A stretch of 64,000 nucleotides of DNA from contig DVJB01000041.1 in NCBI GenBank assembly GCA_018710845.1, positions 34,194 through 98,193 of the forward strand, in the 5' to 3' direction. The first letter of the stretch is position 1; the number at the start of each line of letters is the position of its first letter. The DNA comes from Candidatus Onthomonas avicola. GTDB taxonomy: Bacteria; Bacillota; Clostridia; Oscillospirales; Oscillospiraceae. The position numbers and the translations under genes were made by a program. The notes under the pieces were generated by a model that did not search any database, was not told the DNA's origin, and was given only the letters and a program-made list of their open reading frames with translations. Shown one piece after another: positions 1 to 64,000 of this stretch.

Positions 1-282
1 AAATCGCTCTATGACGAGGCAAGCGAGAACGGTTCCCCCCTGATCCGGACCATGTTCTACGAGTTCCCCGACGACCCGGTCTGCTGGGAGCTGACGGACC
101 AGTACATGTTCGGCAGCCGCTATCTGGTCGCCCCCATCCTGCATCTGAACCAGTTTGAGCGCGAGGTCTATCTGCCCGCCGGGGCCTGGCGGCTCACCTC
201 CACCGGCGAGGTCTGCGAGGGCGGGCGGCGTGTGACGGTGGCCGCGCCGCTGGAGTATATTCCTGTCTTCGAGCGCGTCTGA
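1..282 (+). CDS. Glycoside hydrolase family 31-like protein, C-terminal fragment (truncated by window start)
   Basis: Open frame from base 1 (KSLYDEASENGSPLIRTMFYEFPDDPVCWELTDQYMFGSRYLVAPIL...) resembles the GH31 C-terminal catalytic-barrel/beta-sandwich junction (MFGSRYLVAPI, YLPAGAW). Confidence 0.75.
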   Translation, partial: KSLYDEASENGSPLIRTMFYEFPDDPVCWELTDQYMFGSRYLVAPILHLNQFEREVYLPAGAWRLTSTGEVCEGGRRVTVAAPLEYIPVFERV

Positions 283-287
283 GCCGG

Positions 288-317
288 GATGGCGGCGTAT
301 GCCCGCCCCATCTTTTT
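288..317 (+). terminator. Intrinsic terminator after the GH31 gene
   Basis: GATGGCGGC-GTAT-GCCCGCCCCATC hairpin followed by TTTTT. Confidence 0.55.
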
Positions 318-401
318 CAAGAAATCCGATTCGTGGAAGAAGCGTGGGTGTTTTGGCCGGGATGGCCGGCCAAATTGCCCCGAATCTTCCTGCCTCATTG
401 A

Positions 402-430
402 GAGCCTGCCCGCCTGGGCAGGCTCCTTTT
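402..430 (+). terminator. Terminator-like hairpin
   Basis: GAGCCTGCCC-GCCT-GGGCAGGCTC followed by CTTTT. Confidence 0.6.
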
Positions 431-666
431 GCCGTTCCGGCGTGTTCTCTATCTTCAAACAGGGCCTGGATACCGTTTGGATGCCGGCCGCTGGTAGGAT
501 GGATACAACACAGCGGTACGCTGCTGTCCAGGGGATGCCGCTGTCGGAGCAGTTTTATGTTAAGATGTTTTAAGAAAAAAGCGGTCACCTTTTTCCCGGC
601 GCTCGCCTCTTAGAGAGTAAAGGGACATAGCCCAGGCCTTCCGCCAGGGCGGAAGGAGCCGCTGAG

Positions 667-2064
667 ATGTCGTTTACCAATCTGACCGTTTTGCTGGGAT
701 TTCTGCCGCTGGTGCTGGCGGTCTACTGCCTGCTGCCGCTGCCGCAGCTGCGCCTGCTCTGGCTGCTGGCGGCCAGTCTGGGTGGATATGCCTGGAGCAA
801 CCGGGGCGAGCCGCTGTGTCTGCTGCTGTTGCTGCTGGATATCCTCTTCAGCTACTATATGGCACTGCTGATGACGAATCAGCCGAGCAGGGCAAGGCGG
901 TACTACCGCATCGCTGTGGGGGGCACCCTGGGGTGGCTGCTCCTGTTCAAATATGCCGCCGCAGTTGTGACGGCGTTCAACCGCACGCTGCCCGGCCTCT
1001 CACTCCCGGTGCCCGGCTGGACCTTCCCGGTGGGGCTGAGCTTCTACACCTTTCAGGTGCTCTCCTACCTGACGGATGTCTACCGCGGAACGATCCCGGC
1101 CGAGCGGTCGCTGGTGCGCTATGGGACCTTTGTGGCGATGTTTCCCAAGCTGGTCTCCGGTCCCCTGGCGCGCTATGGGCTGCTGGCCCCGCAGCTGAGC
1201 CGCTGCCAGGTGCGCGGGGAGGCGGTTGGACTTGGTCTCCGGCGCTTCCTGCTGGGGCTGGCGGCCAAGGTGCTTCTGGCCGACCGGCTGGCCGGCCTGT
1301 GGCAGGCGGCAGGGACCATTGGCTATGACAGCATCTCCACCCCGTTGGCCTGGATGGCGCTGGTGGGATACAGTCTGCAGCTCTACTTTGATTTCTGGGG
1401 CTATTCCCTGATGGCCCAAGGGCTGGGACAGATGCTCGGGTTCTCCCTGCCGCGCAATTTTGACTGCCCCTACCTCTCCCGGTCGATGACCGAATTTTGG
1501 CGGCGGTGGCACATGACGCTGGGGGCCTGGTTTCGGGACTATGTCTATATCCCTCTGGGCGGCAGCCGCCGGGGCCGGGGCATGACGGCGCGCAACCTGC
1601 TCATCGTCTGGCTGCTCACCGGGATTTGGCACGGCACAGGCTGGAATTTTCTGGTGTGGGGCCTGCTGCTCTTCCTGCTCATCTGGGCGGAGAAGGGGGC
1701 ATTTGGACGATTCCTCGGCGGGCATCCACGGTTGGCCCGTGTCTATATGACACTTGCCATCCCCCTGTCCTGGCTGCCCTTTGCCGCCGGGAGTCTGGGT
1801 GCTGCCGCCGTCTATTTCGGCCGCCTGTTTCCCCTGGGCGGCGGGGCGGCAGGGGCCTTTGCCGGGGACTATTTGAAATATGGGCGGAGCTATGGCCTGC
1901 TGCTGCTCATCGGGCTGGTGTGTGCTACCCGGCTGCCCGAGCGGTTCTATCGGCGCTACCGCACACGGCGGTGGATGCTCCCGTTGCTGCTGGTGTTGTT
2001 TGCCCTGTGCCTGTGGCAGCTGGCACGCAGCGGCAATGACCCCTTCCTCTATGAACAGTTTTGA
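667..2064 (+). CDS. MBOAT family O-acyltransferase (AlgI/PatA/DltB-like)
   Basis: Multi-TM protein with MBOAT hallmarks: SFYTFQVLSYLTDVYRG, FWRRWHMTLGAWFRDYVYIPLGG, LTGIWHGTGWNFLVWG (catalytic His). Confidence 0.93.
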   Translation: MSFTNLTVLLGFLPLVLAVYCLLPLPQLRLLWLLAASLGGYAWSNRGEPLCLLLLLLDILFSYYMALLMTNQPSRARRYYRIAVGGTLGWLLLFKYAAAVVTAFNRTLPGLSLPVPGWTFPVGLSFYTFQVLSYLTDVYRGTIPAERSLVRYGTFVAMFPKLVSGPLARYGLLAPQLSRCQVRGEAVGLGLRRFLLGLAAKVLLADRLAGLWQAAGTIGYDSISTPLAWMALVGYSLQLYFDFWGYSLMAQGLGQMLGFSLPRNFDCPYLSRSMTEFWRRWHMTLGAWFRDYVYIPLGGSRRGRGMTARNLLIVWLLTGIWHGTGWNFLVWGLLLFLLIWAEKGAFGRFLGGHPRLARVYMTLAIPLSWLPFAAGSLGAAAVYFGRLFPLGGGAAGAFAGDYLKYGRSYGLLLLIGLVCATRLPERFYRRYRTRRWMLPLLLVLFALCLWQLARSGNDPFLYEQF

Positions 2065-2091
2065 GCGATTTTCCCAAGGAGGTACGCTGTC

Positions 2092-2988
2092 ATGAAAAAA
2101 TGGGTGGAATATCTGGCCTCGGTGACGCTGATCGCGTCGATCGCCGTCATTTTCTCTCTGACGGTCTGGACCCTTTTTCACAACGGAGACTGGACCGGGC
2201 GGGAGCGCGGGCGGGAACTGCCGCCCCGGCTGACGCTCTCGGCCCAGCAGAATGCCGCTTCTCATGCGCCGCTGGGCAGTGGCGGGCAGACTGGCGGAAC
2301 GGCATCGCCGCAGGAGGTGTCGGAATCTCCAGAGATGCCGGAAGAGCAGCCGGACGTACCGTCCACCGGAGCGACGCACACGCAGCCTGCCACGCCGGAA
2401 GCGGAAGATGGAGCAGGGGAGAAGACGGAACCGGAGACGCAGCGGTCTCTGCTCATCGGTGATTCCCGCGCTGTGGGCCTGGCGGAATACGGCGACCTGG
2501 AGGAGACCGACTTCTTCGCCGATGTGGGAATGAGCGTCTATTCTCTCTGGAAGAAAGAGGTGACGGTGGGGGAGCACGGGAAAATCGGTTTGGAGGACTT
2601 GCTCTCCGGCGCGCAGTACGATAAAATCTATCTGATGCTGGGCATCAATGAGCTGGGCTATGACCAGGACCAGACGATCCGGACCTATACCGAGACGGTG
2701 GAGCAGATACAGTCCCTGCAGCCAGACGCGCAGGTGTATCTGATGGCGAATCTGCATGTCACGCAGCGCCGGGCTGAAGGGGATCGGGTCTATAACAATG
2801 AGAACCTGGACGCCATCAACAGCCGGATTGCCCAGCTGGCCGGGGAGCAGGAGCTGACCTATCTGGATGTCAACCCGCTCTTTGACGACGATGCAGGGGC
2901 ACTGGACAGCCAGTACACGTCCGACGGGGTTCATCTGCTGGCCCGTTACGACGATACCTGGTGCCAATGGCTCCGGGAGAACAGCTAG
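2092..2988 (+). CDS. Membrane-anchored SGNH/GDSL-type hydrolase/acyltransferase, partner of the MBOAT protein
   Basis: N-terminal TM, LLIGDSRAVG (block I), MLGINELG (block III-like), SDGVHLL (DxxH block V). Confidence 0.82.
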   Translation: MKKWVEYLASVTLIASIAVIFSLTVWTLFHNGDWTGRERGRELPPRLTLSAQQNAASHAPLGSGGQTGGTASPQEVSESPEMPEEQPDVPSTGATHTQPATPEAEDGAGEKTEPETQRSLLIGDSRAVGLAEYGDLEETDFFADVGMSVYSLWKKEVTVGEHGKIGLEDLLSGAQYDKIYLMLGINELGYDQDQTIRTYTETVEQIQSLQPDAQVYLMANLHVTQRRAEGDRVYNNENLDAINSRIAQLAGEQELTYLDVNPLFDDDAGALDSQYTSDGVHLLARYDDTWCQWLRENS

Positions 2989-3041
2989 GGCCTTACTGAG
3001 AAGAGAGAGCGGGCCCGGCGGCGAGGCGGGGAGAGGTCAGC

Positions 3042-3539
3042 GTGTGGAGTGAGCAAAAAAAGAGCTGGTTCTGCCAGCAAGTCACACAGTATCGTGACAG
3101 TCTCTATTGGGTGGCCTACGGTATTTTGAAGAATGATGCCGACGCACAGGACGCCATTTCCGAGGCGGTCCTGCAGGCATATCAGAGTCTGCACTCGCTC
3201 CGCTCGCCGGAGGCGTTTCGGTCCTGGATGATGACGATTCTCACGCGGATCTGCTGCCGGATGGCGCGCGGCCGCCCGCCTGCTGTCGAATTGGAGGAGG
3301 TGGCGGACCAGCTGGCCGGGCCAGAGACCGACGTGGAGCGGTCGCTCACGCTTCGCTCGGCGGTGCAATCTCTTCCGCTGGAATACCGCGCAGTGGTGGT
3401 GCTCTACTACTATGAACAGATGGATGTCCGCACGATTGCCCGGATGCTGGAAGTGCGGCCGGACACCGTGAAAAAACGGCTTTCCCGCGCCCGGGTGAGG
3501 CTGCGGGAACTGCTGAATCCGCAGGAGGTGATGGCATGA
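3042..3539 (+). CDS. ECF RNA polymerase sigma factor, SigV-like
   Basis: Sigma-70 region 2 (LYWVAYGILKNDADAQDAISEAVLQAYQSLHSLRSPEAFRSWMMTIL) and region 4 (LPLEYRAVVVLYYYEQMDVRTIARMLEVRPDTVKKRLSRAR). Start codon is GTG or ATG near 3042. Confidence 0.93.
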   Translation: MWSEQKKSWFCQQVTQYRDSLYWVAYGILKNDADAQDAISEAVLQAYQSLHSLRSPEAFRSWMMTILTRICCRMARGRPPAVELEEVADQLAGPETDVERSLTLRSAVQSLPLEYRAVVVLYYYEQMDVRTIARMLEVRPDTVKKRLSRARVRLRELLNPQEVMA

Positions 3540-4471
3540 ATGGATGGGACAGTGAGCTGCGCCGGATAGCCCGTGAGGAGCGGGAAGCGCACCCCATGCC
3601 GGAGAGGATGGCGGCACAGCTGGATGAGCTGCTTGACCAGCTTCCGGACCGGCCGGCGCGGCGCGGCAGGGTGAGCGCCTTCTGGGTTCGTGCGGCACGG
3701 ATTGCAGCGGCTGCCGCCCTGGCCGCTTTGATCATCCTGCCAAACGTGAGCCAGCAGGCGGCTTATGCTCTGCGGGAGATTCCGATTCTGGGCGTGCTGG
3801 TGCGCGTGGTGACCATCCGGGAGTATCATCTGGAGGACGCGGACCAGAGGATGGATCTCACGGTACCGCAGGTGACTGCGGATGAGCCCGGGCTGATGAC
3901 GGCCACAGATGAGATTAACCAGAATGTGGACGAGGTGGTTGCGCAGCTTCTGGAGGATATGGAGGATATCGTCGAGCAGGACCATGACAGCGCCACGCCG
4001 GAGGAGATGACGGAGGAACTGCAGGAGTATGCCGAGCAGGCCACCAAGACCACGATTGAGATGGATTATGAGGTGGTCACCGACACCGAGGACTGGTTTA
4101 CCCTCCGCCTCACGCTCTACACCCTCGGCGGCAGCAGCAGCGTCCAGTTCCGCTACTATCATATCGACAAGGCAACTGGCCAGACGGTTACCCTCTCCGA
4201 CCTGATCGAGCCGGAGAGCTTTGAGACGGTCAGCGAGGAGATCAAAGACCAGATGCGCGAGCAGATGGAGGCGGACGACTCCGTGTACTACTGGCTGGAT
4301 TCCGACATCCCGGAGTGGAATTTCACCGAGATCGCGCAGGATCAGAATTTCTACTGGAATGCCGACGGAGACCTGGTCATCGTCTTTGACGAGTATGAGG
4401 TCGCGCCTGGTTTTATGGGCTGTCCGGAGTTTGTCATCCCGGAGACGGCCTATACGCTGCGCAGCAACTGA
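3536..4471 (+). CDS. Anti-sigma factor, RsiV-like (C-terminal DUF3298-type ectodomain)
   Basis: Overlaps the sigma gene by 4 bp; single TM; ectodomain YEVVTDTEDWFTLRLTLYTLGGSS..FRYYHIDKATGQTVTLSDLIEPE...DQNFYWNADGDLVIVFDEYEVAPGFMGCPEFVIP is RsiV/DUF3298-like. Confidence 0.85.
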   Translation: MNGWDSELRRIAREEREAHPMPERMAAQLDELLDQLPDRPARRGRVSAFWVRAARIAAAAALAALIILPNVSQQAAYALREIPILGVLVRVVTIREYHLEDADQRMDLTVPQVTADEPGLMTATDEINQNVDEVVAQLLEDMEDIVEQDHDSATPEEMTEELQEYAEQATKTTIEMDYEVVTDTEDWFTLRLTLYTLGGSSSVQFRYYHIDKATGQTVTLSDLIEPESFETVSEEIKDQMREQMEADDSVYYWLDSDIPEWNFTEIAQDQNFYWNADGDLVIVFDEYEVAPGFMGCPEFVIPETAYTLRSN

Positions 4472-4482
4472 CAAACAGAAAA

Positions 4483-4532
4483 GCCAGTCCCTCCCATGCG
4501 CAGACCGCGCGGGAGGGACTGGCTCTTGGCTT
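4483..4532. terminator. Bidirectional terminator between convergent anti-sigma and carbamate kinase genes
   Basis: AGCCAGTCCCTCCC ... GGGAGGGACTGGCT, T-rich on both sides. Confidence 0.75.
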
Positions 4533-4540
4533 TTGGACGG

Positions 4541-5497
4541 TCAGAGGTGAATCCGCGTGCCGGTTTCACCGCGGATGCCCTGACGGGCCTTCTCCAGCTG
4601 GGTGATAAGCGCCACCCGGCCCGGCTTGCTGCGGGCAAAGGCGATGGCTGCCTGCACCTTGGGGAGCATGGAGCCGGGCTCAAAGTGGCCCTCGGCGATA
4701 TATTGCTCCGCCTGGCCGGGCGTCAGCTCATCGAGCCATTGCTGCTGCGGCGTGCCGTAGTGCAGGGCCACCCGCTCTACAGCGGTGAGGATGATGAGCA
4801 CCTCGGCATTCACCTCCTCGGCCAGCAGACAGGAGCAAAAGTCCTTGTCGATCACGGCGGAGGCGCCGCGCAGATGGCCGAGATCCTGCCGCGTGACCGG
4901 GATGCCGCCGCCGCCGCAGGCGATGACCACCTGTCCGGCGTCCACCAGGGTGCGAATGGCATTGATCTCCACAATCCTGCCCGGCCGGGGGGAGGCGACC
5001 ACACGCCGCCAGCCTTTCCCGGGAAATTCACGCATCACATAGCCGTAGGCGCGCTCGGCATAGTGGGCCTGCTCCTCCGTCATAAAGTGGCCGATCGGCT
5101 TGGTGGGGTGGAGAAAGGCGGGGTCGTCCGGGTCCACCTCTGTCTGGGTGACGACGGTGGCCACGTCCTCATGCGGCACGCCGCGGCCGCGCCGGCGGCA
5201 GAGCTCCTCGCGCAGGGCGTTTTGCAGGTCATAGCCGATATATGCCTGGCTCATCGCCACGCAGACGGAGAGCGGGGTGTTGGGCTGGTTCGGATTTTCC
5301 CGGGAGAGGGCGGCCATGGCGTTGTTGATCATGCCCACCTGCGGGCCGTTGCCGTGGGAGACGACGACCTGGTATCCCTCGTCCATCAGGTCTACGATGG
5401 CGCGGGAGGTGATTTTCACCGCCGCCATCTGCTCGGGCAGGGTGTTGCCCAGCGCGTTGCCGCCCAGGGCGATGACAATGCGGGGTTTGCGGTTCAT
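4541..5497 (-). CDS. arcC: Carbamate kinase
   Basis: MNRKPRIVIALGGNALG, VVSHGNGPQVGM, VVIACGGGGIPV: classic carbamate kinase motifs. Confidence 0.96.
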   Translation of the reverse strand: MNRKPRIVIALGGNALGNTLPEQMAAVKITSRAIVDLMDEGYQVVVSHGNGPQVGMINNAMAALSRENPNQPNTPLSVCVAMSQAYIGYDLQNALREELCRRRGRGVPHEDVATVVTQTEVDPDDPAFLHPTKPIGHFMTEEQAHYAERAYGYVMREFPGKGWRRVVASPRPGRIVEINAIRTLVDAGQVVIACGGGGIPVTRQDLGHLRGASAVIDKDFCSCLLAEEVNAEVLIILTAVERVALHYGTPQQQWLDELTPGQAEQYIAEGHFEPGSMLPKVQAAIAFARSKPGRVALITQLEKARQGIRGETGTRIHL

Positions 5498-5547
5498 AAA
5501 AGCTCCTCTCTTCCTGTCGTAATCAGTGGTTTTAAGGAAAAAGAAGT

Positions 5548-5576
5548 GCAGGGAGGCGTGAATGACGCCTCCCTGC
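5548..5576 (-). terminator. Terminator/attenuator between ygeW and arcC
   Basis: GCAGGGAGGCGT-CATTC-ACGCCTCCCTGC followed on the minus strand by ACTTCTTTTTCC. Confidence 0.6.
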
Positions 5577-5610
5577 GCGTATTTCCGGTCAAAGGGCCCA
5601 GGAGAAGATA

Positions 5611-6831
5611 TCAGACCTCCATCTGACGTTTCTGATCCCGGTTCGCCAGCTGTTCGAGCACGGCGGCGGGGTCCTGGAACTTCGCCAGCAGGATCATCGC
5701 GGCGATCACGTAGGGCTTGTAGCTGGCTTCCTTATACAGCGGGTCGCGGTAGCGGTCGAAGACAGAGGCGTCCACCTCGCCCGCCTCGCAGGACACGCCG
5801 GTGATATCGGCCGGCAGGCAGTGCAGGTAGAGGGCCTTGCCGTCCTTCGTGGTGGCCATCAGCTCCTCCGAGCAGGTCCAGTCCTTGTGCTGGGCGTTCT
5901 GCGCCAGCAGCTCCCGCTCGAGCGCCTGAATCCCCTCAAAGTCGCCCTCGCCGTAGAGGTTGGTGCGCTTCTCCATCGCGGCGTAGGGCGCCCAGCTCTT
6001 GGGGTAGACGATGTCGGCGTCGCGGAAGGCCTCCGCCATCGAGTGGGTCTTGGTGAACGAGCCGCCCGACTTCTCCGCGTTGGCGCGGGCGACCTCTTCC
6101 ACCTCGCCCATGACCTCATATCCCTCGGGGTGGGCGAGCACCACGTCCATCCCCAGCCGGGTGAACAGGCCGATCACGCCCTGCGGCACGGACAGCGGCT
6201 TGCCGTAGGAGGGGGAGTAGGCCCAGGTCATGGCGACCTTCTTGCCCTTGAGGTTTTCAATCCCCCCGAAGGTGTGGATGATATGGGCCATATCCGCCAT
6301 GCACTGGGTGGGGTGGTCGATGTCGCACTGGAGGTTGACCAGCGTGGGGCGCTGCTCCAGAATACCGTCCTGATAGCCCTCCTGCACGGCGTCGGCCACG
6401 GCGTGCATATAGGTGTTGCCCTTGCCGATATACATGTCATCCCGGATGCCGATCACGTCGGCCATAAAGGAGATCATGTTCGCCGTCTCGCGCACCGTCT
6501 CGCCGTGGGCCACCTGGCTCTTGCCCTCGTCCAGGTCCTGTACCTCCAGGCCGAGCAGGTTGCAGGCCGAGGCGAAGGAGAAACGGGTGCGGGTGGAGTT
6601 GTCACGGAAGAGGGAGATGCCAAGTCCCGAATCAAAGACCTTGGCGGACACGTTTCCCTCACGCAGGGTGCGCAGCAGGTCGGCGACCGTCCAGACCGCG
6701 CGGAGCTCGTCGTCCGACTTCTCCCAGGTGAGGAAGAAATCGTTTTGGTACATATCCTTGCAGTCAAGCGCACGCAGCTGGGCGAGCAGTTCGTCAAACT
6801 TCTTTCTGTCGAGCATGGTTCCAGTCCTCAC
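5611..6831 (-). CDS. ygeW: Knotted carbamoyltransferase YgeW
   Basis: Aspartate/ornithine-carbamoyltransferase fold ([42 protein letters not shown]); sequence and neighbours (YgeY, ArcC) match YgeW. Confidence 0.92.
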
Positions 6832-8147
6832 TTTCCGTCTTTATTCTGATACAGGCCGGGCATGGCGGCGTACACCGCCGCGCAGCGGACCAGGTCAGAT
6901 TTCCAGGTGATCTCGTTCGGGGCGTGCGCCTGGCTCTCCGCGCCCGGTCCAAAGCCGACGCAGGGGATGCCGTAGCGGCCCTGGATGGACACCCCGTTGG
7001 TGGAGAAGGTCCACTTGTCGATCAGCGGGCGGCGGCGCTTTTCCATCGCGTCCTCGTCGCCCTGGCGCGCATCGCCGTAGAGGGCGCGGTGCGCGTCCGC
7101 CAGCGCCTGCACGTGCGGGGCGGACTCTGCGTTGATCCAGGTGGGGAAGTAGCACTCGGTGGGGTAGACCAGCCCGGTCCAGGACGGCCGCTCGTAGGTG
7201 TACATGGACACCTTCACATCCGCGCCGTACTTACGGCAGGCGGGGAGGTTGCGGATCTCCTCCAGGCAGCTCTCCCACGTCTCCCCGGCGGTCATCCGCC
7301 GGTCGAGAGACACGGCGCAGGAGTCCGCCACCGCGCAGCGAGAGGGGGAGGTGAAGAACACCTGGCTGACGGTGACCGTGCCGCGGCCGAGGAAGCGCGC
7401 GTCCTCCCAGTGCTCGTTGAACTCCGGCTCGAGCATCTTGACCAGGCCCTTGATCTCGTCGTCCGGGCCGCAGCCGTTCTCGTTGAGCGCGCGCACGTCC
7501 TGGAGGATGTCCGCCATCTTATAGATCGCGTTGTCCCCGCGCTCCGGCGCCGAGCCGTGGCAGGAGACGCCCTTGACGTCCACGCGGATCTCCATCCGGC
7601 CGCGGTGGCCGCGGTAGATGCCGCCGTCCGTCGGCTCGGTGGAGACGACGAACTCCGGGGTGATGCCCAGCTCCTGGTGGATGTACTGCCAGCACAGGCC
7701 GTCGCAGTCCTCCTCCTGCACCGTCGCGGTGACCAGGATGGAGGTGTCGGCCGGGATCAGGCCGAGGTCCTTCATGATCTTTGCGCCGTAGACCGCGCTG
7801 ACCACGCCGCCCTCCTGGTCCGAGCCGCCCCGGCCGTAGATGATGCGGTCGGTCTCGTAGCCCTGGTAGGGGTCGTCCGTCCAGTTGGCGCGGTTGCCGA
7901 TGCCGACGGTGTCGATGTGCCCGTCAAAGGCCATGACGCGGCTGCCGCGGCCCATCCAGCCCAGGCAGTTGCCCATCGGGTCGATCTCCACCTTGTCAAA
8001 GCCAAGGCGCTCCATCTCCTGCGCGCAGCGGCGGACGACGCCCTCCTCCTCACAGCTCTCGCTGGGGATGGCGATCAGCTCCCGCAGGAAACGGGACATG
8101 TCCTCACGGTAGCCCTCCGCGGCCGCCTTGATTCGTTCCAAATCCAT
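6828..8147 (-). CDS. ygeY: YgeY-family (selenium metabolism-linked) M20-type hydrolase
   Basis: M20 peptidase motifs ([46 protein letters not shown]); 4-bp overlap with ygeW. Confidence 0.92.
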
Positions 8148-8230
8148 GAATTAGCCCTCCCTGTATGCGCTCACAAAACAAATTTCCAGGCAAAAAACGA
8201 CAAAACGCTATCTCTGGTATGCCTGAAAAT

Positions 8231-8258
8231 ATCATAGCATACAAGAAAGAAATTGCAA
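8231..8258 (-). promoter_or_regulatory. Putative sigma-A promoter for ygeY-ygeW
   Basis: Minus strand TTGCAA-16 bp-TATGAT. Confidence 0.55.
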
Positions 8259-8441
8259 GGGCTTGGCAGAAAATCTTTTAGCGCCTCCGATAAAAATTTC
8301 TCACGAATAGAAAGGTGTTATGAAAACTAATAGGAGAAAAAAGATTGATACTTCCCTTTTCAATCCTGAAAAGGCAAGAAACAGCGCCGGAAAATGACAC
8401 TGAAAAAATATCAGGCTATCACAAAAAATGTTTGGCCGGCG

Positions 8442-8470
8442 TTGCAATTTGTCAAGGCGGATGCTATAGT
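8442..8470 (+). promoter_or_regulatory. Putative sigma-A promoter for the PLP-enzyme pair
   Basis: TTGCAA-17 bp-TATAGT upstream of the 8533 start. Confidence 0.6.
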
Positions 8471-8532
8471 ATATTCAGTACACGCCGGGGCCGTACCCTG
8501 CGGAATTTTGACGATGGAGAGAGGTTGCAGTT

Positions 8533-10008
8533 ATGATCGATCTGACCAAAAACGAAGCTGCCTTGGAACGTAATATTCAGAAGGCGAAGGAAAACGGCGT
8601 CATCATCCCCACCATCCGCCAGATGCGCCACCCGGAGACCATCCCGGAGGCCATTCAGGCCAAGCTGAAGCAGGTGGGGCTGTGGGACGTGAACCCCCTC
8701 AATCTTTTCCGCATCACCTGGAAGAACGAGGCCAAGGAGTTCGGCGGCGGCTATCAGGCGGTGCCGAACTATGTGGAGCTGCCCAGCGCGCTCACCGGCG
8801 TACCCTGCCGCATCGTGGCGATGGCGGGCAAGTGGTTCCCCACCGGCTGCCACAAGGTGGGAGCCTCCTTCGGGTGCCTCGCCCCGCGCCTGGTGACCGG
8901 CCAGTTTGACGCCACCTACCACCACGCCGTCTGGCCCTCCACCGGCAACTACTGCCGCGGCGGCGCGTTCAACTCCAAGCTGCTTGCCTGCGACTCGGTG
9001 GCCATCCTCCCGGCGGAGATGAGTAAGGAGCGCTTTGAGTGGCTCAGCCAGATCGCCGGACAGGTGATCGCCACGCCGGGCTGCGAGTCCAACGTGAAGG
9101 AGATCTTCGATAAGACCTGGGAGCTGCGCCAGGACCCGTCCATGATGATCTTCAACCAGTTTGAGGAGATGGGCAACCCCCTCTGGCACTACAATGTGAC
9201 CGGCAACGCCCTGGTGGACCTCTATGAGGCGATCCGCCGCCCGGACGACGAGATCTTCGGCTGCTGCTTCACCTCCGGCTCGGCGGGCACCCTCTCGGCC
9301 GGCGACCGCATCAAGGACGTCTATCCGCGCGCCAAGCTCGCCGTGGGCGAGGCGCTGCAGTGCCCCACCATTCTGGAAAACGGATTCGGCGGCCACCGGA
9401 TCGAGGGCATCGGCGACAAGCACATCCCCTGGATTCACAACGTCAAGAACACCGACATGGTCATCGACATCGACGACGAGGACTCCCAGCGCCTGCTGCG
9501 CCTGTTCAACACCCCGGAGGGCCAGCAGTACCTGCGTGGCACCCTCGGTCTGTCCGACGAGCTGATCGAGCAGCTCACCTGGCTTGGCATCTCCGGCATC
9601 GCCAACGTCCTGTGCTGCATCAAGATGGCCAAGTACTACGAGCTGACCGAGCACGACATGGTCTTCACCGTCCTCACTGACTCCGCCGTCATGTACCGCA
9701 GCCGCATCGAGGAGCTCAACGAGATGTACGGGGCGTATAGCGACCGCGCGGCGGAGCTGGATCACAACCTGCACATCCTGAACCTCAAGACGGACAGCAT
9801 GGCCGAGCTGGGCTACCGCGACCGCAAGCGCATCCACAACCTGAAGTACTACACCTGGGTGGAGCAGCAGGGCCGCACGGTGGAGGACCTCAACGCCCTC
9901 TGGTACGACACCAAGGGCACCTGGGACGCCGTGCATGCGCAGGCGGACGAGCTGGACGCGCTGATTGACGAGTTCAACGAGCGCATCGGCCTGCTCAAGA
10001 CCCTGTAA
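8533..10008 (+). CDS. Fold-type II PLP-dependent enzyme (cysteine synthase / tryptophan synthase beta superfamily), substrate unknown
   Basis: GKWFPTGCHKVGASFGCLAPRLV (Schiff-base Lys context), WPSTGNYCRGGAFNSKLLACDSVAILP, CFTSGSAGTLSAGDRIKD. Confidence 0.8.
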   Translation: MIDLTKNEAALERNIQKAKENGVIIPTIRQMRHPETIPEAIQAKLKQVGLWDVNPLNLFRITWKNEAKEFGGGYQAVPNYVELPSALTGVPCRIVAMAGKWFPTGCHKVGASFGCLAPRLVTGQFDATYHHAVWPSTGNYCRGGAFNSKLLACDSVAILPAEMSKERFEWLSQIAGQVIATPGCESNVKEIFDKTWELRQDPSMMIFNQFEEMGNPLWHYNVTGNALVDLYEAIRRPDDEIFGCCFTSGSAGTLSAGDRIKDVYPRAKLAVGEALQCPTILENGFGGHRIEGIGDKHIPWIHNVKNTDMVIDIDDEDSQRLLRLFNTPEGQQYLRGTLGLSDELIEQLTWLGISGIANVLCCIKMAKYYELTEHDMVFTVLTDSAVMYRSRIEELNEMYGAYSDRAAELDHNLHILNLKTDSMAELGYRDRKRIHNLKYYTWVEQQGRTVEDLNALWYDTKGTWDAVHAQADELDALIDEFNERIGLLKTL

Positions 10009-10021
10009 GGAGTTTGCCGCC

Positions 10022-11254
10022 ATGATGGAACATGTGCGCTGCGCCAAGTGCATCTCCTGCGGCCGCGAGTGGGAGGCAAAGCCGGACATCACCACCTGCC
10101 CAGACTGCGGCGGCCTGCTGGACATTCAGTATGACTATGACACCATCGCCCGCGCGGTGAACCGTGAGACAATGGCCCGCCGCCCGGAGCGGTCAATGTG
10201 GCGCTATCTGGAGTATCTGCCGGTGCGCGGCATGGGTAGCCGGCCCCGCCTGCGGGTGGGCTGGTCCCCCTTCTATGAGGCAGAGCGCCTGGCAAAGGTC
10301 CTGGGCCTGCGCAAGCTCTACATCAAGGACGACGGCATCAACCCCACCGCCAGCCTGAAGGATCGCGCCTCCGCCATGGCGGTGGTCAAGGCGGAGGAGG
10401 CGGGGGCGGAGATCATCGCCTGCTCCTCCACCGGCAACGCGGCCTCCTCCCTGGCGGGCAACGCGGCGGCGGCGGGCTTTCCGACCTATATCTTCGTCCC
10501 CTCCCGCGCGCCGAAGGGGAAGGTATCCCAGTTGATGATCTTCGGCGCACACGTCATCAGCGTCCAGGGCAGCTATGAGGAGACCTTCCGCCTCTCCCAG
10601 GAGGCGATCGAGCGCTACGGCTGGTATAACCGCAACGCGGCGATCAACCCCTACCTGATGGAGGGCAAGAAGACGGTCGCCCTGGAGATCGCCGAGCAGC
10701 TCGACTGGCAGATGACGGACTACGTCGCCCTCTCCGTCGGGGACGGCTGCACCATTGCCGGGGTGTGGAAGGGGTTCTGCGATCTCTATGCCACCGGGAT
10801 GATCGACCGCCTGCCCCGCCTGATCAGCGTGCAGGCGGAGGGCTGCTGCCCGCTCAACCGCGCGATCGCCACCGGCGAGCCGTGGCAGCCGATGGAGGAG
10901 AACACCCTCGCCGACTCCATCGCCGTCGGCGTCCCGCGCAACGCGGACAAGGCCCTGCGCGCCATCCGCGATTCCCATGGCGTGGTGGTCAACGTCTCAG
11001 ACGAGGAGATTCTGGCCGCCGCGCGTCTGCTCGGCCGCACCGCCGGCGTGTTCGGCGAGCCGGCCGGCGTGGCGGGGACGGCGGGCGTGAAAAAGGCCCT
11101 GGAGCTCGGCCTCATTCCGCCGGATGCCTCGGTGGTGAGCATCGTCACCGGCAACGGCCTGAAGGACACGCCCAACGCCATCCGCGCCGCCGGCGAGCCG
11201 GTGACCATTCGTCCCGACCTCGACGAGCTGCTCGCCGTGATGGAGCGGCTGTGA
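10022..11254 (+). CDS. Threonine synthase-like PLP enzyme with N-terminal zinc ribbon
   Basis: Start at MMEHVRCAKCISCGREWEAKPDITTCPDCGG; PTASLKDRASAMAV, CSSTGNAASSLAGNAAAAGFP, SVGDGCTIAGVWKGF. Confidence 0.88.
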   Translation: MMEHVRCAKCISCGREWEAKPDITTCPDCGGLLDIQYDYDTIARAVNRETMARRPERSMWRYLEYLPVRGMGSRPRLRVGWSPFYEAERLAKVLGLRKLYIKDDGINPTASLKDRASAMAVVKAEEAGAEIIACSSTGNAASSLAGNAAAAGFPTYIFVPSRAPKGKVSQLMIFGAHVISVQGSYEETFRLSQEAIERYGWYNRNAAINPYLMEGKKTVALEIAEQLDWQMTDYVALSVGDGCTIAGVWKGFCDLYATGMIDRLPRLISVQAEGCCPLNRAIATGEPWQPMEENTLADSIAVGVPRNADKALRAIRDSHGVVVNVSDEEILAAARLLGRTAGVFGEPAGVAGTAGVKKALELGLIPPDASVVSIVTGNGLKDTPNAIRAAGEPVTIRPDLDELLAVMERL

Positions 11255-11279
11255 CAGTACCCGATTCATACCAACAATC

Positions 11280-11314
11280 AGCCCGGAGCGCTGCGATAGC
11301 GCTCCGGGCTTTTG
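11280..11314 (+). terminator. Intrinsic terminator after the threonine synthase-like gene
   Basis: AGCCCGGAGCGCT-GCGAT-AGCGCTCCGGGCTTTT. Confidence 0.85.
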
Positions 11315-11360
11315 TATCTCCGACAGATATGGCGGATGGGGCACGTCCGTCCGGTCCCCG

Positions 11361-12605
11361 TCAGGGCAGACGCCTGCTTCGGGAGTCTTGCCGTTGTTCC
11401 GGCGCGCAGGGCAGGCGAAGCTCACAGAGGAAACACCCCTCTCCGCCGGAGAAACGGGCCGTGCCGCCGTGGGAACGGGCAATCTGGGCTACCAGCTTCA
11501 GGCCGGTACCGTGCGGCGGGCCGCCGTCCGCCGGCGGGCGCTCGGGAGACGGGATGCGCGCCGGCGCTCCCGTCCCGCGGCTCTCCACCCAGAGCGTACA
11601 CCAGCTGCCACGCCAGCGCGCGCCCAGCGTGATGGCGCAGCCGTCTGGGTTGTGCCGTACGCAGTTGTTGAGCAGATTGTCCAGCGCGCGGCTGAGCAGG
11701 GACACGTCCCCCTTCAGCGGCGGGCCAGGCGGGTCGGGCAGGTCGATGTCCAGACGATAGCGCTCCTCCAGCCCGCGGTTATAGAGGTCCGCCGCCGCCT
11801 GGCGCAGCAGCGCGCCGGGCATCACCTCCGTCCGGCGCAGCGGCTGCATCTCATAGTCCAAGCGCATGGTCAGATTCAGATCGTTGACCAGCGTGCGGAT
11901 GGCCTCGCTCTGGCTGCGGATGATGCCCGCCTGCCGCCGCCGGGCGAGCGGGAGAGCGTCATCCTCTTCCAACTGCACGGCATAGCCCATGACGATGCTC
12001 AGCGGCGTCCGGATATCGTGGGAGATGCCGTTGATCCAGTCCGAGCGGGCCGCGTCCCGCTGGCGCTGCTCGGCGCGGAACCAGCGGCGCAGCAGCAGGG
12101 CGGAGAAGGCGAGCACACAGCCCAAAATCAGCAGCAGGCTGCCGCCGATCCACAGCGGCAGCTGGCGCACGATGCGCAGCGGCAGATAGAAATTCAGCCG
12201 CCAGAGGCTCTCCTTTGCGCTGCCCACCACCAACAGCCCGTCCTCCCGGATACGGGTAAAGACGGGGTAATCCGCCAGATACCAGCGGCTGAAGGCGGCC
12301 ACATCGCTCAGGCCGTACTGCTCCGGTACGTCCAGCGGCTTTTCAAATTGCCAGAGCACCTGGCCGTCCTCTCCGATCAGGATGGTCCAGAGGTCATGTG
12401 CCGAGAGATACGCGCCCTCCGTAAAGGTATAGCCTCCCTCTGTGGCGGTCAGGCCCCGGGAGAGCTGGTCGAGCGGCACGCCCCAGGCGTCCACTTGCCT
12501 GCCCGTGGCAAAGACGATGCCCAGCAGCGCCCCCAGGCTCAGCACGAGCACCAGCCCCACCGCCCCGGTCAGCACGGCGGCGGCGCGCAGGACGGAGCGC
12601 CTCAC
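11361..12605 (-). CDS. Sensor histidine kinase
   Basis: Two TM segments; H-box DWINGISHDIRTPLSIVMGYAVQLEE; N-box LDNLLNNCVRHNPDG; weakly conserved G-boxes. Confidence 0.9.
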   Translation of the reverse strand: MRRSVLRAAAVLTGAVGLVLVLSLGALLGIVFATGRQVDAWGVPLDQLSRGLTATEGGYTFTEGAYLSAHDLWTILIGEDGQVLWQFEKPLDVPEQYGLSDVAAFSRWYLADYPVFTRIREDGLLVVGSAKESLWRLNFYLPLRIVRQLPLWIGGSLLLILGCVLAFSALLLRRWFRAEQRQRDAARSDWINGISHDIRTPLSIVMGYAVQLEEDDALPLARRRQAGIIRSQSEAIRTLVNDLNLTMRLDYEMQPLRRTEVMPGALLRQAAADLYNRGLEERYRLDIDLPDPPGPPLKGDVSLLSRALDNLLNNCVRHNPDGCAITLGARWRGSWCTLWVESRGTGAPARIPSPERPPADGGPPHGTGLKLVAQIARSHGGTARFSGGEGCFLCELRLPCAPEQRQDSRSRRLP

Positions 12606-13297
12606 CGCCGCTCCTCCCGCACCAGCCGGTAGCCGAGGCCGCGCACGGTGAGCAGCCAGCGCGGATGAGAGGGGTCCTCCTCAATCTTCTCGCGCAGGCG
12701 GCGGACATGGACCATCAGGGTGTTCTCATAGCCCACCAGCACCCCGTCCCAGAGCGCGGCGCAGAGGGCGTCCACCGTGACGATGTTGCCCCGGTTGGCC
12801 CAGAGCTTTTTGAGCAGGGCATACTCCTTTGCCGTGAGGGTGACCTCCCCGTCCGGGCGGACCACGGTGCCGCTGCCCCAGTGGATCTCGACCGGGCCGA
12901 GGCGGGCCACCTCGCCCGACCGATCCGCGCCGTACACCCGGCGAAGCACCGCCGCCAGGCGCAGCAGCAGCTCCTGGGGGAGAAAGGGCTTGGTGATATA
13001 GTCATCCGCCCCCAGGCCCAGGCCGCGCAGCCGCGCCTCGTCCTCGTCGCGGGCGGAGAGGAAGAGGACGGGCACATCCACCTCCCGCCGCAGCTCCCGC
13101 AGCAGGGCAAAGCCGTCCCCATCCGGGAGCATCACGTCGAGCAGAATCCCGTCCGGCGGGGTGAGCGCGCAGCGCTGCAGCGCCTCGGAACAGCTGTGCG
13201 CCGTCTGGACCTGATATCCCTCCCGTTCCAGGATGCCGCGCACCATGTCGCACAGCGTCGGCTCATCGTCCACTACCAGTATGGTATAGGGTCTCAT
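12602..13297 (-). CDS. OmpR/PhoB-family response regulator
   Basis: MRPYTILVVDDEPTLCDMVRGIL...GILLDVMLPDGDG...LTAKEYALLKKLWANRG...VHVRRLREKIEEDPSHPRWLLTVRGLGYRLV; start inferred at 13297, inside the longer ORF. Confidence 0.94.
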   Translation of the reverse strand: MRPYTILVVDDEPTLCDMVRGILEREGYQVQTAHSCSEALQRCALTPPDGILLDVMLPDGDGFALLRELRREVDVPVLFLSARDEDEARLRGLGLGADDYITKPFLPQELLLRLAAVLRRVYGADRSGEVARLGPVEIHWGSGTVVRPDGEVTLTAKEYALLKKLWANRGNIVTVDALCAALWDGVLVGYENTLMVHVRRLREKIEEDPSHPRWLLTVRGLGYRLVREERR

Positions 13298-13457
13298 ACG
13301 TCCACCTCTCTTTGCTTTCAGCCTCTCTATTATAGCATCCACCGCGGATGTTTGCAGCAGCAGGCGCCGAGACGTAAGGTAATCTTCAGGCGCTCCCCGT
13401 GCGCGGGCCCGCTGCCTTGACCGGAAAGGCGTGAGGCTCCCTTGGACAGTTTGTCTC

Positions 13458-13486
13458 TTGACGGCGTGCGGGCGGCTGGCTATAAT
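13458..13486 (+). promoter_or_regulatory. Promoter of the MarR/ABC-exporter operon
   Basis: TTGACG-17 bp-TATAAT. Confidence 0.75.
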
Positions 13487-13500
13487 GAGAGCCGTCGATT

Positions 13501-13514
13501 GTTGACATATCAAC
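13501..13514 (+). promoter_or_regulatory. Putative MarR operator
   Basis: GTTGA-CATA-TCAAC palindrome just downstream of the -10 and upstream of marR. Confidence 0.5.
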
Positions 13515-13541
13515 TTTTTGCGTTGAGAGGAGGCGCTGGGC

Positions 13542-13994
13542 ATGAGCTATCCCCTGCACACCCTGCTGCACCGCACGGCCCACAGCCAGCAGAATTATCT
13601 CCGGCCCTATCTGCGCCGGCTGGGGCTCTCCCCCGGGCAGCCGAAGGTGCTGCGCAGCCTGGAGCTGTTGGGCGTGTGCTCCCAGCGGGAGCTGGCCGAG
13701 CTGTGCGGGGTGGACCCCGCCGCCATCAGCCGGACGCTGGAGCGCATGGAGCGCGCGGGACTGCTCACGCGCGAGGCCTCCGCGTCCGACCGGCGCACCG
13801 GCCAGGTCCGCCTGACGGAGCAGGGGCACCGGGCCTTCCGGGCCTGGGAGGCGGAGTGCGCGGCGCTGGAGGAGCGGATGTTTTCCGGCTTCTCCCCGGC
13901 CGAGCGCGCGCAGCTGGCCGGATATCTCACCCGGGCCTGGCACAACATGGGGGGCCGGCTGCCGGAGGACCTTGCGGGGAGGGAAAAACGATGA
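13542..13994 (+). CDS. MarR-family transcriptional regulator
   Basis: Winged-helix MarR: CSQRELAELCGVDPAAISRTLERMERAGLLTREASASDRRTGQVRLTEQG. Confidence 0.93.
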   Translation: MSYPLHTLLHRTAHSQQNYLRPYLRRLGLSPGQPKVLRSLELLGVCSQRELAELCGVDPAAISRTLERMERAGLLTREASASDRRTGQVRLTEQGHRAFRAWEAECAALEERMFSGFSPAERAQLAGYLTRAWHNMGGRLPEDLAGREKR

Positions 13995-15727
13995 GCGATT
14001 TGGCCTATCTCTGGCCCTATCTGAGGCGGCACCGGAGAGATCTGGCGCTGGCGGTCGGCCTGATTTTGGTGGAGACCGTCTTTGAGATGGTGATTCCGCT
14101 GCTGATGACCGGCATTGTGGACTACGGCGTGCCCAACCGGGACCTGGGCTATCTGCTGCGCCAGGGCGGGTGGATGGTCCTGTGCGCGCTGCTCGCGCTG
14201 GTCACCGGCCTGCTCTACGCCCGTTACGCCGCGCGCACGGCCTATGGCTTTGGCGCGGACCTGCGCCGGGCACAGTTTGAGCAGATGCAGTCGTACGACT
14301 TCGCCAACCTCGACCGCTTCTCCTCTGCGTCCCTGGTCACGCGGATGACGACGGATGTGACCGTGATGCAGAACGCCATCAGCGGAGGGTTGCGCCCTCT
14401 CGTGCGCAGCCCGGTCATGCTCGGCCTGGGCATCGCCCTCTCCTTTTTCCTCAACCCACGTCTGGCGGTGGTCTTTCTCGTCAGCGCGCCCGTGCTCGGC
14501 GTGATCCTCGCGCTCATCGTCCGCAAGGTCGGGCCGCTCTACGGCCGGCAGCAGCGGGCGGTGGACGCGCTCAACAGCCGGGTGCGCGAGTGCCTGACGG
14601 CGATCCGGGCGGTCAAGGCCTTTGTGCGCGGAGAATATGAGCAGGAGCAGTTCGACGCGGTGAACCGCGAGCTCACCGATGTGAGTCGGGAGACCTTCCG
14701 CCACGCGGTGCTCAACCTGCCGGCCTTTCAGCTGGTGATGTACGCCGTCGTGGTGGCCATCCTCTGGCAGGGCGGACGGATGATTCTGATCGGCGGTATG
14801 ACAGTGGGCGACCTGACCGCCTTTCTCAGCTATGTCTTGCAAGTGATGAACTCCCTCATGCTGATCTCCAACGTCTTTCTAATGCTCACCCGGTCGCTGG
14901 CCAGTGCCCGGCGCATCCGCGAGGTCCTGGAGGAGCGGCCGGAGCTGGCCGACCCGGCCGAGCCGGTGGAGGAGGTCCCGGACGGGCGAGTGGAGCTGCG
15001 CGACGTCTCTTTCCGCTACCATCAGGACGCGGAGCACGACGCGCTCTCCCACGTGACCCTCACCATCCCGGCCGGGCAGACGGTGGGCATCATCGGCGGC
15101 ACCGGCTCGGCCAAGACGACGCTGGTCCAGCTCATCCCGCGCCTGTACGAGGCGACGGAGGGCACCGTGCTCGTCGGGGGACATCCCGTCCAGGACTACC
15201 CGCTCTCCGTCCTGCGCGACGCAGTGGGGATTGTGCTGCAAAAAAACGTCCTCTTTGCCGGCACGGTGCGGGAAAACCTCCGCTGGGGCGACCCGGAGGC
15301 GGACGACGCGGCGCTCTGGGCGGCCTGCCGCCAGGCGGGGGCGGAGGAGTTTCTGCGCCGGATGCCGGACGGGCTGGACACCCGCCTGGAGCAGGGCGGC
15401 GTGAACCTCTCCGGAGGGCAGCGGCAGCGGCTGTGTATCGCGCGCACCCTGCTCAAGCGGCCGCGCGTGCTCATTTTTGACGACTCCACCAGCGCGGTGG
15501 ACACTGCCACTGCCGCGCGCATCCGCCGTGCCCTCGCCGGGCTGCAGGGCGTGACCAAGATCATCATCGCCCAACGGATCATCTCGGTGATGGAGGCCGA
15601 CCAGATCGTCATTCTGGACGACGGGAAGGTGCACGCGGTGGGGAACCACGCGTCCCTGCTCGCGTCCGACCCGATCTATCAGGAGATCTATCACTCCCAG
15701 CAGAGAGGAGGCATCCAAGATGGCTAA
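13991..15727 (+). CDS. ABC exporter, fused TM-ATPase half-transporter A
   Basis: Walker A GGTGSAKTTL (degenerate GSAK), signature NLSGGQRQRL, FDDSTSAVD; overlaps marR stop by 4 bp. Confidence 0.92.
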   Translation: MSDLAYLWPYLRRHRRDLALAVGLILVETVFEMVIPLLMTGIVDYGVPNRDLGYLLRQGGWMVLCALLALVTGLLYARYAARTAYGFGADLRRAQFEQMQSYDFANLDRFSSASLVTRMTTDVTVMQNAISGGLRPLVRSPVMLGLGIALSFFLNPRLAVVFLVSAPVLGVILALIVRKVGPLYGRQQRAVDALNSRVRECLTAIRAVKAFVRGEYEQEQFDAVNRELTDVSRETFRHAVLNLPAFQLVMYAVVVAILWQGGRMILIGGMTVGDLTAFLSYVLQVMNSLMLISNVFLMLTRSLASARRIREVLEERPELADPAEPVEEVPDGRVELRDVSFRYHQDAEHDALSHVTLTIPAGQTVGIIGGTGSAKTTLVQLIPRLYEATEGTVLVGGHPVQDYPLSVLRDAVGIVLQKNVLFAGTVRENLRWGDPEADDAALWAACRQAGAEEFLRRMPDGLDTRLEQGGVNLSGGQRQRLCIARTLLKRPRVLIFDDSTSAVDTATAARIRRALAGLQGVTKIIIAQRIISVMEADQIVILDDGKVHAVGNHASLLASDPIYQEIYHSQQRGGIQDG

Positions 15728-17576
15728 ACCGGTGAACGCCAAACGGCCGGAACACCTCGGCCGGACAGTGCGCAATCTGCTCTCCTACCTCGGACGGCAC
15801 AAATTCCTCCTCGCGCTGGTGGGCGTGCTGGCCGCAGTGAGCGCGCTGGCCAATCTGCTCGGCACCTATATGATCCGCCCCATCGTCAATCAGGTGACGG
15901 AGGGCGGCTCTCTGAGCGCGCTGGCGCGCGGCGTGGCGGTGACCGCCGCGATCTACGCCGCGGGCGCGCTGGCCACACTGGGCTATACCCAGGTGATGGT
16001 CCGCGCGGCGCAGAAGGTGCTCAGCGATATCCGGCGCGACCTCTATGCGCATCTGCAGACCCTGCCGCTCTCCTTCTTTGACGGCGAGCGGCGCGGCGAT
16101 CTGATGAGCCTGTTTACCAACGACGTGGATACCATCTCGGACGCGCTCAACAACAGTTTTTCCGCCCTCATCCAGAACTTTATCCAGCTTGTGGGAACAT
16201 TGATCCTGCTCTTTGTGCTCAACTGGCAGCTCTCACTCGTGGTGACGGCGGGGTATCTGGCCATGTTCCTCTACATCCGCTACAGCGGCAAGCGCAGCAA
16301 GTATTACTTCCAGCGCCAGCAGGAGCATCTGGGGGAGCTGGACGCCTATATCGAGGAGATGGCCGCCGGGCAGAAGGTGGTCAAAGTCTTTAACCATCAG
16401 CAGGCCAGCCTGGAGGGCTTTCTCACGCGCAACGACGCGCTGCGCGAGGCGGGGACGCGGGCGCAGGCCTATGCCTCCACCATGATTCCCGCCGTGGTCA
16501 GCATCTCCTACGTCAATTACGCCGTCATCGCCGTGCTCGGCGCGCTTCTGGTCATCTGGGGGCAGTCGGATGTGGGGAGCCTGGCGAGCTATCTCGTCTT
16601 TGTGCGCCAGTCGGCCATGCCGATCAACCAGTTTACGCAGCAGGGCAACTTCCTGCTCGCGGCGCTGGCGGGCGCGGAGCGCATCTTCGACGTGATGGCC
16701 CGTCCGCCGGAGCAGGACGCCGGCACCGTCACCCTGGTCAACGTCCGTCCGGGGCGGGACGGCGCGCTCGTCCCCTGCCGGGAGAAGACCGGCCAGTGGG
16801 CCTGGCGGGACACCGCCGACCCGTCTGCCCCTCTCGTCCCGCTGCGGGGGGATGTGCGCTTTCACAACGTCACCTTTGGCTACCGTCCGGGGCAGACGGT
16901 GCTCCACGACGTCTCCTTCTACGCAAAGCCCGGGCAGAAGATCGCCTTTGTCGGCTCCACCGGGGCGGGGAAGACCACCATCACCAACCTCATCAACCGC
17001 TTTTACGACATCTCAGGCGGCGAGATCACCTACGACGGGATCGACATCGGCCGCATTCGCAAGGAGGACCTGCGCCGCAGCCTGGGAATGGTGCTCCAAG
17101 ACGCGCACCTGTTCACCGGCACGGTGGCGGAGAATATCCGCTTTGGCAAGTTGGACGCCACACGGGAGGAGATCGAGCGGGCCGCGGAGATCGCCAACGC
17201 AGACTCCTTTATCCGCCGCCTGCCGCAGGGCTATGACACCATGGTGACCGGAGATGGGGCCAACCTCTCCCAGGGGCAGCGGCAGCTGCTCACCATCGCC
17301 CGGGCGGCGGTGGCCGACCCACCGGTGCTTATCCTGGACGAGGCGACCAGCTCGGTGGACACCCGCACCGAGGCGCTGATTGAGAAAGGGATGGACCGGC
17401 TGATGGAGGGGCGGACCGTCTTCGTCATCGCGCACCGGCTCTCCACCGTGCGAAATGCCAACGCGATTCTCGTGCTCGAGCACGGCCGCGTCGTCGAGCG
17501 CGGCGACCACGACGACCTGCTGGCACAGAGGGGTGTGTATTACCAGCTCTATCACGGAATGAGTGAGCTGTCATAA
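15720..17576 (+). CDS. ABC exporter, fused TM-ATPase half-transporter B
   Basis: Walker A GSTGAGKTTITNLI, signature NLSQGQRQLL, LILDEATSSVD; overlaps the preceding gene. Confidence 0.95.
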   Translation: MAKPVNAKRPEHLGRTVRNLLSYLGRHKFLLALVGVLAAVSALANLLGTYMIRPIVNQVTEGGSLSALARGVAVTAAIYAAGALATLGYTQVMVRAAQKVLSDIRRDLYAHLQTLPLSFFDGERRGDLMSLFTNDVDTISDALNNSFSALIQNFIQLVGTLILLFVLNWQLSLVVTAGYLAMFLYIRYSGKRSKYYFQRQQEHLGELDAYIEEMAAGQKVVKVFNHQQASLEGFLTRNDALREAGTRAQAYASTMIPAVVSISYVNYAVIAVLGALLVIWGQSDVGSLASYLVFVRQSAMPINQFTQQGNFLLAALAGAERIFDVMARPPEQDAGTVTLVNVRPGRDGALVPCREKTGQWAWRDTADPSAPLVPLRGDVRFHNVTFGYRPGQTVLHDVSFYAKPGQKIAFVGSTGAGKTTITNLINRFYDISGGEITYDGIDIGRIRKEDLRRSLGMVLQDAHLFTGTVAENIRFGKLDATREEIERAAEIANADSFIRRLPQGYDTMVTGDGANLSQGQRQLLTIARAAVADPPVLILDEATSSVDTRTEALIEKGMDRLMEGRTVFVIAHRLSTVRNANAILVLEHGRVVERGDHDDLLAQRGVYYQLYHGMSELS

Positions 17577-17581
17577 TGGAT

Positions 17582-17616
17582 GCGGCCCTGCACGTGATTT
17601 CACGCGCAGGGCCGCT
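17582..17616. terminator. Hairpin between convergent ABC exporter and secreted-protein genes
   Basis: GCGGCCCTGC...GCAGGGCCGC. Confidence 0.6.
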
Positions 17617-17646
17617 GTCTGTTTACTTTGCCGATGGAACGGTCTT

Positions 17647-20343
17647 TTAACGCAAGGTGATCGTCTTGCTGTGTCCGGCGCTCTTGGAGCTGCCGCGGTA
17701 GGCCTCCACTTTGTAGGTGAACGTGCCCCGCTTGCCGCGAGCGCTCGTGTCGGTAAAGGTGTTGACGCCGCTGCCGCGGACATAGCCGACCTTTGTATAA
17801 CCACTGTTGCCGCTGGCCCGGTAGATGTTATAGCCGCTGCAGCTAGGAATGGTGTTCCAGTGAACTGTGACACCGGTGCTGGCCTGGGTCAGCGTCCGAA
17901 TTGTGGGTGTGTCCAGGCGAATGAGACTGTCTGATACCCGGTAAATGCTCTTATACGCCCCGCAGAAGGCTACCACGCGGTAAGTATAGGTCGTTCCGCC
18001 GTTAGCCTGGACCGAGGTGTCGGTGAATCGGGTGGCAGTAGCGCCCCGAACGACGCCTACAGTCATATAACTGCCGTTTCCAGTGCGGCGGTAGATGTTG
18101 TAGCCGCTGGCGCCTGGCGTCTGTTTCCAGATTAGGTTGATGCCAGCGTGGGAGTTGCTCGTGCTGGTTACAGTCGGGGCGGCAAGGTGTTGGATGGTCA
18201 GACCTGTGCCGTTGTAATTGCTCAGACTGGACCCGTTCACCGCTCGAACGGTATAGGTATAGTGCCGCCCAGAGGTGACGCCGGAGTTGGTGTAGCTCGT
18301 GCCGGTGACCGTATTGATTTTAACCCAGCCGCTGTCGAGTGTCTTGCGGTAGACATTGTACTTCGTCGCGCCGGTCACACCCTTCCAAGTCAATTTGACA
18401 CCGTTGGCCACATTCTCTACGCCAACCAGCGTCGGGTTGGAGAGCCGGACCAAGCTGGGGGAGACCCGGTAGATGCTTTTGTACGAGCCGTTATAGGCCA
18501 CTACGCGGTAGGTATAAGTCTTTCCACCGTTGTTTTTGACGGAGGTATCGGTAAAACTGGTGGTGTTGCCATTCCGGACGATGCCTACAGTCGTATAGCT
18601 GCCATTTCCGGTGCGGCGATAGATGTTATAGCCGTTGGCACCCGGGGTGCGTTTCCAGGTCAGAGTAACCCCGGCACCGTAATTGGAGATTCCCGTCACG
18701 GTTGGCGCGGAGAGGTGACGGATGGTCAGGCCGGTAGAGTCATAGGAGCTTTGACTGAACCCAGTGACGGCCCGGACCGTGTAAGTATACAGTCGCCCAG
18801 AGGTGACGCCGCCGTTGGTATAGCTGGTACCGGAGACTGTGTTGATCTTTTGCCAGCTGCCGCCCAGTGTCTTGCGATAGACATCGTACTTGCGGGCGTT
18901 GGAGACGGCGCTCCAAGTCAGCTTGACACCGTTGGCCACATTTTCCACGCTGCGCAGCGTCGGTGTGGAGAGGTTAAGGCGGTAGTCGCTGCTGGCCATG
19001 GGATGGCGGGATGTAAAGCTGCTGCTGGTATAGTCCAGATCAGTCTCATATGAGGTGTTCCAACTATTGAAGCGAATGTGCTCGTCGTCAAAGTTGGCCG
19101 GGCAGCGAAGGAAGTACTGATAGCTGGAACTGCCTGATTCGGCATCCCAGGTGGAATCCACATTATAGTACCGGCCGTTGATTTCAACGATGTTCCAACT
19201 ATGGCGCTGGCTGTCACTTACATAGAATCCATACCCGGCAACAACGCGGGCGTCGATCCCCTCTTCCAGCATCATGCGGTAAAACAGCAGTGAATAGCCC
19301 TGGCAAACGCAGGTCTTTTTGACGATCGCACCGTAGGCTGTCTGTTGCAGCCCATAGCTCATGTCATTTAGGTGTTCATAGTCATATGTCACATTCTTGC
19401 AGATCCAGTCGTAGACGGCGCAGATCTTTTCATAGTCTGTCTTGCCGCTCAGATTCAGGCTCTTCCGGAGGTTGGAAACATAGGTGTCCACCTGCTTTTC
19501 CTGACTGGCGTTCGTGAAGTAGTCAAAAGTGATATAGAGGGTGATCCGATAAGTGCCGCCGCTGTAGGAACTGCTGACCTCGGCACTGTAGGATTTCCAG
19601 TGCCACATCAGATAGTCGCCCTCTTTGGGGTTGCCGGTATGGTTCAGCGCGTAATTTTGAATGATGTACCACAGCCGCTCAGAGGTGACGTCTTGACTGT
19701 CAGTATAGGTGACAGTAAAGGAGCGAATACGGTTTTTCATATTGTTCCGGATTGCGGTACCGGCAGAGGAGGCAGAGGCACAGACGGCGTTATGGACAGT
19801 ATATGCGTCCGAAACCTCGTCAGTCTCCGTGATAGCGGCGGGAGTGACCGGGTCAAGCTGTCCCTCATAGAGGGGGTTGACCATGGAAAAGGTGAGATAT
19901 TCTGTCTCTTCCTCCTCGGTCTCGGACTCCAAAACAGGCGGTTGTGTTTCCTCTGCGGGTGCTGTCGGCTCCGTGACGGGGTTCTCTGGTTCCCCGTCCG
20001 GGAAGGCCGGCTCTTCAACGGGGTCCTCGGACTCCTCCGGTTCCTCGATCGGGAGAGTCGGTTCTTCAGCGGGGTTCTCTGGTTCCTCGGCCGGTACGGT
20101 TGGCTCTTCGGCGGGAATTTCAGGTTCCTCAGCAGGCTCTGTCGGTTCTTCAGACGTCTCTTGCGCTGGAGATTCCGAATCCTCAAACGGGGCTTCTTCA
20201 GGGGCGGGCGTCTGCTCAGACGTTTCCGTTGTTGTTTCGTCTGGCTGCTCGGCCTCTACCGCGAGGGTTGGCACCGGCAGGCACGAGAGTGCCATGAACA
20301 GCGCCAGAAGCAGGAGAGATGCGCGCTTACATAAGTTTGGCAT
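17647..20343 (-). CDS. Secreted transglutaminase-like protein with Pro/Glu-rich linker and about five FN3-like repeats
   Basis: Signal peptide (MPNLCKRASLLLLALFMALSCLPVPTLA); Cys-His-Asp triad context KKTCVCQGYSLLFYRMM / RHSWNIVEINGRYYNVDSTWDAE; repeats of 'LTWK..PGANGYNIYRRTGNGSYTTVGIVR'. Confidence 0.88.
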   Translation of the reverse strand: MPNLCKRASLLLLALFMALSCLPVPTLAVEAEQPDETTTETSEQTPAPEEAPFEDSESPAQETSEEPTEPAEEPEIPAEEPTVPAEEPENPAEEPTLPIEEPEESEDPVEEPAFPDGEPENPVTEPTAPAEETQPPVLESETEEEETEYLTFSMVNPLYEGQLDPVTPAAITETDEVSDAYTVHNAVCASASSAGTAIRNNMKNRIRSFTVTYTDSQDVTSERLWYIIQNYALNHTGNPKEGDYLMWHWKSYSAEVSSSYSGGTYRITLYITFDYFTNASQEKQVDTYVSNLRKSLNLSGKTDYEKICAVYDWICKNVTYDYEHLNDMSYGLQQTAYGAIVKKTCVCQGYSLLFYRMMLEEGIDARVVAGYGFYVSDSQRHSWNIVEINGRYYNVDSTWDAESGSSSYQYFLRCPANFDDEHIRFNSWNTSYETDLDYTSSSFTSRHPMASSDYRLNLSTPTLRSVENVANGVKLTWSAVSNARKYDVYRKTLGGSWQKINTVSGTSYTNGGVTSGRLYTYTVRAVTGFSQSSYDSTGLTIRHLSAPTVTGISNYGAGVTLTWKRTPGANGYNIYRRTGNGSYTTVGIVRNGNTTSFTDTSVKNNGGKTYTYRVVAYNGSYKSIYRVSPSLVRLSNPTLVGVENVANGVKLTWKGVTGATKYNVYRKTLDSGWVKINTVTGTSYTNSGVTSGRHYTYTVRAVNGSSLSNYNGTGLTIQHLAAPTVTSTSNSHAGINLIWKQTPGASGYNIYRRTGNGSYMTVGVVRGATATRFTDTSVQANGGTTYTYRVVAFCGAYKSIYRVSDSLIRLDTPTIRTLTQASTGVTVHWNTIPSCSGYNIYRASGNSGYTKVGYVRGSGVNTFTDTSARGKRGTFTYKVEAYRGSSKSAGHSKTITLR
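17700..18960 (-). repeat. Tandem FN3-like coding repeats (about 270-bp unit, higher-order pair)
   Basis: Alternating modules 'GVKLTWKGVTGATKYNVYRKTL' and 'GVTLTWKRTPGANGYNIYRRTG' recur with high nucleotide similarity. Confidence 0.8.
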
Positions 20344-20497
20344 AAGATTCCTTCCTCTCTTTTCAAATTGGTGAATATATTTCGAAAAACATATTATAAA
20401 TTATATCAGATTTGAAAATTTAGTCAAGGGAAAGAATCCGCACGTTAAACCATGGGGCTTTCGTGAGGCGCTGCCTGACCTGTGATATCCTCAATCT

Positions 20498-22567
20498 TCA
20501 CCCCAGCCTTGCGCCCAGGCGGGAGAGCAGCTCATTGGTGATGGTGCCGCAGGTCTCGGCCAGCTCCTCCGCGCGGATCTCCGCCCCGCCGTCTCGGCCG
20601 ATCAGGGTGGCTGTGTCACCGGGCCGCACGCCCTCCACTTCGGTCACGTCGGCCAGCAGCTGGTCCATGCACACCCGCCCCACAATGGGGCAGCGCTGCC
20701 CGTGCAGCAGCAGACCGCCGCCGCGCGCGCCGAGGTCGCGTGGAATCCCGTCGGCGTAGCCGATGGAGACGACGGCCAGCCGCGTCTCCCGTTCGGCCCG
20801 GAAGGCCAGGCCGTAGCCCGCGCCCTCCCCCTCGGCCAGCGTCCGCACGGTGGCTACCCGGGCGCGCAGGGAGAGGACGGGCCGCAGGTCCAGCGGCTGC
20901 CGGACCGGGGAGCGGTCGCTCCCGACGCCGTAGAGGGCGATGCCCACCCGCGCGTAGTGGCAGGGCTGCTCCGGCAGGTTCCAGACGCCGTAGCTGGCCT
21001 GGATATGGACCCGCCCGGGCCGGCAGCCCGCCGCGCGCATCCAGTCCAGCGTCCGATAAAACCGCTCCAGCTGGGACTGCGTGAATGCCTGTGCCGCGTC
21101 GTCCGTCCGGTCGGAGAGACACAGGTGGGAGAATACCCCGTCGATCTTCAGCCGCGGCAGGCGGTACAGCCGCGCGATCGCCTCGTGGTCATCCGCCGGG
21201 ATGCCGAGCCGGTGCATCCCGGTGTCCAGCGCGAGGTGGACGTGCACCGTCCGCCCCTGCGCGGCGAGGGCCTTGCCGTGCGCCTCGTCTGCCACCGCCT
21301 GGGTCAGATGCCAGCGCGCCAGGCGTGCGGCCTCCTCCGGCGGCGTCCAGCCCAGGATGAGAATGACGCCCCGGATGCCCGCCCGGCGCAGCGCGATCCC
21401 CTCCGCCAGCGTGGCCACGGCGAAGGTATGGACGCCCTCCCGCTCCAGGCTCCGGGCGACCCGCACCGCCCCGTGCCCGTAGGCGTCCGCCTTGACGACC
21501 GCCATCAGGCGGCAGCGCGGCCCAAGGGCGCGCTGGAGGACGCGCGCGTTGTGGCGCAGGGCGTTTTCGTCCACTTCCCGCCAGGCGCGCGCCCTGCGGC
21601 TTAGCGGCGGCAGTAGCAGACGGTGCCGGAGCAGACAAAATCCGACAGAGAGCCCCGCGCTGGAGGCCAGCACCGCCAAATAGTGTCCCAGGCTGTTCGT
21701 GACCAGTGCACCTTCCCAGCCGAGCACCTCTGCCGCGCCGCGCACGAGCACGATGCACCAGGGATGGAGCAGATAGACCAGGGCGGAGACCTCCCGCGCC
21801 GGCCTGCACTCCCCGCGGTTCCAGTGAAGCAGGAGGGAGAAGAGAAAGACCATACATACCGGAAGAAATACGTACATGCTGTCATGCCGCTGGACGTCCA
21901 GACTGTGCAGCCAGAGTCCCTCCGCGCTCATCGCGGCAAAGGAGAGGGCCGCGCCGAGGGCGGAGAGCCTCGGCCCGAAGCGCACGCCCGCCGCGCCGAG
22001 GAGCAGAAAGAGCGGGGCGAAGAACAGCCCGTTGCGCGTGTAGGAGGAGAGCTGGAAGAGCGCCTGATAGAAGCTCTCCAGCGCCGGGACCCCGGAGAGG
22101 AAGCCGTAGTAGCTGTCCCCGCCCAGGCCGACCAGGTAGAGCAGGCCGGCCACCGGCAGCGCCACGCGCAGCCCAAGCCGGGCGAGCTGCCAGGCGATCA
22201 GCACCCCCAGCATCACCGCCGGGAAGTACCAGAGATGGTAGAACGTCCCGTCAAAGAGCAGCAGGCGCGGCCAATCCGATACCGGGTCCAGCCCGCGGTA
22301 GAAGTTGAGCGGCAGATAGAGCAGAATGGCCGCCCCGTAGAGCAGGGCCATCTTGCGCTCCAGCCGTCCGACGCCCTTCCAGCCGCCCCGGGCGAGAAAG
22401 TAGCCGCTCACCATCAGAAAGAAGGGGACCGCCAATCGGGCGAGCACCCGCGTGAGATAGAAGTCCCCCAGCGCGCTGTACGTCGTGAGAGGGGAGGTGT
22501 GGATGGCGACCACCAGCGCCGCCGCCGCGAGCCGCGCCCCGTCCAGCGCGGGGAGAGAGCGCCTCAT
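20498..22567 (-). CDS. vanT: VanT-like membrane serine/alanine racemase (acyltransferase-3-type TM domain fused to alanine-racemase domain)
   Basis: N-terminal 10-TM acyltransferase-like domain, C-terminal Alr domain (MAVVKADAYGHGAVRVARSLEREGV, GRVCMDQLLADVTEVEGVRPGDTATLIGRDG). Confidence 0.9.
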   Translation of the reverse strand: MRRSLPALDGARLAAAALVVAIHTSPLTTYSALGDFYLTRVLARLAVPFFLMVSGYFLARGGWKGVGRLERKMALLYGAAILLYLPLNFYRGLDPVSDWPRLLLFDGTFYHLWYFPAVMLGVLIAWQLARLGLRVALPVAGLLYLVGLGGDSYYGFLSGVPALESFYQALFQLSSYTRNGLFFAPLFLLLGAAGVRFGPRLSALGAALSFAAMSAEGLWLHSLDVQRHDSMYVFLPVCMVFLFSLLLHWNRGECRPAREVSALVYLLHPWCIVLVRGAAEVLGWEGALVTNSLGHYLAVLASSAGLSVGFCLLRHRLLLPPLSRRARAWREVDENALRHNARVLQRALGPRCRLMAVVKADAYGHGAVRVARSLEREGVHTFAVATLAEGIALRRAGIRGVILILGWTPPEEAARLARWHLTQAVADEAHGKALAAQGRTVHVHLALDTGMHRLGIPADDHEAIARLYRLPRLKIDGVFSHLCLSDRTDDAAQAFTQSQLERFYRTLDWMRAAGCRPGRVHIQASYGVWNLPEQPCHYARVGIALYGVGSDRSPVRQPLDLRPVLSLRARVATVRTLAEGEGAGYGLAFRAERETRLAVVSIGYADGIPRDLGARGGGLLLHGQRCPIVGRVCMDQLLADVTEVEGVRPGDTATLIGRDGGAEIRAEELAETCGTITNELLSRLGARLG

Positions 22568-23307
22568 GCGAGCACCCCCCAGGCGGTGATGACAAAGCCG
22601 TCCACGTTGTTGCCCGACACCTGGCAGCAGCCGTCCGGCAGCTCCGCCTCCGTCTCCGCCCCGCGGCAGGGGACGAAGAACACCTGCGCCATCCAGCCGC
22701 CCGGGAGCAGGCAGCTCAGCTCCTGGCGCCGCAGCAGGTCAATGTATTCCTCCAGGCAGAGGTTCCGCTCCGTCATCAGCCGTGCGTGCGGCAATCCGAC
22801 ATAGCGGAAGTGCCACGGCTCGGCGGCAATGCCGGTGAGCGTCTGCTTGTCGCGCTCATAGCGGCAGATGAAGCCGTAGTCCGCCGCCCGGCGGCGGAAG
22901 GCGCCGCACACGCCGTAGTCGGGGAAGGCGGGACGGATGAAGTCGATCTTGCCCGCCGCCTGCCCCAGGTCGATGGCAAGGCCGGTCTGGTGCTCGCTGC
23001 ACCCGGGCAGGGCGACGTAACTGTGGGTGAAGTGCTCCCCGTGCGCGGCGAGGCTCTCGTCCCAGATCTGCTGCTGCTCCGCCTGGCTGCGCCAGCCGGA
23101 GACGGGGATGATCGCCCCGTCCCCGTGGACCTGGCGGATGCAGTCGGCCAGCAGCCGCGCGGCCTGCCGGTCTATCCGCACGTCGGGATAGCGCTCATCC
23201 ACCGGGGCCAGGCGGAGGCTGCGCCCAGGCCGCAGCGCGTGGGCGGCGTTGACCAGAATGAGCGGCCCGCGCCAGACCTGCTCCTCCTTCAGGATCACCC
23301 GTCTCAT
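22564..23307 (-). CDS. vanXY: VanXY-like D,D-dipeptidase/D,D-carboxypeptidase
   Basis: SxHxxGxAxD motif (CSEHQTGLAIDLG), EPWHFRYVG; between vanT and the ligase with 4-bp overlaps. Confidence 0.88.
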   Translation of the reverse strand: MRRVILKEEQVWRGPLILVNAAHALRPGRSLRLAPVDERYPDVRIDRQAARLLADCIRQVHGDGAIIPVSGWRSQAEQQQIWDESLAAHGEHFTHSYVALPGCSEHQTGLAIDLGQAAGKIDFIRPAFPDYGVCGAFRRRAADYGFICRYERDKQTLTGIAAEPWHFRYVGLPHARLMTERNLCLEEYIDLLRRQELSCLLPGGWMAQVFFVPCRGAETEAELPDGCCQVSGNNVDGFVITAWGVLA

Positions 23308-24353
23308 GCCTCCACCCCCAGCGCGATCAGCCGCTCGACCAGCTCATCAAAGCCGATCCCAATCCCGCGCATCATGCTCGGGTAGCGGCTGTGGGCGGTG
23401 AAGCCGGGAATGGTGTTCACCTCGTTGAAGACGATCTCCCCCTCCGGCGTGAGGAACAGGTCCACCCGCGCGAACACCCGGCAGCCGAGCGCGCGGTAGA
23501 CCGTCTTCGCCGCCGCCTGGATCGCGGCGGTCTGCTCCGGGGAGATGCGGGCCGGGCAGTGGATGGCGGAGGTCTTGAGGGTGTACTTCTCCTCAAAGTC
23601 AAAGAACCCGTGGCTCAGTTCGATTTCGTCCACCAGCCCGACGGTGAGCGCGTCGTTTCCCAGCACGGCGCAGCCCACCTCAAACCCGGCGATTGCCTCC
23701 TCCAGTAGCACCTCGCCGTCGTGGCGGAAGGCCTCCGCCACCGCCGGGAGGAGGGCCTCCTCCCGCTCCACCCGGCTGATGCCGAAGGAGGACCCGGCGC
23801 GCACCGGCTTGACAAAGAGGGGATAGCCCAGCTGCGCCGCGGCCTCCAGCGCCTGCGCGTCCGTCCTTCCGGGGCGCAGCAGCGCGCTCCGGGGGACGCG
23901 CACCCCGGCGAGAGCCGCGAGCTTGTGGGCGCGGTCCTTGTCCATGCACAGGGCGGAGGAGAGGGCGCCGCAGCCGATCACCGGCACGCCCGCCAGCTCC
24001 AGCAGGCCCTGGACTGTGCCGTCCTCCCCGTTTTTGCCGTGCAGGACGGGGAAGGCCGCGTCAAACGGCAGCGCCTGTCCGGAGCCGTCCAGGAGCAGCA
24101 CCGCCGCCGCGCCGCGGTCCAGCCGCAGCGTGCAGGGGACGCAGTGCGCCCCGTCCCGCTCCCAGCTCCCGTCCGGCAGCTGGCCGGGGTCACCGGTGTA
24201 ATAGAGCCAGCGCCCGTCCCGCGTGATGCCGACGGTCAGCGGCGTGTGCCGCGCGCGGTCGAGATGGCTGAGCACGGCGTGAGCGGACTGCAGCGAGATA
24301 TCGTGCTCCGTCGAGCAGCCGCCAAAGAGAAAGAGAATGACATCCTGTTTCAT
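23304..24353 (-). CDS. vanG-like: VanG-type D-Ala:D-Ser-like ligase
   Basis: MKQDVILFLFGGCSTEHDISLQSAHAVLSHL; EEKYTLKTSAIHCPARI (VanG/C/E-type specificity loop rather than VanA-type); EIVFNEVNTIPGFTAHSRYPSMMRGIG. Confidence 0.88.
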   Translation of the reverse strand: MKQDVILFLFGGCSTEHDISLQSAHAVLSHLDRARHTPLTVGITRDGRWLYYTGDPGQLPDGSWERDGAHCVPCTLRLDRGAAAVLLLDGSGQALPFDAAFPVLHGKNGEDGTVQGLLELAGVPVIGCGALSSALCMDKDRAHKLAALAGVRVPRSALLRPGRTDAQALEAAAQLGYPLFVKPVRAGSSFGISRVEREEALLPAVAEAFRHDGEVLLEEAIAGFEVGCAVLGNDALTVGLVDEIELSHGFFDFEEKYTLKTSAIHCPARISPEQTAAIQAAAKTVYRALGCRVFARVDLFLTPEGEIVFNEVNTIPGFTAHSRYPSMMRGIGIGFDELVERLIALGVEA

Positions 24354-24379
24354 GCAAAAGACCTCCTGCTCCGGGCAAA

Positions 24380-24423
24380 AAAGACGCCCTGATCCGGTGT
24401 GAATGGAATACCGGCTCAGGGCG
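24380..24423 (-). terminator. Intrinsic terminator/attenuator immediately before the van ligase
   Basis: Minus strand CGCCCTGAGCCGGT...ACCGGATCAGGGCG-TCTTTTTT, about 25 nt upstream of the ligase ATG. Confidence 0.7.
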
Positions 24424-24552
24424 CGCCCGCCTCGCAGGGGAAGCGCTGTCTCAGACGGGAGAGGGAAAAATCCGCCCTGTCCCGGCACCAAAATGGTACC
24501 AAAACAGGACGGAACATGTTTGTGCTCTTTCCCGCGAAAATCCTGCGGGGCG

Positions 24553-24574
24553 CTTGTGAAATTCTTGCGAAATT
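24553..24574 (-). promoter_or_regulatory. Tandem 11-bp direct repeat, putative VanR operator
   Basis: CTTGTGAAATT / CTTGCGAAATT (10/11 identical, period 11) directly abutting the vanS stop codon. Confidence 0.55.
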
Positions 24575-24575
24575 C

Positions 24576-25718
24576 TTACGGCGTTCCGGCAGCGGCAGGC
24601 GCGGCCGCCGTGCGCGGCAGGGTGATGGTGAAGCAGATGCGGTTGTCCTGGCTCCAGGCCTCGATGGTCCCGCCGTGCAGCTCGACGATCTCCTTGGCGA
24701 TCGCGAGGCCCAGCCCGGCCCCGCCGCTGTGCGTGGAGCGCGCGCTGTCGAGCCGGAAGAACTGCTCAAAGACGCGGTTCAGCTTCTCCGGCGGGATGGT
24801 CCGACCCTCGTTGGTAAACGAGAGGAGGAGCTGCGATTCCGTCTCCCGCCCGGTGATCTCCACCGTGCTGTTCGGAAAGCTGTAGTAACAGGCGTTGCGC
24901 AGGAGGTTGTCAAACACCCGCGCGAGCTTGTCCGGGTCGCAGGAGTAGACCAGCTTGGGCGGCAGGTCAAGCCGGCAGCGCAGCCCCTTCTCCTCCAGCT
25001 GGGGGAGAAATTCGCTCGTCACCTGCTCGAGCATCCGCCGCAGGTCCACCGGCTGCAGCTCCAGCTCCAGATGGGAGAGGCTGAAGCGGGTGATGTCGAA
25101 GAACTCGTTGATCAGTTCCTCCAGCCGCTGGGCCTTTTCCAGCGCGATGCCGGTGTAACGCGCGCGCAGCTCGGGGGAGATCTGCGGCTCGTCGCGCAGG
25201 AGGGTGAGGTAGCCGATCACGCTGGTGAGCGGGGTCTTGAGGTCGTGGGCGAGGTAGACGATCAGGTCGCTCTTGCGCTGTTCCTCCGCCCGGGCCAGCT
25301 CCGCCTGCTGCAATGCCTTTTCCCGCACGAGGTTGAGCTCTCGCTCGATCTGGACCAGCGCCCGCGGCAGGACCACCGGACGGCTGTCCGGCTGGGCGAG
25401 CTGCTCGGCCGCGTGCACCACCTCGTCGAGATAGCGCAGCGGGCGGCGAAAGAAGAGATAAGTGATGACGATCCACCCGCCCAGGATACCGGTGAAGATG
25501 ACGAGCGGCAGATAGTCGCGCACCCAGGCGAGAATCCAGTAGACCGGATCGGTGGGCTGCCAGGTGATCATATGGCACAGCGACCAGCCGGCGATCCCGC
25601 AGAAGAAAAAGGCGAAGACATAGACGATGATCGCGGCAAAGTACTGCACCAGCAGCCAGCGGGAGATCTGGCTGCGGTAGGGGGAGCGGGTGCGCCCCGC
25701 CGGCGTCTCGTTATTCAA
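24576..25718 (-). CDS. vanS: VanS-like sensor histidine kinase
   Basis: Two TM; H-box IVYLAHDLKTPLTSVIGYLTLL, N-box FDNLLRNACYYS, G-box SGGAGLGLAIAKEIVELHGG; same operon as vanR and ligase. Confidence 0.9.
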   Translation of the reverse strand: MNNETPAGRTRSPYRSQISRWLLVQYFAAIIVYVFAFFFCGIAGWSLCHMITWQPTDPVYWILAWVRDYLPLVIFTGILGGWIVITYLFFRRPLRYLDEVVHAAEQLAQPDSRPVVLPRALVQIERELNLVREKALQQAELARAEEQRKSDLIVYLAHDLKTPLTSVIGYLTLLRDEPQISPELRARYTGIALEKAQRLEELINEFFDITRFSLSHLELELQPVDLRRMLEQVTSEFLPQLEEKGLRCRLDLPPKLVYSCDPDKLARVFDNLLRNACYYSFPNSTVEITGRETESQLLLSFTNEGRTIPPEKLNRVFEQFFRLDSARSTHSGGAGLGLAIAKEIVELHGGTIEAWSQDNRICFTITLPRTAAAPAAAGTP

Positions 25719-26400
25719 TGGTGTAGCCCACCCCCCATACGGTCTTGACGAATTTGGGCCGCCTGCTCGGCTCGTGCATCTTCTCGCGCAGCCGGGCGAT
25801 GTGGCTCATGACGGTGTTGTTGCTGTCCAGGAACTTCTCCCCCCAGACCGCCTCAAACAGCTCCTCGCTGGAGACCACCTTGCCCCGCCGCTGGCAGAGA
25901 TACCAGAGGATGTCAAACTCCCGCGGTGTGAGCGCCAGCTCCTCCCCGTAGAGCAGGCACTTGTGCGTCGTCCGGGAGATCTGGAGGCCCCGGAAGTCAA
26001 AGGCGTCCTCCGGCTCCTCCTCGCCCGGCCGGTTATAGCGCTTGTAGCGCCGCAGCTGGGTCTTCACCCGGGCCATCAGCTCGAGCGGGTTAAAGGGCTT
26101 GGTGATGTAGTCGTCCGCGCCCAGGGTGAGCCCCATGATCTTGTCCATGTCCTCTACCTTGGCCGTGAGCATCAGGATGGGGAAGAGGTGTTTTTCCCGA
26201 ATGCGCTGGCAGAGGGTGAAGCCGTCCATGTCCGGCAGCATCACGTCCAGGATGGCCAGGTCGATCTCCTCCCGCTCCAAACACGCGAGCGCTCCGGCGG
26301 CGTTGTAGAACTTGTGGACGGCAAAGCCGTCGTTTTTCAGGTAGACCTCTACCAGGTCCGCGATGGCGGCCTCGTCGTCTACCAGCAAAATCTGTGTCAT
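25711..26400 (-). CDS. vanR: VanR-like OmpR-family response regulator
   Basis: MTQILLVDDEAAIADLVEVYLKNDGF...LAILDVMLPDMDGF...LTPREFDILWYLCQRRGKVVSSEELFEAVWGEKF; start inferred at 26400. Confidence 0.92.
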   Translation of the reverse strand: MTQILLVDDEAAIADLVEVYLKNDGFAVHKFYNAAGALACLEREEIDLAILDVMLPDMDGFTLCQRIREKHLFPILMLTAKVEDMDKIMGLTLGADDYITKPFNPLELMARVKTQLRRYKRYNRPGEEEPEDAFDFRGLQISRTTHKCLLYGEELALTPREFDILWYLCQRRGKVVSSEELFEAVWGEKFLDSNNTVMSHIARLREKMHEPSRRPKFVKTVWGVGYTIE

Positions 26401-26485
26401 CGGTGCATATCCTCGCTGATACGGAGATTCCCCGGGGCGCGGCCGAACTTCAACCACGCCCCGGGGTGCTATGGATTTTGATGCC

Positions 26486-28870
26486 TCACACCGCCTGCGC
26501 GCGGGCAAAGCGCTGTACGGCGGTGAGACCGGCGTAGGTCTCCGCCGCACCGCCGTGTACGGCGACGAGCGTCGGGGCGGAGACGATGCCGTACTGCCGC
26601 GCCAGGTCCGGCTGTGCCCCGGCGTCGATCACGGTGTAACCGGCGCCCGCGGTGTCCAGCACGGCCCGGGCCAGACGGCAGTTCGGGCAGGTCGCGGTGG
26701 TGAAGAGGTAGAGCCCGTCAGGGAGCCCGCCCGCCGTGGGGGCAGCCGGTTTCGCAGAGGTCTCCGCCGGCGCGGCGCCATTCCGGCGGCGGAGGTGGGA
26801 TTTGCCGATGTCGTAGACCTTGCGCTCCTGGAACTCCTGCACCTTGCCGTCGTTCCAGTTCTGTACTGGGCGGTAATAGCCGGTGATGCGGCTGTAGACC
26901 TCCGTCCTCTTGCCGCAGTGCGGGCAGGTGTACTGCTCCCCGGCGAGATACCCGTGCTCGGCGCAGATGGAATAGGTAGGGGAGAGGGTGTAGTACGGGA
27001 GCTGATAGTGCTCCGCGATCTTGCGCACCAGCGCGGCGGCCGCCTTCCAGTCCGGCAGCCGCTCGCCCAGAAAGGCGTGGAACACCGTGCCGGAGGTGTA
27101 GAGCGTCTGGAGCCGGTCCTGGATGTCCAGCGCCTCGAAGATGTCCTCCGTGTAGCCCACCGGCAGGTGGGAGCTGTTGGTGTAATACGGGCGGTCGCCG
27201 TTCTCTGTGGCGGTGATGATGTCGGGATAGCGCTCCCGGTCGTGCTTGGCCAGGCGGTAGGCGGTGGACTCCGCCGGGGTGGCCTCCAGGTTATAGAGGT
27301 CGCCGTACTGCTCCTGGTAGTCCGACAGGCGCTCGCGCATGTGATTTAGCACCTCCACGGCGAAGTCCTGCGCCGCCGGGTGGGTGAGGTCCTCGCGCAG
27401 CCACTTCGCGTTCCGGCAGGCCTCGTTCATGCCGACCAGCCCGATGGTGGAGAAGTGGTTGTCAAACGTGCCGAGATAGTGCTTCGTATAGGGGTAGAGC
27501 CCCTCGTCTAACAGCCGGGTGAGCACGGTGCGCTTGGTCTTGAGGGAGCGGGCGGCGATGTCCATCATCTTGTCCAGGCGGCGGTAGAAGTCCCCCTCGT
27601 CCGCGGCCAGATAGGCGATGCGCGGCAGGTTGATGGTCACCACGCCGACGCTCCCCGTGCTCTCGCCGCTGCCGAAGTAGCCGCCCGACTTCTTGCGCAG
27701 CTCGCGCAGGTCCAGGCGCAGGCGGCAGCACATGCTGCGCACGTCGCTCGGCTTCATGTCGCTGTTGACGTAGTTGGAGAAGTAAGGCGTGCCGTACTTG
27801 CTCGTCATGGTGAACAGCAGGCGGTTGTTCTCCGTGTCCGACCAATCAAAGTCCTTTGTGATGGAGTAGGTAGGGATGGGATACTGGAACCCGCGCCCGT
27901 TTGCGTCCCCCTCGATCATGACCTCGATAAACGCCTTGTTCACCATGTCCATCTCCGCCTGGCAGTCGCCGTAGGTGAAGTCCATCTCCCGCCCGCCGAC
28001 GATGGCGCGCTGCCCGGCCAGGTCCTCCGGCACCCGCCAATCCAGCGTGATGTTGGAGAACGGGGCCTGCGTGCCCCAACGGCTGGGGGTGTTCACGCCG
28101 TAGACAAAGGACTCGATGCACTTCTTCGTCTGCTCATAGGTCAGATGGTCGGTGCGCACAAAGGGCGCCAGATAGGTGTCAAAGGAGGAGAACGCCTGCG
28201 CGCCCGCCCACTCGTTCTGCATGATGCCGAGGAAGTTGACCATCTGGTTGCACAGCGAGGACAGGTGCTTGGCCGGGGCGGAGGTGATCTTGCCGGGCAC
28301 GCCGCCGAGCCCCTGCTCGAGGAGCTGCCGGAGCGACCAGCCGGCGCAGTAGCCGGTGAGCATGGACAGGTCGTGCAGGTGCAGGTCGCCGCTGCGGTGG
28401 GCCTGGGCGATTTCGTCATCGTAGATCTCTGAGAGCCAGTAGTTGGCGGTGATCGCCCCGCTGTTGCTCAGAATCAGGCCGCCGACCGAATAGGTCACAG
28501 TGGAGTTTTCCTTCACCCGCCAGTCGCTGATGTCCAGGTACTGGTTCACCGTTTCCTTGTAGTCCAGGATGGTGGACTTCATATTCCGGAAACGCTCGCG
28601 CTGCTTGCGGTAGAGGATGTACGCCTTGGCAACGTCACCGTAGCCCGCCTCGCTGAGCACATGCTCCACGCTGTCCTGGATATCCTCCACAGCAATTTTG
28701 CCGTCCTTGATTTTGTCGTTGAAATCCGCCGTGACCCGCAGGGCGAGCATATCCATCACGCTCGGATGGCTCTGCTTGCCGACAGCGTCAAACGCTTTCT
28801 CCATCGCGGCGCGGATCTTGGCGATGTCAAATTCCACCACGGCCCCGTCGCGCTTTAAAACCTGATACAT
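26486..28870 (-). CDS. nrdD: Anaerobic ribonucleoside-triphosphate reductase with C-terminal thioredoxin/glutaredoxin-like domain
   Basis: ATP-cone N-terminus (MYQVLKRDGAVVEFDIAKIRAAM), zinc ribbon CAEHGYLAGEQYTCPHCGKRTEVY, glycyl-radical region SRITGYYRPVQNWNDGK, then DGLYLFTTATCPNCRLARAVLDTAGAGYTVIDA. Confidence 0.95.
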   Translation of the reverse strand: MYQVLKRDGAVVEFDIAKIRAAMEKAFDAVGKQSHPSVMDMLALRVTADFNDKIKDGKIAVEDIQDSVEHVLSEAGYGDVAKAYILYRKQRERFRNMKSTILDYKETVNQYLDISDWRVKENSTVTYSVGGLILSNSGAITANYWLSEIYDDEIAQAHRSGDLHLHDLSMLTGYCAGWSLRQLLEQGLGGVPGKITSAPAKHLSSLCNQMVNFLGIMQNEWAGAQAFSSFDTYLAPFVRTDHLTYEQTKKCIESFVYGVNTPSRWGTQAPFSNITLDWRVPEDLAGQRAIVGGREMDFTYGDCQAEMDMVNKAFIEVMIEGDANGRGFQYPIPTYSITKDFDWSDTENNRLLFTMTSKYGTPYFSNYVNSDMKPSDVRSMCCRLRLDLRELRKKSGGYFGSGESTGSVGVVTINLPRIAYLAADEGDFYRRLDKMMDIAARSLKTKRTVLTRLLDEGLYPYTKHYLGTFDNHFSTIGLVGMNEACRNAKWLREDLTHPAAQDFAVEVLNHMRERLSDYQEQYGDLYNLEATPAESTAYRLAKHDRERYPDIITATENGDRPYYTNSSHLPVGYTEDIFEALDIQDRLQTLYTSGTVFHAFLGERLPDWKAAAALVRKIAEHYQLPYYTLSPTYSICAEHGYLAGEQYTCPHCGKRTEVYSRITGYYRPVQNWNDGKVQEFQERKVYDIGKSHLRRRNGAAPAETSAKPAAPTAGGLPDGLYLFTTATCPNCRLARAVLDTAGAGYTVIDAGAQPDLARQYGIVSAPTLVAVHGGAAETYAGLTAVQRFARAQAV

Positions 28871-28928
28871 AGGACGCTCCTCCTCTTTTGCACTGGCGGT
28901 CCCGGCCCTGCCGGGATCTATCGCCACC

Positions 28929-28957
28929 AGTATAGTCTCTTTCTCAAGAGAAGTCAA
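28929..28957 (-). promoter_or_regulatory. nrdD promoter
   Basis: Minus strand TTGACT-17 bp-TATACT. Confidence 0.8.
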
Positions 28958-28998
28958 TATCTGGTGTAAGCTCAACTGAGCATCACAAGATATAGTGC
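28952..28998 (-). promoter_or_regulatory. Tandem NrdR boxes upstream of nrdD
   Basis: AGTCAATATCTGGTGT (28952-28967) and TCACAAGATATAGTGC (28983-28998) match the NrdR consensus acaCwAtATaTwGtgt at 11-12/16 and start 31 bp apart; the first overlaps the -35. Confidence 0.7.
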
Positions 28999-29001
28999 AT
29001 C

Positions 29002-29700
29002 TCAGACGCCGCGCAGCGCCACCTTTGGGACAAAGGGCCGCAGTCGGTCCAGCGCGGCGCGCAGCTCGTGTTCTGCCCAGGGGTGCAATCCGGAGTGCAG
29101 GACGCCCGGACTGTCCTGAAAAGATTGCAGAAACCACGCCTCCGGCCCAGAAATCCACCGGGCGAGGGCAATCAGGTCTTCCTCGCGGTGCAGCTCGCGC
29201 ACGACGGTGGTGCGAAACTCGAAGGGGACCGCGCCGCCCATCAGATAGTCGATGCTCTCCTGAAAGGGCGCCAGGGACAACCCGGCGATCCCGGCCGTCT
29301 CGGCATAGCGCGCCGGGGCGTTCTTGACGTCCATGGCGACAAAATCCGCCAGCCCCTCCTCCACCGCCCGGCGCAGCCGGGCGGGAAAGCCGCCGTTCGT
29401 GTCCAGCTTCACGGCGTAGCCCAGCGCCTTGATCTCCCGCAGCAGGCCGAAGACCTCGTTGGAGAGCAGCGGCTCCCCGCCGGTGACACACACCCCGTCG
29501 AGCATACCCTGCCGCCGCCGCAGAAAGTCGAGCAGAGCCTCCCGCGTGAGCGGCGCGAGCGCCCCCCGCTCCTCGGGCAGCACCAGCTCCCGGTTGTGGC
29601 AGAAGGGGCAGCGCAGATTGCACCCGGCCAGAAAGACGGTGCAGGCCACCTTTCCCGGGAAATCCAACAACGTCATCCTTTGCAGCCCAGCGATTGTCAT
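29002..29700 (-). CDS. nrdG: Anaerobic ribonucleoside-triphosphate reductase activating protein (radical SAM)
   Basis: GLQRMTLLDFPGKVACTVFLAGCNLRCPFCHN (CxxxCxxC), VCVTGGEPLL; start inferred at 29700. Confidence 0.94.
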   Translation of the reverse strand: MTIAGLQRMTLLDFPGKVACTVFLAGCNLRCPFCHNRELVLPEERGALAPLTREALLDFLRRRQGMLDGVCVTGGEPLLSNEVFGLLREIKALGYAVKLDTNGGFPARLRRAVEEGLADFVAMDVKNAPARYAETAGIAGLSLAPFQESIDYLMGGAVPFEFRTTVVRELHREEDLIALARWISGPEAWFLQSFQDSPGVLHSGLHPWAEHELRAALDRLRPFVPKVALRGV

Positions 29701-29755
29701 CTCAGTTTTCCCCCTTCGGAAACGCTCGCCTCTATCATGCCCCAATCGCGCGCGC

Positions 29756-29784
29756 TTGTCAATTGGCGCGTGCCCTGTTATCAT
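29756..29784 (+). promoter_or_regulatory. Promoter of MBL-fold hydrolase gene
   Basis: TTGTCA-17 bp-TATCAT. Confidence 0.6.
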
Positions 29785-29822
29785 GGAACTGACGATTCAG
29801 ATACCGGAAGGAGAGTGCGGCG

Positions 29823-30587
29823 ATGGATCACTGGTTTACGGTCGAAGCGCTGGAACCGGATACCTATGCCATCAGCGAGTACCGCCACTGGGAGGAGACG
29901 CACTGCTACCTCCTGTGCGGCGAGCGCCTGGCGCTGCTGATTGACGCCGGGCTGGGCGTGTCCGACCTGCGTGCGGTCACCGGCCGCCTGACCGACCTGC
30001 CGGTGCTGGCCGCGGTGACCCATGTCCACTGGGACCATATCGGCGCGCTGGGGCAATTTTCCTCCGTCGCGGTTCACGCGGCGGAGCGCGATTGGCTGGC
30101 CGGAGGCTTCCCGCTCCCCCTGGAAGTGGTGCGGCGGAATCTGACGCGCGGACACTGTGATTTCCCGCCCGGGTTTTCCGCGGCGGAGTACCGCGTGTTT
30201 CAGGGCGAGCCGCAGCGTATTCTGCGCGACGGAGACCGCCTCGACCTGGGCGGGCGCGCGGTGACGGTGCTCCACACGCCGGGACATTCTCCCGGCCACT
30301 GCTGTTTTTATGAGCCGGAGCGGGGAACCCTCTATGCCGGAGACCTGCTCTACTGCGGCTGTCTGGACGCGTTCTATCCGTCCACCGACCCGGTCCAATT
30401 TTGGCAGTCCGTCCGGCGGGTGCGGCGGCTGGCCCCACGCCGGATTTTGCCCGGACATCACCGGCTGGACTTGCCGCCGGACTTCGCGGACCGCGTGGAG
30501 GCCGCGTTTTCTGATCTGGCCTCCGGCGGAAAGCTGCGGCGGGGGAGCGGGCGCTTCTCCTTCGGCGGCTTTCAAATCCGCCTTTGA
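29823..30587 (+). CDS. MBL-fold metallo-hydrolase
   Basis: THVHWDHIGALGQF (HxHxDH), HTPGHSPGHCCFY, YAGDLLY, LPGHH. Confidence 0.92.
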   Translation: MDHWFTVEALEPDTYAISEYRHWEETHCYLLCGERLALLIDAGLGVSDLRAVTGRLTDLPVLAAVTHVHWDHIGALGQFSSVAVHAAERDWLAGGFPLPLEVVRRNLTRGHCDFPPGFSAAEYRVFQGEPQRILRDGDRLDLGGRAVTVLHTPGHSPGHCCFYEPERGTLYAGDLLYCGCLDAFYPSTDPVQFWQSVRRVRRLAPRRILPGHHRLDLPPDFADRVEAAFSDLASGGKLRRGSGRFSFGGFQIRL

Positions 30588-30626
30588 TGGGGGGAAAGCA
30601 TTTTTCCTTGTCCGCTATTAGCGTAC

Positions 30627-30655
30627 TTGCCAGCCACCGGCGCGGATGTTATAAT
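30627..30655 (+). promoter_or_regulatory. Promoter of pyrE-radC
   Basis: TTGCCA-17 bp-TATAAT. Confidence 0.75.
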
Positions 30656-30696
30656 GTGTTTGAAAACCAAACAAGATTTGACAGGAGGGAACCGCT

Positions 30697-31368
30697 TTGA
30701 CCTACAAAGAGGAATTTATCACCTTTATGGTGCGCTCCGGCGTGCTCACCTTTGGAGACTTCACCACCAAGAGCGGCCGGAAGACCCCCTATTTCGTCAA
30801 CACCGGCAACTATAAGACGGGCGCGCAGGCCGCCCGCCTGGGCGATTACTACGCCGCCTGCGTGCAGGAGAACCTGCCCGACGGCATCACCGCCCTCTTC
30901 GGCCCGGCCTACAAGGGCATTCCGCTGGCCGTGACCACCGCCGCATCCCTCTACCGCAACTATGGCCGTGACCTGCCCTACTGCTTCAACCGCAAGGAGG
31001 TCAAGGACCACGGCGAGGGCGGCTCCATGGTGGGATACAAGCCCCAGGACGGGGACAAGATCGCCATCATTGAGGACGTCGTCACCGCCGGCACCGCCGT
31101 GCGCGAGTCCATCGCCCTGTTTGAGCATGTGGCGAAGGTGGACATCCGCGCCCTCTTCGTCTCGGTGGACCGGATGGAGCGCGGCACGCGCGACTGCTCC
31201 ACCCTGGACGAGCTGCGCCAGGACTACGGCATCCAGGTCTACCCCATTGTCACCGTGCGCGAGATCATCGACTATCTCTATCAGCGCCCCGTCGACGGCA
31301 GGGTGCTCATCGACGACGCGATGCGCGAGCGGATGGAGGCGTATCTCACCGCCTATGGAGCCCGGTAA
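30697..31368 (+). CDS. pyrE: Orotate phosphoribosyltransferase
   Basis: FTTKSGRKTPYFVNTG, LFGPAYKGIPLAVTTAASL, IAIIEDVVTAGTAVRE (PRPP motif). Confidence 0.95.
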   Translation: MTYKEEFITFMVRSGVLTFGDFTTKSGRKTPYFVNTGNYKTGAQAARLGDYYAACVQENLPDGITALFGPAYKGIPLAVTTAASLYRNYGRDLPYCFNRKEVKDHGEGGSMVGYKPQDGDKIAIIEDVVTAGTAVRESIALFEHVAKVDIRALFVSVDRMERGTRDCSTLDELRQDYGIQVYPIVTVREIIDYLYQRPVDGRVLIDDAMRERMEAYLTAYGAR

Positions 31369-32086
31369 GCCCGAGCGCGCATCCGACCCGCAGCGCGCCA
31401 AGAGCATCCACAGCGGCCACCGCAAGCGGGTGCGCCAGCGCTTTCTGGAGCACGGCGGGGAGGCGCTGGATGACTACCAGCTCGTGGAGCTCATCCTTTT
31501 CTACTCCCGCCCGCAGGGGGACGTGAACCCGCTGGCCCATCAGCTCGTCGCCCGCTTCGGCAGCCTGAAGGGGATTCTGGACGCCTCCACGCAGGAGCTG
31601 GAGCAGGTGATCGGCGTGAGCGACAACACCGCCGCTCTCTTCAAGCTCTTTTACGAGGTGATGCTCCGCTACCAGCGCAGCGCCCAGACGCCGGGGACCA
31701 TCATCAACAGCAGCGAGGACGCGGGGGAGTACCTGCGCCCCTGCTTCGTCGGCGCGCAGACCGAGCTGGCCTATCTCCTCTCGGTGGACGCCAAGGGCAA
31801 GCTGCTCGGCTGCGACCTCGTCAACCGCGGCGCGGCGGACGCCGTCCTGCTCGACCAGCGCCGCGTGGTGGAGCTGGCCATCCGCCGCCGGGCCAGTCAG
31901 GTCTTTCTCGCCCACTGCCACACCAGCGGTCTGGCCGTCCCCTCCCAGGAGGATATCTGGGCGACCCAGCGCATCGCCCACACCCTCGCGCAGCTGCACA
32001 TCCGCCTGACCGACCACCTCATCTTTGCCGATAACGACTATGTCTCCCTCGCCCAGTCCGGCATTCTGGAGATACGGCCGATGTGA
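31355..32086 (+). CDS. radC: RadC/JAB-family protein
   Basis: RKRVRQRFLEHGGEALDDYQLVELILFYSRPQGDVNPLAHQLVARFGSL... VFLAHCHTSGLAVPSQED (HxH...SxxD JAMM); overlaps pyrE by 14 bp. Confidence 0.92.
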   Translation: MEPGKPERASDPQRAKSIHSGHRKRVRQRFLEHGGEALDDYQLVELILFYSRPQGDVNPLAHQLVARFGSLKGILDASTQELEQVIGVSDNTAALFKLFYEVMLRYQRSAQTPGTIINSSEDAGEYLRPCFVGAQTELAYLLSVDAKGKLLGCDLVNRGAADAVLLDQRRVVELAIRRRASQVFLAHCHTSGLAVPSQEDIWATQRIAHTLAQLHIRLTDHLIFADNDYVSLAQSGILEIRPM

Positions 32087-32118
32087 GCGCCTGCTACAAT
32101 TTCATTCATTCTGTCTCG

Positions 32119-32409
32119 GACGGCCGGCGTTTTCGCCGGCCGTCTGCGTGTCGACAAAGTCGACACGCTCGAACAAAATCTGCGATTTTGTTCGAAATAT
32201 GCGGCCGAACCGCGCGCCCCTGCGGGGCACACTCCCGGCCTCCCTGTGTTTTTGGGCCGGTACACGCCCGTCCCAAAAACGGATTTCACTCTATTTTGTT
32301 GCTACCGCAACAAAACTCCTGCGGAGTGCTTCCCGAACTTTTCATTTTCATTTAGAATTGACAAATATGCTTTTCGACAGACTGACGGCCGGCGTTTTCG
32401 CCGGCCGTT
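32119..32409. repeat. Multi-hairpin intergenic element, copy 1 (complete), bracketed by duplicated 25-bp hairpins
   Basis: GACGGCCGGCGTTTTCGCCGGCCGT at 32119-32143 and 32384-32408; internal hairpins A 32146-32168, B 32169-32195, C 32203-32240, D 32249-32279, E 32294-32315; terminal motif TTTTCGACAGACTGA 32371-32385. Confidence 0.75.
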
Positions 32410-32549
32410 TTCTGTCGGGTACAGCCCCGACCGCGCCCGGCGGAATTTCCATTTTGAGATTATTTTGAAGTTTCTCCCGACCGGATGCGCTATGATAGAG
32501 GGGAACCGGACCCCCGGCGTGCCGGGGAGAAGAAAAGGAGGTAATCCGA

Positions 32550-34940
32550 ATGAAGAAACTGACCGCGATCCTGCTGGCCCTGGCGATGCTCCTCTCACTG
32601 GCCGCCTGCGCGCCCGCCGCGGAGGGCGGTGCGTCCGACGGCACGGCGGGGGACGGGGCGGACGGCGTCTCCGCCGAGCCGCTCACCACCACCGGCCAGT
32701 ACCGTGAGCGCGAGATCACCCCGCCGGAGCTCAGCGACCGGGAGGGGGAGATCAGCGGCCTCTGGGCGGATGAGGACGGCGTGATCGACCTGACCTACTC
32801 CGAGTACGTCGGGGAAGAACAGACCTACACCCTCTTTCACTCCGACGACGGCGGCGAGAGCTGGACGAGCACGGCGCTGGAGGCGGACTATACCATGCGC
32901 GACAGCGCGGGCAGCCTCTACGGCGTCGAGATGGAGGGCAGCGAGGCGGCGGACGGCACGCTGACCGACCTGACGCCCTATCTCAACTACCGCCTGGCGG
33001 ACGGGACCTGCGGCCGCACCGAGCTGAAGCGGCCGGAGGGGAGCGCAGGGATTGACAGCTGGGGAAGCGCTCGCCTCGCGGGGGATCAATATATTCTCTT
33101 GATGGTCAACGACGGAGAGGAGACCTCCGACGGCTATCGGGCGGCTACCCTCTACGCCTTTGACCTCTCCACCGGCGAGACCGTCTGGCAGTACCGCAGT
33201 GAACTGGACTACATCGCCTTCAATGCGGTGGAAGACCGGGTCTATGTGCAGGAGTACGACGGCAGCGAACGGGGGACCATCCTGGACCTCGCCACCGGCG
33301 AGGCGTCCGGCACGTTTGACACCGACGTCCTGCGCGTGGACCTGTCTGACATTCTCCTGCGGCCAGACGGCGGCTACTATTATTACAGTTACGACGCCGG
33401 CGGCATCGGCTTCTCCATCCTGGACCAGGAGCTGGAGGAGGTGATCCTTGAGGGCGTGAACTATGGCTTCTCCCTCGTGAGCAACTGGGGACAGGCCATT
33501 CACGCCGTGCTCTCCGACGGGACCATCTTCTACTCCGGCACCGACGGGCAGAGCCACAGCCACGTCTTTCGCTTTGACTTTGACGCGGAGGCGGGCGCGC
33601 CCGAGGCCACGCTCGTGGTTTGGGCGCTGCAGGACACGCCGACGCTGCGCCGGGCGATGAACGCCTTCCGCCAGGCCCATCCGGAGGTGCTCATCGACTT
33701 CCAGCTCCAGTCGTTGGACTATGACGCGGGGCAGACCACCGCCGACCTGCTCAGCCGCCTCAATACGCAGCTGCTCAACGGCAGCGGCCCGGACGTCATC
33801 CTGTTTGACGGGATGGACTACACGAACTATATCGACGCCGGCGTCCTGCTCGACCTGAGCGACCTCGTGACGGATACCGACTTCGTCAGTCAGACCGTCT
33901 CGGCGATGCGGGCGGACGACGGGGGCTATTATGTCCTGCCCGCCCGCTTCTCCGTCCCCGTCCTCTACGGGGAGAACCTGGACGCCCCCGGGACGCTGGA
34001 CGCCTTGGCGGACGCGGTCTGCGCCGCGGGCGTGTCCCTCCCGGACGCCTCGCTCAGCCCGCAGGAGGGCTACGAGCTCTACGGCCCGGACGGCTATGAA
34101 TACGACTACCAGGCCCAGGAGGCGGAGGAGCGCGCCGCGCAGGTGGCCGCCGGCCTGCCCTACCTCGCCCTGAGCTCGATCTATGAGCTGGCAGAGATGA
34201 CTTGGAAGGTCAGCGCGGACACCATCCTGGACGGCGGCAGTCTGAATGAGGACGCGCTGCGCCAGTGGCTCGAACCGCTCAAGCGGATGAGCGACCACCA
34301 CGGCTTCTTCGCGGATACCGGAGCGAGCGATGAGGGAGGGAGCGCAAGCGCATTGATTGGATCGGTGGAGGAGAACGACTACGGCAACCTGGAGACAGAA
34401 ATTGGGAACAACGAGATGCTCTGGTCTGATGGGGAGGCCCTCGCGGCAGCGGCCAGCCTTCAGTCGGTGGAGCAGCTGCTGCTCGCCTCGTGGGAGCACT
34501 ACAACGTCGTGACGCAGTCCGTCCCGCTGGAGAACTTCTCCGTCGTCCCCTTCCCCGGGCTGACGGAGGGGGCCTACCAGCCGGAGGTGCTGCTGGCGGT
34601 GAACGCCGCCTCGGAGCACGCGGAACTGGGCAAGGAGTTTGTCTCCTATGCCCTCTCGATGGAGATTCAGCAGTACACCTACGGTGACGGCATGCCCGTC
34701 CTGCGCGCGGCGATGGACCAGCAGCTGGACTACTTCGCCTCCTACGCGGAGAAGTACGGCTGGGACATTGCCATGCTCGACGACCTCTTTGACACCCTGA
34801 CCACCCCGGTCGTTCTGGACGGAGGGGTCTATGAGGACGTGCTCTACACCGTGGGCGACTATCTGAGGGGGGAGGCCACGCTGGATGAAGCGGTCAGCCA
34901 GGTGCGGGAAGCGCTCGCCCTCCGCCTCGCGGAGCAGTAA
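32550..34940 (+). CDS. Lipoprotein: N-terminal Asp-box/beta-propeller-like region + C-terminal ABC solute-binding domain
   Basis: Lipobox LLSLAACAPA; FHSDDGGESWTST (Asp-box-like); C-terminal SBP pattern LVVWALQDTPTLRRAMNAFRQAHPEVLIDFQ...GPDVILFDGMD. Confidence 0.85.
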   Translation: MKKLTAILLALAMLLSLAACAPAAEGGASDGTAGDGADGVSAEPLTTTGQYREREITPPELSDREGEISGLWADEDGVIDLTYSEYVGEEQTYTLFHSDDGGESWTSTALEADYTMRDSAGSLYGVEMEGSEAADGTLTDLTPYLNYRLADGTCGRTELKRPEGSAGIDSWGSARLAGDQYILLMVNDGEETSDGYRAATLYAFDLSTGETVWQYRSELDYIAFNAVEDRVYVQEYDGSERGTILDLATGEASGTFDTDVLRVDLSDILLRPDGGYYYYSYDAGGIGFSILDQELEEVILEGVNYGFSLVSNWGQAIHAVLSDGTIFYSGTDGQSHSHVFRFDFDAEAGAPEATLVVWALQDTPTLRRAMNAFRQAHPEVLIDFQLQSLDYDAGQTTADLLSRLNTQLLNGSGPDVILFDGMDYTNYIDAGVLLDLSDLVTDTDFVSQTVSAMRADDGGYYVLPARFSVPVLYGENLDAPGTLDALADAVCAAGVSLPDASLSPQEGYELYGPDGYEYDYQAQEAEERAAQVAAGLPYLALSSIYELAEMTWKVSADTILDGGSLNEDALRQWLEPLKRMSDHHGFFADTGASDEGGSASALIGSVEENDYGNLETEIGNNEMLWSDGEALAAAASLQSVEQLLLASWEHYNVVTQSVPLENFSVVPFPGLTEGAYQPEVLLAVNAASEHAELGKEFVSYALSMEIQQYTYGDGMPVLRAAMDQQLDYFASYAEKYGWDIAMLDDLFDTLTTPVVLDGGVYEDVLYTVGDYLRGEATLDEAVSQVREALALRLAEQ

Positions 34941-35790
34941 GCGCCGCCGCCGGGAGGCGGCCTGGGCCCTCGCCTTCCTCGCGCCCAGCCTGGCGGGGCT
35001 GGCGGTGTTCGTCCTCGCCCCCTTTGTGGAGACGGTGCGCCGCTCCTTCACCAACGCCCTCGGCACGCGGTGGATGGGGCTGGCGAACTACCGCAGCGTG
35101 CTCTCCAACGCTGCCTTCCGCCTCGCCGCGGCAAACACGGCCCGCTTTCTCGCCTGCTGCCTGCCGCTGCTGCTGGGGCTCTCGCTGCTGCTGGCGCTGC
35201 TGGTGCGCGCGCGGCGCGGGCGCGGCGGGGTGTTTCAGACCACCTTTCTGCTGCCGATGGCGGTGCCGGTGAGCGCGATTGTCCTGCTCTGGCGGGTGCT
35301 CTTTGACGCCAACGGCCTGGCCAATGGCCTGCTCGTCTCGCTGGGGGCGCAGCCGGTGGACTTTCTGGGCACAGACGCGGCCTTCTGGGTGCTGGTGGCG
35401 ACCTATCTCTGGAAAAACGCAGGCTATGACATGATTCTCTGGCTGGCCGGACTGGACGCCATCTCCCGCGACCTCTATGACGCGGCGGCGGCGGACGGGG
35501 CGGGGACGTGGCAGCAGTTTCGCTACATCACCCTCCCCGGCCTCGCGCCCACGGCGGGGGTGGTGGGCCTGCTCTCGCTGATCAACACCTTCAAGGTCTT
35601 CCGCGAGGCCTATCTCGTCGCGGGCCGCTACCCGCACGAGAGCATGTACCTGCTCCAGCACCTGTTCAACAACTGGTTCCTCAGCCTGGACATGGGCCGC
35701 CTGACCGCGGCGGCGGTGCTGCTGGTGCTGGCGCTGCTGGCGGTGCTGCTGCCGGCGCGCCGGCTCTGGCGGCTGGAGGAGAGGACATGA
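34885..35790 (+). CDS. Sugar-type ABC transporter permease (MalF/UgpA-like)
   Basis: WALAFLAPSLAGLAVFVLAPFVETVRRSF; EAA loop DLYDAAAADGAGTWQQFRYITLPGLAPT. The start overlaps the SBP gene by 56 bp and may be further downstream. Confidence 0.9.
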   Translation: MKRSARCGKRSPSASRSSKRRRREAAWALAFLAPSLAGLAVFVLAPFVETVRRSFTNALGTRWMGLANYRSVLSNAAFRLAAANTARFLACCLPLLLGLSLLLALLVRARRGRGGVFQTTFLLPMAVPVSAIVLLWRVLFDANGLANGLLVSLGAQPVDFLGTDAAFWVLVATYLWKNAGYDMILWLAGLDAISRDLYDAAAADGAGTWQQFRYITLPGLAPTAGVVGLLSLINTFKVFREAYLVAGRYPHESMYLLQHLFNNWFLSLDMGRLTAAAVLLVLALLAVLLPARRLWRLEERT

Positions 35791-36629
35791 GGCGCGCGGC
35801 GGTGCTGGCGGTCCTTCTTGTCCTCGCGCTGCTGGTGTGGTGGCCGCTCTGGTTCATCCTGATGGGGGTCTTTCTGCCCGCCGACGAGCTGAACCTGCTC
35901 CTCGGCCCCATCTTTGACGCGGCGGCGGAGCGCTATGCCGCCTGGACCCTCCTGCCGAGCTGGCCGACGCTCCAGCCGCTGGCCGAGCTGCTGCTGGACA
36001 CGCCGGAGTTCTTCATCGTCTTCTGGAACAGCTGCGCCCTCGCCTTTCCGCAGGTGCTGGGGCAGTTCCTGGTGGGCGCGCCGGCGGCGTGGGCGTTTGC
36101 GCGGCTGCGCTTTCCGGGGCGGCGGGCGCTGTTTGCGCTCTATGTGGTGCTCATGCTCCTGCCGTTCCAGGTGACGATGGTGCCCAGCTACCTGGTGCTC
36201 GACGCCCTGGGGCTGATGGACACCCGCTGGGCGGTGATCCTGCCCGGCGTCTTCTCCACCTATCCGGTGTTCATCATGGCCCGCGGCTTTGAGGCGATCC
36301 CGGCCAGCGTGGTGGAGGCGGCGGAGCTGGACGGGGCGGGGCAGTGGGAGATCTTCCTGCGGCTGGGCCTGCCGATGGGGCTGCCCTCCATCATCTCCGC
36401 GCTCGTCCTCGGCTTTCTGGACGCCTGGGGCGCGGTGGAGCAGCCGATGACCTTTTTGGAGACGCCCGCCCTCTGGCCGCTCACCCTCTACCTGCCCGAG
36501 GTGGTGGAGGAGAATCTGGGCGTGTCCATGGCGGCGGGCTTTCTGGCCCTGATGCCGGCCTTGCTCATCTTCCTGTTCGGGCAGCGCTATCTGGAACAGG
36601 GCATTTTACAGGGAGCGGTGAAAGAGTGA
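35787..36629 (+). CDS. Sugar-type ABC transporter permease (MalG/UgpE-like)
   Basis: ATGA overlap; EAA loop SVVEAAELDGAGQWEIFLRLGLPMGLPS; start inferred at 35787. Confidence 0.9.
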   Translation: MRRAAVLAVLLVLALLVWWPLWFILMGVFLPADELNLLLGPIFDAAAERYAAWTLLPSWPTLQPLAELLLDTPEFFIVFWNSCALAFPQVLGQFLVGAPAAWAFARLRFPGRRALFALYVVLMLLPFQVTMVPSYLVLDALGLMDTRWAVILPGVFSTYPVFIMARGFEAIPASVVEAAELDGAGQWEIFLRLGLPMGLPSIISALVLGFLDAWGAVEQPMTFLETPALWPLTLYLPEVVEENLGVSMAAGFLALMPALLIFLFGQRYLEQGILQGAVKE

Positions 36630-38362
36630 ACAAAAATATCAGAGAACGCGCGGCCCTCTCCGCCGCACCGGAGAGGAGAGAGCGGGACGGCCTGCTGCGC
36701 CGGCTGCGGCGGCCCCGCCGCCTGCGCACGCCGTCCGCGCCGGACGAGCGGGAGGAGCAGTGCGGCCAGCGCCGCGCGGCGGGGCGGATTGCGGCCTTCT
36801 TCGTGCTTATGCTAGCGCTGACGCTCTTTGCCCGGGGCATGGCGGCGGCCGCCGCCACCGAGGTGGAGGTGACCGCCCCCCAGCGCGCGCAGGTGACGGA
36901 GGAGACGGTCTTCTCCGGCACGCTGGAGAGCCAGACGACCGAGACCCTCACCCTCCCGGAGGGGCTGACGGTGCGCAGCGTCTACGTCTCCGCCGGGCAG
37001 GCGGTGGAGGAGGGGGAGGCGCTGCTGGCGGTGGACACGGATGCGCTTAGCAGCGCCCTCACCCGCGCCCAGGGCGAGCTGGACCGGCTGAATTTACAGT
37101 TGGCGGGCTATCAGGAACCGGAGGAGGCGGACGACAGCGCCCTCACCTCCGCCGAGACCGGCCTGGCGCGCGCCCGGGAGGACGCGCAGTCCGCCGCCGC
37201 CGACCAGTCGCGCGCCCTCTCCCGCGCGGAGGAGGCTCTGGCAGATGCCCGCACGCAGCGCGACCAGGCGCAAGCGGACCTCGCCGCGCTGGAGGCCAGC
37301 CGGGACGCCCTGCGCCAGACGCTGGAGGACCAGTACGCCGCGCGGGACGAACTGCAATCGCAGCTCGACGCCGCCCCAGAACCTCCGGACTCCGAAGCTC
37401 CGGATGCGCAGGACCCAGAGCGCGGCGCGGCGGATAACAGCGGAGTCCGGGAGCAGCTCGACGCGCTCAACGCGCAGATCACGGAAGACGAGGCGGCGCT
37501 GGAGACACTGGAGGGCCAAATCGAGGCGGCCCGGGACGCCGTCCGGAGCGCGCAGGATACTGTGGACGCCGCCGCTGACAGCCTAGAGGACGCGCAGTCC
37601 GCCGCCCAGGACACCCGGCGCTCCAATCAGCGCAGCGTGGAGGACGCCGAGGACGCGCTGACCCAGGCACAGGAGGACTACGCCGGCGCCCAGGCGGACG
37701 CGGAGACCCAGAATTTGCAGAATCAGACGGAGGCGGAGCTGCTGGCCGTCACCATCGCCGAACAGGAGGCACTTGTGCGGCAGCTGGAGGAGCTCCAAGC
37801 GGCGGACGGCGTCCTCGCCGCCCCGGTGGACGGCACAGTGCGCGCGCTGGAGGGCACGGAGGACGGCGGGGCAGTCTCCGTCACCTTCACGGTGCGCAGC
37901 GACGGCTATCTTCTCACCCTGACCGGGGACGAACTGCAGGAGCTGACCGTGGGGGACGCGCTTACCGTCTCTCAGGGGGAGGAACAGACCGGCCAGACGG
38001 CGCTCGCCACCCTCACCCAGTCGGAGGAGGGGGAGTGGACGGCCACCGCCCGCCTCACCGGCGGCGGCTGGACGGACGGGAGCGCCGAGGCGCGGATTGT
38101 CAGCTCCAGTGAGACCTATGACCTCACCGTCCCCGCAGCGGCCTGCCATACGGACAACGGCGGCTCCTTCGTCTACGTCGCCGAGCTGCGCGAGTCGGTG
38201 CTCGGGATGCGCTATGTCGTCCGGCGCGAGCCGGTCAACCTGCTGGCGAGCGACGGCGCCACGGCGGCGGTGGACGGCATCCTCAGCGGTGAGAGCCTGG
38301 TCATCTGCGGCGCGACCCGCTCCGTACAGGAGGGGGAGACCGTGCGGGTGGCATCTTCATGA
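36626..38362 (+). CDS. HlyD/MacA-like membrane fusion (adaptor) protein with long coiled coil
   Basis: GTG start overlapping preceding stop; single TM; biotinyl-lipoyl-like LPEGLTVRSVYVSAGQAVEEGEALLAVDT, long Ala/Glu/Gln coiled coil, ...GVLAAPVDGTVRALEG. Confidence 0.8.
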   Translation: MNKNIRERAALSAAPERRERDGLLRRLRRPRRLRTPSAPDEREEQCGQRRAAGRIAAFFVLMLALTLFARGMAAAAATEVEVTAPQRAQVTEETVFSGTLESQTTETLTLPEGLTVRSVYVSAGQAVEEGEALLAVDTDALSSALTRAQGELDRLNLQLAGYQEPEEADDSALTSAETGLARAREDAQSAAADQSRALSRAEEALADARTQRDQAQADLAALEASRDALRQTLEDQYAARDELQSQLDAAPEPPDSEAPDAQDPERGAADNSGVREQLDALNAQITEDEAALETLEGQIEAARDAVRSAQDTVDAAADSLEDAQSAAQDTRRSNQRSVEDAEDALTQAQEDYAGAQADAETQNLQNQTEAELLAVTIAEQEALVRQLEELQAADGVLAAPVDGTVRALEGTEDGGAVSVTFTVRSDGYLLTLTGDELQELTVGDALTVSQGEEQTGQTALATLTQSEEGEWTATARLTGGGWTDGSAEARIVSSSETYDLTVPAAACHTDNGGSFVYVAELRESVLGMRYVVRREPVNLLASDGATAAVDGILSGESLVICGATRSVQEGETVRVASS

Positions 38363-39381
38363 GGCGGCTGCGCCCGGCCGTGCGCTTTCTGCTGCCCGCC
38401 CTGGCGGAGGTGATCTGCCTGCTGCTGGCCTGGCAGGCCGCGGCGGCGGTGGCGGACCTGTATCCCGCGGCCGTCTCCCTGCGCTACCGCGCGCCGCTGA
38501 CCGCCGCCGAGATGGCGCAGGCGGAGCAGCCGGAGGAGACAGAGGAGACAGAGGAGGGCGCGCAGCTGCGCCTCGCCGCCGCCTGGTATGAGGAGGAGGG
38601 GGAGGCCGCCCTCACCAACACTGTCCGGACAGCGACTGCCGTCCGCTACCGGGGCGACCGCGCGGCGATTGCCCGTCTCACCTATCTCTCCGGCGGCGAG
38701 CCGGGGGCGCAGGAGGATGCCGCGCTGGTCTCGGAGGGCTTTGCCCGCGCCCTCTGGGGCAGCGCCGACGTGCTCGGCCAGACCTTCTCCTGGCAGGGCG
38801 AGCGCTTCACCGTCTGCGGTGTTTACGAGGGAGAGGACGGCCTCTACCTCCCGCAGAAGGGCCGGGAGGGGTTTTGCTGCCTGGAGCTGACCGGCCCGGC
38901 GGAGGACCCGGTGGGCGCGGCCCTGGACTTCACCGCCCGCACCGGGCTGGACGGCTGGGACGGGGCGGTATGGGGGACGGCGGGCGGGGTGCTGCTGCGC
39001 CTGCTGGTCTGGCTGCCGCCGCTGGCGGGCGCGCTGTGGGCGCTCTGTCGTCTGGCCCGGCTGTCTTGGCCGCGGCGCGGAGCGGCGCGGTATGCGCTGG
39101 CCGCGGCGGCCGTTCTCCTGCTGGGCGCGCTGCTTCCGATGGGGGCGGCGTATCTGCCGGGCTGGCTCACACCGCCGCAGTGGAGCGACTTCTCCTTCTG
39201 GTACCAGCTCTGGCGCAGCGCCGGGGCGCGGCTGGAGGAGTGGTTCCGCCTGCCGGTCTGGGAGAAGGACGTGGAGGCCAAGCGGACGCTGCTGGTTTGG
39301 CTGGGCGGCTGGCTGGGCAGCGCGGCGGCTCTTGCGGCGCTCAAAGAGGGGCTGCTGCGCGCCGCGCCGCGTGGAGACTAG
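38359..39381 (+). CDS. MacB/FtsX-like permease-type membrane protein
   Basis: N-terminal TM, periplasmic domain with ALVSEGFARALWGSADVLGQTFSWQGERFTVCGVYEGE (MacB_PCD-like), C-terminal TM helices; ATGA overlap. Confidence 0.7.
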   Translation: MRRLRPAVRFLLPALAEVICLLLAWQAAAAVADLYPAAVSLRYRAPLTAAEMAQAEQPEETEETEEGAQLRLAAAWYEEEGEAALTNTVRTATAVRYRGDRAAIARLTYLSGGEPGAQEDAALVSEGFARALWGSADVLGQTFSWQGERFTVCGVYEGEDGLYLPQKGREGFCCLELTGPAEDPVGAALDFTARTGLDGWDGAVWGTAGGVLLRLLVWLPPLAGALWALCRLARLSWPRRGAARYALAAAAVLLLGALLPMGAAYLPGWLTPPQWSDFSFWYQLWRSAGARLEEWFRLPVWEKDVEAKRTLLVWLGGWLGSAAALAALKEGLLRAAPRGD

Positions 39382-39412
39382 GCAGATACCGTCAAGCGAG
39401 CGCCCGGCGCTC

Positions 39413-39441
39413 TTGATTTTTGATGGCGAATCGTGTATGCT
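39413..39441 (+). promoter_or_regulatory. Promoter of flavodiiron protein gene
   Basis: TTGATT-17 bp-TATGCT. Confidence 0.65.
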
Positions 39442-39543
39442 ATGGGTAACCAAAGGAAAAAACGGGTTTTGGTACGGTGCGGATTGCTGTGCCGGCCCGG
39501 ACATCTGCGGTCCCGGCAGCGGACCTGAAACAAAGGAGCATAC

Positions 39544-40758
39544 ATGATGTATTGTACTCGAAAGGTGACCGAGTCTGTCCACTGGGTGGGCGCCTCCGAC
39601 CGCCGTCTGGCGCTGTTTGAAAATCTTTTCCCCATCCCCCGCGGCGTCTCGTATAACTCCTATCTGATCGTCGATGAGAAGACCGCCCTGCTTGACACGG
39701 CGGACGCCTCCGTCTCTGCGCAGTTTATGGAAAATGTCCTCCATGTGCTCGACGGGCGGCCGCTGGACTATCTGGTGGTCAACCACATGGAGCCGGACCA
39801 CTGTGCCAATATCGCCGCGCTGGCCCTGCGCTTTCCGGAAATGCAGATTGTGGGCAATGCCAAGACCTTCGTCTTCCTGAACCAGTTCTACGACCTCGAC
39901 CTCACCGGCCGCACCGTCACGGTGAAGGAGGGGGACACCCTCTCCCTCGGCAGCCACACCCTGCGCTTTGTCCTGGCCCCGATGGTCCACTGGCCTGAGG
40001 TGATGGTGGCCTATGAGGAGGCGGAGAAACTCCTCTTCTCCGCCGACGCCTTCGGGAGCTTCGGCGCGATCAACGGCAACCTCTTCCAGGATGAGATCGA
40101 CTTTGACCGCGACTGGCTGGACGACGCCCGCCGGTACTACACCAATATTGTTGGCAAGTACGGCCCGCAGGTGCAGGCGGCGCTCAAGAAGCTCGCCGGG
40201 GTGGACATCGCCATGATCTGCCCGCTGCACGGGCCGGTGTGGCGCGGCGACCTCGGCTACCTGCTCGGCAAGTACGACCTCTGGAGCCGCTACGAGCCGG
40301 AGGACAAGGCCGTCGCCATCTTCTACGCTTCGATGTATGGCGATACCGAGAATGCCGCCAACGTGCTCGCTGCCGCCTTGGCGGAGAGAGGCGTGAAGAA
40401 GATCGCCGTCTACGACGTCTCCGTCACCCATGTCTCCACCCTGATCGCCGAGGCCTTTCGGTGCAGCCACCTGGTGTTTGCAGCGCCGACCTACAACGCC
40501 GGTGTCTATCCCGCCATGGCCAATCTGCTCGAGGACATGAAGAATCTCAATCTCCAGAACCGCACCGTCGGACTGATGGAGAACGGCACCTGGGCGCCCA
40601 TGGCCGGCAAGCAGATGCGCGCCGCCCTGGAGGGGATGAAGCGGATGCGGATTCTCGAGCCGGCGGTGACGGTCAAATCCGCGCTGAAGGCGGACAGCCG
40701 CGCCGCGATTGGCCAGCTCGCAGACACCATCCTCGCCGACCTGGTGCAGGAGGCGTGA
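39544..40758 (+). CDS. A-type flavodiiron protein (FprA-like)
   Basis: MBL-type diiron site NHMEPDHCANI, LVLAPMVHWPEVMVAY, flavodoxin domain AIFYASMYGDTENAANVLAAAL, FAAPTYNAGVYPAMANLLEDM. Confidence 0.95.
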   Translation: MMYCTRKVTESVHWVGASDRRLALFENLFPIPRGVSYNSYLIVDEKTALLDTADASVSAQFMENVLHVLDGRPLDYLVVNHMEPDHCANIAALALRFPEMQIVGNAKTFVFLNQFYDLDLTGRTVTVKEGDTLSLGSHTLRFVLAPMVHWPEVMVAYEEAEKLLFSADAFGSFGAINGNLFQDEIDFDRDWLDDARRYYTNIVGKYGPQVQAALKKLAGVDIAMICPLHGPVWRGDLGYLLGKYDLWSRYEPEDKAVAIFYASMYGDTENAANVLAAALAERGVKKIAVYDVSVTHVSTLIAEAFRCSHLVFAAPTYNAGVYPAMANLLEDMKNLNLQNRTVGLMENGTWAPMAGKQMRAALEGMKRMRILEPAVTVKSALKADSRAAIGQLADTILADLVQEA

Positions 40759-40790
40759 GAAGGCCCGTTTCAGATTCAGACAAAAACTTG

Positions 40791-40831
40791 TGCGCCGCAG
40801 CGCGCCGGATTCGTCCCGGCCGCTGCGGCGC
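40791..40831 (+). terminator. Hairpin after flavodiiron gene
   Basis: GCGCCGCAGCG...CGCTGCGGCGC; no strong T-tract. Confidence 0.4.
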
Positions 40832-40964
40832 CTTGCCGTCCGTCCGACAGGGAGAGACGGAAATCTCAGGGGAAATGCCTTTTCACTGCCGGGCGATTCT
40901 GCTATACTAGAAGCAGGAAATACAGCGCTGGGAACGGCCCGGAGCAGAGGACGGGAGAGAGCAT

Positions 40965-43900
40965 ATGCAGCGAGAGAGCAGACAATTCATAGACTGGGAG
41001 CAGGCGCTGGAGGCCGTGCTGCGCGCGAGCGGACTGTGTAGCTTTACGCGGATGGAGCTGGCTGTCCCGCTCACCGTCTGCCCGGCGGAGGCCATGCCGT
41101 CCGCTCTGACGCGCGGCCTGCCGGTCGTGAGCGGCGCGGCGGAGCTCTCCGCGCAGCCCTGCGCCGTCGCGGCGTGCAAGGACGGCGGGGCGCTTGAGGC
41201 GCGCCTGATGCGGCTGGACGCCCTCTCCCGTGCCCAGGGCACAGGGCAGGGGCGGCAGACGCTCACGCTCGGCCGCGGCCGCCTGCGCGGCCCGGACGGC
41301 GCACTGACCGGGCCGCTGCTGCTCTACCCCGCGCGGCTGGAGCGCCGTGCGGGCGGCTGGGTGCTGCTGGAGGCCCAGGAACGCGAGCGGTGCAACCTCG
41401 CGGCGCTGTGCCTGCTGCCGCCGGAGTGCTCGGCCCCGTCGGAGGGATGGAGCGGATACTGGAACACCCTCTCCGAGCAGCTCGCCGCCGCGTTGGACGG
41501 GAGCGGCTGGCAGTGGGAGGACGGGCTGTGGCTCGGCCTGCTGCCCCTCTGGGAGATGGAGACGGCGCAGACGCTGGACCGCCCCTCACCTCCCGGCACC
41601 CTGGGGGCGCTGCTGGCCGCGGGAGAGCCGTGGCCGAGCGAGACGGAACCGGAACAGGAGGACGGCGAGGCTTTGCTGACCCCGCTGCCGCTCGACGGGG
41701 TGCAGACCGCCGCGCTCAAGCGATTGAACCAGGGGGGACATACCCTGCTCTCCGGCGGGATCGGGACCGGCAAGCGCCAGATGGCCGCCGCCCTGGCGGT
41801 GAACGCGATGAGCCGGGGCGCGCGCACGCTCATCCTCTCCCAGCGGGAGGCGGACCGGGAGGAGGTCTACGACCGGCTGCGCGAGCTGTCGCTCGAGCCG
41901 TTCTGCCTGCGCATTCCCAGCCAGGGGGATCGCCGCGCCGCTGTCCTGCGGCAGTACAATATCGCCGCGCAACTGCACCCGGAGGGGGACGGGGAGGGCT
42001 TTTTCACCCTCTCGCAGCAGCTTGAGCGGCAGGCGCAGCGGCTGGACCGCTCGGTGGCTGCCCTGCACACCCCGGGCAAGCATGGCCTGAGCCCCTTCCA
42101 GCTCATCTGCCGCTACCTGTGCGAGGAGGAGACGGAGGGATACCTGCCCCTGCCCGAGCCGATGATCAGCCATCTGGACCGGGACGGTCTGCAAAACCGC
42201 CTGGAGAGCGCCGAGGCGCTCGCCCGCGCGGCGGATGCCCTGGGTGAACCGTCAGGGCACCCGCTCGGGCTGATCTGGGGCAGCGAATACGACCCGGAGC
42301 AGGCCACCCGGATTCCCGCGGCGGCCGGGGACCTGCTCGAGCACATCGACGCGCTGGAGGAGGCGGGACGGCAGTGGTGCCGGCTCACCGGCCTGGAGCT
42401 GCCGGAGCGGCAGGAGGACTGGGGCCGCCTGTGTGAGGGGGCCGGCCTGCTGCTGGAGTGGCGGGATTACCCCGCCAGCTGGGCCAGCTCGACGCGCATC
42501 CCGCTGCTGACAGACGCGGTGGTGGAGCTGGAAAAGCGCTTTGAGCGCGCCGGACGCCTGCGCGCGGCGATTGAAGCGCGCTGGGAGCCGGCGGTCTTCC
42601 GCTTAGACGCGGTGGCGCTGGAGCGCCAGTGGCATTTTCTGCAGGAGGGCTGGACCCTGCCCTCCGACCCGGAGCGGGAGCGACAGCTGCGATTGCTGCT
42701 CGTTCAGGCGGAGAGCTTGCTGAGCGGGCTGGAGATGGCCGGACGCCGCTGGGCCAAGGCGGTGGAGATCCCGCTGCCCACCACGCGCGACAGCTGGGAG
42801 CGCAGCTATGAGGTGGCGCTGGAGCTGGCCCGCTGGAAGGAGATCCCCGGGGAATGGGGCAGCTGCTCGAGCCTGCAGGCGCTGCTCTGGGACGTGGGCG
42901 AGCTGATCGACCACGGCAAGCGCGCCAAAGAGTGCAAGGAAGTGCTGCTGCGCGACTGGACGGAGGAATTTTTGCACCAGGACGGCGCGCAGCTGATGGA
43001 GCGCTGGCAGCGGGAGGGCGGCAGCTGGGGCATCGGCTGGCTCAAGCGTCAGACGACGGTGCGCGCCGAGGTGGAGCCCTACTGCCGCTGCCGCCTGACG
43101 GCGGACGTGCTGGAAAACGGCCTGCGCTGGCTGGCGGACTATCAGGAGGAGCTGCGCCAGTGCGACGAGATCTATCACCGCTGGGAGCGGGAGCTCTCCT
43201 CGGTCTATCACCGGGAAGACACCGTCTGGCTCTGGCTGGACTCGGCGCGGCAGGTCGCCTCGGAGAGCCATGACTGGCTGGCCGAGCTGACCGGAAGCGA
43301 GGATTTTCTGCGCCGCTACGGCAGCTCGGAGGAGGCGGTGTCCGCCGCCGTGCAGCTCAAGGAGAGCTGGGAGGGCGCGCGCGACGTGCTGGGACGGCTG
43401 GACGTGATGATCGGCCGGACCGGACAGCCGGACAGCCGGGACTGGCTGGCCGAGCGGCGCGGCGACTGCCGCCGGCTGCAAAACCTGCTCAAGATCCGCA
43501 AGCGGCTGCAGGAGTGCTCCCGCGCGGGAGAGGTCTCCCTCGGCGAGATCGGGCAGCAGCTGTCCCTTTTTGCCCAGTATCAGCAGGAGCGCCGGGCGAT
43601 CGGCGAGCTCTATGACCGCTGGCGCGAGGAGCTTGAGGGCCTCTTCCGGGAGGAGGAGACCGACTGGGAGGCGCTGCACACCATGAGCATCCGCGCGGGC
43701 AACGCGGACGAGGCGCTGGCCGAGCTGACCGGCGACCTGGGCCTGCGCGCCCGGCTGGCGGGGGACGCGAAGGCGCAGGACTGCGCCCGGGCGCTCTCGG
43801 AGTCCTATCAGGCGGTACGGGAGCAGTCCGGCCAGTTTGCCCGCCTGGTCAGCGCGCATCTGACGGGAGCGGACGGGGCGTGGCTGCCCCAGCTCCGGGA

Positions 43901-46175
43901 GAGCTGCCGGACAATCGTCTCCCATGTGGACGAGCTGGAGGCCTGGATGAACTGGCGCGGCCAGTGCCGGAGGGCGGAGAGCCTGGGGCTCAAGCCGTTT
44001 GTCTCCTGGTTTGCCACGCCGGGAGAGCACCGTGGGGCGGCGGCGCTCTTTCGCAAGAGCCTGTACCGCGCCCTGCTGCAGCTGGAGCTGGACTGGGTGC
44101 CGGAGCTGCGGCAGTTTTCCGCCCGGCAGCTGCGTGAGACGCTGCGGCAGTACGCCGGACTGCAGGAGCGCTTTGACCGGGCAACCTGCGCGGAGCTGCG
44201 CGCCCGGGCGATCGCGCGCCTGCCCGATTTTCCGCGGGAGGAGGCGCTCCAGGAGGAGCGCGGCCTGCTGCACTGGGTCAACCAGACTCCGGACTGCGAT
44301 ATCCCGCTCGACGAACTGATCGGCGGCCTACCGCAGGTGACGGCGCGGACCTTTGCCTGCGTGCTGGCCTCCCCGGCGGATGCGGTCCGGCTGTATACTG
44401 CCATGCCGCCGGAGGAGGGGGACGCGGACACAGTTTCCCCCGAACCGCCATTTGACTATGTCGTGCTCCTGGATGCGGAGAGCCTGCCCGCACCGGTGGG
44501 CCGTCTGGCCCTCGGGCTGGGGCGCACGGCTCTCCTCTGTGCCGGGGAGGGTGCGCTGCCGGACCGTGCGCTCCCAGCCGGTGAGAGTGTCTGGGACGCC
44601 TGCCGGGCGCTGGGCATGCCCTGCCTGACGCTGCGGCAGTGCTATCTGGCCCGTCCGGAGGGACTTTTGGAGCTGCAGAGGACCTTATACGGGGAGCCGA
44701 GTCTCCCGACGCCCGCCCCGCGGACGGCCTGCATCGCCTGTAAGACGGTGGTGGGCCGGCTGGAGGACGGCGTGAATTCGGCAGAGGCGGCGGTGGCGGC
44801 GGAGTATGCCGCCGAACGCGTCCGCGCCGGCGCCCGCTCCCTGGCGGTGGCGGCGCTGACCGCCCCGCAGGCCGGGCAGATCGCGGCCCTGCTGCGCCGC
44901 CTGGGCGAGGAGGACAAAGACCTCGCCCCGCGCCTGAGCGAGATTCCCGTCCTGCCGGTCCAGAATTTGGCCGGGGGTGGCTGGGAGGAGGTCGTGCTGT
45001 CCGTGACACTGGCCGCCGACCCATCCGGAAGCCTGGTCCCGGCCCGGGCGGTGCTGGATAGCTGGGAGAGCGCCGCGCCGCTGGCGCGCGCGGTGACCGC
45101 CGCGCGCCGCCGTCTGACCGTCTTTACCTCCCTCGACCGGGAGGAGGGCGCGCACTGGGACGGCCCTGCCGGCGTGCTCTTCCGCTTCCTGCGTGAGGCC
45201 GCGCAGGAGAGAGCGGAGGAGACTGAGACGGCGCTCTCTCCCCGAAACGAGGTGGAGCGCGGCCTCTGCCGTGCCCTGGAGGCGGCGGGCTATCACGCCG
45301 TGCCCGGTCCGGAGCCGGTCTCCGTCCAGGTGCGCCGGCCGGAGGACTCGGAGCCGTGGACGCTCGGCATCCTGCTCGACGGGGAGGCGTACGCCGCCGT
45401 GGCTGACACACGCACGCGGGAGCTGACGCAGACCATCCTCCTCCAGCGGCAGGGCTGGAACCTCTGCCGCGTGTGGACGATGGACTGGCTGCAAAACCGG
45501 GAGAAGGTGACGGAGCAGCTCGTGCGTCTGCTCGAGCTGCTCGCCCAGCGCGCCGCGGAGCCAGAACCGGAGCCGGGGCAGAAAACGCCTCCTGAGGCGG
45601 AGGAGCCGCCGCTCTACACCCCGGCCCACCTCAAGCTGATCCCCATCCGCCCGGGAGAGGTGGCCTCGCCCGCTTTTCGGGACCGCATTTACCGTGTGGC
45701 CGAGCAGGTGCTCGAGCAGGAGTCCCCCGTCTCGCAGGAGCAGCTGACCGACCGGCTGCTGATCGCCTTCACCCTGGACCACCGGGACGCGGAGCTGCGC
45801 CGGCACTGCGCCGCCCTCTGGCGGAAACTGGGCCTGCGCATGACGCGGGAGGAGGAGCAGAACTTTTTCTGGCGCACCGATCAGGACCCGGAGCGCTACC
45901 GCCTCTGGCGGCGCTCGGGGACGGGGGAGCACCGCCGCCGCCCGGAGGACGTCTCCTGTCAGGAGGCGGCCAACGCCGTCTGCGACGTGCTGCGCCGGGA
46001 GATCACGCTGACCGCCCGGGAGCTGATTGCCCGGACGGTGGTCTGCCTGGGCTACGCGCCCGGACAGGAGGCGGCGGTATCCTGCGCGGCGCGCGGACTG
46101 GAGTGCGCGCTCTATATGGGCCGCGTGCTGGAGACGCCGATCGGCAGCATTGCGCTCAACCCGCAGGTGCCCTGA
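40965..46175 (+). CDS. Giant SF1-helicase/DUF4011-DUF3320-like protein with degenerate ATPase and nuclease motifs
   Basis: 1736 aa; LLSGGIGTGKRQMAAALAVNAMSRGARTLILSQ; FDYVVLLDAESLP; LRQCYLARPEGLLELQRTLY; VLPVQNLAGGGWEEVVLS...RAVTAARRRLTVFTSL; REase-like LGILLDGEAYAAVADTRTRELTQTILLQRQGWNLCRVWTMDWL; C-terminal DUF3320-like RIYRVAEQVLEQESPVSQEQLTDRLLIAF. Confidence 0.75.
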   Translation: MQRESRQFIDWEQALEAVLRASGLCSFTRMELAVPLTVCPAEAMPSALTRGLPVVSGAAELSAQPCAVAACKDGGALEARLMRLDALSRAQGTGQGRQTLTLGRGRLRGPDGALTGPLLLYPARLERRAGGWVLLEAQERERCNLAALCLLPPECSAPSEGWSGYWNTLSEQLAAALDGSGWQWEDGLWLGLLPLWEMETAQTLDRPSPPGTLGALLAAGEPWPSETEPEQEDGEALLTPLPLDGVQTAALKRLNQGGHTLLSGGIGTGKRQMAAALAVNAMSRGARTLILSQREADREEVYDRLRELSLEPFCLRIPSQGDRRAAVLRQYNIAAQLHPEGDGEGFFTLSQQLERQAQRLDRSVAALHTPGKHGLSPFQLICRYLCEEETEGYLPLPEPMISHLDRDGLQNRLESAEALARAADALGEPSGHPLGLIWGSEYDPEQATRIPAAAGDLLEHIDALEEAGRQWCRLTGLELPERQEDWGRLCEGAGLLLEWRDYPASWASSTRIPLLTDAVVELEKRFERAGRLRAAIEARWEPAVFRLDAVALERQWHFLQEGWTLPSDPERERQLRLLLVQAESLLSGLEMAGRRWAKAVEIPLPTTRDSWERSYEVALELARWKEIPGEWGSCSSLQALLWDVGELIDHGKRAKECKEVLLRDWTEEFLHQDGAQLMERWQREGGSWGIGWLKRQTTVRAEVEPYCRCRLTADVLENGLRWLADYQEELRQCDEIYHRWERELSSVYHREDTVWLWLDSARQVASESHDWLAELTGSEDFLRRYGSSEEAVSAAVQLKESWEGARDVLGRLDVMIGRTGQPDSRDWLAERRGDCRRLQNLLKIRKRLQECSRAGEVSLGEIGQQLSLFAQYQQERRAIGELYDRWREELEGLFREEETDWEALHTMSIRAGNADEALAELTGDLGLRARLAGDAKAQDCARALSESYQAVREQSGQFARLVSAHLTGADGAWLPQLRESCRTIVSHVDELEAWMNWRGQCRRAESLGLKPFVSWFATPGEHRGAAALFRKSLYRALLQLELDWVPELRQFSARQLRETLRQYAGLQERFDRATCAELRARAIARLPDFPREEALQEERGLLHWVNQTPDCDIPLDELIGGLPQVTARTFACVLASPADAVRLYTAMPPEEGDADTVSPEPPFDYVVLLDAESLPAPVGRLALGLGRTALLCAGEGALPDRALPAGESVWDACRALGMPCLTLRQCYLARPEGLLELQRTLYGEPSLPTPAPRTACIACKTVVGRLEDGVNSAEAAVAAEYAAERVRAGARSLAVAALTAPQAGQIAALLRRLGEEDKDLAPRLSEIPVLPVQNLAGGGWEEVVLSVTLAADPSGSLVPARAVLDSWESAAPLARAVTAARRRLTVFTSLDREEGAHWDGPAGVLFRFLREAAQERAEETETALSPRNEVERGLCRALEAAGYHAVPGPEPVSVQVRRPEDSEPWTLGILLDGEAYAAVADTRTRELTQTILLQRQGWNLCRVWTMDWLQNREKVTEQLVRLLELLAQRAAEPEPEPGQKTPPEAEEPPLYTPAHLKLIPIRPGEVASPAFRDRIYRVAEQVLEQESPVSQEQLTDRLLIAFTLDHRDAELRRHCAALWRKLGLRMTREEEQNFFWRTDQDPERYRLWRRSGTGEHRRRPEDVSCQEAANAVCDVLRREITLTARELIARTVVCLGYAPGQEAAVSCAARGLECALYMGRVLETPIGSIALNPQVP

Positions 46176-46206
46176 CGCCGCGCGCGTCCGAGATAAAAGA
46201 AGAGAG

Positions 46207-46602
46207 ATGATGGATGTGACAGAGGTAGTGGCGGCCCTGATCGGCCGCGACGGCCAGTTTTTGATCTGCCAGCGCCCGGCGCACAAGGCCCGCGCGCTGC
46301 TGTGGGAGTTTGTAGGCGGAAAGGTGGAGCCGGGGGAGACCAAAGAGCAGGCGCTCGTGCGCGAGTGCCGGGAGGAGCTGGGCGTCACCGTGCGCGTGGG
46401 CGAGGTCTTCCTGGAGGTCACACACGCCTACCCAGATCTCACCGTACATCTGACCCTCTTCCGCGCGGCCATCACGGAGGGGACGCCCCTGCGCCTGGAG
46501 CACAATGACCTGCGCTGGATTACGGCGGCGGAGATCCCCCGGTACGACTTTTGCCCCGCCGACGAGGTGATTTTACAAAAGCTGATGGAGGAGTGGGCGT
46601 GA
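46207..46602 (+). CDS. NUDIX hydrolase, MutT-like
   Basis: Nudix box GGKVEPGETKEQALVRECREELGV. Confidence 0.94.
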   Translation: MMDVTEVVAALIGRDGQFLICQRPAHKARALLWEFVGGKVEPGETKEQALVRECREELGVTVRVGEVFLEVTHAYPDLTVHLTLFRAAITEGTPLRLEHNDLRWITAAEIPRYDFCPADEVILQKLMEEWA

Positions 46603-47192
46603 ACGACCGGTACATCGCCTTTGACGTGGAGACGCCCAACTGCGCCAACGACCGGATGAGCGCGATCGGCATCACCGTGCTCGACGGCGGGGAGATTGTG
46701 GAGGAGTACGCCACCCTGGTCAACCCGGAGACGAGGTTTGACCGGTTCAATATCGCGCTGACCGGCATCACGCCGGCGCAGGCCGCCGAAGCGCCCGCCT
46801 TTCCGGAGCTGTGGGCACAGATCGCCCCGCTGATGGCCAGCGGCACGCTGGCGGCGCACAACGCGCCTTTTGATCTCGCGGTGCTCGGCAAGTGCCTGCG
46901 CGATTACGGCATCCGCTGGCGGGCCTCCGTGCCCTATCTCTGTACCTGCCAGATGAGCCGCCGCCTGCTGCCCGAGCTGCCAAACCACCGGCTCAATACC
47001 CTGTGCGACAGATTTCATCTGGAGCTGGACCACCACCGCGCCGGCAGCGACAGCCATGCCTGCGGGGAGATCCTGCGCCGCTGCCTGGCGTGGACGGGCG
47101 ACCCAGCCCCCTTCCTGCGCACCTATGACCTGCTGGCGCTGCGCACGCTGCCGCGCCGCCGGACCGGAAGGGGAGGGAGACGCTATGGCTGA
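46599..47192 (+). CDS. DnaQ-like DEDD 3'-5' exonuclease
   Basis: YIAFDVETPN (Exo I), AAHNAPFDLAVL (Exo II), HRAGSDSHACGEI (Exo III, HxxxxD); GTG start overlapping the mutT-like stop. Confidence 0.9.
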   Translation: MNDRYIAFDVETPNCANDRMSAIGITVLDGGEIVEEYATLVNPETRFDRFNIALTGITPAQAAEAPAFPELWAQIAPLMASGTLAAHNAPFDLAVLGKCLRDYGIRWRASVPYLCTCQMSRRLLPELPNHRLNTLCDRFHLELDHHRAGSDSHACGEILRRCLAWTGDPAPFLRTYDLLALRTLPRRRTGRGGRRYG

Positions 47193-47868
47193 CCGGGACG
47201 GCGCAATCCCGGTCCTCTATCAGGACCGGCGGATTCTGGTCTGTCTGAAGCCGCCGGGCGTCTGCTCGGCCGACCAGCCGGGCGGCCTGCCCGACCGGCT
47301 GCGCGCCCAGCTGGGCGAAGAGGCAGCCTGCCTGCGCACGGTCCACCGGCTCGATCAGCCGGTCGGCGGCGTGATGGTGCTCGCCCGCTCGCGCGAGGCG
47401 GCCCGCCGCCTGTCCAGCCAGGTGGCCGGGCGGAGACTGGAAAAGGAGTACCTCGCGGTGCTCACCGGTGTTCCCGAGGAGCGGGAGGGCGTCCTGTGCG
47501 ACTGGCTGGGCTATGACCGGCGTCTGCGCCGCGCCTACCGGGCCGACGGGCCGGGACGGGAGGCGCGATGGGCGGAGCTGGCCTATCAGGTCCTCCAGGT
47601 GCGGGATGGGTTTGCGCTCGTGCGCGTACAGCTCCGGACCGGACGGACCCATCAGATTCGCGCCCAGTTTGCCGCCCGCGGCCTCCCGCTGGCGGGTGAC
47701 CAGAAATACGGCGCGCCGGAAACGGAGGGGACCGGCATCGGCCTGTGGTCCCGCCTTCTGGCCTTTGACCACCCGCAGACCGGCGAGCGGGTCTGCTTTA
47801 CGGCCATGCCGCCGCAGACGGAGCCGTGGAGCCGGTTTGACCTCGCACCGCTGCCCGGGACGCCGTGA
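47185..47868 (+). CDS. RluA-family pseudouridine synthase
   Basis: VHRLDQPVGGVMVLARSREAARRLSSQ (RLD motif), LRTGRTHQIRAQFAARGLPLAGDQKYG. Confidence 0.93.
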   Translation: MADRDGAIPVLYQDRRILVCLKPPGVCSADQPGGLPDRLRAQLGEEAACLRTVHRLDQPVGGVMVLARSREAARRLSSQVAGRRLEKEYLAVLTGVPEEREGVLCDWLGYDRRLRRAYRADGPGREARWAELAYQVLQVRDGFALVRVQLRTGRTHQIRAQFAARGLPLAGDQKYGAPETEGTGIGLWSRLLAFDHPQTGERVCFTAMPPQTEPWSRFDLAPLPGTP

Positions 47869-47882
47869 AGAAAAGGGGATAG

Positions 47883-47937
47883 AATGGGGGATGGAGTGCT
47901 GTGAGATCAGCGCCCCATCCCCCATTTTGCAGCTGCC
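47883..47937 (+). terminator. Intrinsic terminator after rluA-like gene
   Basis: AATGGGGGATGG...CCCATCCCCCATTTTG. Confidence 0.65.
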
Positions 47938-48017
47938 GTGCCAGAGAGAGCGGATAGACGCCCGTGTGCTTGCCAAACGCCGGAGAGGAGAGTATCATAA
48001 AAGGCAAATCTGCCCCT

Positions 48018-49439
48018 ATGCGGGGCGGTGGAGGAGAGGAGAGAGCGATCTTGGAGCGAGCGGGCGGAGATTTCACCCGGGGCAGCGTGGCCCGCAATAT
48101 CCTCGCGCAGGCGATCCCCCTGACGGTGGCGCAGCTGGTGCAGTGCCTGTACAACGTGGTGGACCGCATCTATATCGGCCATCTGCCCGGCGTGGGGACG
48201 GATGCCCTGACCGGCATCGGTCTGGTCTTCCCGGTGGTCACCTTTATCGGGGCCTTCACCATGTGGTACAGCAGCGGCGGCGCGCCGCTGTGTGCCATCG
48301 CCCGCGGCGCGGGCAAGACGGAGCGGGCGGAGCGGCTGCAGGGCAATACCCTGACACTCCAGCTGGTGACCTCGGTAGGGCTCATGGCGGTCTGCTATCT
48401 CTTTCAGCGGCCGGTGCTCTACGCCTTCGGCGCGAGCGACGCCACCTATTTTTATGCCGACCAGTACCTGACCATCTACCTGCTCGGCACGCCCTTTGCC
48501 ATGGTGAGCACCGGAATGAACCAGTTTATCAATGCCCAGGGCGAGCCCAGAATCGGGATGCTCACCACCGTGCTGGGCGCGGCGCTCAATATCATGCTTG
48601 ACCCCATCTTTATCTTTGCCTTTGATATGGGCGTGCCCGGCGCGGCCCTGGCGACCATCCTCTCTCAGCTCGTCTCGGCGGTCTGGGTGCTCCACTTTCT
48701 GCTCAGCCGGCGCAGTATTCTCCGCCTCTCGTGGGAGACGATGCGTCCGGACTGGCCCTTGATCAGAGAGATTCTCGCCCTCGGCGTCACCGGCTTTATC
48801 ATGCAGGCGACCAATTGCCTCTCCCAGGTGGTCTGCAACGTCGGCATGAAGCTCTACGCCGGCGCGCAGCGGGACCTCTACATCGGCATCATGACGGTGG
48901 TCAACTCCATCCGCGAGATCATTCAGCTCCCCGTCATCGGCATCACCAATGGCGCCCAGCCGGTGCTGGGCTACAACTACGGGGCGGGACAGTACCGTCG
49001 TGTGCGCCAGGGCATCCTCTTTATGTTCTTCTGCGGCCTGGCGTATACGGCGGTGGTCTGGGCCGCTGTCCTGCTCGAGCCGCGCTTTTTCCTCGGCATC
49101 TTCAGCAGCGACAGTGCCCTGGTGGAAAACGGCGTGCGCGGCGTGCGCATCTACTTCCTCGCGTTTTTGACGATGAATCTCCAGTATGCCGGACAGACCT
49201 CGTTTACCTCCCTCGGCAAGGCCAAGCGCGCGGTCTTCTTCTCCCTGTTTCGTAAGGTGGTCATCGTCCTGCCGCTGACGCTGCTGCTGCCGCGGTGGAT
49301 GGGCGTGGACGGGGTCTTTGCCGCCGAGCCCATCTCCAACGTGATCGGCGGGGGCGCCTGCTTCCTTACCATGATGCTCACGCTCTACCGCCCTCTCGGC
49401 CGCGCGGCGGCTGGGCAGGAGCCTCCCATCGGAAGATAA
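48018..49439 (+). CDS. MATE-family efflux transporter
   Basis: FTRGSVARNILAQAIPLTVAQLVQCLYNVVDRIYIGHLPGVGTDALTGIGLVFP, GAQPVLGYNYGAGQYRRVRQG; start uncertain. Confidence 0.93.
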   Translation: MRGGGGEERAILERAGGDFTRGSVARNILAQAIPLTVAQLVQCLYNVVDRIYIGHLPGVGTDALTGIGLVFPVVTFIGAFTMWYSSGGAPLCAIARGAGKTERAERLQGNTLTLQLVTSVGLMAVCYLFQRPVLYAFGASDATYFYADQYLTIYLLGTPFAMVSTGMNQFINAQGEPRIGMLTTVLGAALNIMLDPIFIFAFDMGVPGAALATILSQLVSAVWVLHFLLSRRSILRLSWETMRPDWPLIREILALGVTGFIMQATNCLSQVVCNVGMKLYAGAQRDLYIGIMTVVNSIREIIQLPVIGITNGAQPVLGYNYGAGQYRRVRQGILFMFFCGLAYTAVVWAAVLLEPRFFLGIFSSDSALVENGVRGVRIYFLAFLTMNLQYAGQTSFTSLGKAKRAVFFSLFRKVVIVLPLTLLLPRWMGVDGVFAAEPISNVIGGGACFLTMMLTLYRPLGRAAAGQEPPIGR

Positions 49440-49445
49440 TATATA

Positions 49446-49497
49446 ACGGCCCGCCCGGAGACCTGTGCCTCCGAGCGGGCCGGCTTGTTTTTTTGTG
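49446..49497 (+). terminator. Intrinsic terminator after MATE gene
   Basis: GGCCCGCCCGGAG...CTCCGAGCGGGCC followed by GGCTTGTTTTTTTG. Confidence 0.8.
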
Positions 49498-49505
49498 CTC
49501 TGCGG

Positions 49506-50483
49506 TCAGAAACCGTCCAGCAGGAACGCTCCAGCCTGCTCCATCGCCTGTTCCGCCTTTTTGATGGGAAACATCTGGAAGACATGCCAGAGGTTTTCCC
49601 ACTCCTCCAGCCGGCACAGGACGCCCGCGTCCAGCATCCGGCGGCGCAGCCGGGTGGCGTCGGAGCGCAGAATCTCATGGCTGCCCACCTGAATCAGGGT
49701 GGGCGGAAAGCCGGAGAAATCGGCAAACAGGGGAGAGAGATGCGCGTCGCGCAGGTTGCGGCCCGCGGCGTAGGCGTGCCGCACGGCGTGGATATAGTTT
49801 GCGGTGAGCATGGGGTCCAGGTCGCGGCAGAGGGCATAGCTCTCCCCGGTGCAGGTCATATCCGTCCAGGGGGAGAAGAGAGCCAGCCGCCGCGGCAGCC
49901 GCCGCCCGGCCTCTCGCAGGCGCAGCGTGAGCACCAGGGCGAGATTTCCCCCCGCCGAGTCCCCCAGCACCGCCGTGTCGCGCGCCCCGTAGCCGAGGCG
50001 CATCAGATAGTCCCAGGCGTGCAGCGCGTCCTCCACCGCGGCGGGATAGGGGTGTTCCGGCGCGAGACGGTAGGCGAAGCAGAGCACCGCGTGCCCCGTC
50101 ACCTGCGCCGTCTTGGAGGCCAGAATCCGCGAGTACTGCAGCGTTCCCGCCGTATAACCGCCCCCGTGGCAGTAGAGGACCACGCGGTTTGGGTCATGCC
50201 CGCGCTCCGGGCGGACCCAGGCCATCGGCAGCCCCTCGTGCTCAAACGGCTCCCAGCTCAGCCCGAGCGTCGGGGAGACGAGCCGGCCGAGCAGCTCGTG
50301 CCCCCGGCGCTGCCGCTCCAGGTCCTTTGCGTCCATGGAGTCGGGCGAGGCGGCGGAGTGGACCGCCCGCAGGGCGTCCATCATCGCAGATGTCCGCTTT
50401 TCCTCCGACATGGCCTCTGACATCGCGCCCGATACGGCGGAGAGCAGCTTTTTCGGCTTGGAGAGCGTTCTGTTTTCCTTCAT
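49506..50483 (-). CDS. HSL-family alpha/beta-hydrolase (esterase)
   Basis: YCHGGGYTAGT (HGGG oxyanion), VLGDSAGGNLAL (GDSAG), SPWTDMT; start inferred at 50483. Confidence 0.92.
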   Translation of the reverse strand: MKENRTLSKPKKLLSAVSGAMSEAMSEEKRTSAMMDALRAVHSAASPDSMDAKDLERQRRGHELLGRLVSPTLGLSWEPFEHEGLPMAWVRPERGHDPNRVVLYCHGGGYTAGTLQYSRILASKTAQVTGHAVLCFAYRLAPEHPYPAAVEDALHAWDYLMRLGYGARDTAVLGDSAGGNLALVLTLRLREAGRRLPRRLALFSPWTDMTCTGESYALCRDLDPMLTANYIHAVRHAYAAGRNLRDAHLSPLFADFSGFPPTLIQVGSHEILRSDATRLRRRMLDAGVLCRLEEWENLWHVFQMFPIKKAEQAMEQAGAFLLDGF

Positions 50484-50633
50484 GGGGAACCTGCCTTTCC
50501 GGCCGGCCGGGCAGGAGCCGCGGCGGCCGCCTTTCCAATTTTTGTAACTTTTTTTCCGGTTTGCTTGCAGTGGGCCGCCGCTGGTGGTAAAGTAAAGAGA
50601 ACAGGACGACTGGGACAGGCGGGAGGTGCGCAG

Positions 50634-51917
50634 ATGGCCGAGCGGGCAAAACGGGATTGGTACAATCTGGATAACGCGGCCGTGCTCTACTCCGCCATCC
50701 AGCGGCACGATTACTCCGCCGTCTACCGCTTCTCCGCCGTCATGGCGCAGGAGGTGGACCCGGAGGCCCTCCAACGGGCGATTGACCGGACGATGCCGCG
50801 CTTTCCCAGCTTCTGCGTGACCATCCGTCGCGGGCTGTTCTGGTACTATTTTGAGCCGCTGCGCGCGCCCGGTCCCTACCTGGCGGAGGATATCCAGAAT
50901 CCCTGCCAGCCCATCCGGTTTGACGAGCAGGAGGGCTGGCTGGTGCGCTTTTTCTATTACCGGCGCCGCATCTCCATGGAGGTGTTCCACGCGCTGGCGG
51001 ACGGCTATGGGGCGCTCACCCTCCTGCGCACGCTGCTGGCGGTCTATCTGCGTGAGCTGGGGCACGAGATTCCCAATACCGGCGGCGTCCTCGACGTGGA
51101 CGCGCCGCCGGACCCGGAGGAGCAGGAGGACGCCTACGCCCGCTATGCCACCTCCCGTGTCAAGCGGGGGATGTCGGAGCCGGTGGCCTATCAGAACCTC
51201 GGGACCCCGGAACCATATTATACCCTGAATGTCACCATGGGGCTCCTACCGCTTGACCGCCTGCGCGAGACGGCGAAGCGCTACGGCGCGTCGCTGACGG
51301 AGTATCTGGCGGCCGTGCTGATTCAGTCCATCATGGCCCGGCAGCGGCGCCAGAACTACCGGCGGGAGCGGCAGGTGGCGCTGGCGGTGCCCATCAATCT
51401 CCGGCCGTATTTTCCCTCCCGGACGCTGCGCAATTTTATTCTGACGGTCCGTCCCTTCATCGACCCGGAGCTGGGGGAGTATACCTTTCCGGAGATCGTC
51501 CGGCAGGTGCACCATATCATGCGCCTGCACCTCACCCGACAGGAGATGCAGGCGGTCATCACCCGAAACGTCGCCCTGCAGCATCTGCTGCCGCTGCAGC
51601 TGCTGCCCATCGGGGTGAAGAACATGGCCATGTCGCTCAGCTACGCGCTGGTAGGGGACCGGCCCTATTCCGCCACCCTCACCAACCCGGGCGCTTTTTC
51701 CGTGCCGGAGGAGATGGAGCACCACATCGAGCGGATGGAGGTCATCCTCGGCCAGGCGTACACGCCGCGGGTGAGCTGCGCCGCCATCAGCTACCGCAAC
51801 ACGATGGAGATCACCTTTGCCGGCACCGTCAGGGAGAGCGAGGTGGAGCGGGATTTCTTCCGCCACTTCGTGCGAGAGGGAATCCCGGTCAAGGTGATCT
51901 CCAACCGGGAGAACTGA
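50634..51917 (+). CDS. Condensation-domain-like / alcohol acetyltransferase family protein
   Basis: MEVFHALADGYGALTLLRTLL (HxxxDG), TEYLAAVLIQSIM, LAVPINLRPYFPSRTLRNF. Confidence 0.82.
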   Translation: MAERAKRDWYNLDNAAVLYSAIQRHDYSAVYRFSAVMAQEVDPEALQRAIDRTMPRFPSFCVTIRRGLFWYYFEPLRAPGPYLAEDIQNPCQPIRFDEQEGWLVRFFYYRRRISMEVFHALADGYGALTLLRTLLAVYLRELGHEIPNTGGVLDVDAPPDPEEQEDAYARYATSRVKRGMSEPVAYQNLGTPEPYYTLNVTMGLLPLDRLRETAKRYGASLTEYLAAVLIQSIMARQRRQNYRRERQVALAVPINLRPYFPSRTLRNFILTVRPFIDPELGEYTFPEIVRQVHHIMRLHLTRQEMQAVITRNVALQHLLPLQLLPIGVKNMAMSLSYALVGDRPYSATLTNPGAFSVPEEMEHHIERMEVILGQAYTPRVSCAAISYRNTMEITFAGTVRESEVERDFFRHFVREGIPVKVISNREN

Positions 51918-51951
51918 CTGCCGGGCTGTCCGTGCCCGGCGCCGATGGGAG

Positions 51952-52662
51952 GTGTCTGTCATATCCTACTGTGTCAACTGCGGAGTGGAGCTGGACCCCA
52001 CTGCCCGCTCCTGTCCCCTGTGCCACACGCCGGTGGTGAATCCAGCCCAGCCGGTGCGGGAGGACCTGCCCACGCCTTTTCCCACCGAGCGGCAGGAGGT
52101 GCCGCCCATCAGCCCGCGGGAAAGTATCCTGCTCTGCTCGAGCGTGCTCGGCGTTGTGTCTGTCTGCTGCGGGCTGCTCAACTTGCTTTTCCTACGCACC
52201 GCGCCGTGGTCGCTCTATGTGATCGGGGCCTGCGCGATGCTGTGGGTGTGGATTGTGCTGCCGCAGGTGGCCTCCGGTCTGCCGGTCTGGGGCGGTATCC
52301 TCGCCGACGCCGGCGCGGTGGCGGGCTATGTGGCCGTCATCGCCGCGCTCTCGGACGGCTGGAGCTGGTATTTTGCCTTGGCACTGCCGGTTGTGGCCAT
52401 CCTGGCCGCGCTGGCCTGTCTGTATTGGCTGGCCGTACGGCGCGGGAGGTCCTATCTCTCCCGGATCAATCTGGCGCTGGGCAGCATGGGCGTGTTCCTG
52501 CTGCTGCTCGAGCTGCTGATTGACCTCTTTCTGACCGGGACCTACCAGCCAACCTGGTCGGTGGTGGCGGCGGCCATTCTGACCGTGCTGCTGCTCCTGC
52601 TGCTGGTGGTGCGCTTTGACCCCGAGCTGCGCGAGCGGGTGCGCAAGCGATTCCACTTCTAG
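51952..52662 (+). CDS. Zinc-ribbon polytopic membrane protein (DUF6320-like)
   Basis: YCVNCGVELDPTARSCPLCHTPVVNP followed by about 6 TM helices. Confidence 0.75.
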   Translation: MSVISYCVNCGVELDPTARSCPLCHTPVVNPAQPVREDLPTPFPTERQEVPPISPRESILLCSSVLGVVSVCCGLLNLLFLRTAPWSLYVIGACAMLWVWIVLPQVASGLPVWGGILADAGAVAGYVAVIAALSDGWSWYFALALPVVAILAALACLYWLAVRRGRSYLSRINLALGSMGVFLLLLELLIDLFLTGTYQPTWSVVAAAILTVLLLLLLVVRFDPELRERVRKRFHF

Positions 52663-52728
52663 GATCCGTCTGAAAACAGGAATGGTCTGCCAAGAGGGAT
52701 TTTTGGCGGACAGGGGGCAAGGTCTCGC

Positions 52729-52775
52729 AGAGCGCCGGGGCGGTCGTGCATCATGCGGCCGCCCCGGCGCTCTGT
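52729..52775. terminator. Bidirectional terminator
   Basis: AGAGCGCCGGGGCGG...CCGCCCCGGCGCTCTGTGTT between convergent genes. Confidence 0.75.
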
Positions 52776-52779
52776 GTTC

Positions 52780-53664
52780 TCAGCTGTCCTGATGGATCTG
52801 CCGCGCGATCGCCTGTCCGGCGCGGGTCCCGGCGATGCCGCCGAGGGCGGTCTCCCGCAGCGTGGTGGGCAGGCTCTTGCCCACGCGGTACATCGCCTCG
52901 AGCACCTCGTCCGGGGGAATGGGGCAGTCCATCCCCGCTAGGGCCAGGTCTGCCGAGAGCATGGCGTTGACCGCCTGGGAGGCATTGCGCTGCGCGCAGG
53001 GGATCTGTACCAGCCCGGCGATCGGATCGCAGACCAGCCCCATCATATTGATCAGCGCGTGGCTCATCGCCGTGAGGCTCTGCTCCGGTGTGCCGCCCAT
53101 CAGGTAGACGGCCGCTGCGGCCGCCATCGCTGCGGCCGCCCCGCACTCAGCCTGGCAGCCGCCCTCCGCGCCGGAGACGGTGGCATTCTGCGTGATCACC
53201 GCCCCGACGCCGCTGGCGATGACGAGCGCCTCCAGGACGGTCCGGCGCGGCAGGCCGCGCTCCTCCTCCAGCGTGAGCAGGACAGCGGGCACAATGCCGC
53301 AGGCGCCCGCCGTCGGCATGGCGCACACCCGCCCCATCGAGGCGTTGGCCTCGCTGCAGGAGAGGGCGCGGGCCATCATCCGGTTGAGCATGGGGCCGCA
53401 GAGCGTCTCGCCGCGCGCGGCGTAATCCCGCTGCGCCTTGGCCGCGCCGGAGATCAGGGTGGGACGGCCGGTGTGGCCCATCAGCGGAGCCTCCAGGGCC
53501 TTGGCGGCTGCGGCGGCCATGATCTCATACCGCCGGCCCATCCGCTGGAAGATGGCCTCCTCGTCCTGGCCGGTGAGCTCCGTCTCCTCGGCGCAGACGG
53601 CCTTCCAGAGCGGCCAGTTCCGCTCCCGGCAGAGGGAGAGCATGCTGTCAAAATGAGAGTACAT
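52780..53664 (-). CDS. sdaAA: L-serine dehydratase, iron-sulfur-dependent, alpha subunit
   Basis: MPTAGACGIVPAVLLTL, GAEGGCQAECGAAAAMAAAA, GLVCDPIAGLVQIPCAQRNA; start inferred at 53664. Confidence 0.96.
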   Translation of the reverse strand: MYSHFDSMLSLCRERNWPLWKAVCAEETELTGQDEEAIFQRMGRRYEIMAAAAAKALEAPLMGHTGRPTLISGAAKAQRDYAARGETLCGPMLNRMMARALSCSEANASMGRVCAMPTAGACGIVPAVLLTLEEERGLPRRTVLEALVIASGVGAVITQNATVSGAEGGCQAECGAAAAMAAAAAVYLMGGTPEQSLTAMSHALINMMGLVCDPIAGLVQIPCAQRNASQAVNAMLSADLALAGMDCPIPPDEVLEAMYRVGKSLPTTLRETALGGIAGTRAGQAIARQIHQDS

Positions 53665-53699
53665 CGTCGTTTCCTCCAACCTTGCGTATACCGGCGCGC

Positions 53700-54371
53700 T
53701 CAGGCCTCGGCGGGGTTGATGACCAGCGCGGTCTGCACGCCGAAGAGCCGTGTGAGATTTTGCTGAATAAAGTCGGGGATGGGGGAATCCGTCTCGATCA
53801 CTGCGCAGGCCAGGCCGCCCTTGGCATTGCGGCTGCATTTCATCACGGCAATATTGATATTGCAATAGGCCAGCTCGCTGGAGATGCGGCTGAGCATGCT
53901 CGGCCGGTCCTCATAGATCACCAGCAGGGTGGGAAGGTCTAGCGTCAGCTCGGTACGGATGCCGTCGATGCTGGTGATGAGCACCCGCCCGCCGCCGATG
54001 GAGCTGCCGATCACCTCCGTGGTCGAGCCGTCCTCCAGCGTGAAGCGGATGGAGACGGAGTTCTCGTGTGAGTCTCCCAGATCAGTGGGGTAGAAGTCGT
54101 AGGTAATGCCCCGCTCCTCGGCGAGCCGGAAGGACTGGCGCATCTCCTCGTCGTCCTGGTGCAGGCCAAGCACACCGCCCACCAACGCCAGGTCGGTCCC
54201 GTGGCCTCGATAGGTGCGCGCGAACGAGCCGTGCAGGCCGAAGGAGACGTGCGTGAACGGCTGGCGCAGCAGCAGCGTGGCCAGACGCCCCAGCCGGGCC
54301 GCCCCGGCGGTGTGGGAGCTGGACGGGCCGACCATGACGGGGCCGGCCACCTCAAAGATACTCACAACCAT
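53700..54371 (-). CDS. sdaAB: L-serine dehydratase, iron-sulfur-dependent, beta subunit
   Basis: FEVAGPVMVGPSSSHTAGAARLG; C-terminal ACT domain LLVIYEDRPSMLSRISSELAYCNINIAVM. Confidence 0.96.
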   Translation of the reverse strand: MVVSIFEVAGPVMVGPSSSHTAGAARLGRLATLLLRQPFTHVSFGLHGSFARTYRGHGTDLALVGGVLGLHQDDEEMRQSFRLAEERGITYDFYPTDLGDSHENSVSIRFTLEDGSTTEVIGSSIGGGRVLITSIDGIRTELTLDLPTLLVIYEDRPSMLSRISSELAYCNINIAVMKCSRNAKGGLACAVIETDSPIPDFIQQNLTRLFGVQTALVINPAEA

Positions 54372-54613
54372 ATCCGTTCCTCCTGCCGTGTCCGATTTGA
54401 ACCGATGATATCATGCGCAATGAACAGAGCCGCGAACCATTGCGCCTGCCTGTTTCTCCGTCAGGGCACAGCGAAGGAGTGGGCGGTCAAGCCGTGCGGT
54501 TGTTCGACAGACATTATTATAGCCCAATGGTGGCAGAGAGCACAAGAGGCGGGCGAAAAATGTCCGGCCGCCTGCGCAAAGAGGAGAGATCGTTCAGAAG
54601 TCGGGAAAAAGGA

Positions 54614-54642
54614 TTGTCTTTTTGTCACGGGTGTGGTATCCT
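54614..54642 (+). promoter_or_regulatory. Promoter of nucleotidyltransferase gene
   Basis: TTGTCT-17 bp-TATCCT. Confidence 0.55.
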
Positions 54643-54676
54643 GAACCCGCAACCAAGTATCAGGAGGAAAGAAGAC

Positions 54677-55627
54677 ATGCATTCTACTGACGCGGCGGGG
54701 ATTTCTACGGCTCTGGTCATTATGGCCGCCGGGCTCGGCTCCCGCTTCGGGGGCGGGATCAAGCAGCTGGAGCCGGTGGGCCCCAACGGCGAGATTATTA
54801 TGGATTATTCTATCCACGACGCCATGGAGGCCGGTTTTGACCGGATTGTGTTTATTATTCGAAAGGACATGGAGCAGGCCTTTGAACGGGCCATCGGCGG
54901 ACGGATCAAAGCCGTCTGTGCGCGCCGCGCCGTCCGCGTGGATTACGCATTTCAGGAGCTGGAGGACCTGCCGGAGGGCTTCTCCCTGCCGGAGGGGCGC
55001 TCAAAGCCCTGGGGAACCGGACAGGCGGTGCTCGCCTGCCGCGGGAAGCTGGACTGTCCCTTTGTGGTCATCAACGCGGACGACTATTACGGGAAAGAGG
55101 CGTTCCGTCTCCTGAGAGCCTATCTGCTCGCGCCGCACGCGGACGGCGCGCTGTCGCTGTGTATGGCGGGCTTTATCCTGCGCAACACGCTCAGCGAGCA
55201 CGGCAGCGTCACCCGCGGCATCTGCCAGGTGGATGACAACCTGCGCCTTCAGACCGTGAAGGAGACCAAGTTTATCGTCAAGACAGCGGACGGCGCCGGC
55301 GTCCAGGACGGAGACCGCGTGATTCCGCTGGACGCGGACAGCCGCGTGTCGATGAATATGTGGGGCCTCACGCCGGAGATTCTGCCGGTGCTGGAGAGGG
55401 AATTCGGCGCTTTCCTCGCCGGGATGACCGACCCGCTCAAGGACGAGTTCCTGCTGCCCACCGTGATGGACAAGCTCCTGCGCGAGGGGCAGGCCACCGT
55501 CCAGGTGCTGGAGACGGGCGACAAGTGGTTTGGCGTCACCTATCGGGAGGACAAGGCCGCCGTGGTGGAGTCCTTTGCCCGGCTCGTGCGCGACGGGGTC
55601 TACGCCACCGACCTGTACAGCAGATAA
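54677..55627 (+). CDS. Sugar-phosphate/NTP nucleotidyltransferase family protein
   Basis: ALVIMAAGLGSRFGGGIKQLEPVGPNGEIIMDYSIHDA, PFVVINADDYYGKEAF; RBS AGGAGG at 54662-54667; start inferred at 54677. Confidence 0.9.
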   Translation: MHSTDAAGISTALVIMAAGLGSRFGGGIKQLEPVGPNGEIIMDYSIHDAMEAGFDRIVFIIRKDMEQAFERAIGGRIKAVCARRAVRVDYAFQELEDLPEGFSLPEGRSKPWGTGQAVLACRGKLDCPFVVINADDYYGKEAFRLLRAYLLAPHADGALSLCMAGFILRNTLSEHGSVTRGICQVDDNLRLQTVKETKFIVKTADGAGVQDGDRVIPLDADSRVSMNMWGLTPEILPVLEREFGAFLAGMTDPLKDEFLLPTVMDKLLREGQATVQVLETGDKWFGVTYREDKAAVVESFARLVRDGVYATDLYSR

Positions 55628-55648
55628 TCTCAAAACAACAGCAGCACG

Positions 55649-55979
55649 CCCTGCAGGGTTTCTCTCCCTGCGGGGCGCTTCAGACTGTCGAAAAAGGTCT
55701 CACCGAGTTTGGCTCGAAGAGCCAAATAGAGTTTAGTTTATTTTTGGCACGGGCATGTACCCCCCAGGGGGCCTTCTCTCGCCCCTGTGGGGCGATTCAC
55801 CTTGACCGGGCCAAAAATACTGATAGTCCGACGAGTGTGCGGATTTTTAGAACAAAAATCCGTGCGCGTGGGAGGACTGCAAGCTCGCGCAAATGCTTGC
55901 ATTTGCGCGAAAGGCTGTCAAAAACACTTTTTTGACAGCCTCACGCACCCCGCAGGGTTTCTCTCCCTGCGGGGCGCTT
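55649..55979. repeat. Multi-hairpin intergenic element, copy 2 (complete, opposite orientation), bracketed by 32-bp direct repeats
   Basis: CCCYGCAGGGTTTCTCTCCCTGCGGGGCGCTT at 55649-55680 and 55948-55979 (31/32 identical). The interior reverse complement aligns with copy 3 over about 135 bp and structurally with copy 1. Confidence 0.85.
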
Positions 55980-55995
55980 GTGTGATTTGAGGGTG

Positions 55996-56748
55996 TTACA
56001 GCACCTCGACACCGTGCTCACGGCACGCGTCGAGCAGATCGGGCGGCAGCTCGCCGTCAGAGATGAGGAGATCGATCTCGTCCAGGCCACAGATGGAAAA
56101 TGTGCGCCGGAAGCCCACCTTGCTGCTATCCATCAGCACGATGACCCGCTCGGCCCGGGCCATGGCGGCCCGCTTAAGCCGTGCCTCCTCCTCCATACCG
56201 CAGGAGAAGCCGGCGTCCGGGTGATAATTGGTCACGCCGAGGAAGCAGAGGTCAAAGCTCAGCTGCCGCAACACGTCAATGCTCCGGCTGCCGCACAGGC
56301 TCATGCTGTAGCGATTGAGCACGCCGCCGGGGAGGGAGACCTGCGCGCGCTCCAGCCGGGCCAGCTCGGAGGCGCAGCTCAGGCTGTTGGTGAAGATGAG
56401 GTAGCGCTCATCCGGCAGGAGGTGGGCAAGCGCCGTGGTCGTACTGCCGGAGTCCAGAAAAAAGGAGGAGTCGGGGCGGACGAGACGGGCGGCCTTCTGC
56501 GCGATCAGCTCCTTTGCGGCCGGATTGCGCACAACCCGCCGCCCGAGCAGGTCGTCCGTGCCGACCACCAGCTCTACCGATCGTGCGCCCCCGTGGACGC
56601 GCACAATCCGGTGGCTCTGGTCCAGCGCCTTCAGGTCGGTGCGCAGCGTCATGTCGGACACGTTGGGAAAGGCGGCCTTGAGCTGGGCAAAGGTGACGCT
56701 GCCCTTGCGGTTGATCAGCTCGACAATGGCCTCCCGTCTCTCTTCCAT
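55996..56748 (-). CDS. DeoR/GlpR-family transcriptional regulator
   Basis: MEERREAIVELINRKGSVTFAQLKAAFPNVSDMTLRTDLKALDQ; sensor domain DSGSTTTALAHLLPDE. Confidence 0.94.
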   Translation of the reverse strand: MEERREAIVELINRKGSVTFAQLKAAFPNVSDMTLRTDLKALDQSHRIVRVHGGARSVELVVGTDDLLGRRVVRNPAAKELIAQKAARLVRPDSSFFLDSGSTTTALAHLLPDERYLIFTNSLSCASELARLERAQVSLPGGVLNRYSMSLCGSRSIDVLRQLSFDLCFLGVTNYHPDAGFSCGMEEEARLKRAAMARAERVIVLMDSSKVGFRRTFSICGLDEIDLLISDGELPPDLLDACREHGVEVL

Positions 56749-56784
56749 CCGGATTCCTCCTTGGATTCTCGCGGGGGGAGAAGA

Positions 56785-58047
56785 TTACTCCTCCACCCAG
56801 TGCGCGAGCAGATACTCCTCCGCCTCCGGGCACCAGAGACCGTTGTGCGCGTCCACGATGTCGGCCAGGGCGAGGAAGCGGGGGTCCTCGGCGCCCTTGG
56901 CGCGCAGGTCAGTCAGTGCGGTCAGCGGCATGGAGATGTGAGTGTAGATCAGCTTCTTCCCGCCGGGAATCTTCGGCAGGTTCAGGGTGGTCTCGGCGGC
57001 ACAGTCCAGGCCGCCGATGTGCGTGACCATCACGGCGGGGTTGATGCGGTGCGCGGCGGTCAGCTCGAGCGATTCGATCATGTCCGCCGTGTTGCCGCCG
57101 GTGGTCCCCATGACGTGGGTAGAGTTGTAATGCACGTCGTAGAAGTTCATCTTGGCGGAGAACTTGGTATCCGTCGGCCCGGCGAAGAAGTTCAGGCAGC
57201 CGTCCCGGCCGAGCACGTCGGAGGCAAGCTCCACCACCGCCGCCACCGGCGCGTAGCAGAACACGTCGTCAAAGCCGGTCCCGCCGGTCAGCTCCCGCAG
57301 CTCCGCCGCGGCGTCCGCCATGCCTGCGGTGTTGACAAAGTGCAGCTCAATGCCGTCCTTTGCGGCCTCCTCCGGGGGAAAGAGGGCGGCGGCACGGTCC
57401 AGCCGGTCCTGGTTCAGGTCGGTGACCACCACCATGGAGGGGCGCACATCGCGGTGCAGGGCGTAGGTGAGCGCGCCCAGGCCCATCGGCCCCGCCCCGG
57501 CCAGGATGGCGAGCTTGCCGCCGGCCTTGATGCCCATCTCGTGGTGATAGACGCCCATCTTGGTGTGGTAGTTGGCGTTGAACGCGCCGATGCTGCAGGA
57601 CATCGGCTCAGCCAGCGACGCCTCGTAGTACGCGCGACCCTTGTATTCCAGCAGGCAGCCGAGCTCCATCACCTCCGGCGGGATGATGCAGTAGGTCGCG
57701 TCGCCGCCGAAGAACTCATAGGAATAGCCCGGAGACCACATCGTGCCCTTGTAGTTGAGCGCGGGCTGGAGGGTAAACTTCATTCCGGGGCGGAACTTGC
57801 CCTCGTGGAGTTTGCCCACCTTGACGATATCGCCGGCAAACTCGTGGCCCATAATGGCAGGGTGCTCCGCCACGTCGTCGTGTACGCGCTTGTGTGCCTC
57901 GCCGAGAATGGCGCACTTGTAGGTGGACATACAGATACTATCCGAGATTACCTTGACCAGAATTTCGTCGTCCCGAATCTCGGGCAGCTCAAACTCGTCC
58001 AGCCGGAGGTCGCGCGCGCCGTGCAGGCGAACCGCTTTCACTTTCAT
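56785..58047 (-). CDS. Zinc-dependent MDR dehydrogenase (L-sorbose-1-phosphate reductase/hexitol-phosphate dehydrogenase-like)
   Basis: GHEFAGDIVKVG, AILAGAGPMGLGALTYAL (Rossmann), DVHYNSTHVMGTTGGNTADM. Confidence 0.85.
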   Translation of the reverse strand: MKVKAVRLHGARDLRLDEFELPEIRDDEILVKVISDSICMSTYKCAILGEAHKRVHDDVAEHPAIMGHEFAGDIVKVGKLHEGKFRPGMKFTLQPALNYKGTMWSPGYSYEFFGGDATYCIIPPEVMELGCLLEYKGRAYYEASLAEPMSCSIGAFNANYHTKMGVYHHEMGIKAGGKLAILAGAGPMGLGALTYALHRDVRPSMVVVTDLNQDRLDRAAALFPPEEAAKDGIELHFVNTAGMADAAAELRELTGGTGFDDVFCYAPVAAVVELASDVLGRDGCLNFFAGPTDTKFSAKMNFYDVHYNSTHVMGTTGGNTADMIESLELTAAHRINPAVMVTHIGGLDCAAETTLNLPKIPGGKKLIYTHISMPLTALTDLRAKGAEDPRFLALADIVDAHNGLWCPEAEEYLLAHWVEE

Positions 58048-58102
58048 GATAAAACTTCCTTTCTATTATAACGACAATGGATAGCCCTGGCAAGAGGGCG
58101 CG

Positions 58103-59032
58103 TCACAGGGGACGGAAGCGTACCCGTTCCATCAGGGGCAGGATGTCCGCCCGTTCGGCGGCCTGGCTGCCGCTGCACATCACATTGGCCGCGCCGGTGG
58201 CCATGCTCAGCCGGACGGTTTCCTCCATCGGGAGGCCACGGTCGAGCGCGTAGGCCAGGGCGGCGACGACGCTGTCCCCCGCGCCGACCGTGCTGCCCAC
58301 GGGGACCTTCAGCCCCTCGGCGTAGAGCACCCGGCCGCGCGAGACAAAGAGCGCACCCTTGGACCCGAGCGAGACGACGACCTGTTCCAGCCCATCCTCC
58401 AGCAGCGCGGCGGCCGCGGCGGCCAGTTCCTCCAGTGTCTCGAGCGGGCGGCCGGCGAGCCGGGAGAGCTCGTCATTGTTCGGCTTGGCGAGGTAGGGGG
58501 CGGCCTTCAGCCCGGCGCGCAGCGGTTCTCCGTCCGCGTCCAGGAAGACCCGCGCGCCCGCCGCGCGGCAGGCGGCAATCCAACCGGCGTAGGTGTCCGG
58601 CGGCGCGCCCTTGGGAAGGCTCCCGGAGAGGACGACGAGGTCGCCCGCCTGGAGCTTGGCGGTCAGGCGGGCGAGCAGCGCGTCAAGCTGCTCGGCGGAG
58701 ACCTCCAAGCCGGGTTCATTGATGTCAGTGTTGGTGTGGCCGACCGGGTCCACCACCTTCAGGTTGGTACGCGTCTCGCCGGGGACAAAGGTGAGGTCGG
58801 CGCGAAGACCGAGTGCCTCGACCGCCTTGGCGATTGCCTGGCCGGTGCCGCCGCCCAAGATGGCGAGAATTTCGCTCTCGCCGCCCAGCTTGGCGATTAC
58901 CTTGGAGACGTTGATGCCCTTTCCGCCCGGGTCCACCCGCAGGGCGGTGATCCGGTTGACCGTCCCGACGGCAAAGGACGGAATCTCGACGGTCTTATCC
59001 AGGGCAGGGTTGAGTGTGACGGTGTAGATCAT
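58103..59032 (-). CDS. PfkB-type 1-phosphofructokinase / tagatose-6-phosphate kinase family
   Basis: MIYTVTLNPALDKTVEIPSFAVG, GGKGINVSKVIAKLGGES, GSTVGAGDSVVAALAYAL; start inferred at 59032. Confidence 0.92.
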   Translation of the reverse strand: MIYTVTLNPALDKTVEIPSFAVGTVNRITALRVDPGGKGINVSKVIAKLGGESEILAILGGGTGQAIAKAVEALGLRADLTFVPGETRTNLKVVDPVGHTNTDINEPGLEVSAEQLDALLARLTAKLQAGDLVVLSGSLPKGAPPDTYAGWIAACRAAGARVFLDADGEPLRAGLKAAPYLAKPNNDELSRLAGRPLETLEELAAAAAALLEDGLEQVVVSLGSKGALFVSRGRVLYAEGLKVPVGSTVGAGDSVVAALAYALDRGLPMEETVRLSMATGAANVMCSGSQAAERADILPLMERVRFRPL

Positions 59033-59106
59033 GGCGAACCTCCGCAAGTGCGCGATATCGATTGACGGGTCCATGAAGCAAAGCTGTTGTTCCGAAAGCT
59101 GATCCT

Positions 59107-59135
59107 ATAATAGCAACAGAAATTAAATCTGTCAA
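59107..59135 (-). promoter_or_regulatory. Promoter of pfkB-like / MDR / DeoR operon
   Basis: Minus strand TTGACA-17 bp-TATTAT. Confidence 0.85.
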
Positions 59136-59204
59136 TTGTTAAAACAACAAAAATGAGGCGGAATCATTTGACGAAATTGCACAAACAACAGCTATCAACT
59201 GTTG
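59136..59204 (-). promoter_or_regulatory. Putative DeoR/GlpR operators
   Basis: TTGTT-AA-AACAA (59136-59147) abutting the -35 and CAACAG-CTATCAA-CTGTTG (59186-59204). Confidence 0.45.
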
Positions 59205-59213
59205 AATCAAAAG

Positions 59214-59253
59214 TAAGACAGGAGACCCAAGCGGCCTCCTGTCTCATTTTTAT
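59214..59253. terminator. Terminator downstream of mtlR-like gene
   Basis: AGACAGGAG...CTCCTGTCT hairpin, T-rich on both sides. Confidence 0.65.
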
Positions 59254-59268
59254 AATGTATGGCAGGCA

Positions 59269-61329
59269 TCACAGCCGTGACTGCCGCCACTGCTGCCGCA
59301 GCGCGCGGCGGAAGCGGATGCTCAGCCCGTGCTCCAGAATGGCGGAGGCCTGGCGCACATTCCCAGCGCGCAGGGCGCACATCAGCTCCGGCTGTTCGAT
59401 CAAAATCTCGCTCACCCCGCGCATGATATGGTCGGCCATCTCGTCTGCCTCCGGGGCAAGGAGGACGAGCGCACCGGAGCACGGCCCGCTGCCGAGCGTC
59501 AGCGGCGGCTCGGCGTGCAGATAGCCGAACCGGCAGCCGCGCACTGCCGATGTCTTGCAGTGCAGCAGCAGTGCCTCGAGCGGACGGATATAGGTGCTGC
59601 TCAGCCGTTCCCGGCGCAGGAGGGCCTCTTCCACGGCCCGCTGGTCCTCCGGCGTGCCGCAGAAGAGCGCGGCCGCGCGTCGGATGAGCTGCTCACGTGT
59701 GCGCAGGAAGGGGGCGGTCTGGATGCGAAGCGTCTCCAACAGCTCGAGCAGCGCCCCGCTGGACTCGAGGGTATAGCGCAGCGCGTCCGGCTGGAAGACC
59801 GGTTCCGGCTCCGCCGCCGCGCGGTGCGCCGCGCGCAGCCGGTCCAATCGCTCCCGCAGGCGGGCGATGTCCTGTTCGCGCAGAATGGGACTCACGCACA
59901 CATAGGGAAACGCGGTCTGCAGCGGTACGGTGGAGACGATCAGGTCTACGCCCATGCCGGCCAGGTCGCGCCGCGGCAAGTCGCGCACGGAGCAGCAGTC
60001 GAGCACCTGCAGCTGCGGAAATTCCTTCTGGAGCTGGGAGAAGAGGAAGCGGCTGGTAGAAATGCCGTAGGGACAGACCACCAGCGCCCGCAGCACCATC
60101 TGTGCCGCGCTGTCCTGCTCGAGCACCGCGCCGAAGTGCATGGTGAGAAAGCCGGCCTCTCCGTCCGGAATATTGGGCAGGCCGAAGCGCGTCTGCACCC
60201 GGTCGCAGGCCTGGCGCACAGCCAGCCACCACGGGCGGTATTCCGTCTGAATCAGCTCCAGATGGGGATTTTCCAGCCGGTTTCCCTGCCGCAGCCGGTC
60301 CAGCATCGGCTCCAGGTGGGCGCACAGGTCGTCCGTCAGGGAAGGGTAGCGGGTGAGATCGACACCGAGCGCTTCCGAGACCTCCTCCACCAGACAGACG
60401 GCCAGATGGCGCAGGTCGAGCAGACGCGCGTCCGACCAGTCCTCCTCCGGGCCGCCGAAGCGCAGCGGCCGCAGGTGCAGGGCCAGCCGGGAGCGCTCCC
60501 CGTCCGGCAGGGCGAGCTGAAACTGGCCCTCAATCATCCGTGCGAGGATCTCCTCCGGTGCGTCCGGAGAGAGTCCCGGCGCGCCGCCGGGGGAGAGCGT
60601 GCCGTGCTGGACCTGCCAGATGACCAGAGAGATGTGGATGGCCAGCGCAAGAAAGCCGGTATCGGAAAAGGGTTGCGGACAGCCGTCCTCAAACCGCTCC
60701 AGTAGCTGCCAGACCGGCCGGGTGAGCTGCTGGTCCAATACGGCGGGCAGGACACCGTCTTCCAGCGCCATCTGCAGCTCCTGCTGCGGGAGCTGGCCGC
60801 GAATCAGAGCGGCGGCCGCCCGCCGCTGCCGGCTGGGTGTGCCTGAGAGCCAGACGCCGACGCCGGGCCTTCTGTTGAGCGCAATCCCGTAGGGGGACAA
60901 AAAATCGCGCAGCCAGTCCAGGTCACCGGAGAGCGTCTGCTCCGAGACGGAGAGGGTACGGGAGAGGGCGTAGGACTTCACCGGCTCCCGACAGGCGAGC
61001 AGCTCGAGCAGCAGCCGCTGCCGCCGCACCTGGGGAGCGGGGGCGGCGGGGCCTGCGCCCTCCCGCAGCAGTGCCAGCAGCTGCGCGCGCCGCTGGGGCG
61101 GTTCGTCGAGCAGCAGGCCCTGCCCGGGGCTGCGGAGAAAGCGGTATCCCGCCTCGGAGCACCAGCGCTCCAGACCGGGCAGCTCGCGCAGCACGGTGCG
61201 CCGGCTGATGCCCACACTCTGGGCCAGCGCGGCGGCGGAGAGCCACCCGCGCGGCAGCTCGGCAAGCTGTTCTGCCAGACGGCGGCCATTGGCGGAGAGG
61301 GAATCGAGCGCGTGCTCCACCGGCTGCAC
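59269..61329 (-). CDS. BglG/MtlR-family PRD-containing PTS regulator with C-terminal EIIA-like domain
   Basis: N-terminal HTH LSAAALAQSVGISRRTVLRELPGLE, two PRDs (LAIHISLVIWQ..., RLALHLRPLRF.., LTDDLCAHLEPMLDRL), EIIB-like CPYGISTSRFLFSQLQKEFP, C-terminal EIIA-like. Confidence 0.9.
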   Translation of the reverse strand: MQPVEHALDSLSANGRRLAEQLAELPRGWLSAAALAQSVGISRRTVLRELPGLERWCSEAGYRFLRSPGQGLLLDEPPQRRAQLLALLREGAGPAAPAPQVRRQRLLLELLACREPVKSYALSRTLSVSEQTLSGDLDWLRDFLSPYGIALNRRPGVGVWLSGTPSRQRRAAAALIRGQLPQQELQMALEDGVLPAVLDQQLTRPVWQLLERFEDGCPQPFSDTGFLALAIHISLVIWQVQHGTLSPGGAPGLSPDAPEEILARMIEGQFQLALPDGERSRLALHLRPLRFGGPEEDWSDARLLDLRHLAVCLVEEVSEALGVDLTRYPSLTDDLCAHLEPMLDRLRQGNRLENPHLELIQTEYRPWWLAVRQACDRVQTRFGLPNIPDGEAGFLTMHFGAVLEQDSAAQMVLRALVVCPYGISTSRFLFSQLQKEFPQLQVLDCCSVRDLPRRDLAGMGVDLIVSTVPLQTAFPYVCVSPILREQDIARLRERLDRLRAAHRAAAEPEPVFQPDALRYTLESSGALLELLETLRIQTAPFLRTREQLIRRAAALFCGTPEDQRAVEEALLRRERLSSTYIRPLEALLLHCKTSAVRGCRFGYLHAEPPLTLGSGPCSGALVLLAPEADEMADHIMRGVSEILIEQPELMCALRAGNVRQASAILEHGLSIRFRRALRQQWRQSRL

Positions 61330-61523
61330 CTCCTTTCTCCGGCGGCATTTCGAACGGTTCTGTAATCTGCGGTATCATGTTACTCCATTATATCATCTCG
61401 GCGCCTCCTTCACCAGACAGGAGAACAAAACAAATATTTTTTCGACGCGTAACACACGATTTTTGTGCGAGATAGACAAATGAGAGCGGCCGGATTTGCA
61501 TAAAACCACGAATAACAGCCAGT

Positions 61524-61546
61524 CTGGCACCAGCATCCGGTGCCAG
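61524..61546 (+). promoter_or_regulatory. Perfect inverted repeat upstream of PTS gene (operator or hairpin)
   Basis: CTGGCACC-AGCATCC-GGTGCCAG, followed by candidate -10 TATCTT at 61555-61560. Confidence 0.5.
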
Positions 61547-61657
61547 GGGTGTGGTATCTTTTGCTTGTCAGGTTTGCAAAAGGATGTTTTAATAAAAGCA
61601 CGAAAGCAAAGCTGGTTCCGACATCCACCATTGACCGACCAAGAGAGGAGTAATTGT

Positions 61658-63532
61658 GTGAAAAACAAAGTGGCACGTTTCGGCAAATTTTTAAGCGGCA
61701 TGGTGATGCCCAATATCGGCGCGTTCATCACCTGGGGTTTCCTGGCCGCCCTGTTCATCGACACCGGCTGGCTGCCCAATGAACAGCTCAACTCCATCGT
61801 AACGCCCATGCTGACCTATCTGCTGCCCATCCTGATCGCGAGCCAGGGGGGCAAGATGGTGGGCGGCGAGCGCGGCCGCGTCATTGCCGCCATCGCCGTC
61901 ATGGGCTGCATCTGCGGCTCGGAGTACACCATGCTCATGGGCGCGATGCTGATGGGCCCCATCGCCGGCTGGGTGATCAAGAAGTTTGACCAGTTCGCCG
62001 AGGGGCGCATCCCCGCCGGGTTTGAGATGCTGGTGAATAACTTCTCCGTCGGACTGCTCGGCCTGGCCCTGGCCATCATCGGCTACTATCTGATCGGCCC
62101 ACTGATGAGCACGATCCTGGCCATTCTGACGGTGGGCGTGAATTTCCTGGTGGAGCACAGCCTGCTGCCGCTGGTGTCCATCTTTATTGAGCCGGCGAAG
62201 GTGCTCTTCCTGAATAACGCGCTCAACCACGGCATCTTCAGCCCCATCGGCGCGAGCCAGGCGGAGGCCGCCGGCCGCTCCATCATGTTCATGCTCGAGA
62301 GCAATCCCGGCCCCGGCCTCGGCGTTCTGCTGGCCTACTGGGTCTTCAGTAAGGATCAGACCACCCGTCAGTCCGCCCCCGGCGCCGTCATCATCCACTT
62401 CTTCGGCGGCATCCATGAGATCTATTTCCCCTACGTCCTGATGAATCCGGTGGTCATCATCGGCCCCATCGTGGGCAACTTCTGCGCCATCCTCTTCTAC
62501 TCCATCACCGGCGCTGGCCTGAGCGGCACCGCCTCCCCGGGCTCCATCATCGCCTTTATGGCCATGACCCCGCGCGACTCCATGCTGATCTCTCTGGCCG
62601 GCGTGGCCATCGCCGCCGCCGTCTCCTTCGTGATCTCGAGCATCTTTGTCCGCATGAGCGCAGGCAAGAGCCTGGAGCAGGCGGAACAGGAGATGCGCGA
62701 GATGAAGGCCTCCACCACCGGTGCTCAGCCGGCCCAGTCGGCTGTGGGCGACGTCTCCGGCGTGAAGAAGGTTGTCTTCTCCTGTGATGCGGGCATGGGC
62801 TCGAGCGCGATGGGCGCGACCAAGTTCCGCAACCGCATCCACGCCGTCCGCCCCGATCTGACGGTGACCAACAGCAGCGTGGACACCATCCCGGCCGATG
62901 CAGACATTGTGGTCTGCCAGCGCGTCCTGGCCGACCGTGCCCGGAAGGGCGCGCCCCAGGCGCAGCTCGTGGAGATCGACAACTTCCTGGCCGACCCCGC
63001 CCTCGACCGCCTCTACGAGGCCCTGAGCGCTCAGACGGCCATGGAACCCGCCGTCCCCGCCTCCGCACCCGTGACGGTCCCCGCGCCGCAGGCGGAGGAG
63101 GGCCATGCGATGAACGGCGTCATCACGCGTGCGGGCATCCGCACCGGCCTGCCCTCCGTGAGCAAGGAGGAGGCCATCCGCGCCGCCGGCGAGTTGCTGG
63201 CCGAGCTGGGTTATGTGGATGAGACCTATGCCGACGCGATGCTCGAGCGCGAGCGGCTGACCACTACTTACATGGGTATGGGCGTGGCCATCCCCCACGG
63301 AACCAGCCAGAAGAAGGAGACGGTGAAGAAATCCGGTGTTGTCCTGCTCCAATATCCCGACGGCGTGGACTTCGGCTCGGAGAAGGCATACCTCGTCTTT
63401 GGCATCGCCGGCGTGGGCAACGAGCACCTGGAGCTGCTCGGCAACGTCTGCGCCGTGCTGGACGACGAGGAGGCGCTGGAGCGGATGAAGAGCACCACGG
63501 ATGTCAACGAACTGCTCGGCATGCTGCAATAA
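61658..63532 (+). CDS. mtlA: PTS mannitol-type transporter EIICBA
   Basis: VKNKVARFGKFLSGMVMPNIGAFITWGFLAALFI (IIC), KKVVFSCDAGMGSSAMGATKFRNRI (IIB), GMGVAIPHGTSQKKETVKKSG (IIA); GTG start with AGAGGAG RBS. Confidence 0.94.
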   Translation: MKNKVARFGKFLSGMVMPNIGAFITWGFLAALFIDTGWLPNEQLNSIVTPMLTYLLPILIASQGGKMVGGERGRVIAAIAVMGCICGSEYTMLMGAMLMGPIAGWVIKKFDQFAEGRIPAGFEMLVNNFSVGLLGLALAIIGYYLIGPLMSTILAILTVGVNFLVEHSLLPLVSIFIEPAKVLFLNNALNHGIFSPIGASQAEAAGRSIMFMLESNPGPGLGVLLAYWVFSKDQTTRQSAPGAVIIHFFGGIHEIYFPYVLMNPVVIIGPIVGNFCAILFYSITGAGLSGTASPGSIIAFMAMTPRDSMLISLAGVAIAAAVSFVISSIFVRMSAGKSLEQAEQEMREMKASTTGAQPAQSAVGDVSGVKKVVFSCDAGMGSSAMGATKFRNRIHAVRPDLTVTNSSVDTIPADADIVVCQRVLADRARKGAPQAQLVEIDNFLADPALDRLYEALSAQTAMEPAVPASAPVTVPAPQAEEGHAMNGVITRAGIRTGLPSVSKEEAIRAAGELLAELGYVDETYADAMLERERLTTTYMGMGVAIPHGTSQKKETVKKSGVVLLQYPDGVDFGSEKAYLVFGIAGVGNEHLELLGNVCAVLDDEEALERMKSTTDVNELLGMLQ

Positions 63533-63561
63533 ATTCCCGGACCTGAGAAAGGAGCATTCCC

Positions 63562-63816
63562 ATGAAAGTGATGACCATGACCGTTCACGACAAGGAGGGC
63601 CTGCATGCCCGTCCCGCCGGCCTGCTCAACAAGGCGGCCAAGGCCTGCGCCAGTGCCATCAGCATCCAGAGCAAGGGAAAGACGGCGGATATGAAGCGCA
63701 TTTTCGCCGTGATGGGCCTCGGCGTCAAGTGCGGCGACGAGATCACCGTCACCTGCGACGGTCCGGACGAGGACGCCGCGATGGAGAAGATTCAGGCAAT
63801 TCTCAGTTCGCTTTAA
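63562..63816 (+). CDS. ptsH: HPr-family phosphocarrier protein
   Basis: MKVMTMTVHDKEGLHARPAGLLNKAAKACAS (His-15 motif), MGLGVKCGDEITVTCDGPDEDAA. Confidence 0.95.
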   Translation: MKVMTMTVHDKEGLHARPAGLLNKAAKACASAISIQSKGKTADMKRIFAVMGLGVKCGDEITVTCDGPDEDAAMEKIQAILSSL

Positions 63817-63833
63817 TCCAAGGGTTCCCAATC

Positions 63834-64000
63834 AGCGGCTGGACCAGTGTCCGGCCGCTGGAGGCTGTCAAAAAGTGTTTTTGACAGCCTTTCGCGCAAA
63901 TGCAAGCATTTGCGCGAGTTTGCAGTCCGACTGCGCGCACGGATTTTTGTTCCAAAAATCCGCACACTTGCCGGACTATCAGTATTTTTGGCCCGGTACA
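63834..64000. repeat. Multi-hairpin intergenic element, copy 3 (truncated by window end)
   Basis: Terminator-like hairpin AGCGGCTGGAC-CAGT-GTCCGGCCGCT (63834-63859), then AGGCTGTCAAAAAGTGTTTTTGACAGCCT / CGCGCAAATGC...GCATTTGCGCG / GGATTTTTGTTCCAAAAATCC / TTTTTGGCCCGGTACA, nearly identical to the reverse complement of copy 2. Confidence 0.85.

What the first reader, a model, noticed from the sequence alone, without database searches (positions are those of the whole stretch)
32119..32409. Structured repeat family, copy 1: five-hairpin element with same layout but diverged sequence
Directly visible: the spacer 3' of radC holds hairpins A GCGTGTCGAC-aaa-GTCGACACGC, B TCGAACAAAATC-tgc-GATTTTGTTCGA, C GGCCG..GCCCC-tgc-GGGGC..CGGCC, D TTTTTGGG...CCCAAAAA, E TTTTGTTGC-tacc-GCAACAAAA, and a terminal TTTTCGACAGACTGA. 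Copies 2 and 3 have the same order with different but still-pairing bases: A GGCTGTCAAAAA/TTTTTGACAGCC, B CGCGCAAATGC/GCATTTGCGCG, C AGTCC..GGATTTTTG/AAAAATCC..GGACT, D TTTTTGGC/GCCAAAAA, E TTTGGCTC/GAGCCAAA. Compensatory change at nearly every stem means secondary structure (RNA or single-stranded DNA) is what is conserved. I cannot name a described family it belongs to; novelty is therefore an inference.
Basis: seen in the sequence. Interest (0 to 1): 0.87.

Follow-up and report, generated by a model that had tools for sequence, protein, structure and literature searches.

The report
Hairpin-duplicating mini-transposon in terminators
The five-hairpin repeat is a small non-coding jumping element, present in dozens of copies in this gut bacterium and related to a family spread across its bacterial family, that lands in the hairpins ending genes and duplicates the whole hairpin so that the gene's stop signal is probably kept.

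Summary
Window 32146-32315 holds five perfect hairpins (A-E), with related copies at 55681-55942(-) and 63861-64000(+). It is more than a structured repeat. It is a MITE-like element, 32144-32384, with imperfect terminal inverted repeats (CAGNCTGTCRAAAA). It is flanked by a direct duplication of an entire locus-specific hairpin: 24 nt, 32120-32143 and 32385-32408, a terminator-like hairpin whose T-tract lies only outside the right copy.

The own genome has some 70 copies. In 23 of 37 measurable ones the hairpin is duplicated, and a congener has an empty site with a single hairpin. IS1182-family transposons of the same bacterial order have the same ends: all 28 left ends examined abut a hairpin, and 9 of 21 have the whole hairpin duplicated. 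This is the outcome drawn as 'pathway b' in a model for IS1272.

The internal D-E structure recurs in 97 of 301 genomes (56 of 106 genera) of the host family. Stems are strongly covarying and no Rfam family matches. Wobble pairs are almost absent and G.T equals A.C, so the stems evolve as DNA palindromes, which argues against a conserved RNA.

Open points: no IS1182 co-occurrence, the role of the conserved core, and copies without terminal repeats.

The parts
32120..32143 (+). left copy of the duplicated target hairpin ACGGCCGGCGTTTTCGCCGGCCGT (no T-tract after it)
   Evidence: identical to 32385-32408; duplicate detection
32144..32384 (+). type-1 MITE-like element, copy 1
32144..32160 (+). 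left terminal inverted repeat (CTGCGTGTCGACAAAGT; other copies TCAGCGTGTCGACAAAG)
   Evidence: compared with IS1182-family ends
32146..32168 (+). hairpin A (the left end folded on itself)
32169..32195 (+). hairpin B
   Evidence: pairs counted
32203..32240 (+). hairpin C (two-part stem with internal loop; some copies carry an extra module here)
32248..32280 (+). hairpin D with conserved loop CCGGTACACGCCCG (some copies carry an extra module here)
32294..32315 (+). hairpin E
32370..32384 (+). right terminal inverted repeat CTTTTCGACAGACTG
   Evidence: same end as IS1182-family elements
32385..32408 (+). right copy of the duplicated target hairpin; keeps the T-tract (TTTCTGT) and so is the likely working terminator of the gene at 30962-32086
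55681..55942 (-). type-2 element, copy 2 (with the extra module in hairpin D)
55948..55979 (-). left copy of duplicated hairpin AAGCGCCCCGCAGGGAGAGAAACCCTGCGGGG
55649..55680 (-). right copy of that duplicated hairpin
63861..64000 (+). type-2 element, copy 3, cut by the end of contig C22; the matching right half with the same flanking hairpin is the end of contig C63 (L063)

Best explanation
It is a non-autonomous DNA transposon (MITE) with IS1182-type ends that targets palindromes. [quoted passage not shown] Gap repair then copies the whole stem-loop on both sides. The hairpin is therefore duplicated, and the terminator's A- and T-tracts stay outside the pair. Termination should survive in both directions, which makes the insertion nearly harmless. 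The internal hairpins A-E are maintained as DNA palindromes: they evolve by paired, Watson-Crick-only changes. A structural role in transposition (cruciform or single-stranded transposase substrate) is the likely reason for selection, with palindrome-correcting template switching as an alternative driver. Shown: the repeat family, the terminal repeats, whole-hairpin duplication, an empty site, the same behaviour in IS1182-family elements of the order, the covariation and the lack of wobble pairs. Inferred: the enzyme, the cruciform intermediate, preserved termination and the role of the internal hairpins.
For: Duplication: 23 of 37 copies with both flanks have direct repeats scoring 13-38, where the maximum of all mismatched flank pairs is 12; nearly all are single perfect hairpins of 19-38 nt, and the rest include short repeats of 6-9 nt. 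Empty site: congener G025 has one hairpin where L046 has hairpin-element-hairpin. Enzyme lead: the own genome's only hit to PF05598 or PF01609 among the transposase models tried is a decayed IS1182-family gene (NF033551, E=6e-63) that ends in ..ACAGTCTG directly before a terminator-like hairpin. Autonomous relatives have ends CAGTCTGTCAAAAAAC / TTTTTTGACAGACTG; all 28 left ends abut a hairpin, and 9 of 21 with both sides in the locus have the whole hairpin duplicated about 1.5 kb apart. Literature: IS1272 (IS1182 family) targets stem-loops, and joining at the 5' foot is predicted to duplicate the whole stem-loop (PMC5678879, Fig. 13 pathway b); TnSha1, carrying IS1272, targets terminator hairpins (PMC4923244). 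Tails: T after the right hairpin 0.43 and A before the left 0.36, against background 0.22 and 0.19 and 0.23 and 0.24 inside the element. Nested case: a type-2 element in hairpin A of a type-1 element, with hairpin A duplicated. DNA rather than RNA: G.T equals A.C.
Against: IS1182 genes and the element do not co-occur across 301 genomes (33 with both, odds ratio 1.2, p=0.5), and G025, rich in copies, has no PF05598 or PF01609 hit; the helper may be lost, missing from drafts, or another enzyme. The autonomous elements lack the D-E structure, so the MITE is not a simple deletion derivative of them. Many distant copies have the B-E core with no terminal repeats or duplication, often directly after a stop codon and leaning to the sense strand (17: 6). 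No transposition or transcription was observed. Known IS1272 insertions remove the hairpin instead of duplicating it.
Confidence: 0.82

Rival explanations
1. A conserved structured RNA (sRNA or 3'-UTR element) that happens to be repeated: the hairpins act in the transcript of the upstream gene.
For: Strong covariation with conserved loop sequences (CCGGYACAYGYCCG in D, TGCGAGGC after E) across 56 of 106 genera. Copies without terminal repeats often start right after a stop codon, before the native terminator, and lean to the sense strand, 17: 6.
Against: Almost no wobble pairs, and G.T equals A.C: 15 and 19 states (P=1e-4 if a 3:1 excess of G.U is assumed), 4 and 5 cells, 2 and 1 cells. Copies with terminal repeats have no significant orientation bias. 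Whole-hairpin duplications and an empty site show DNA insertion. No Rfam family.
Confidence: 0.12
2. The stems covary because replication template switching keeps correcting imperfect palindromes, not because structure is selected; the element is a plain selfish MITE.
For: Stems are perfect Watson-Crick palindromes with paired changes and hardly any intermediates. In genus g35 hairpin B changes whole blocks of 5-6 paired bases between copies.
Against: Loops, internal loops and the order of hairpins are conserved over 56 genera, which correction alone does not explain.
Confidence: 0.25
3. The core (hairpins B-E up to TGCGAGGC) is mobile on its own by another route, for example a Y1/HUH (IS200/IS605-like) transposase recognising hairpins, and IS1182-type ends were added in some lineages.
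For: Multi-copy cores without terminal repeats in genera g35 and g47 and in genome G111; no IS1182 co-occurrence.
Against: No conserved target or cleavage motif was seen at the core's ends (by eye), and no Y1 gene was linked to it (not tested). Copies without terminal repeats may be eroded MITEs.
Confidence: 0.2
4. Ordinary REP/BIME-type or terminator repeats, or chance palindromes.
For: Intergenic, palindromic, multi-copy.
Against: Five different hairpins in fixed order, 206-330 bp, with terminal repeats and target duplications. Rfam scans give no match at gathering.
Confidence: 0.02

Closest known systems
IS1182 family, IS1272 and TnSha1 (PMC5678879, PMC4923244)
   Same: Palindrome or terminator targets without sequence consensus; the IS1182-family relatives found here have the same end sequence CAGNCTGTC.AAAAA as the element; transposase model NF033551 matched in the host.
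   Different: IS1272 replaces or deletes the stem-loop and gives no duplication; here the whole stem-loop is duplicated, which those authors drew only as a hypothetical pathway b. The element encodes no transposase and has a five-hairpin interior absent from the autonomous elements.
Bacterial MITEs (general; review PMC10969869)
   Same: Short, non-coding, terminal inverted repeats, target duplication, intergenic, multi-copy, strong secondary structure.
   Different: Target duplication is an entire hairpin of 19-38 nt; a complex interior conserved across 56 genera; stems perfectly Watson-Crick paired.
SPRITE, BOX and RUP repeats of Streptococcus pneumoniae (PMC10969869)
   Same: Structured intergenic repeats, terminator-like hairpins, nested insertions.
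   Different: Different sequences and host; here the host's own terminator is duplicated rather than carried by the element.
REP sequences as IS targets (PMC1525189)
   Same: Insertion sequences using hairpin-forming palindromes as targets.
   Different: There the target is one repeated sequence; here any hairpin of unrelated sequence serves.

Membership tests
MITE | short non-coding element with terminal inverted repeats | tested here: met
   206-330 bp, ends CAGNCTGTCRAAA / TTTYGACAGNCTG; no Rfam or tRNA gene in the window
MITE | target site duplication | tested here: met
   23 of 37 copies above all mismatched flank pairs
MITE | polymorphic presence and empty sites | tested here: met
   empty site in G025 for L046; hits reading through the L045 junction in several congeners; flanks mostly not shared with the G025 copies
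MITE | mobilised by an identifiable autonomous element | tested here: inconclusive
   ends and hairpin targets match IS1182-family elements, but no co-occurrence and a different interior
IS1182 family | encodes an IS1182 transposase (NF033551) | tested here: not met
   the element is non-coding; only a decayed gene elsewhere in the own genome
IS1182 family | palindrome target preference | tested here: met
   28 of 28 left ends of relatives and most element copies abut hairpins
Rfam RNA family | match above gathering score | tested here: not met
   below gathering only chance-level hits
Structured RNA under selection | covarying pairs including G-U wobble on the transcribed strand | tested here: not met
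   covariation strong, but G.T not in excess over A.C
Structured RNA under selection | transcript and processing | not testable with these tools
   no RNA data available
IS200/IS605-derived element | no target duplication and a Y1 transposase cleavage motif | tested here: not met
   duplications present for copies with terminal repeats; copies without terminal repeats remain open
ISfinder entries | sequence match in ISfinder | not testable with these tools
   ISfinder is not held here

The most novel reading that the evidence does not exclude
The B-E core is a new kind of structured mobile module spread across a large family of gut bacteria. It is kept as exact DNA palindromes and can move both inside IS1182-type ends, with whole-hairpin duplication, and without them, next to stop codons. 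It would act as a DNA-structure substrate or a regulator of 3' ends in its own right.
Probability: 0.25. Interest if true: 0.78.

Novelty: new variant of a known kind. Interest (0 to 1): 0.62.

Why it matters
It gives natural, multi-copy evidence, with an empty site, for structure-directed transposition that duplicates an entire stem-loop. For IS1272 this outcome was only drawn as a possibility. It suggests how a transposon can use terminators as safe landing sites by copying them, and it offers a widespread set of covarying DNA palindromes in which selection on DNA structure can be separated from selection on RNA. It also explains why assemblies of these gut bacteria break at such repeats.

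Tried and rejected
Known RNA: Rfam at gathering and by E-value gave nothing.

Conserved 3'-UTR RNA for copies with terminal repeats: rejected as the main reading because of G.T/A.C symmetry and no significant strand bias.

PF13751 in the own genome: no hit; PF05598 and PF01609 gave the single decayed gene.

MITE as an internal deletion of the autonomous IS1182 elements: D-E model negative there.

Co-occurrence with IS1182 as proof of the helper: failed.

Hairpin B of copies without terminal repeats as a copy of the host flank: suggested by L209 and L236, but in genus g35 the arm ends and inner part are constant, so not general.

Paper searches found no description of this element; ISfinder, which I recall listing duplications of 0-60 bp for IS1182, could not be consulted.

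Full report
OBSERVATION. The sequence at 32119-32409 holds the five hairpins and the terminal TTTTCGACAGACTGA exactly as described. Copies 2 and 3 are at 55681-55942 on the minus strand and from 63861 on the plus strand, where the contig ends inside the element. In the own genome (2.39 Mb, 72 contigs) type 1 gives about 20 long matches and type 2 about 50. Rfam has no match at gathering, and the best sub-threshold hits to copy 1 are chance-like.

Each side of copy 1 carries the same 24-nt hairpin ACGGCCGGCGTTTTCGCCGGCCGT (32120-32143, 32385-32408); only the right copy is followed by T's. Other copies are flanked by other hairpins, each specific to its locus and present on both sides. For 37 copies with both flanks, direct repeats were scored against all mismatched flank pairs: the mismatched maximum is 12, and 23 copies score 13-38. 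Nearly all of these repeats fold as one perfect hairpin. A few copies have only short repeats of 6-9 nt. In the congener G025 the site of L046 is empty and has one hairpin, where G000 has hairpin-element-hairpin. Most G025 copies are not at sites shared with G000. In one nested case a type-2 element sits in hairpin A of a type-1 element, with hairpin A duplicated. This is insertion of a mobile element.

THE LIKELY ENZYME. The ends are imperfect inverted repeats, CAGNCTGTCRAAAA. Of the transposase families tried (PF13751, PF05598, PF01609), the own genome has a single decayed gene of the IS1182 type. Its right end ..ACAGTCTG directly abuts a terminator-like hairpin. Thirty-five related loci were found, mostly in Oscillospiraceae and other Clostridia. 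Their ends are CAGTCTGTCAAAAAAC and TTTTTTGACAGACTG. All 28 left ends abut a hairpin, and 9 of 21 with both sides available have the whole hairpin repeated about 1.5 kb apart. [quoted passage not shown] TnSha1 targets terminator hairpins (PMC4923244). Against a simple helper story, IS1182 genes and the element do not co-occur among 301 genomes, and the autonomous elements lack the D-E structure.

STRUCTURE. Pair counts exceed shuffles within each subfamily and far more so across the host family. The D-E model finds 97 of 301 genomes and 56 of 106 genera. The loop of D (CCGGYACAYGYCCG) and the motif after E (TGCGAGGC, or CTGCGGAG in type 1) are conserved while the stems are not. Wobble pairs are nearly absent, and G.T is as rare as A.C. 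A transcript-level structure should tolerate G-U on one strand (general knowledge), so the stems behave as DNA palindromes. Either DNA structure is selected, or template switching repairs the palindromes, or both. Two optional modules, in C and D, are shared by both types, and L047 joins a type-1 hairpin A to type-2 B-E, so modules recombine.

GENE CONTEXT. Copies lie near gene ends. In the own genome tandem neighbours give 11 sense and 8 antisense, with 12 convergent sites. For distant copies with terminal repeats it is 8 sense and 4 antisense, with 20 convergent. T's follow the right hairpin and A's precede the left one, while the element's own edges are at background. Both genes at a convergent site would keep a hairpin followed by a T-tract; this is inference, and termination was not measured.

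OPEN POINTS. Of the distant copies, about 30 of 64 keep hairpin repeats next to the ends. Others show the B-E core without terminal repeats, often straight after a stop codon and before the native terminator, with a lean to the sense strand (17: 6). They may be eroded elements or a second way of moving. Genera are counted in a sample of 301 genomes drawn from the family, the genomes are mostly drafts that break at these repeats, and the gene calls used for orientation are a GC-position heuristic.

Noticed in passing
63861-64000 and L063 (G000 C63 end): Contigs C22 and C63 end inside the two halves of one element and share the same flanking hairpin (AGCGGCCGGACACTGGTCC...), so they are probably neighbours in the chromosome; many other contigs of this assembly also end in these elements.
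   Followed up: partly
L087:906-1890 (G000 C29:60705-61690): Decayed IS1182-family transposase (left part missing, internal deletion), right end next to a terminator-like hairpin.
   Followed up: yes
L194, L198, L202, L221, L265-L270 and L206, L209, L236: Cores without terminal repeats directly after stop codons; in one genus hairpin B is TCAA-variable-CCCGCTTCGCTGGG-variable'-TTGA, the 5-6 variable bases differing from copy to copy but always complementary, with a conserved bulged T.
   Followed up: partly
L047 (G000 C11): Recombinant copy: type-1 hairpin A joined to type-2 hairpins B-E.
   Followed up: partly
L012-L020, L028, L031-L038, L044 and others: Two optional stem modules, CCCCAAGGGCACTTTGTCGCCGCC.. 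in C and CAAGGTGAATTGCCCCGCAGGGGC..GGGGGCCC in D, present or absent independently in both subfamilies.
   Followed up: no
L095, L108: IS1182-family elements whose left end is doubled, head to head (a 35-nt hairpin) in L095 and head to tail in L108; hairpin A of the MITE looks like the head-to-head form.
   Followed up: no
L197:133-319: Ribosomal protein L10 leader (RF00557), near several copies of the element.
   Followed up: no
window 17933-18760: A 300-bp direct repeat at 70% identity, 528 bp apart, inside a long minus-strand reading frame (17647-20343).
   Followed up: no
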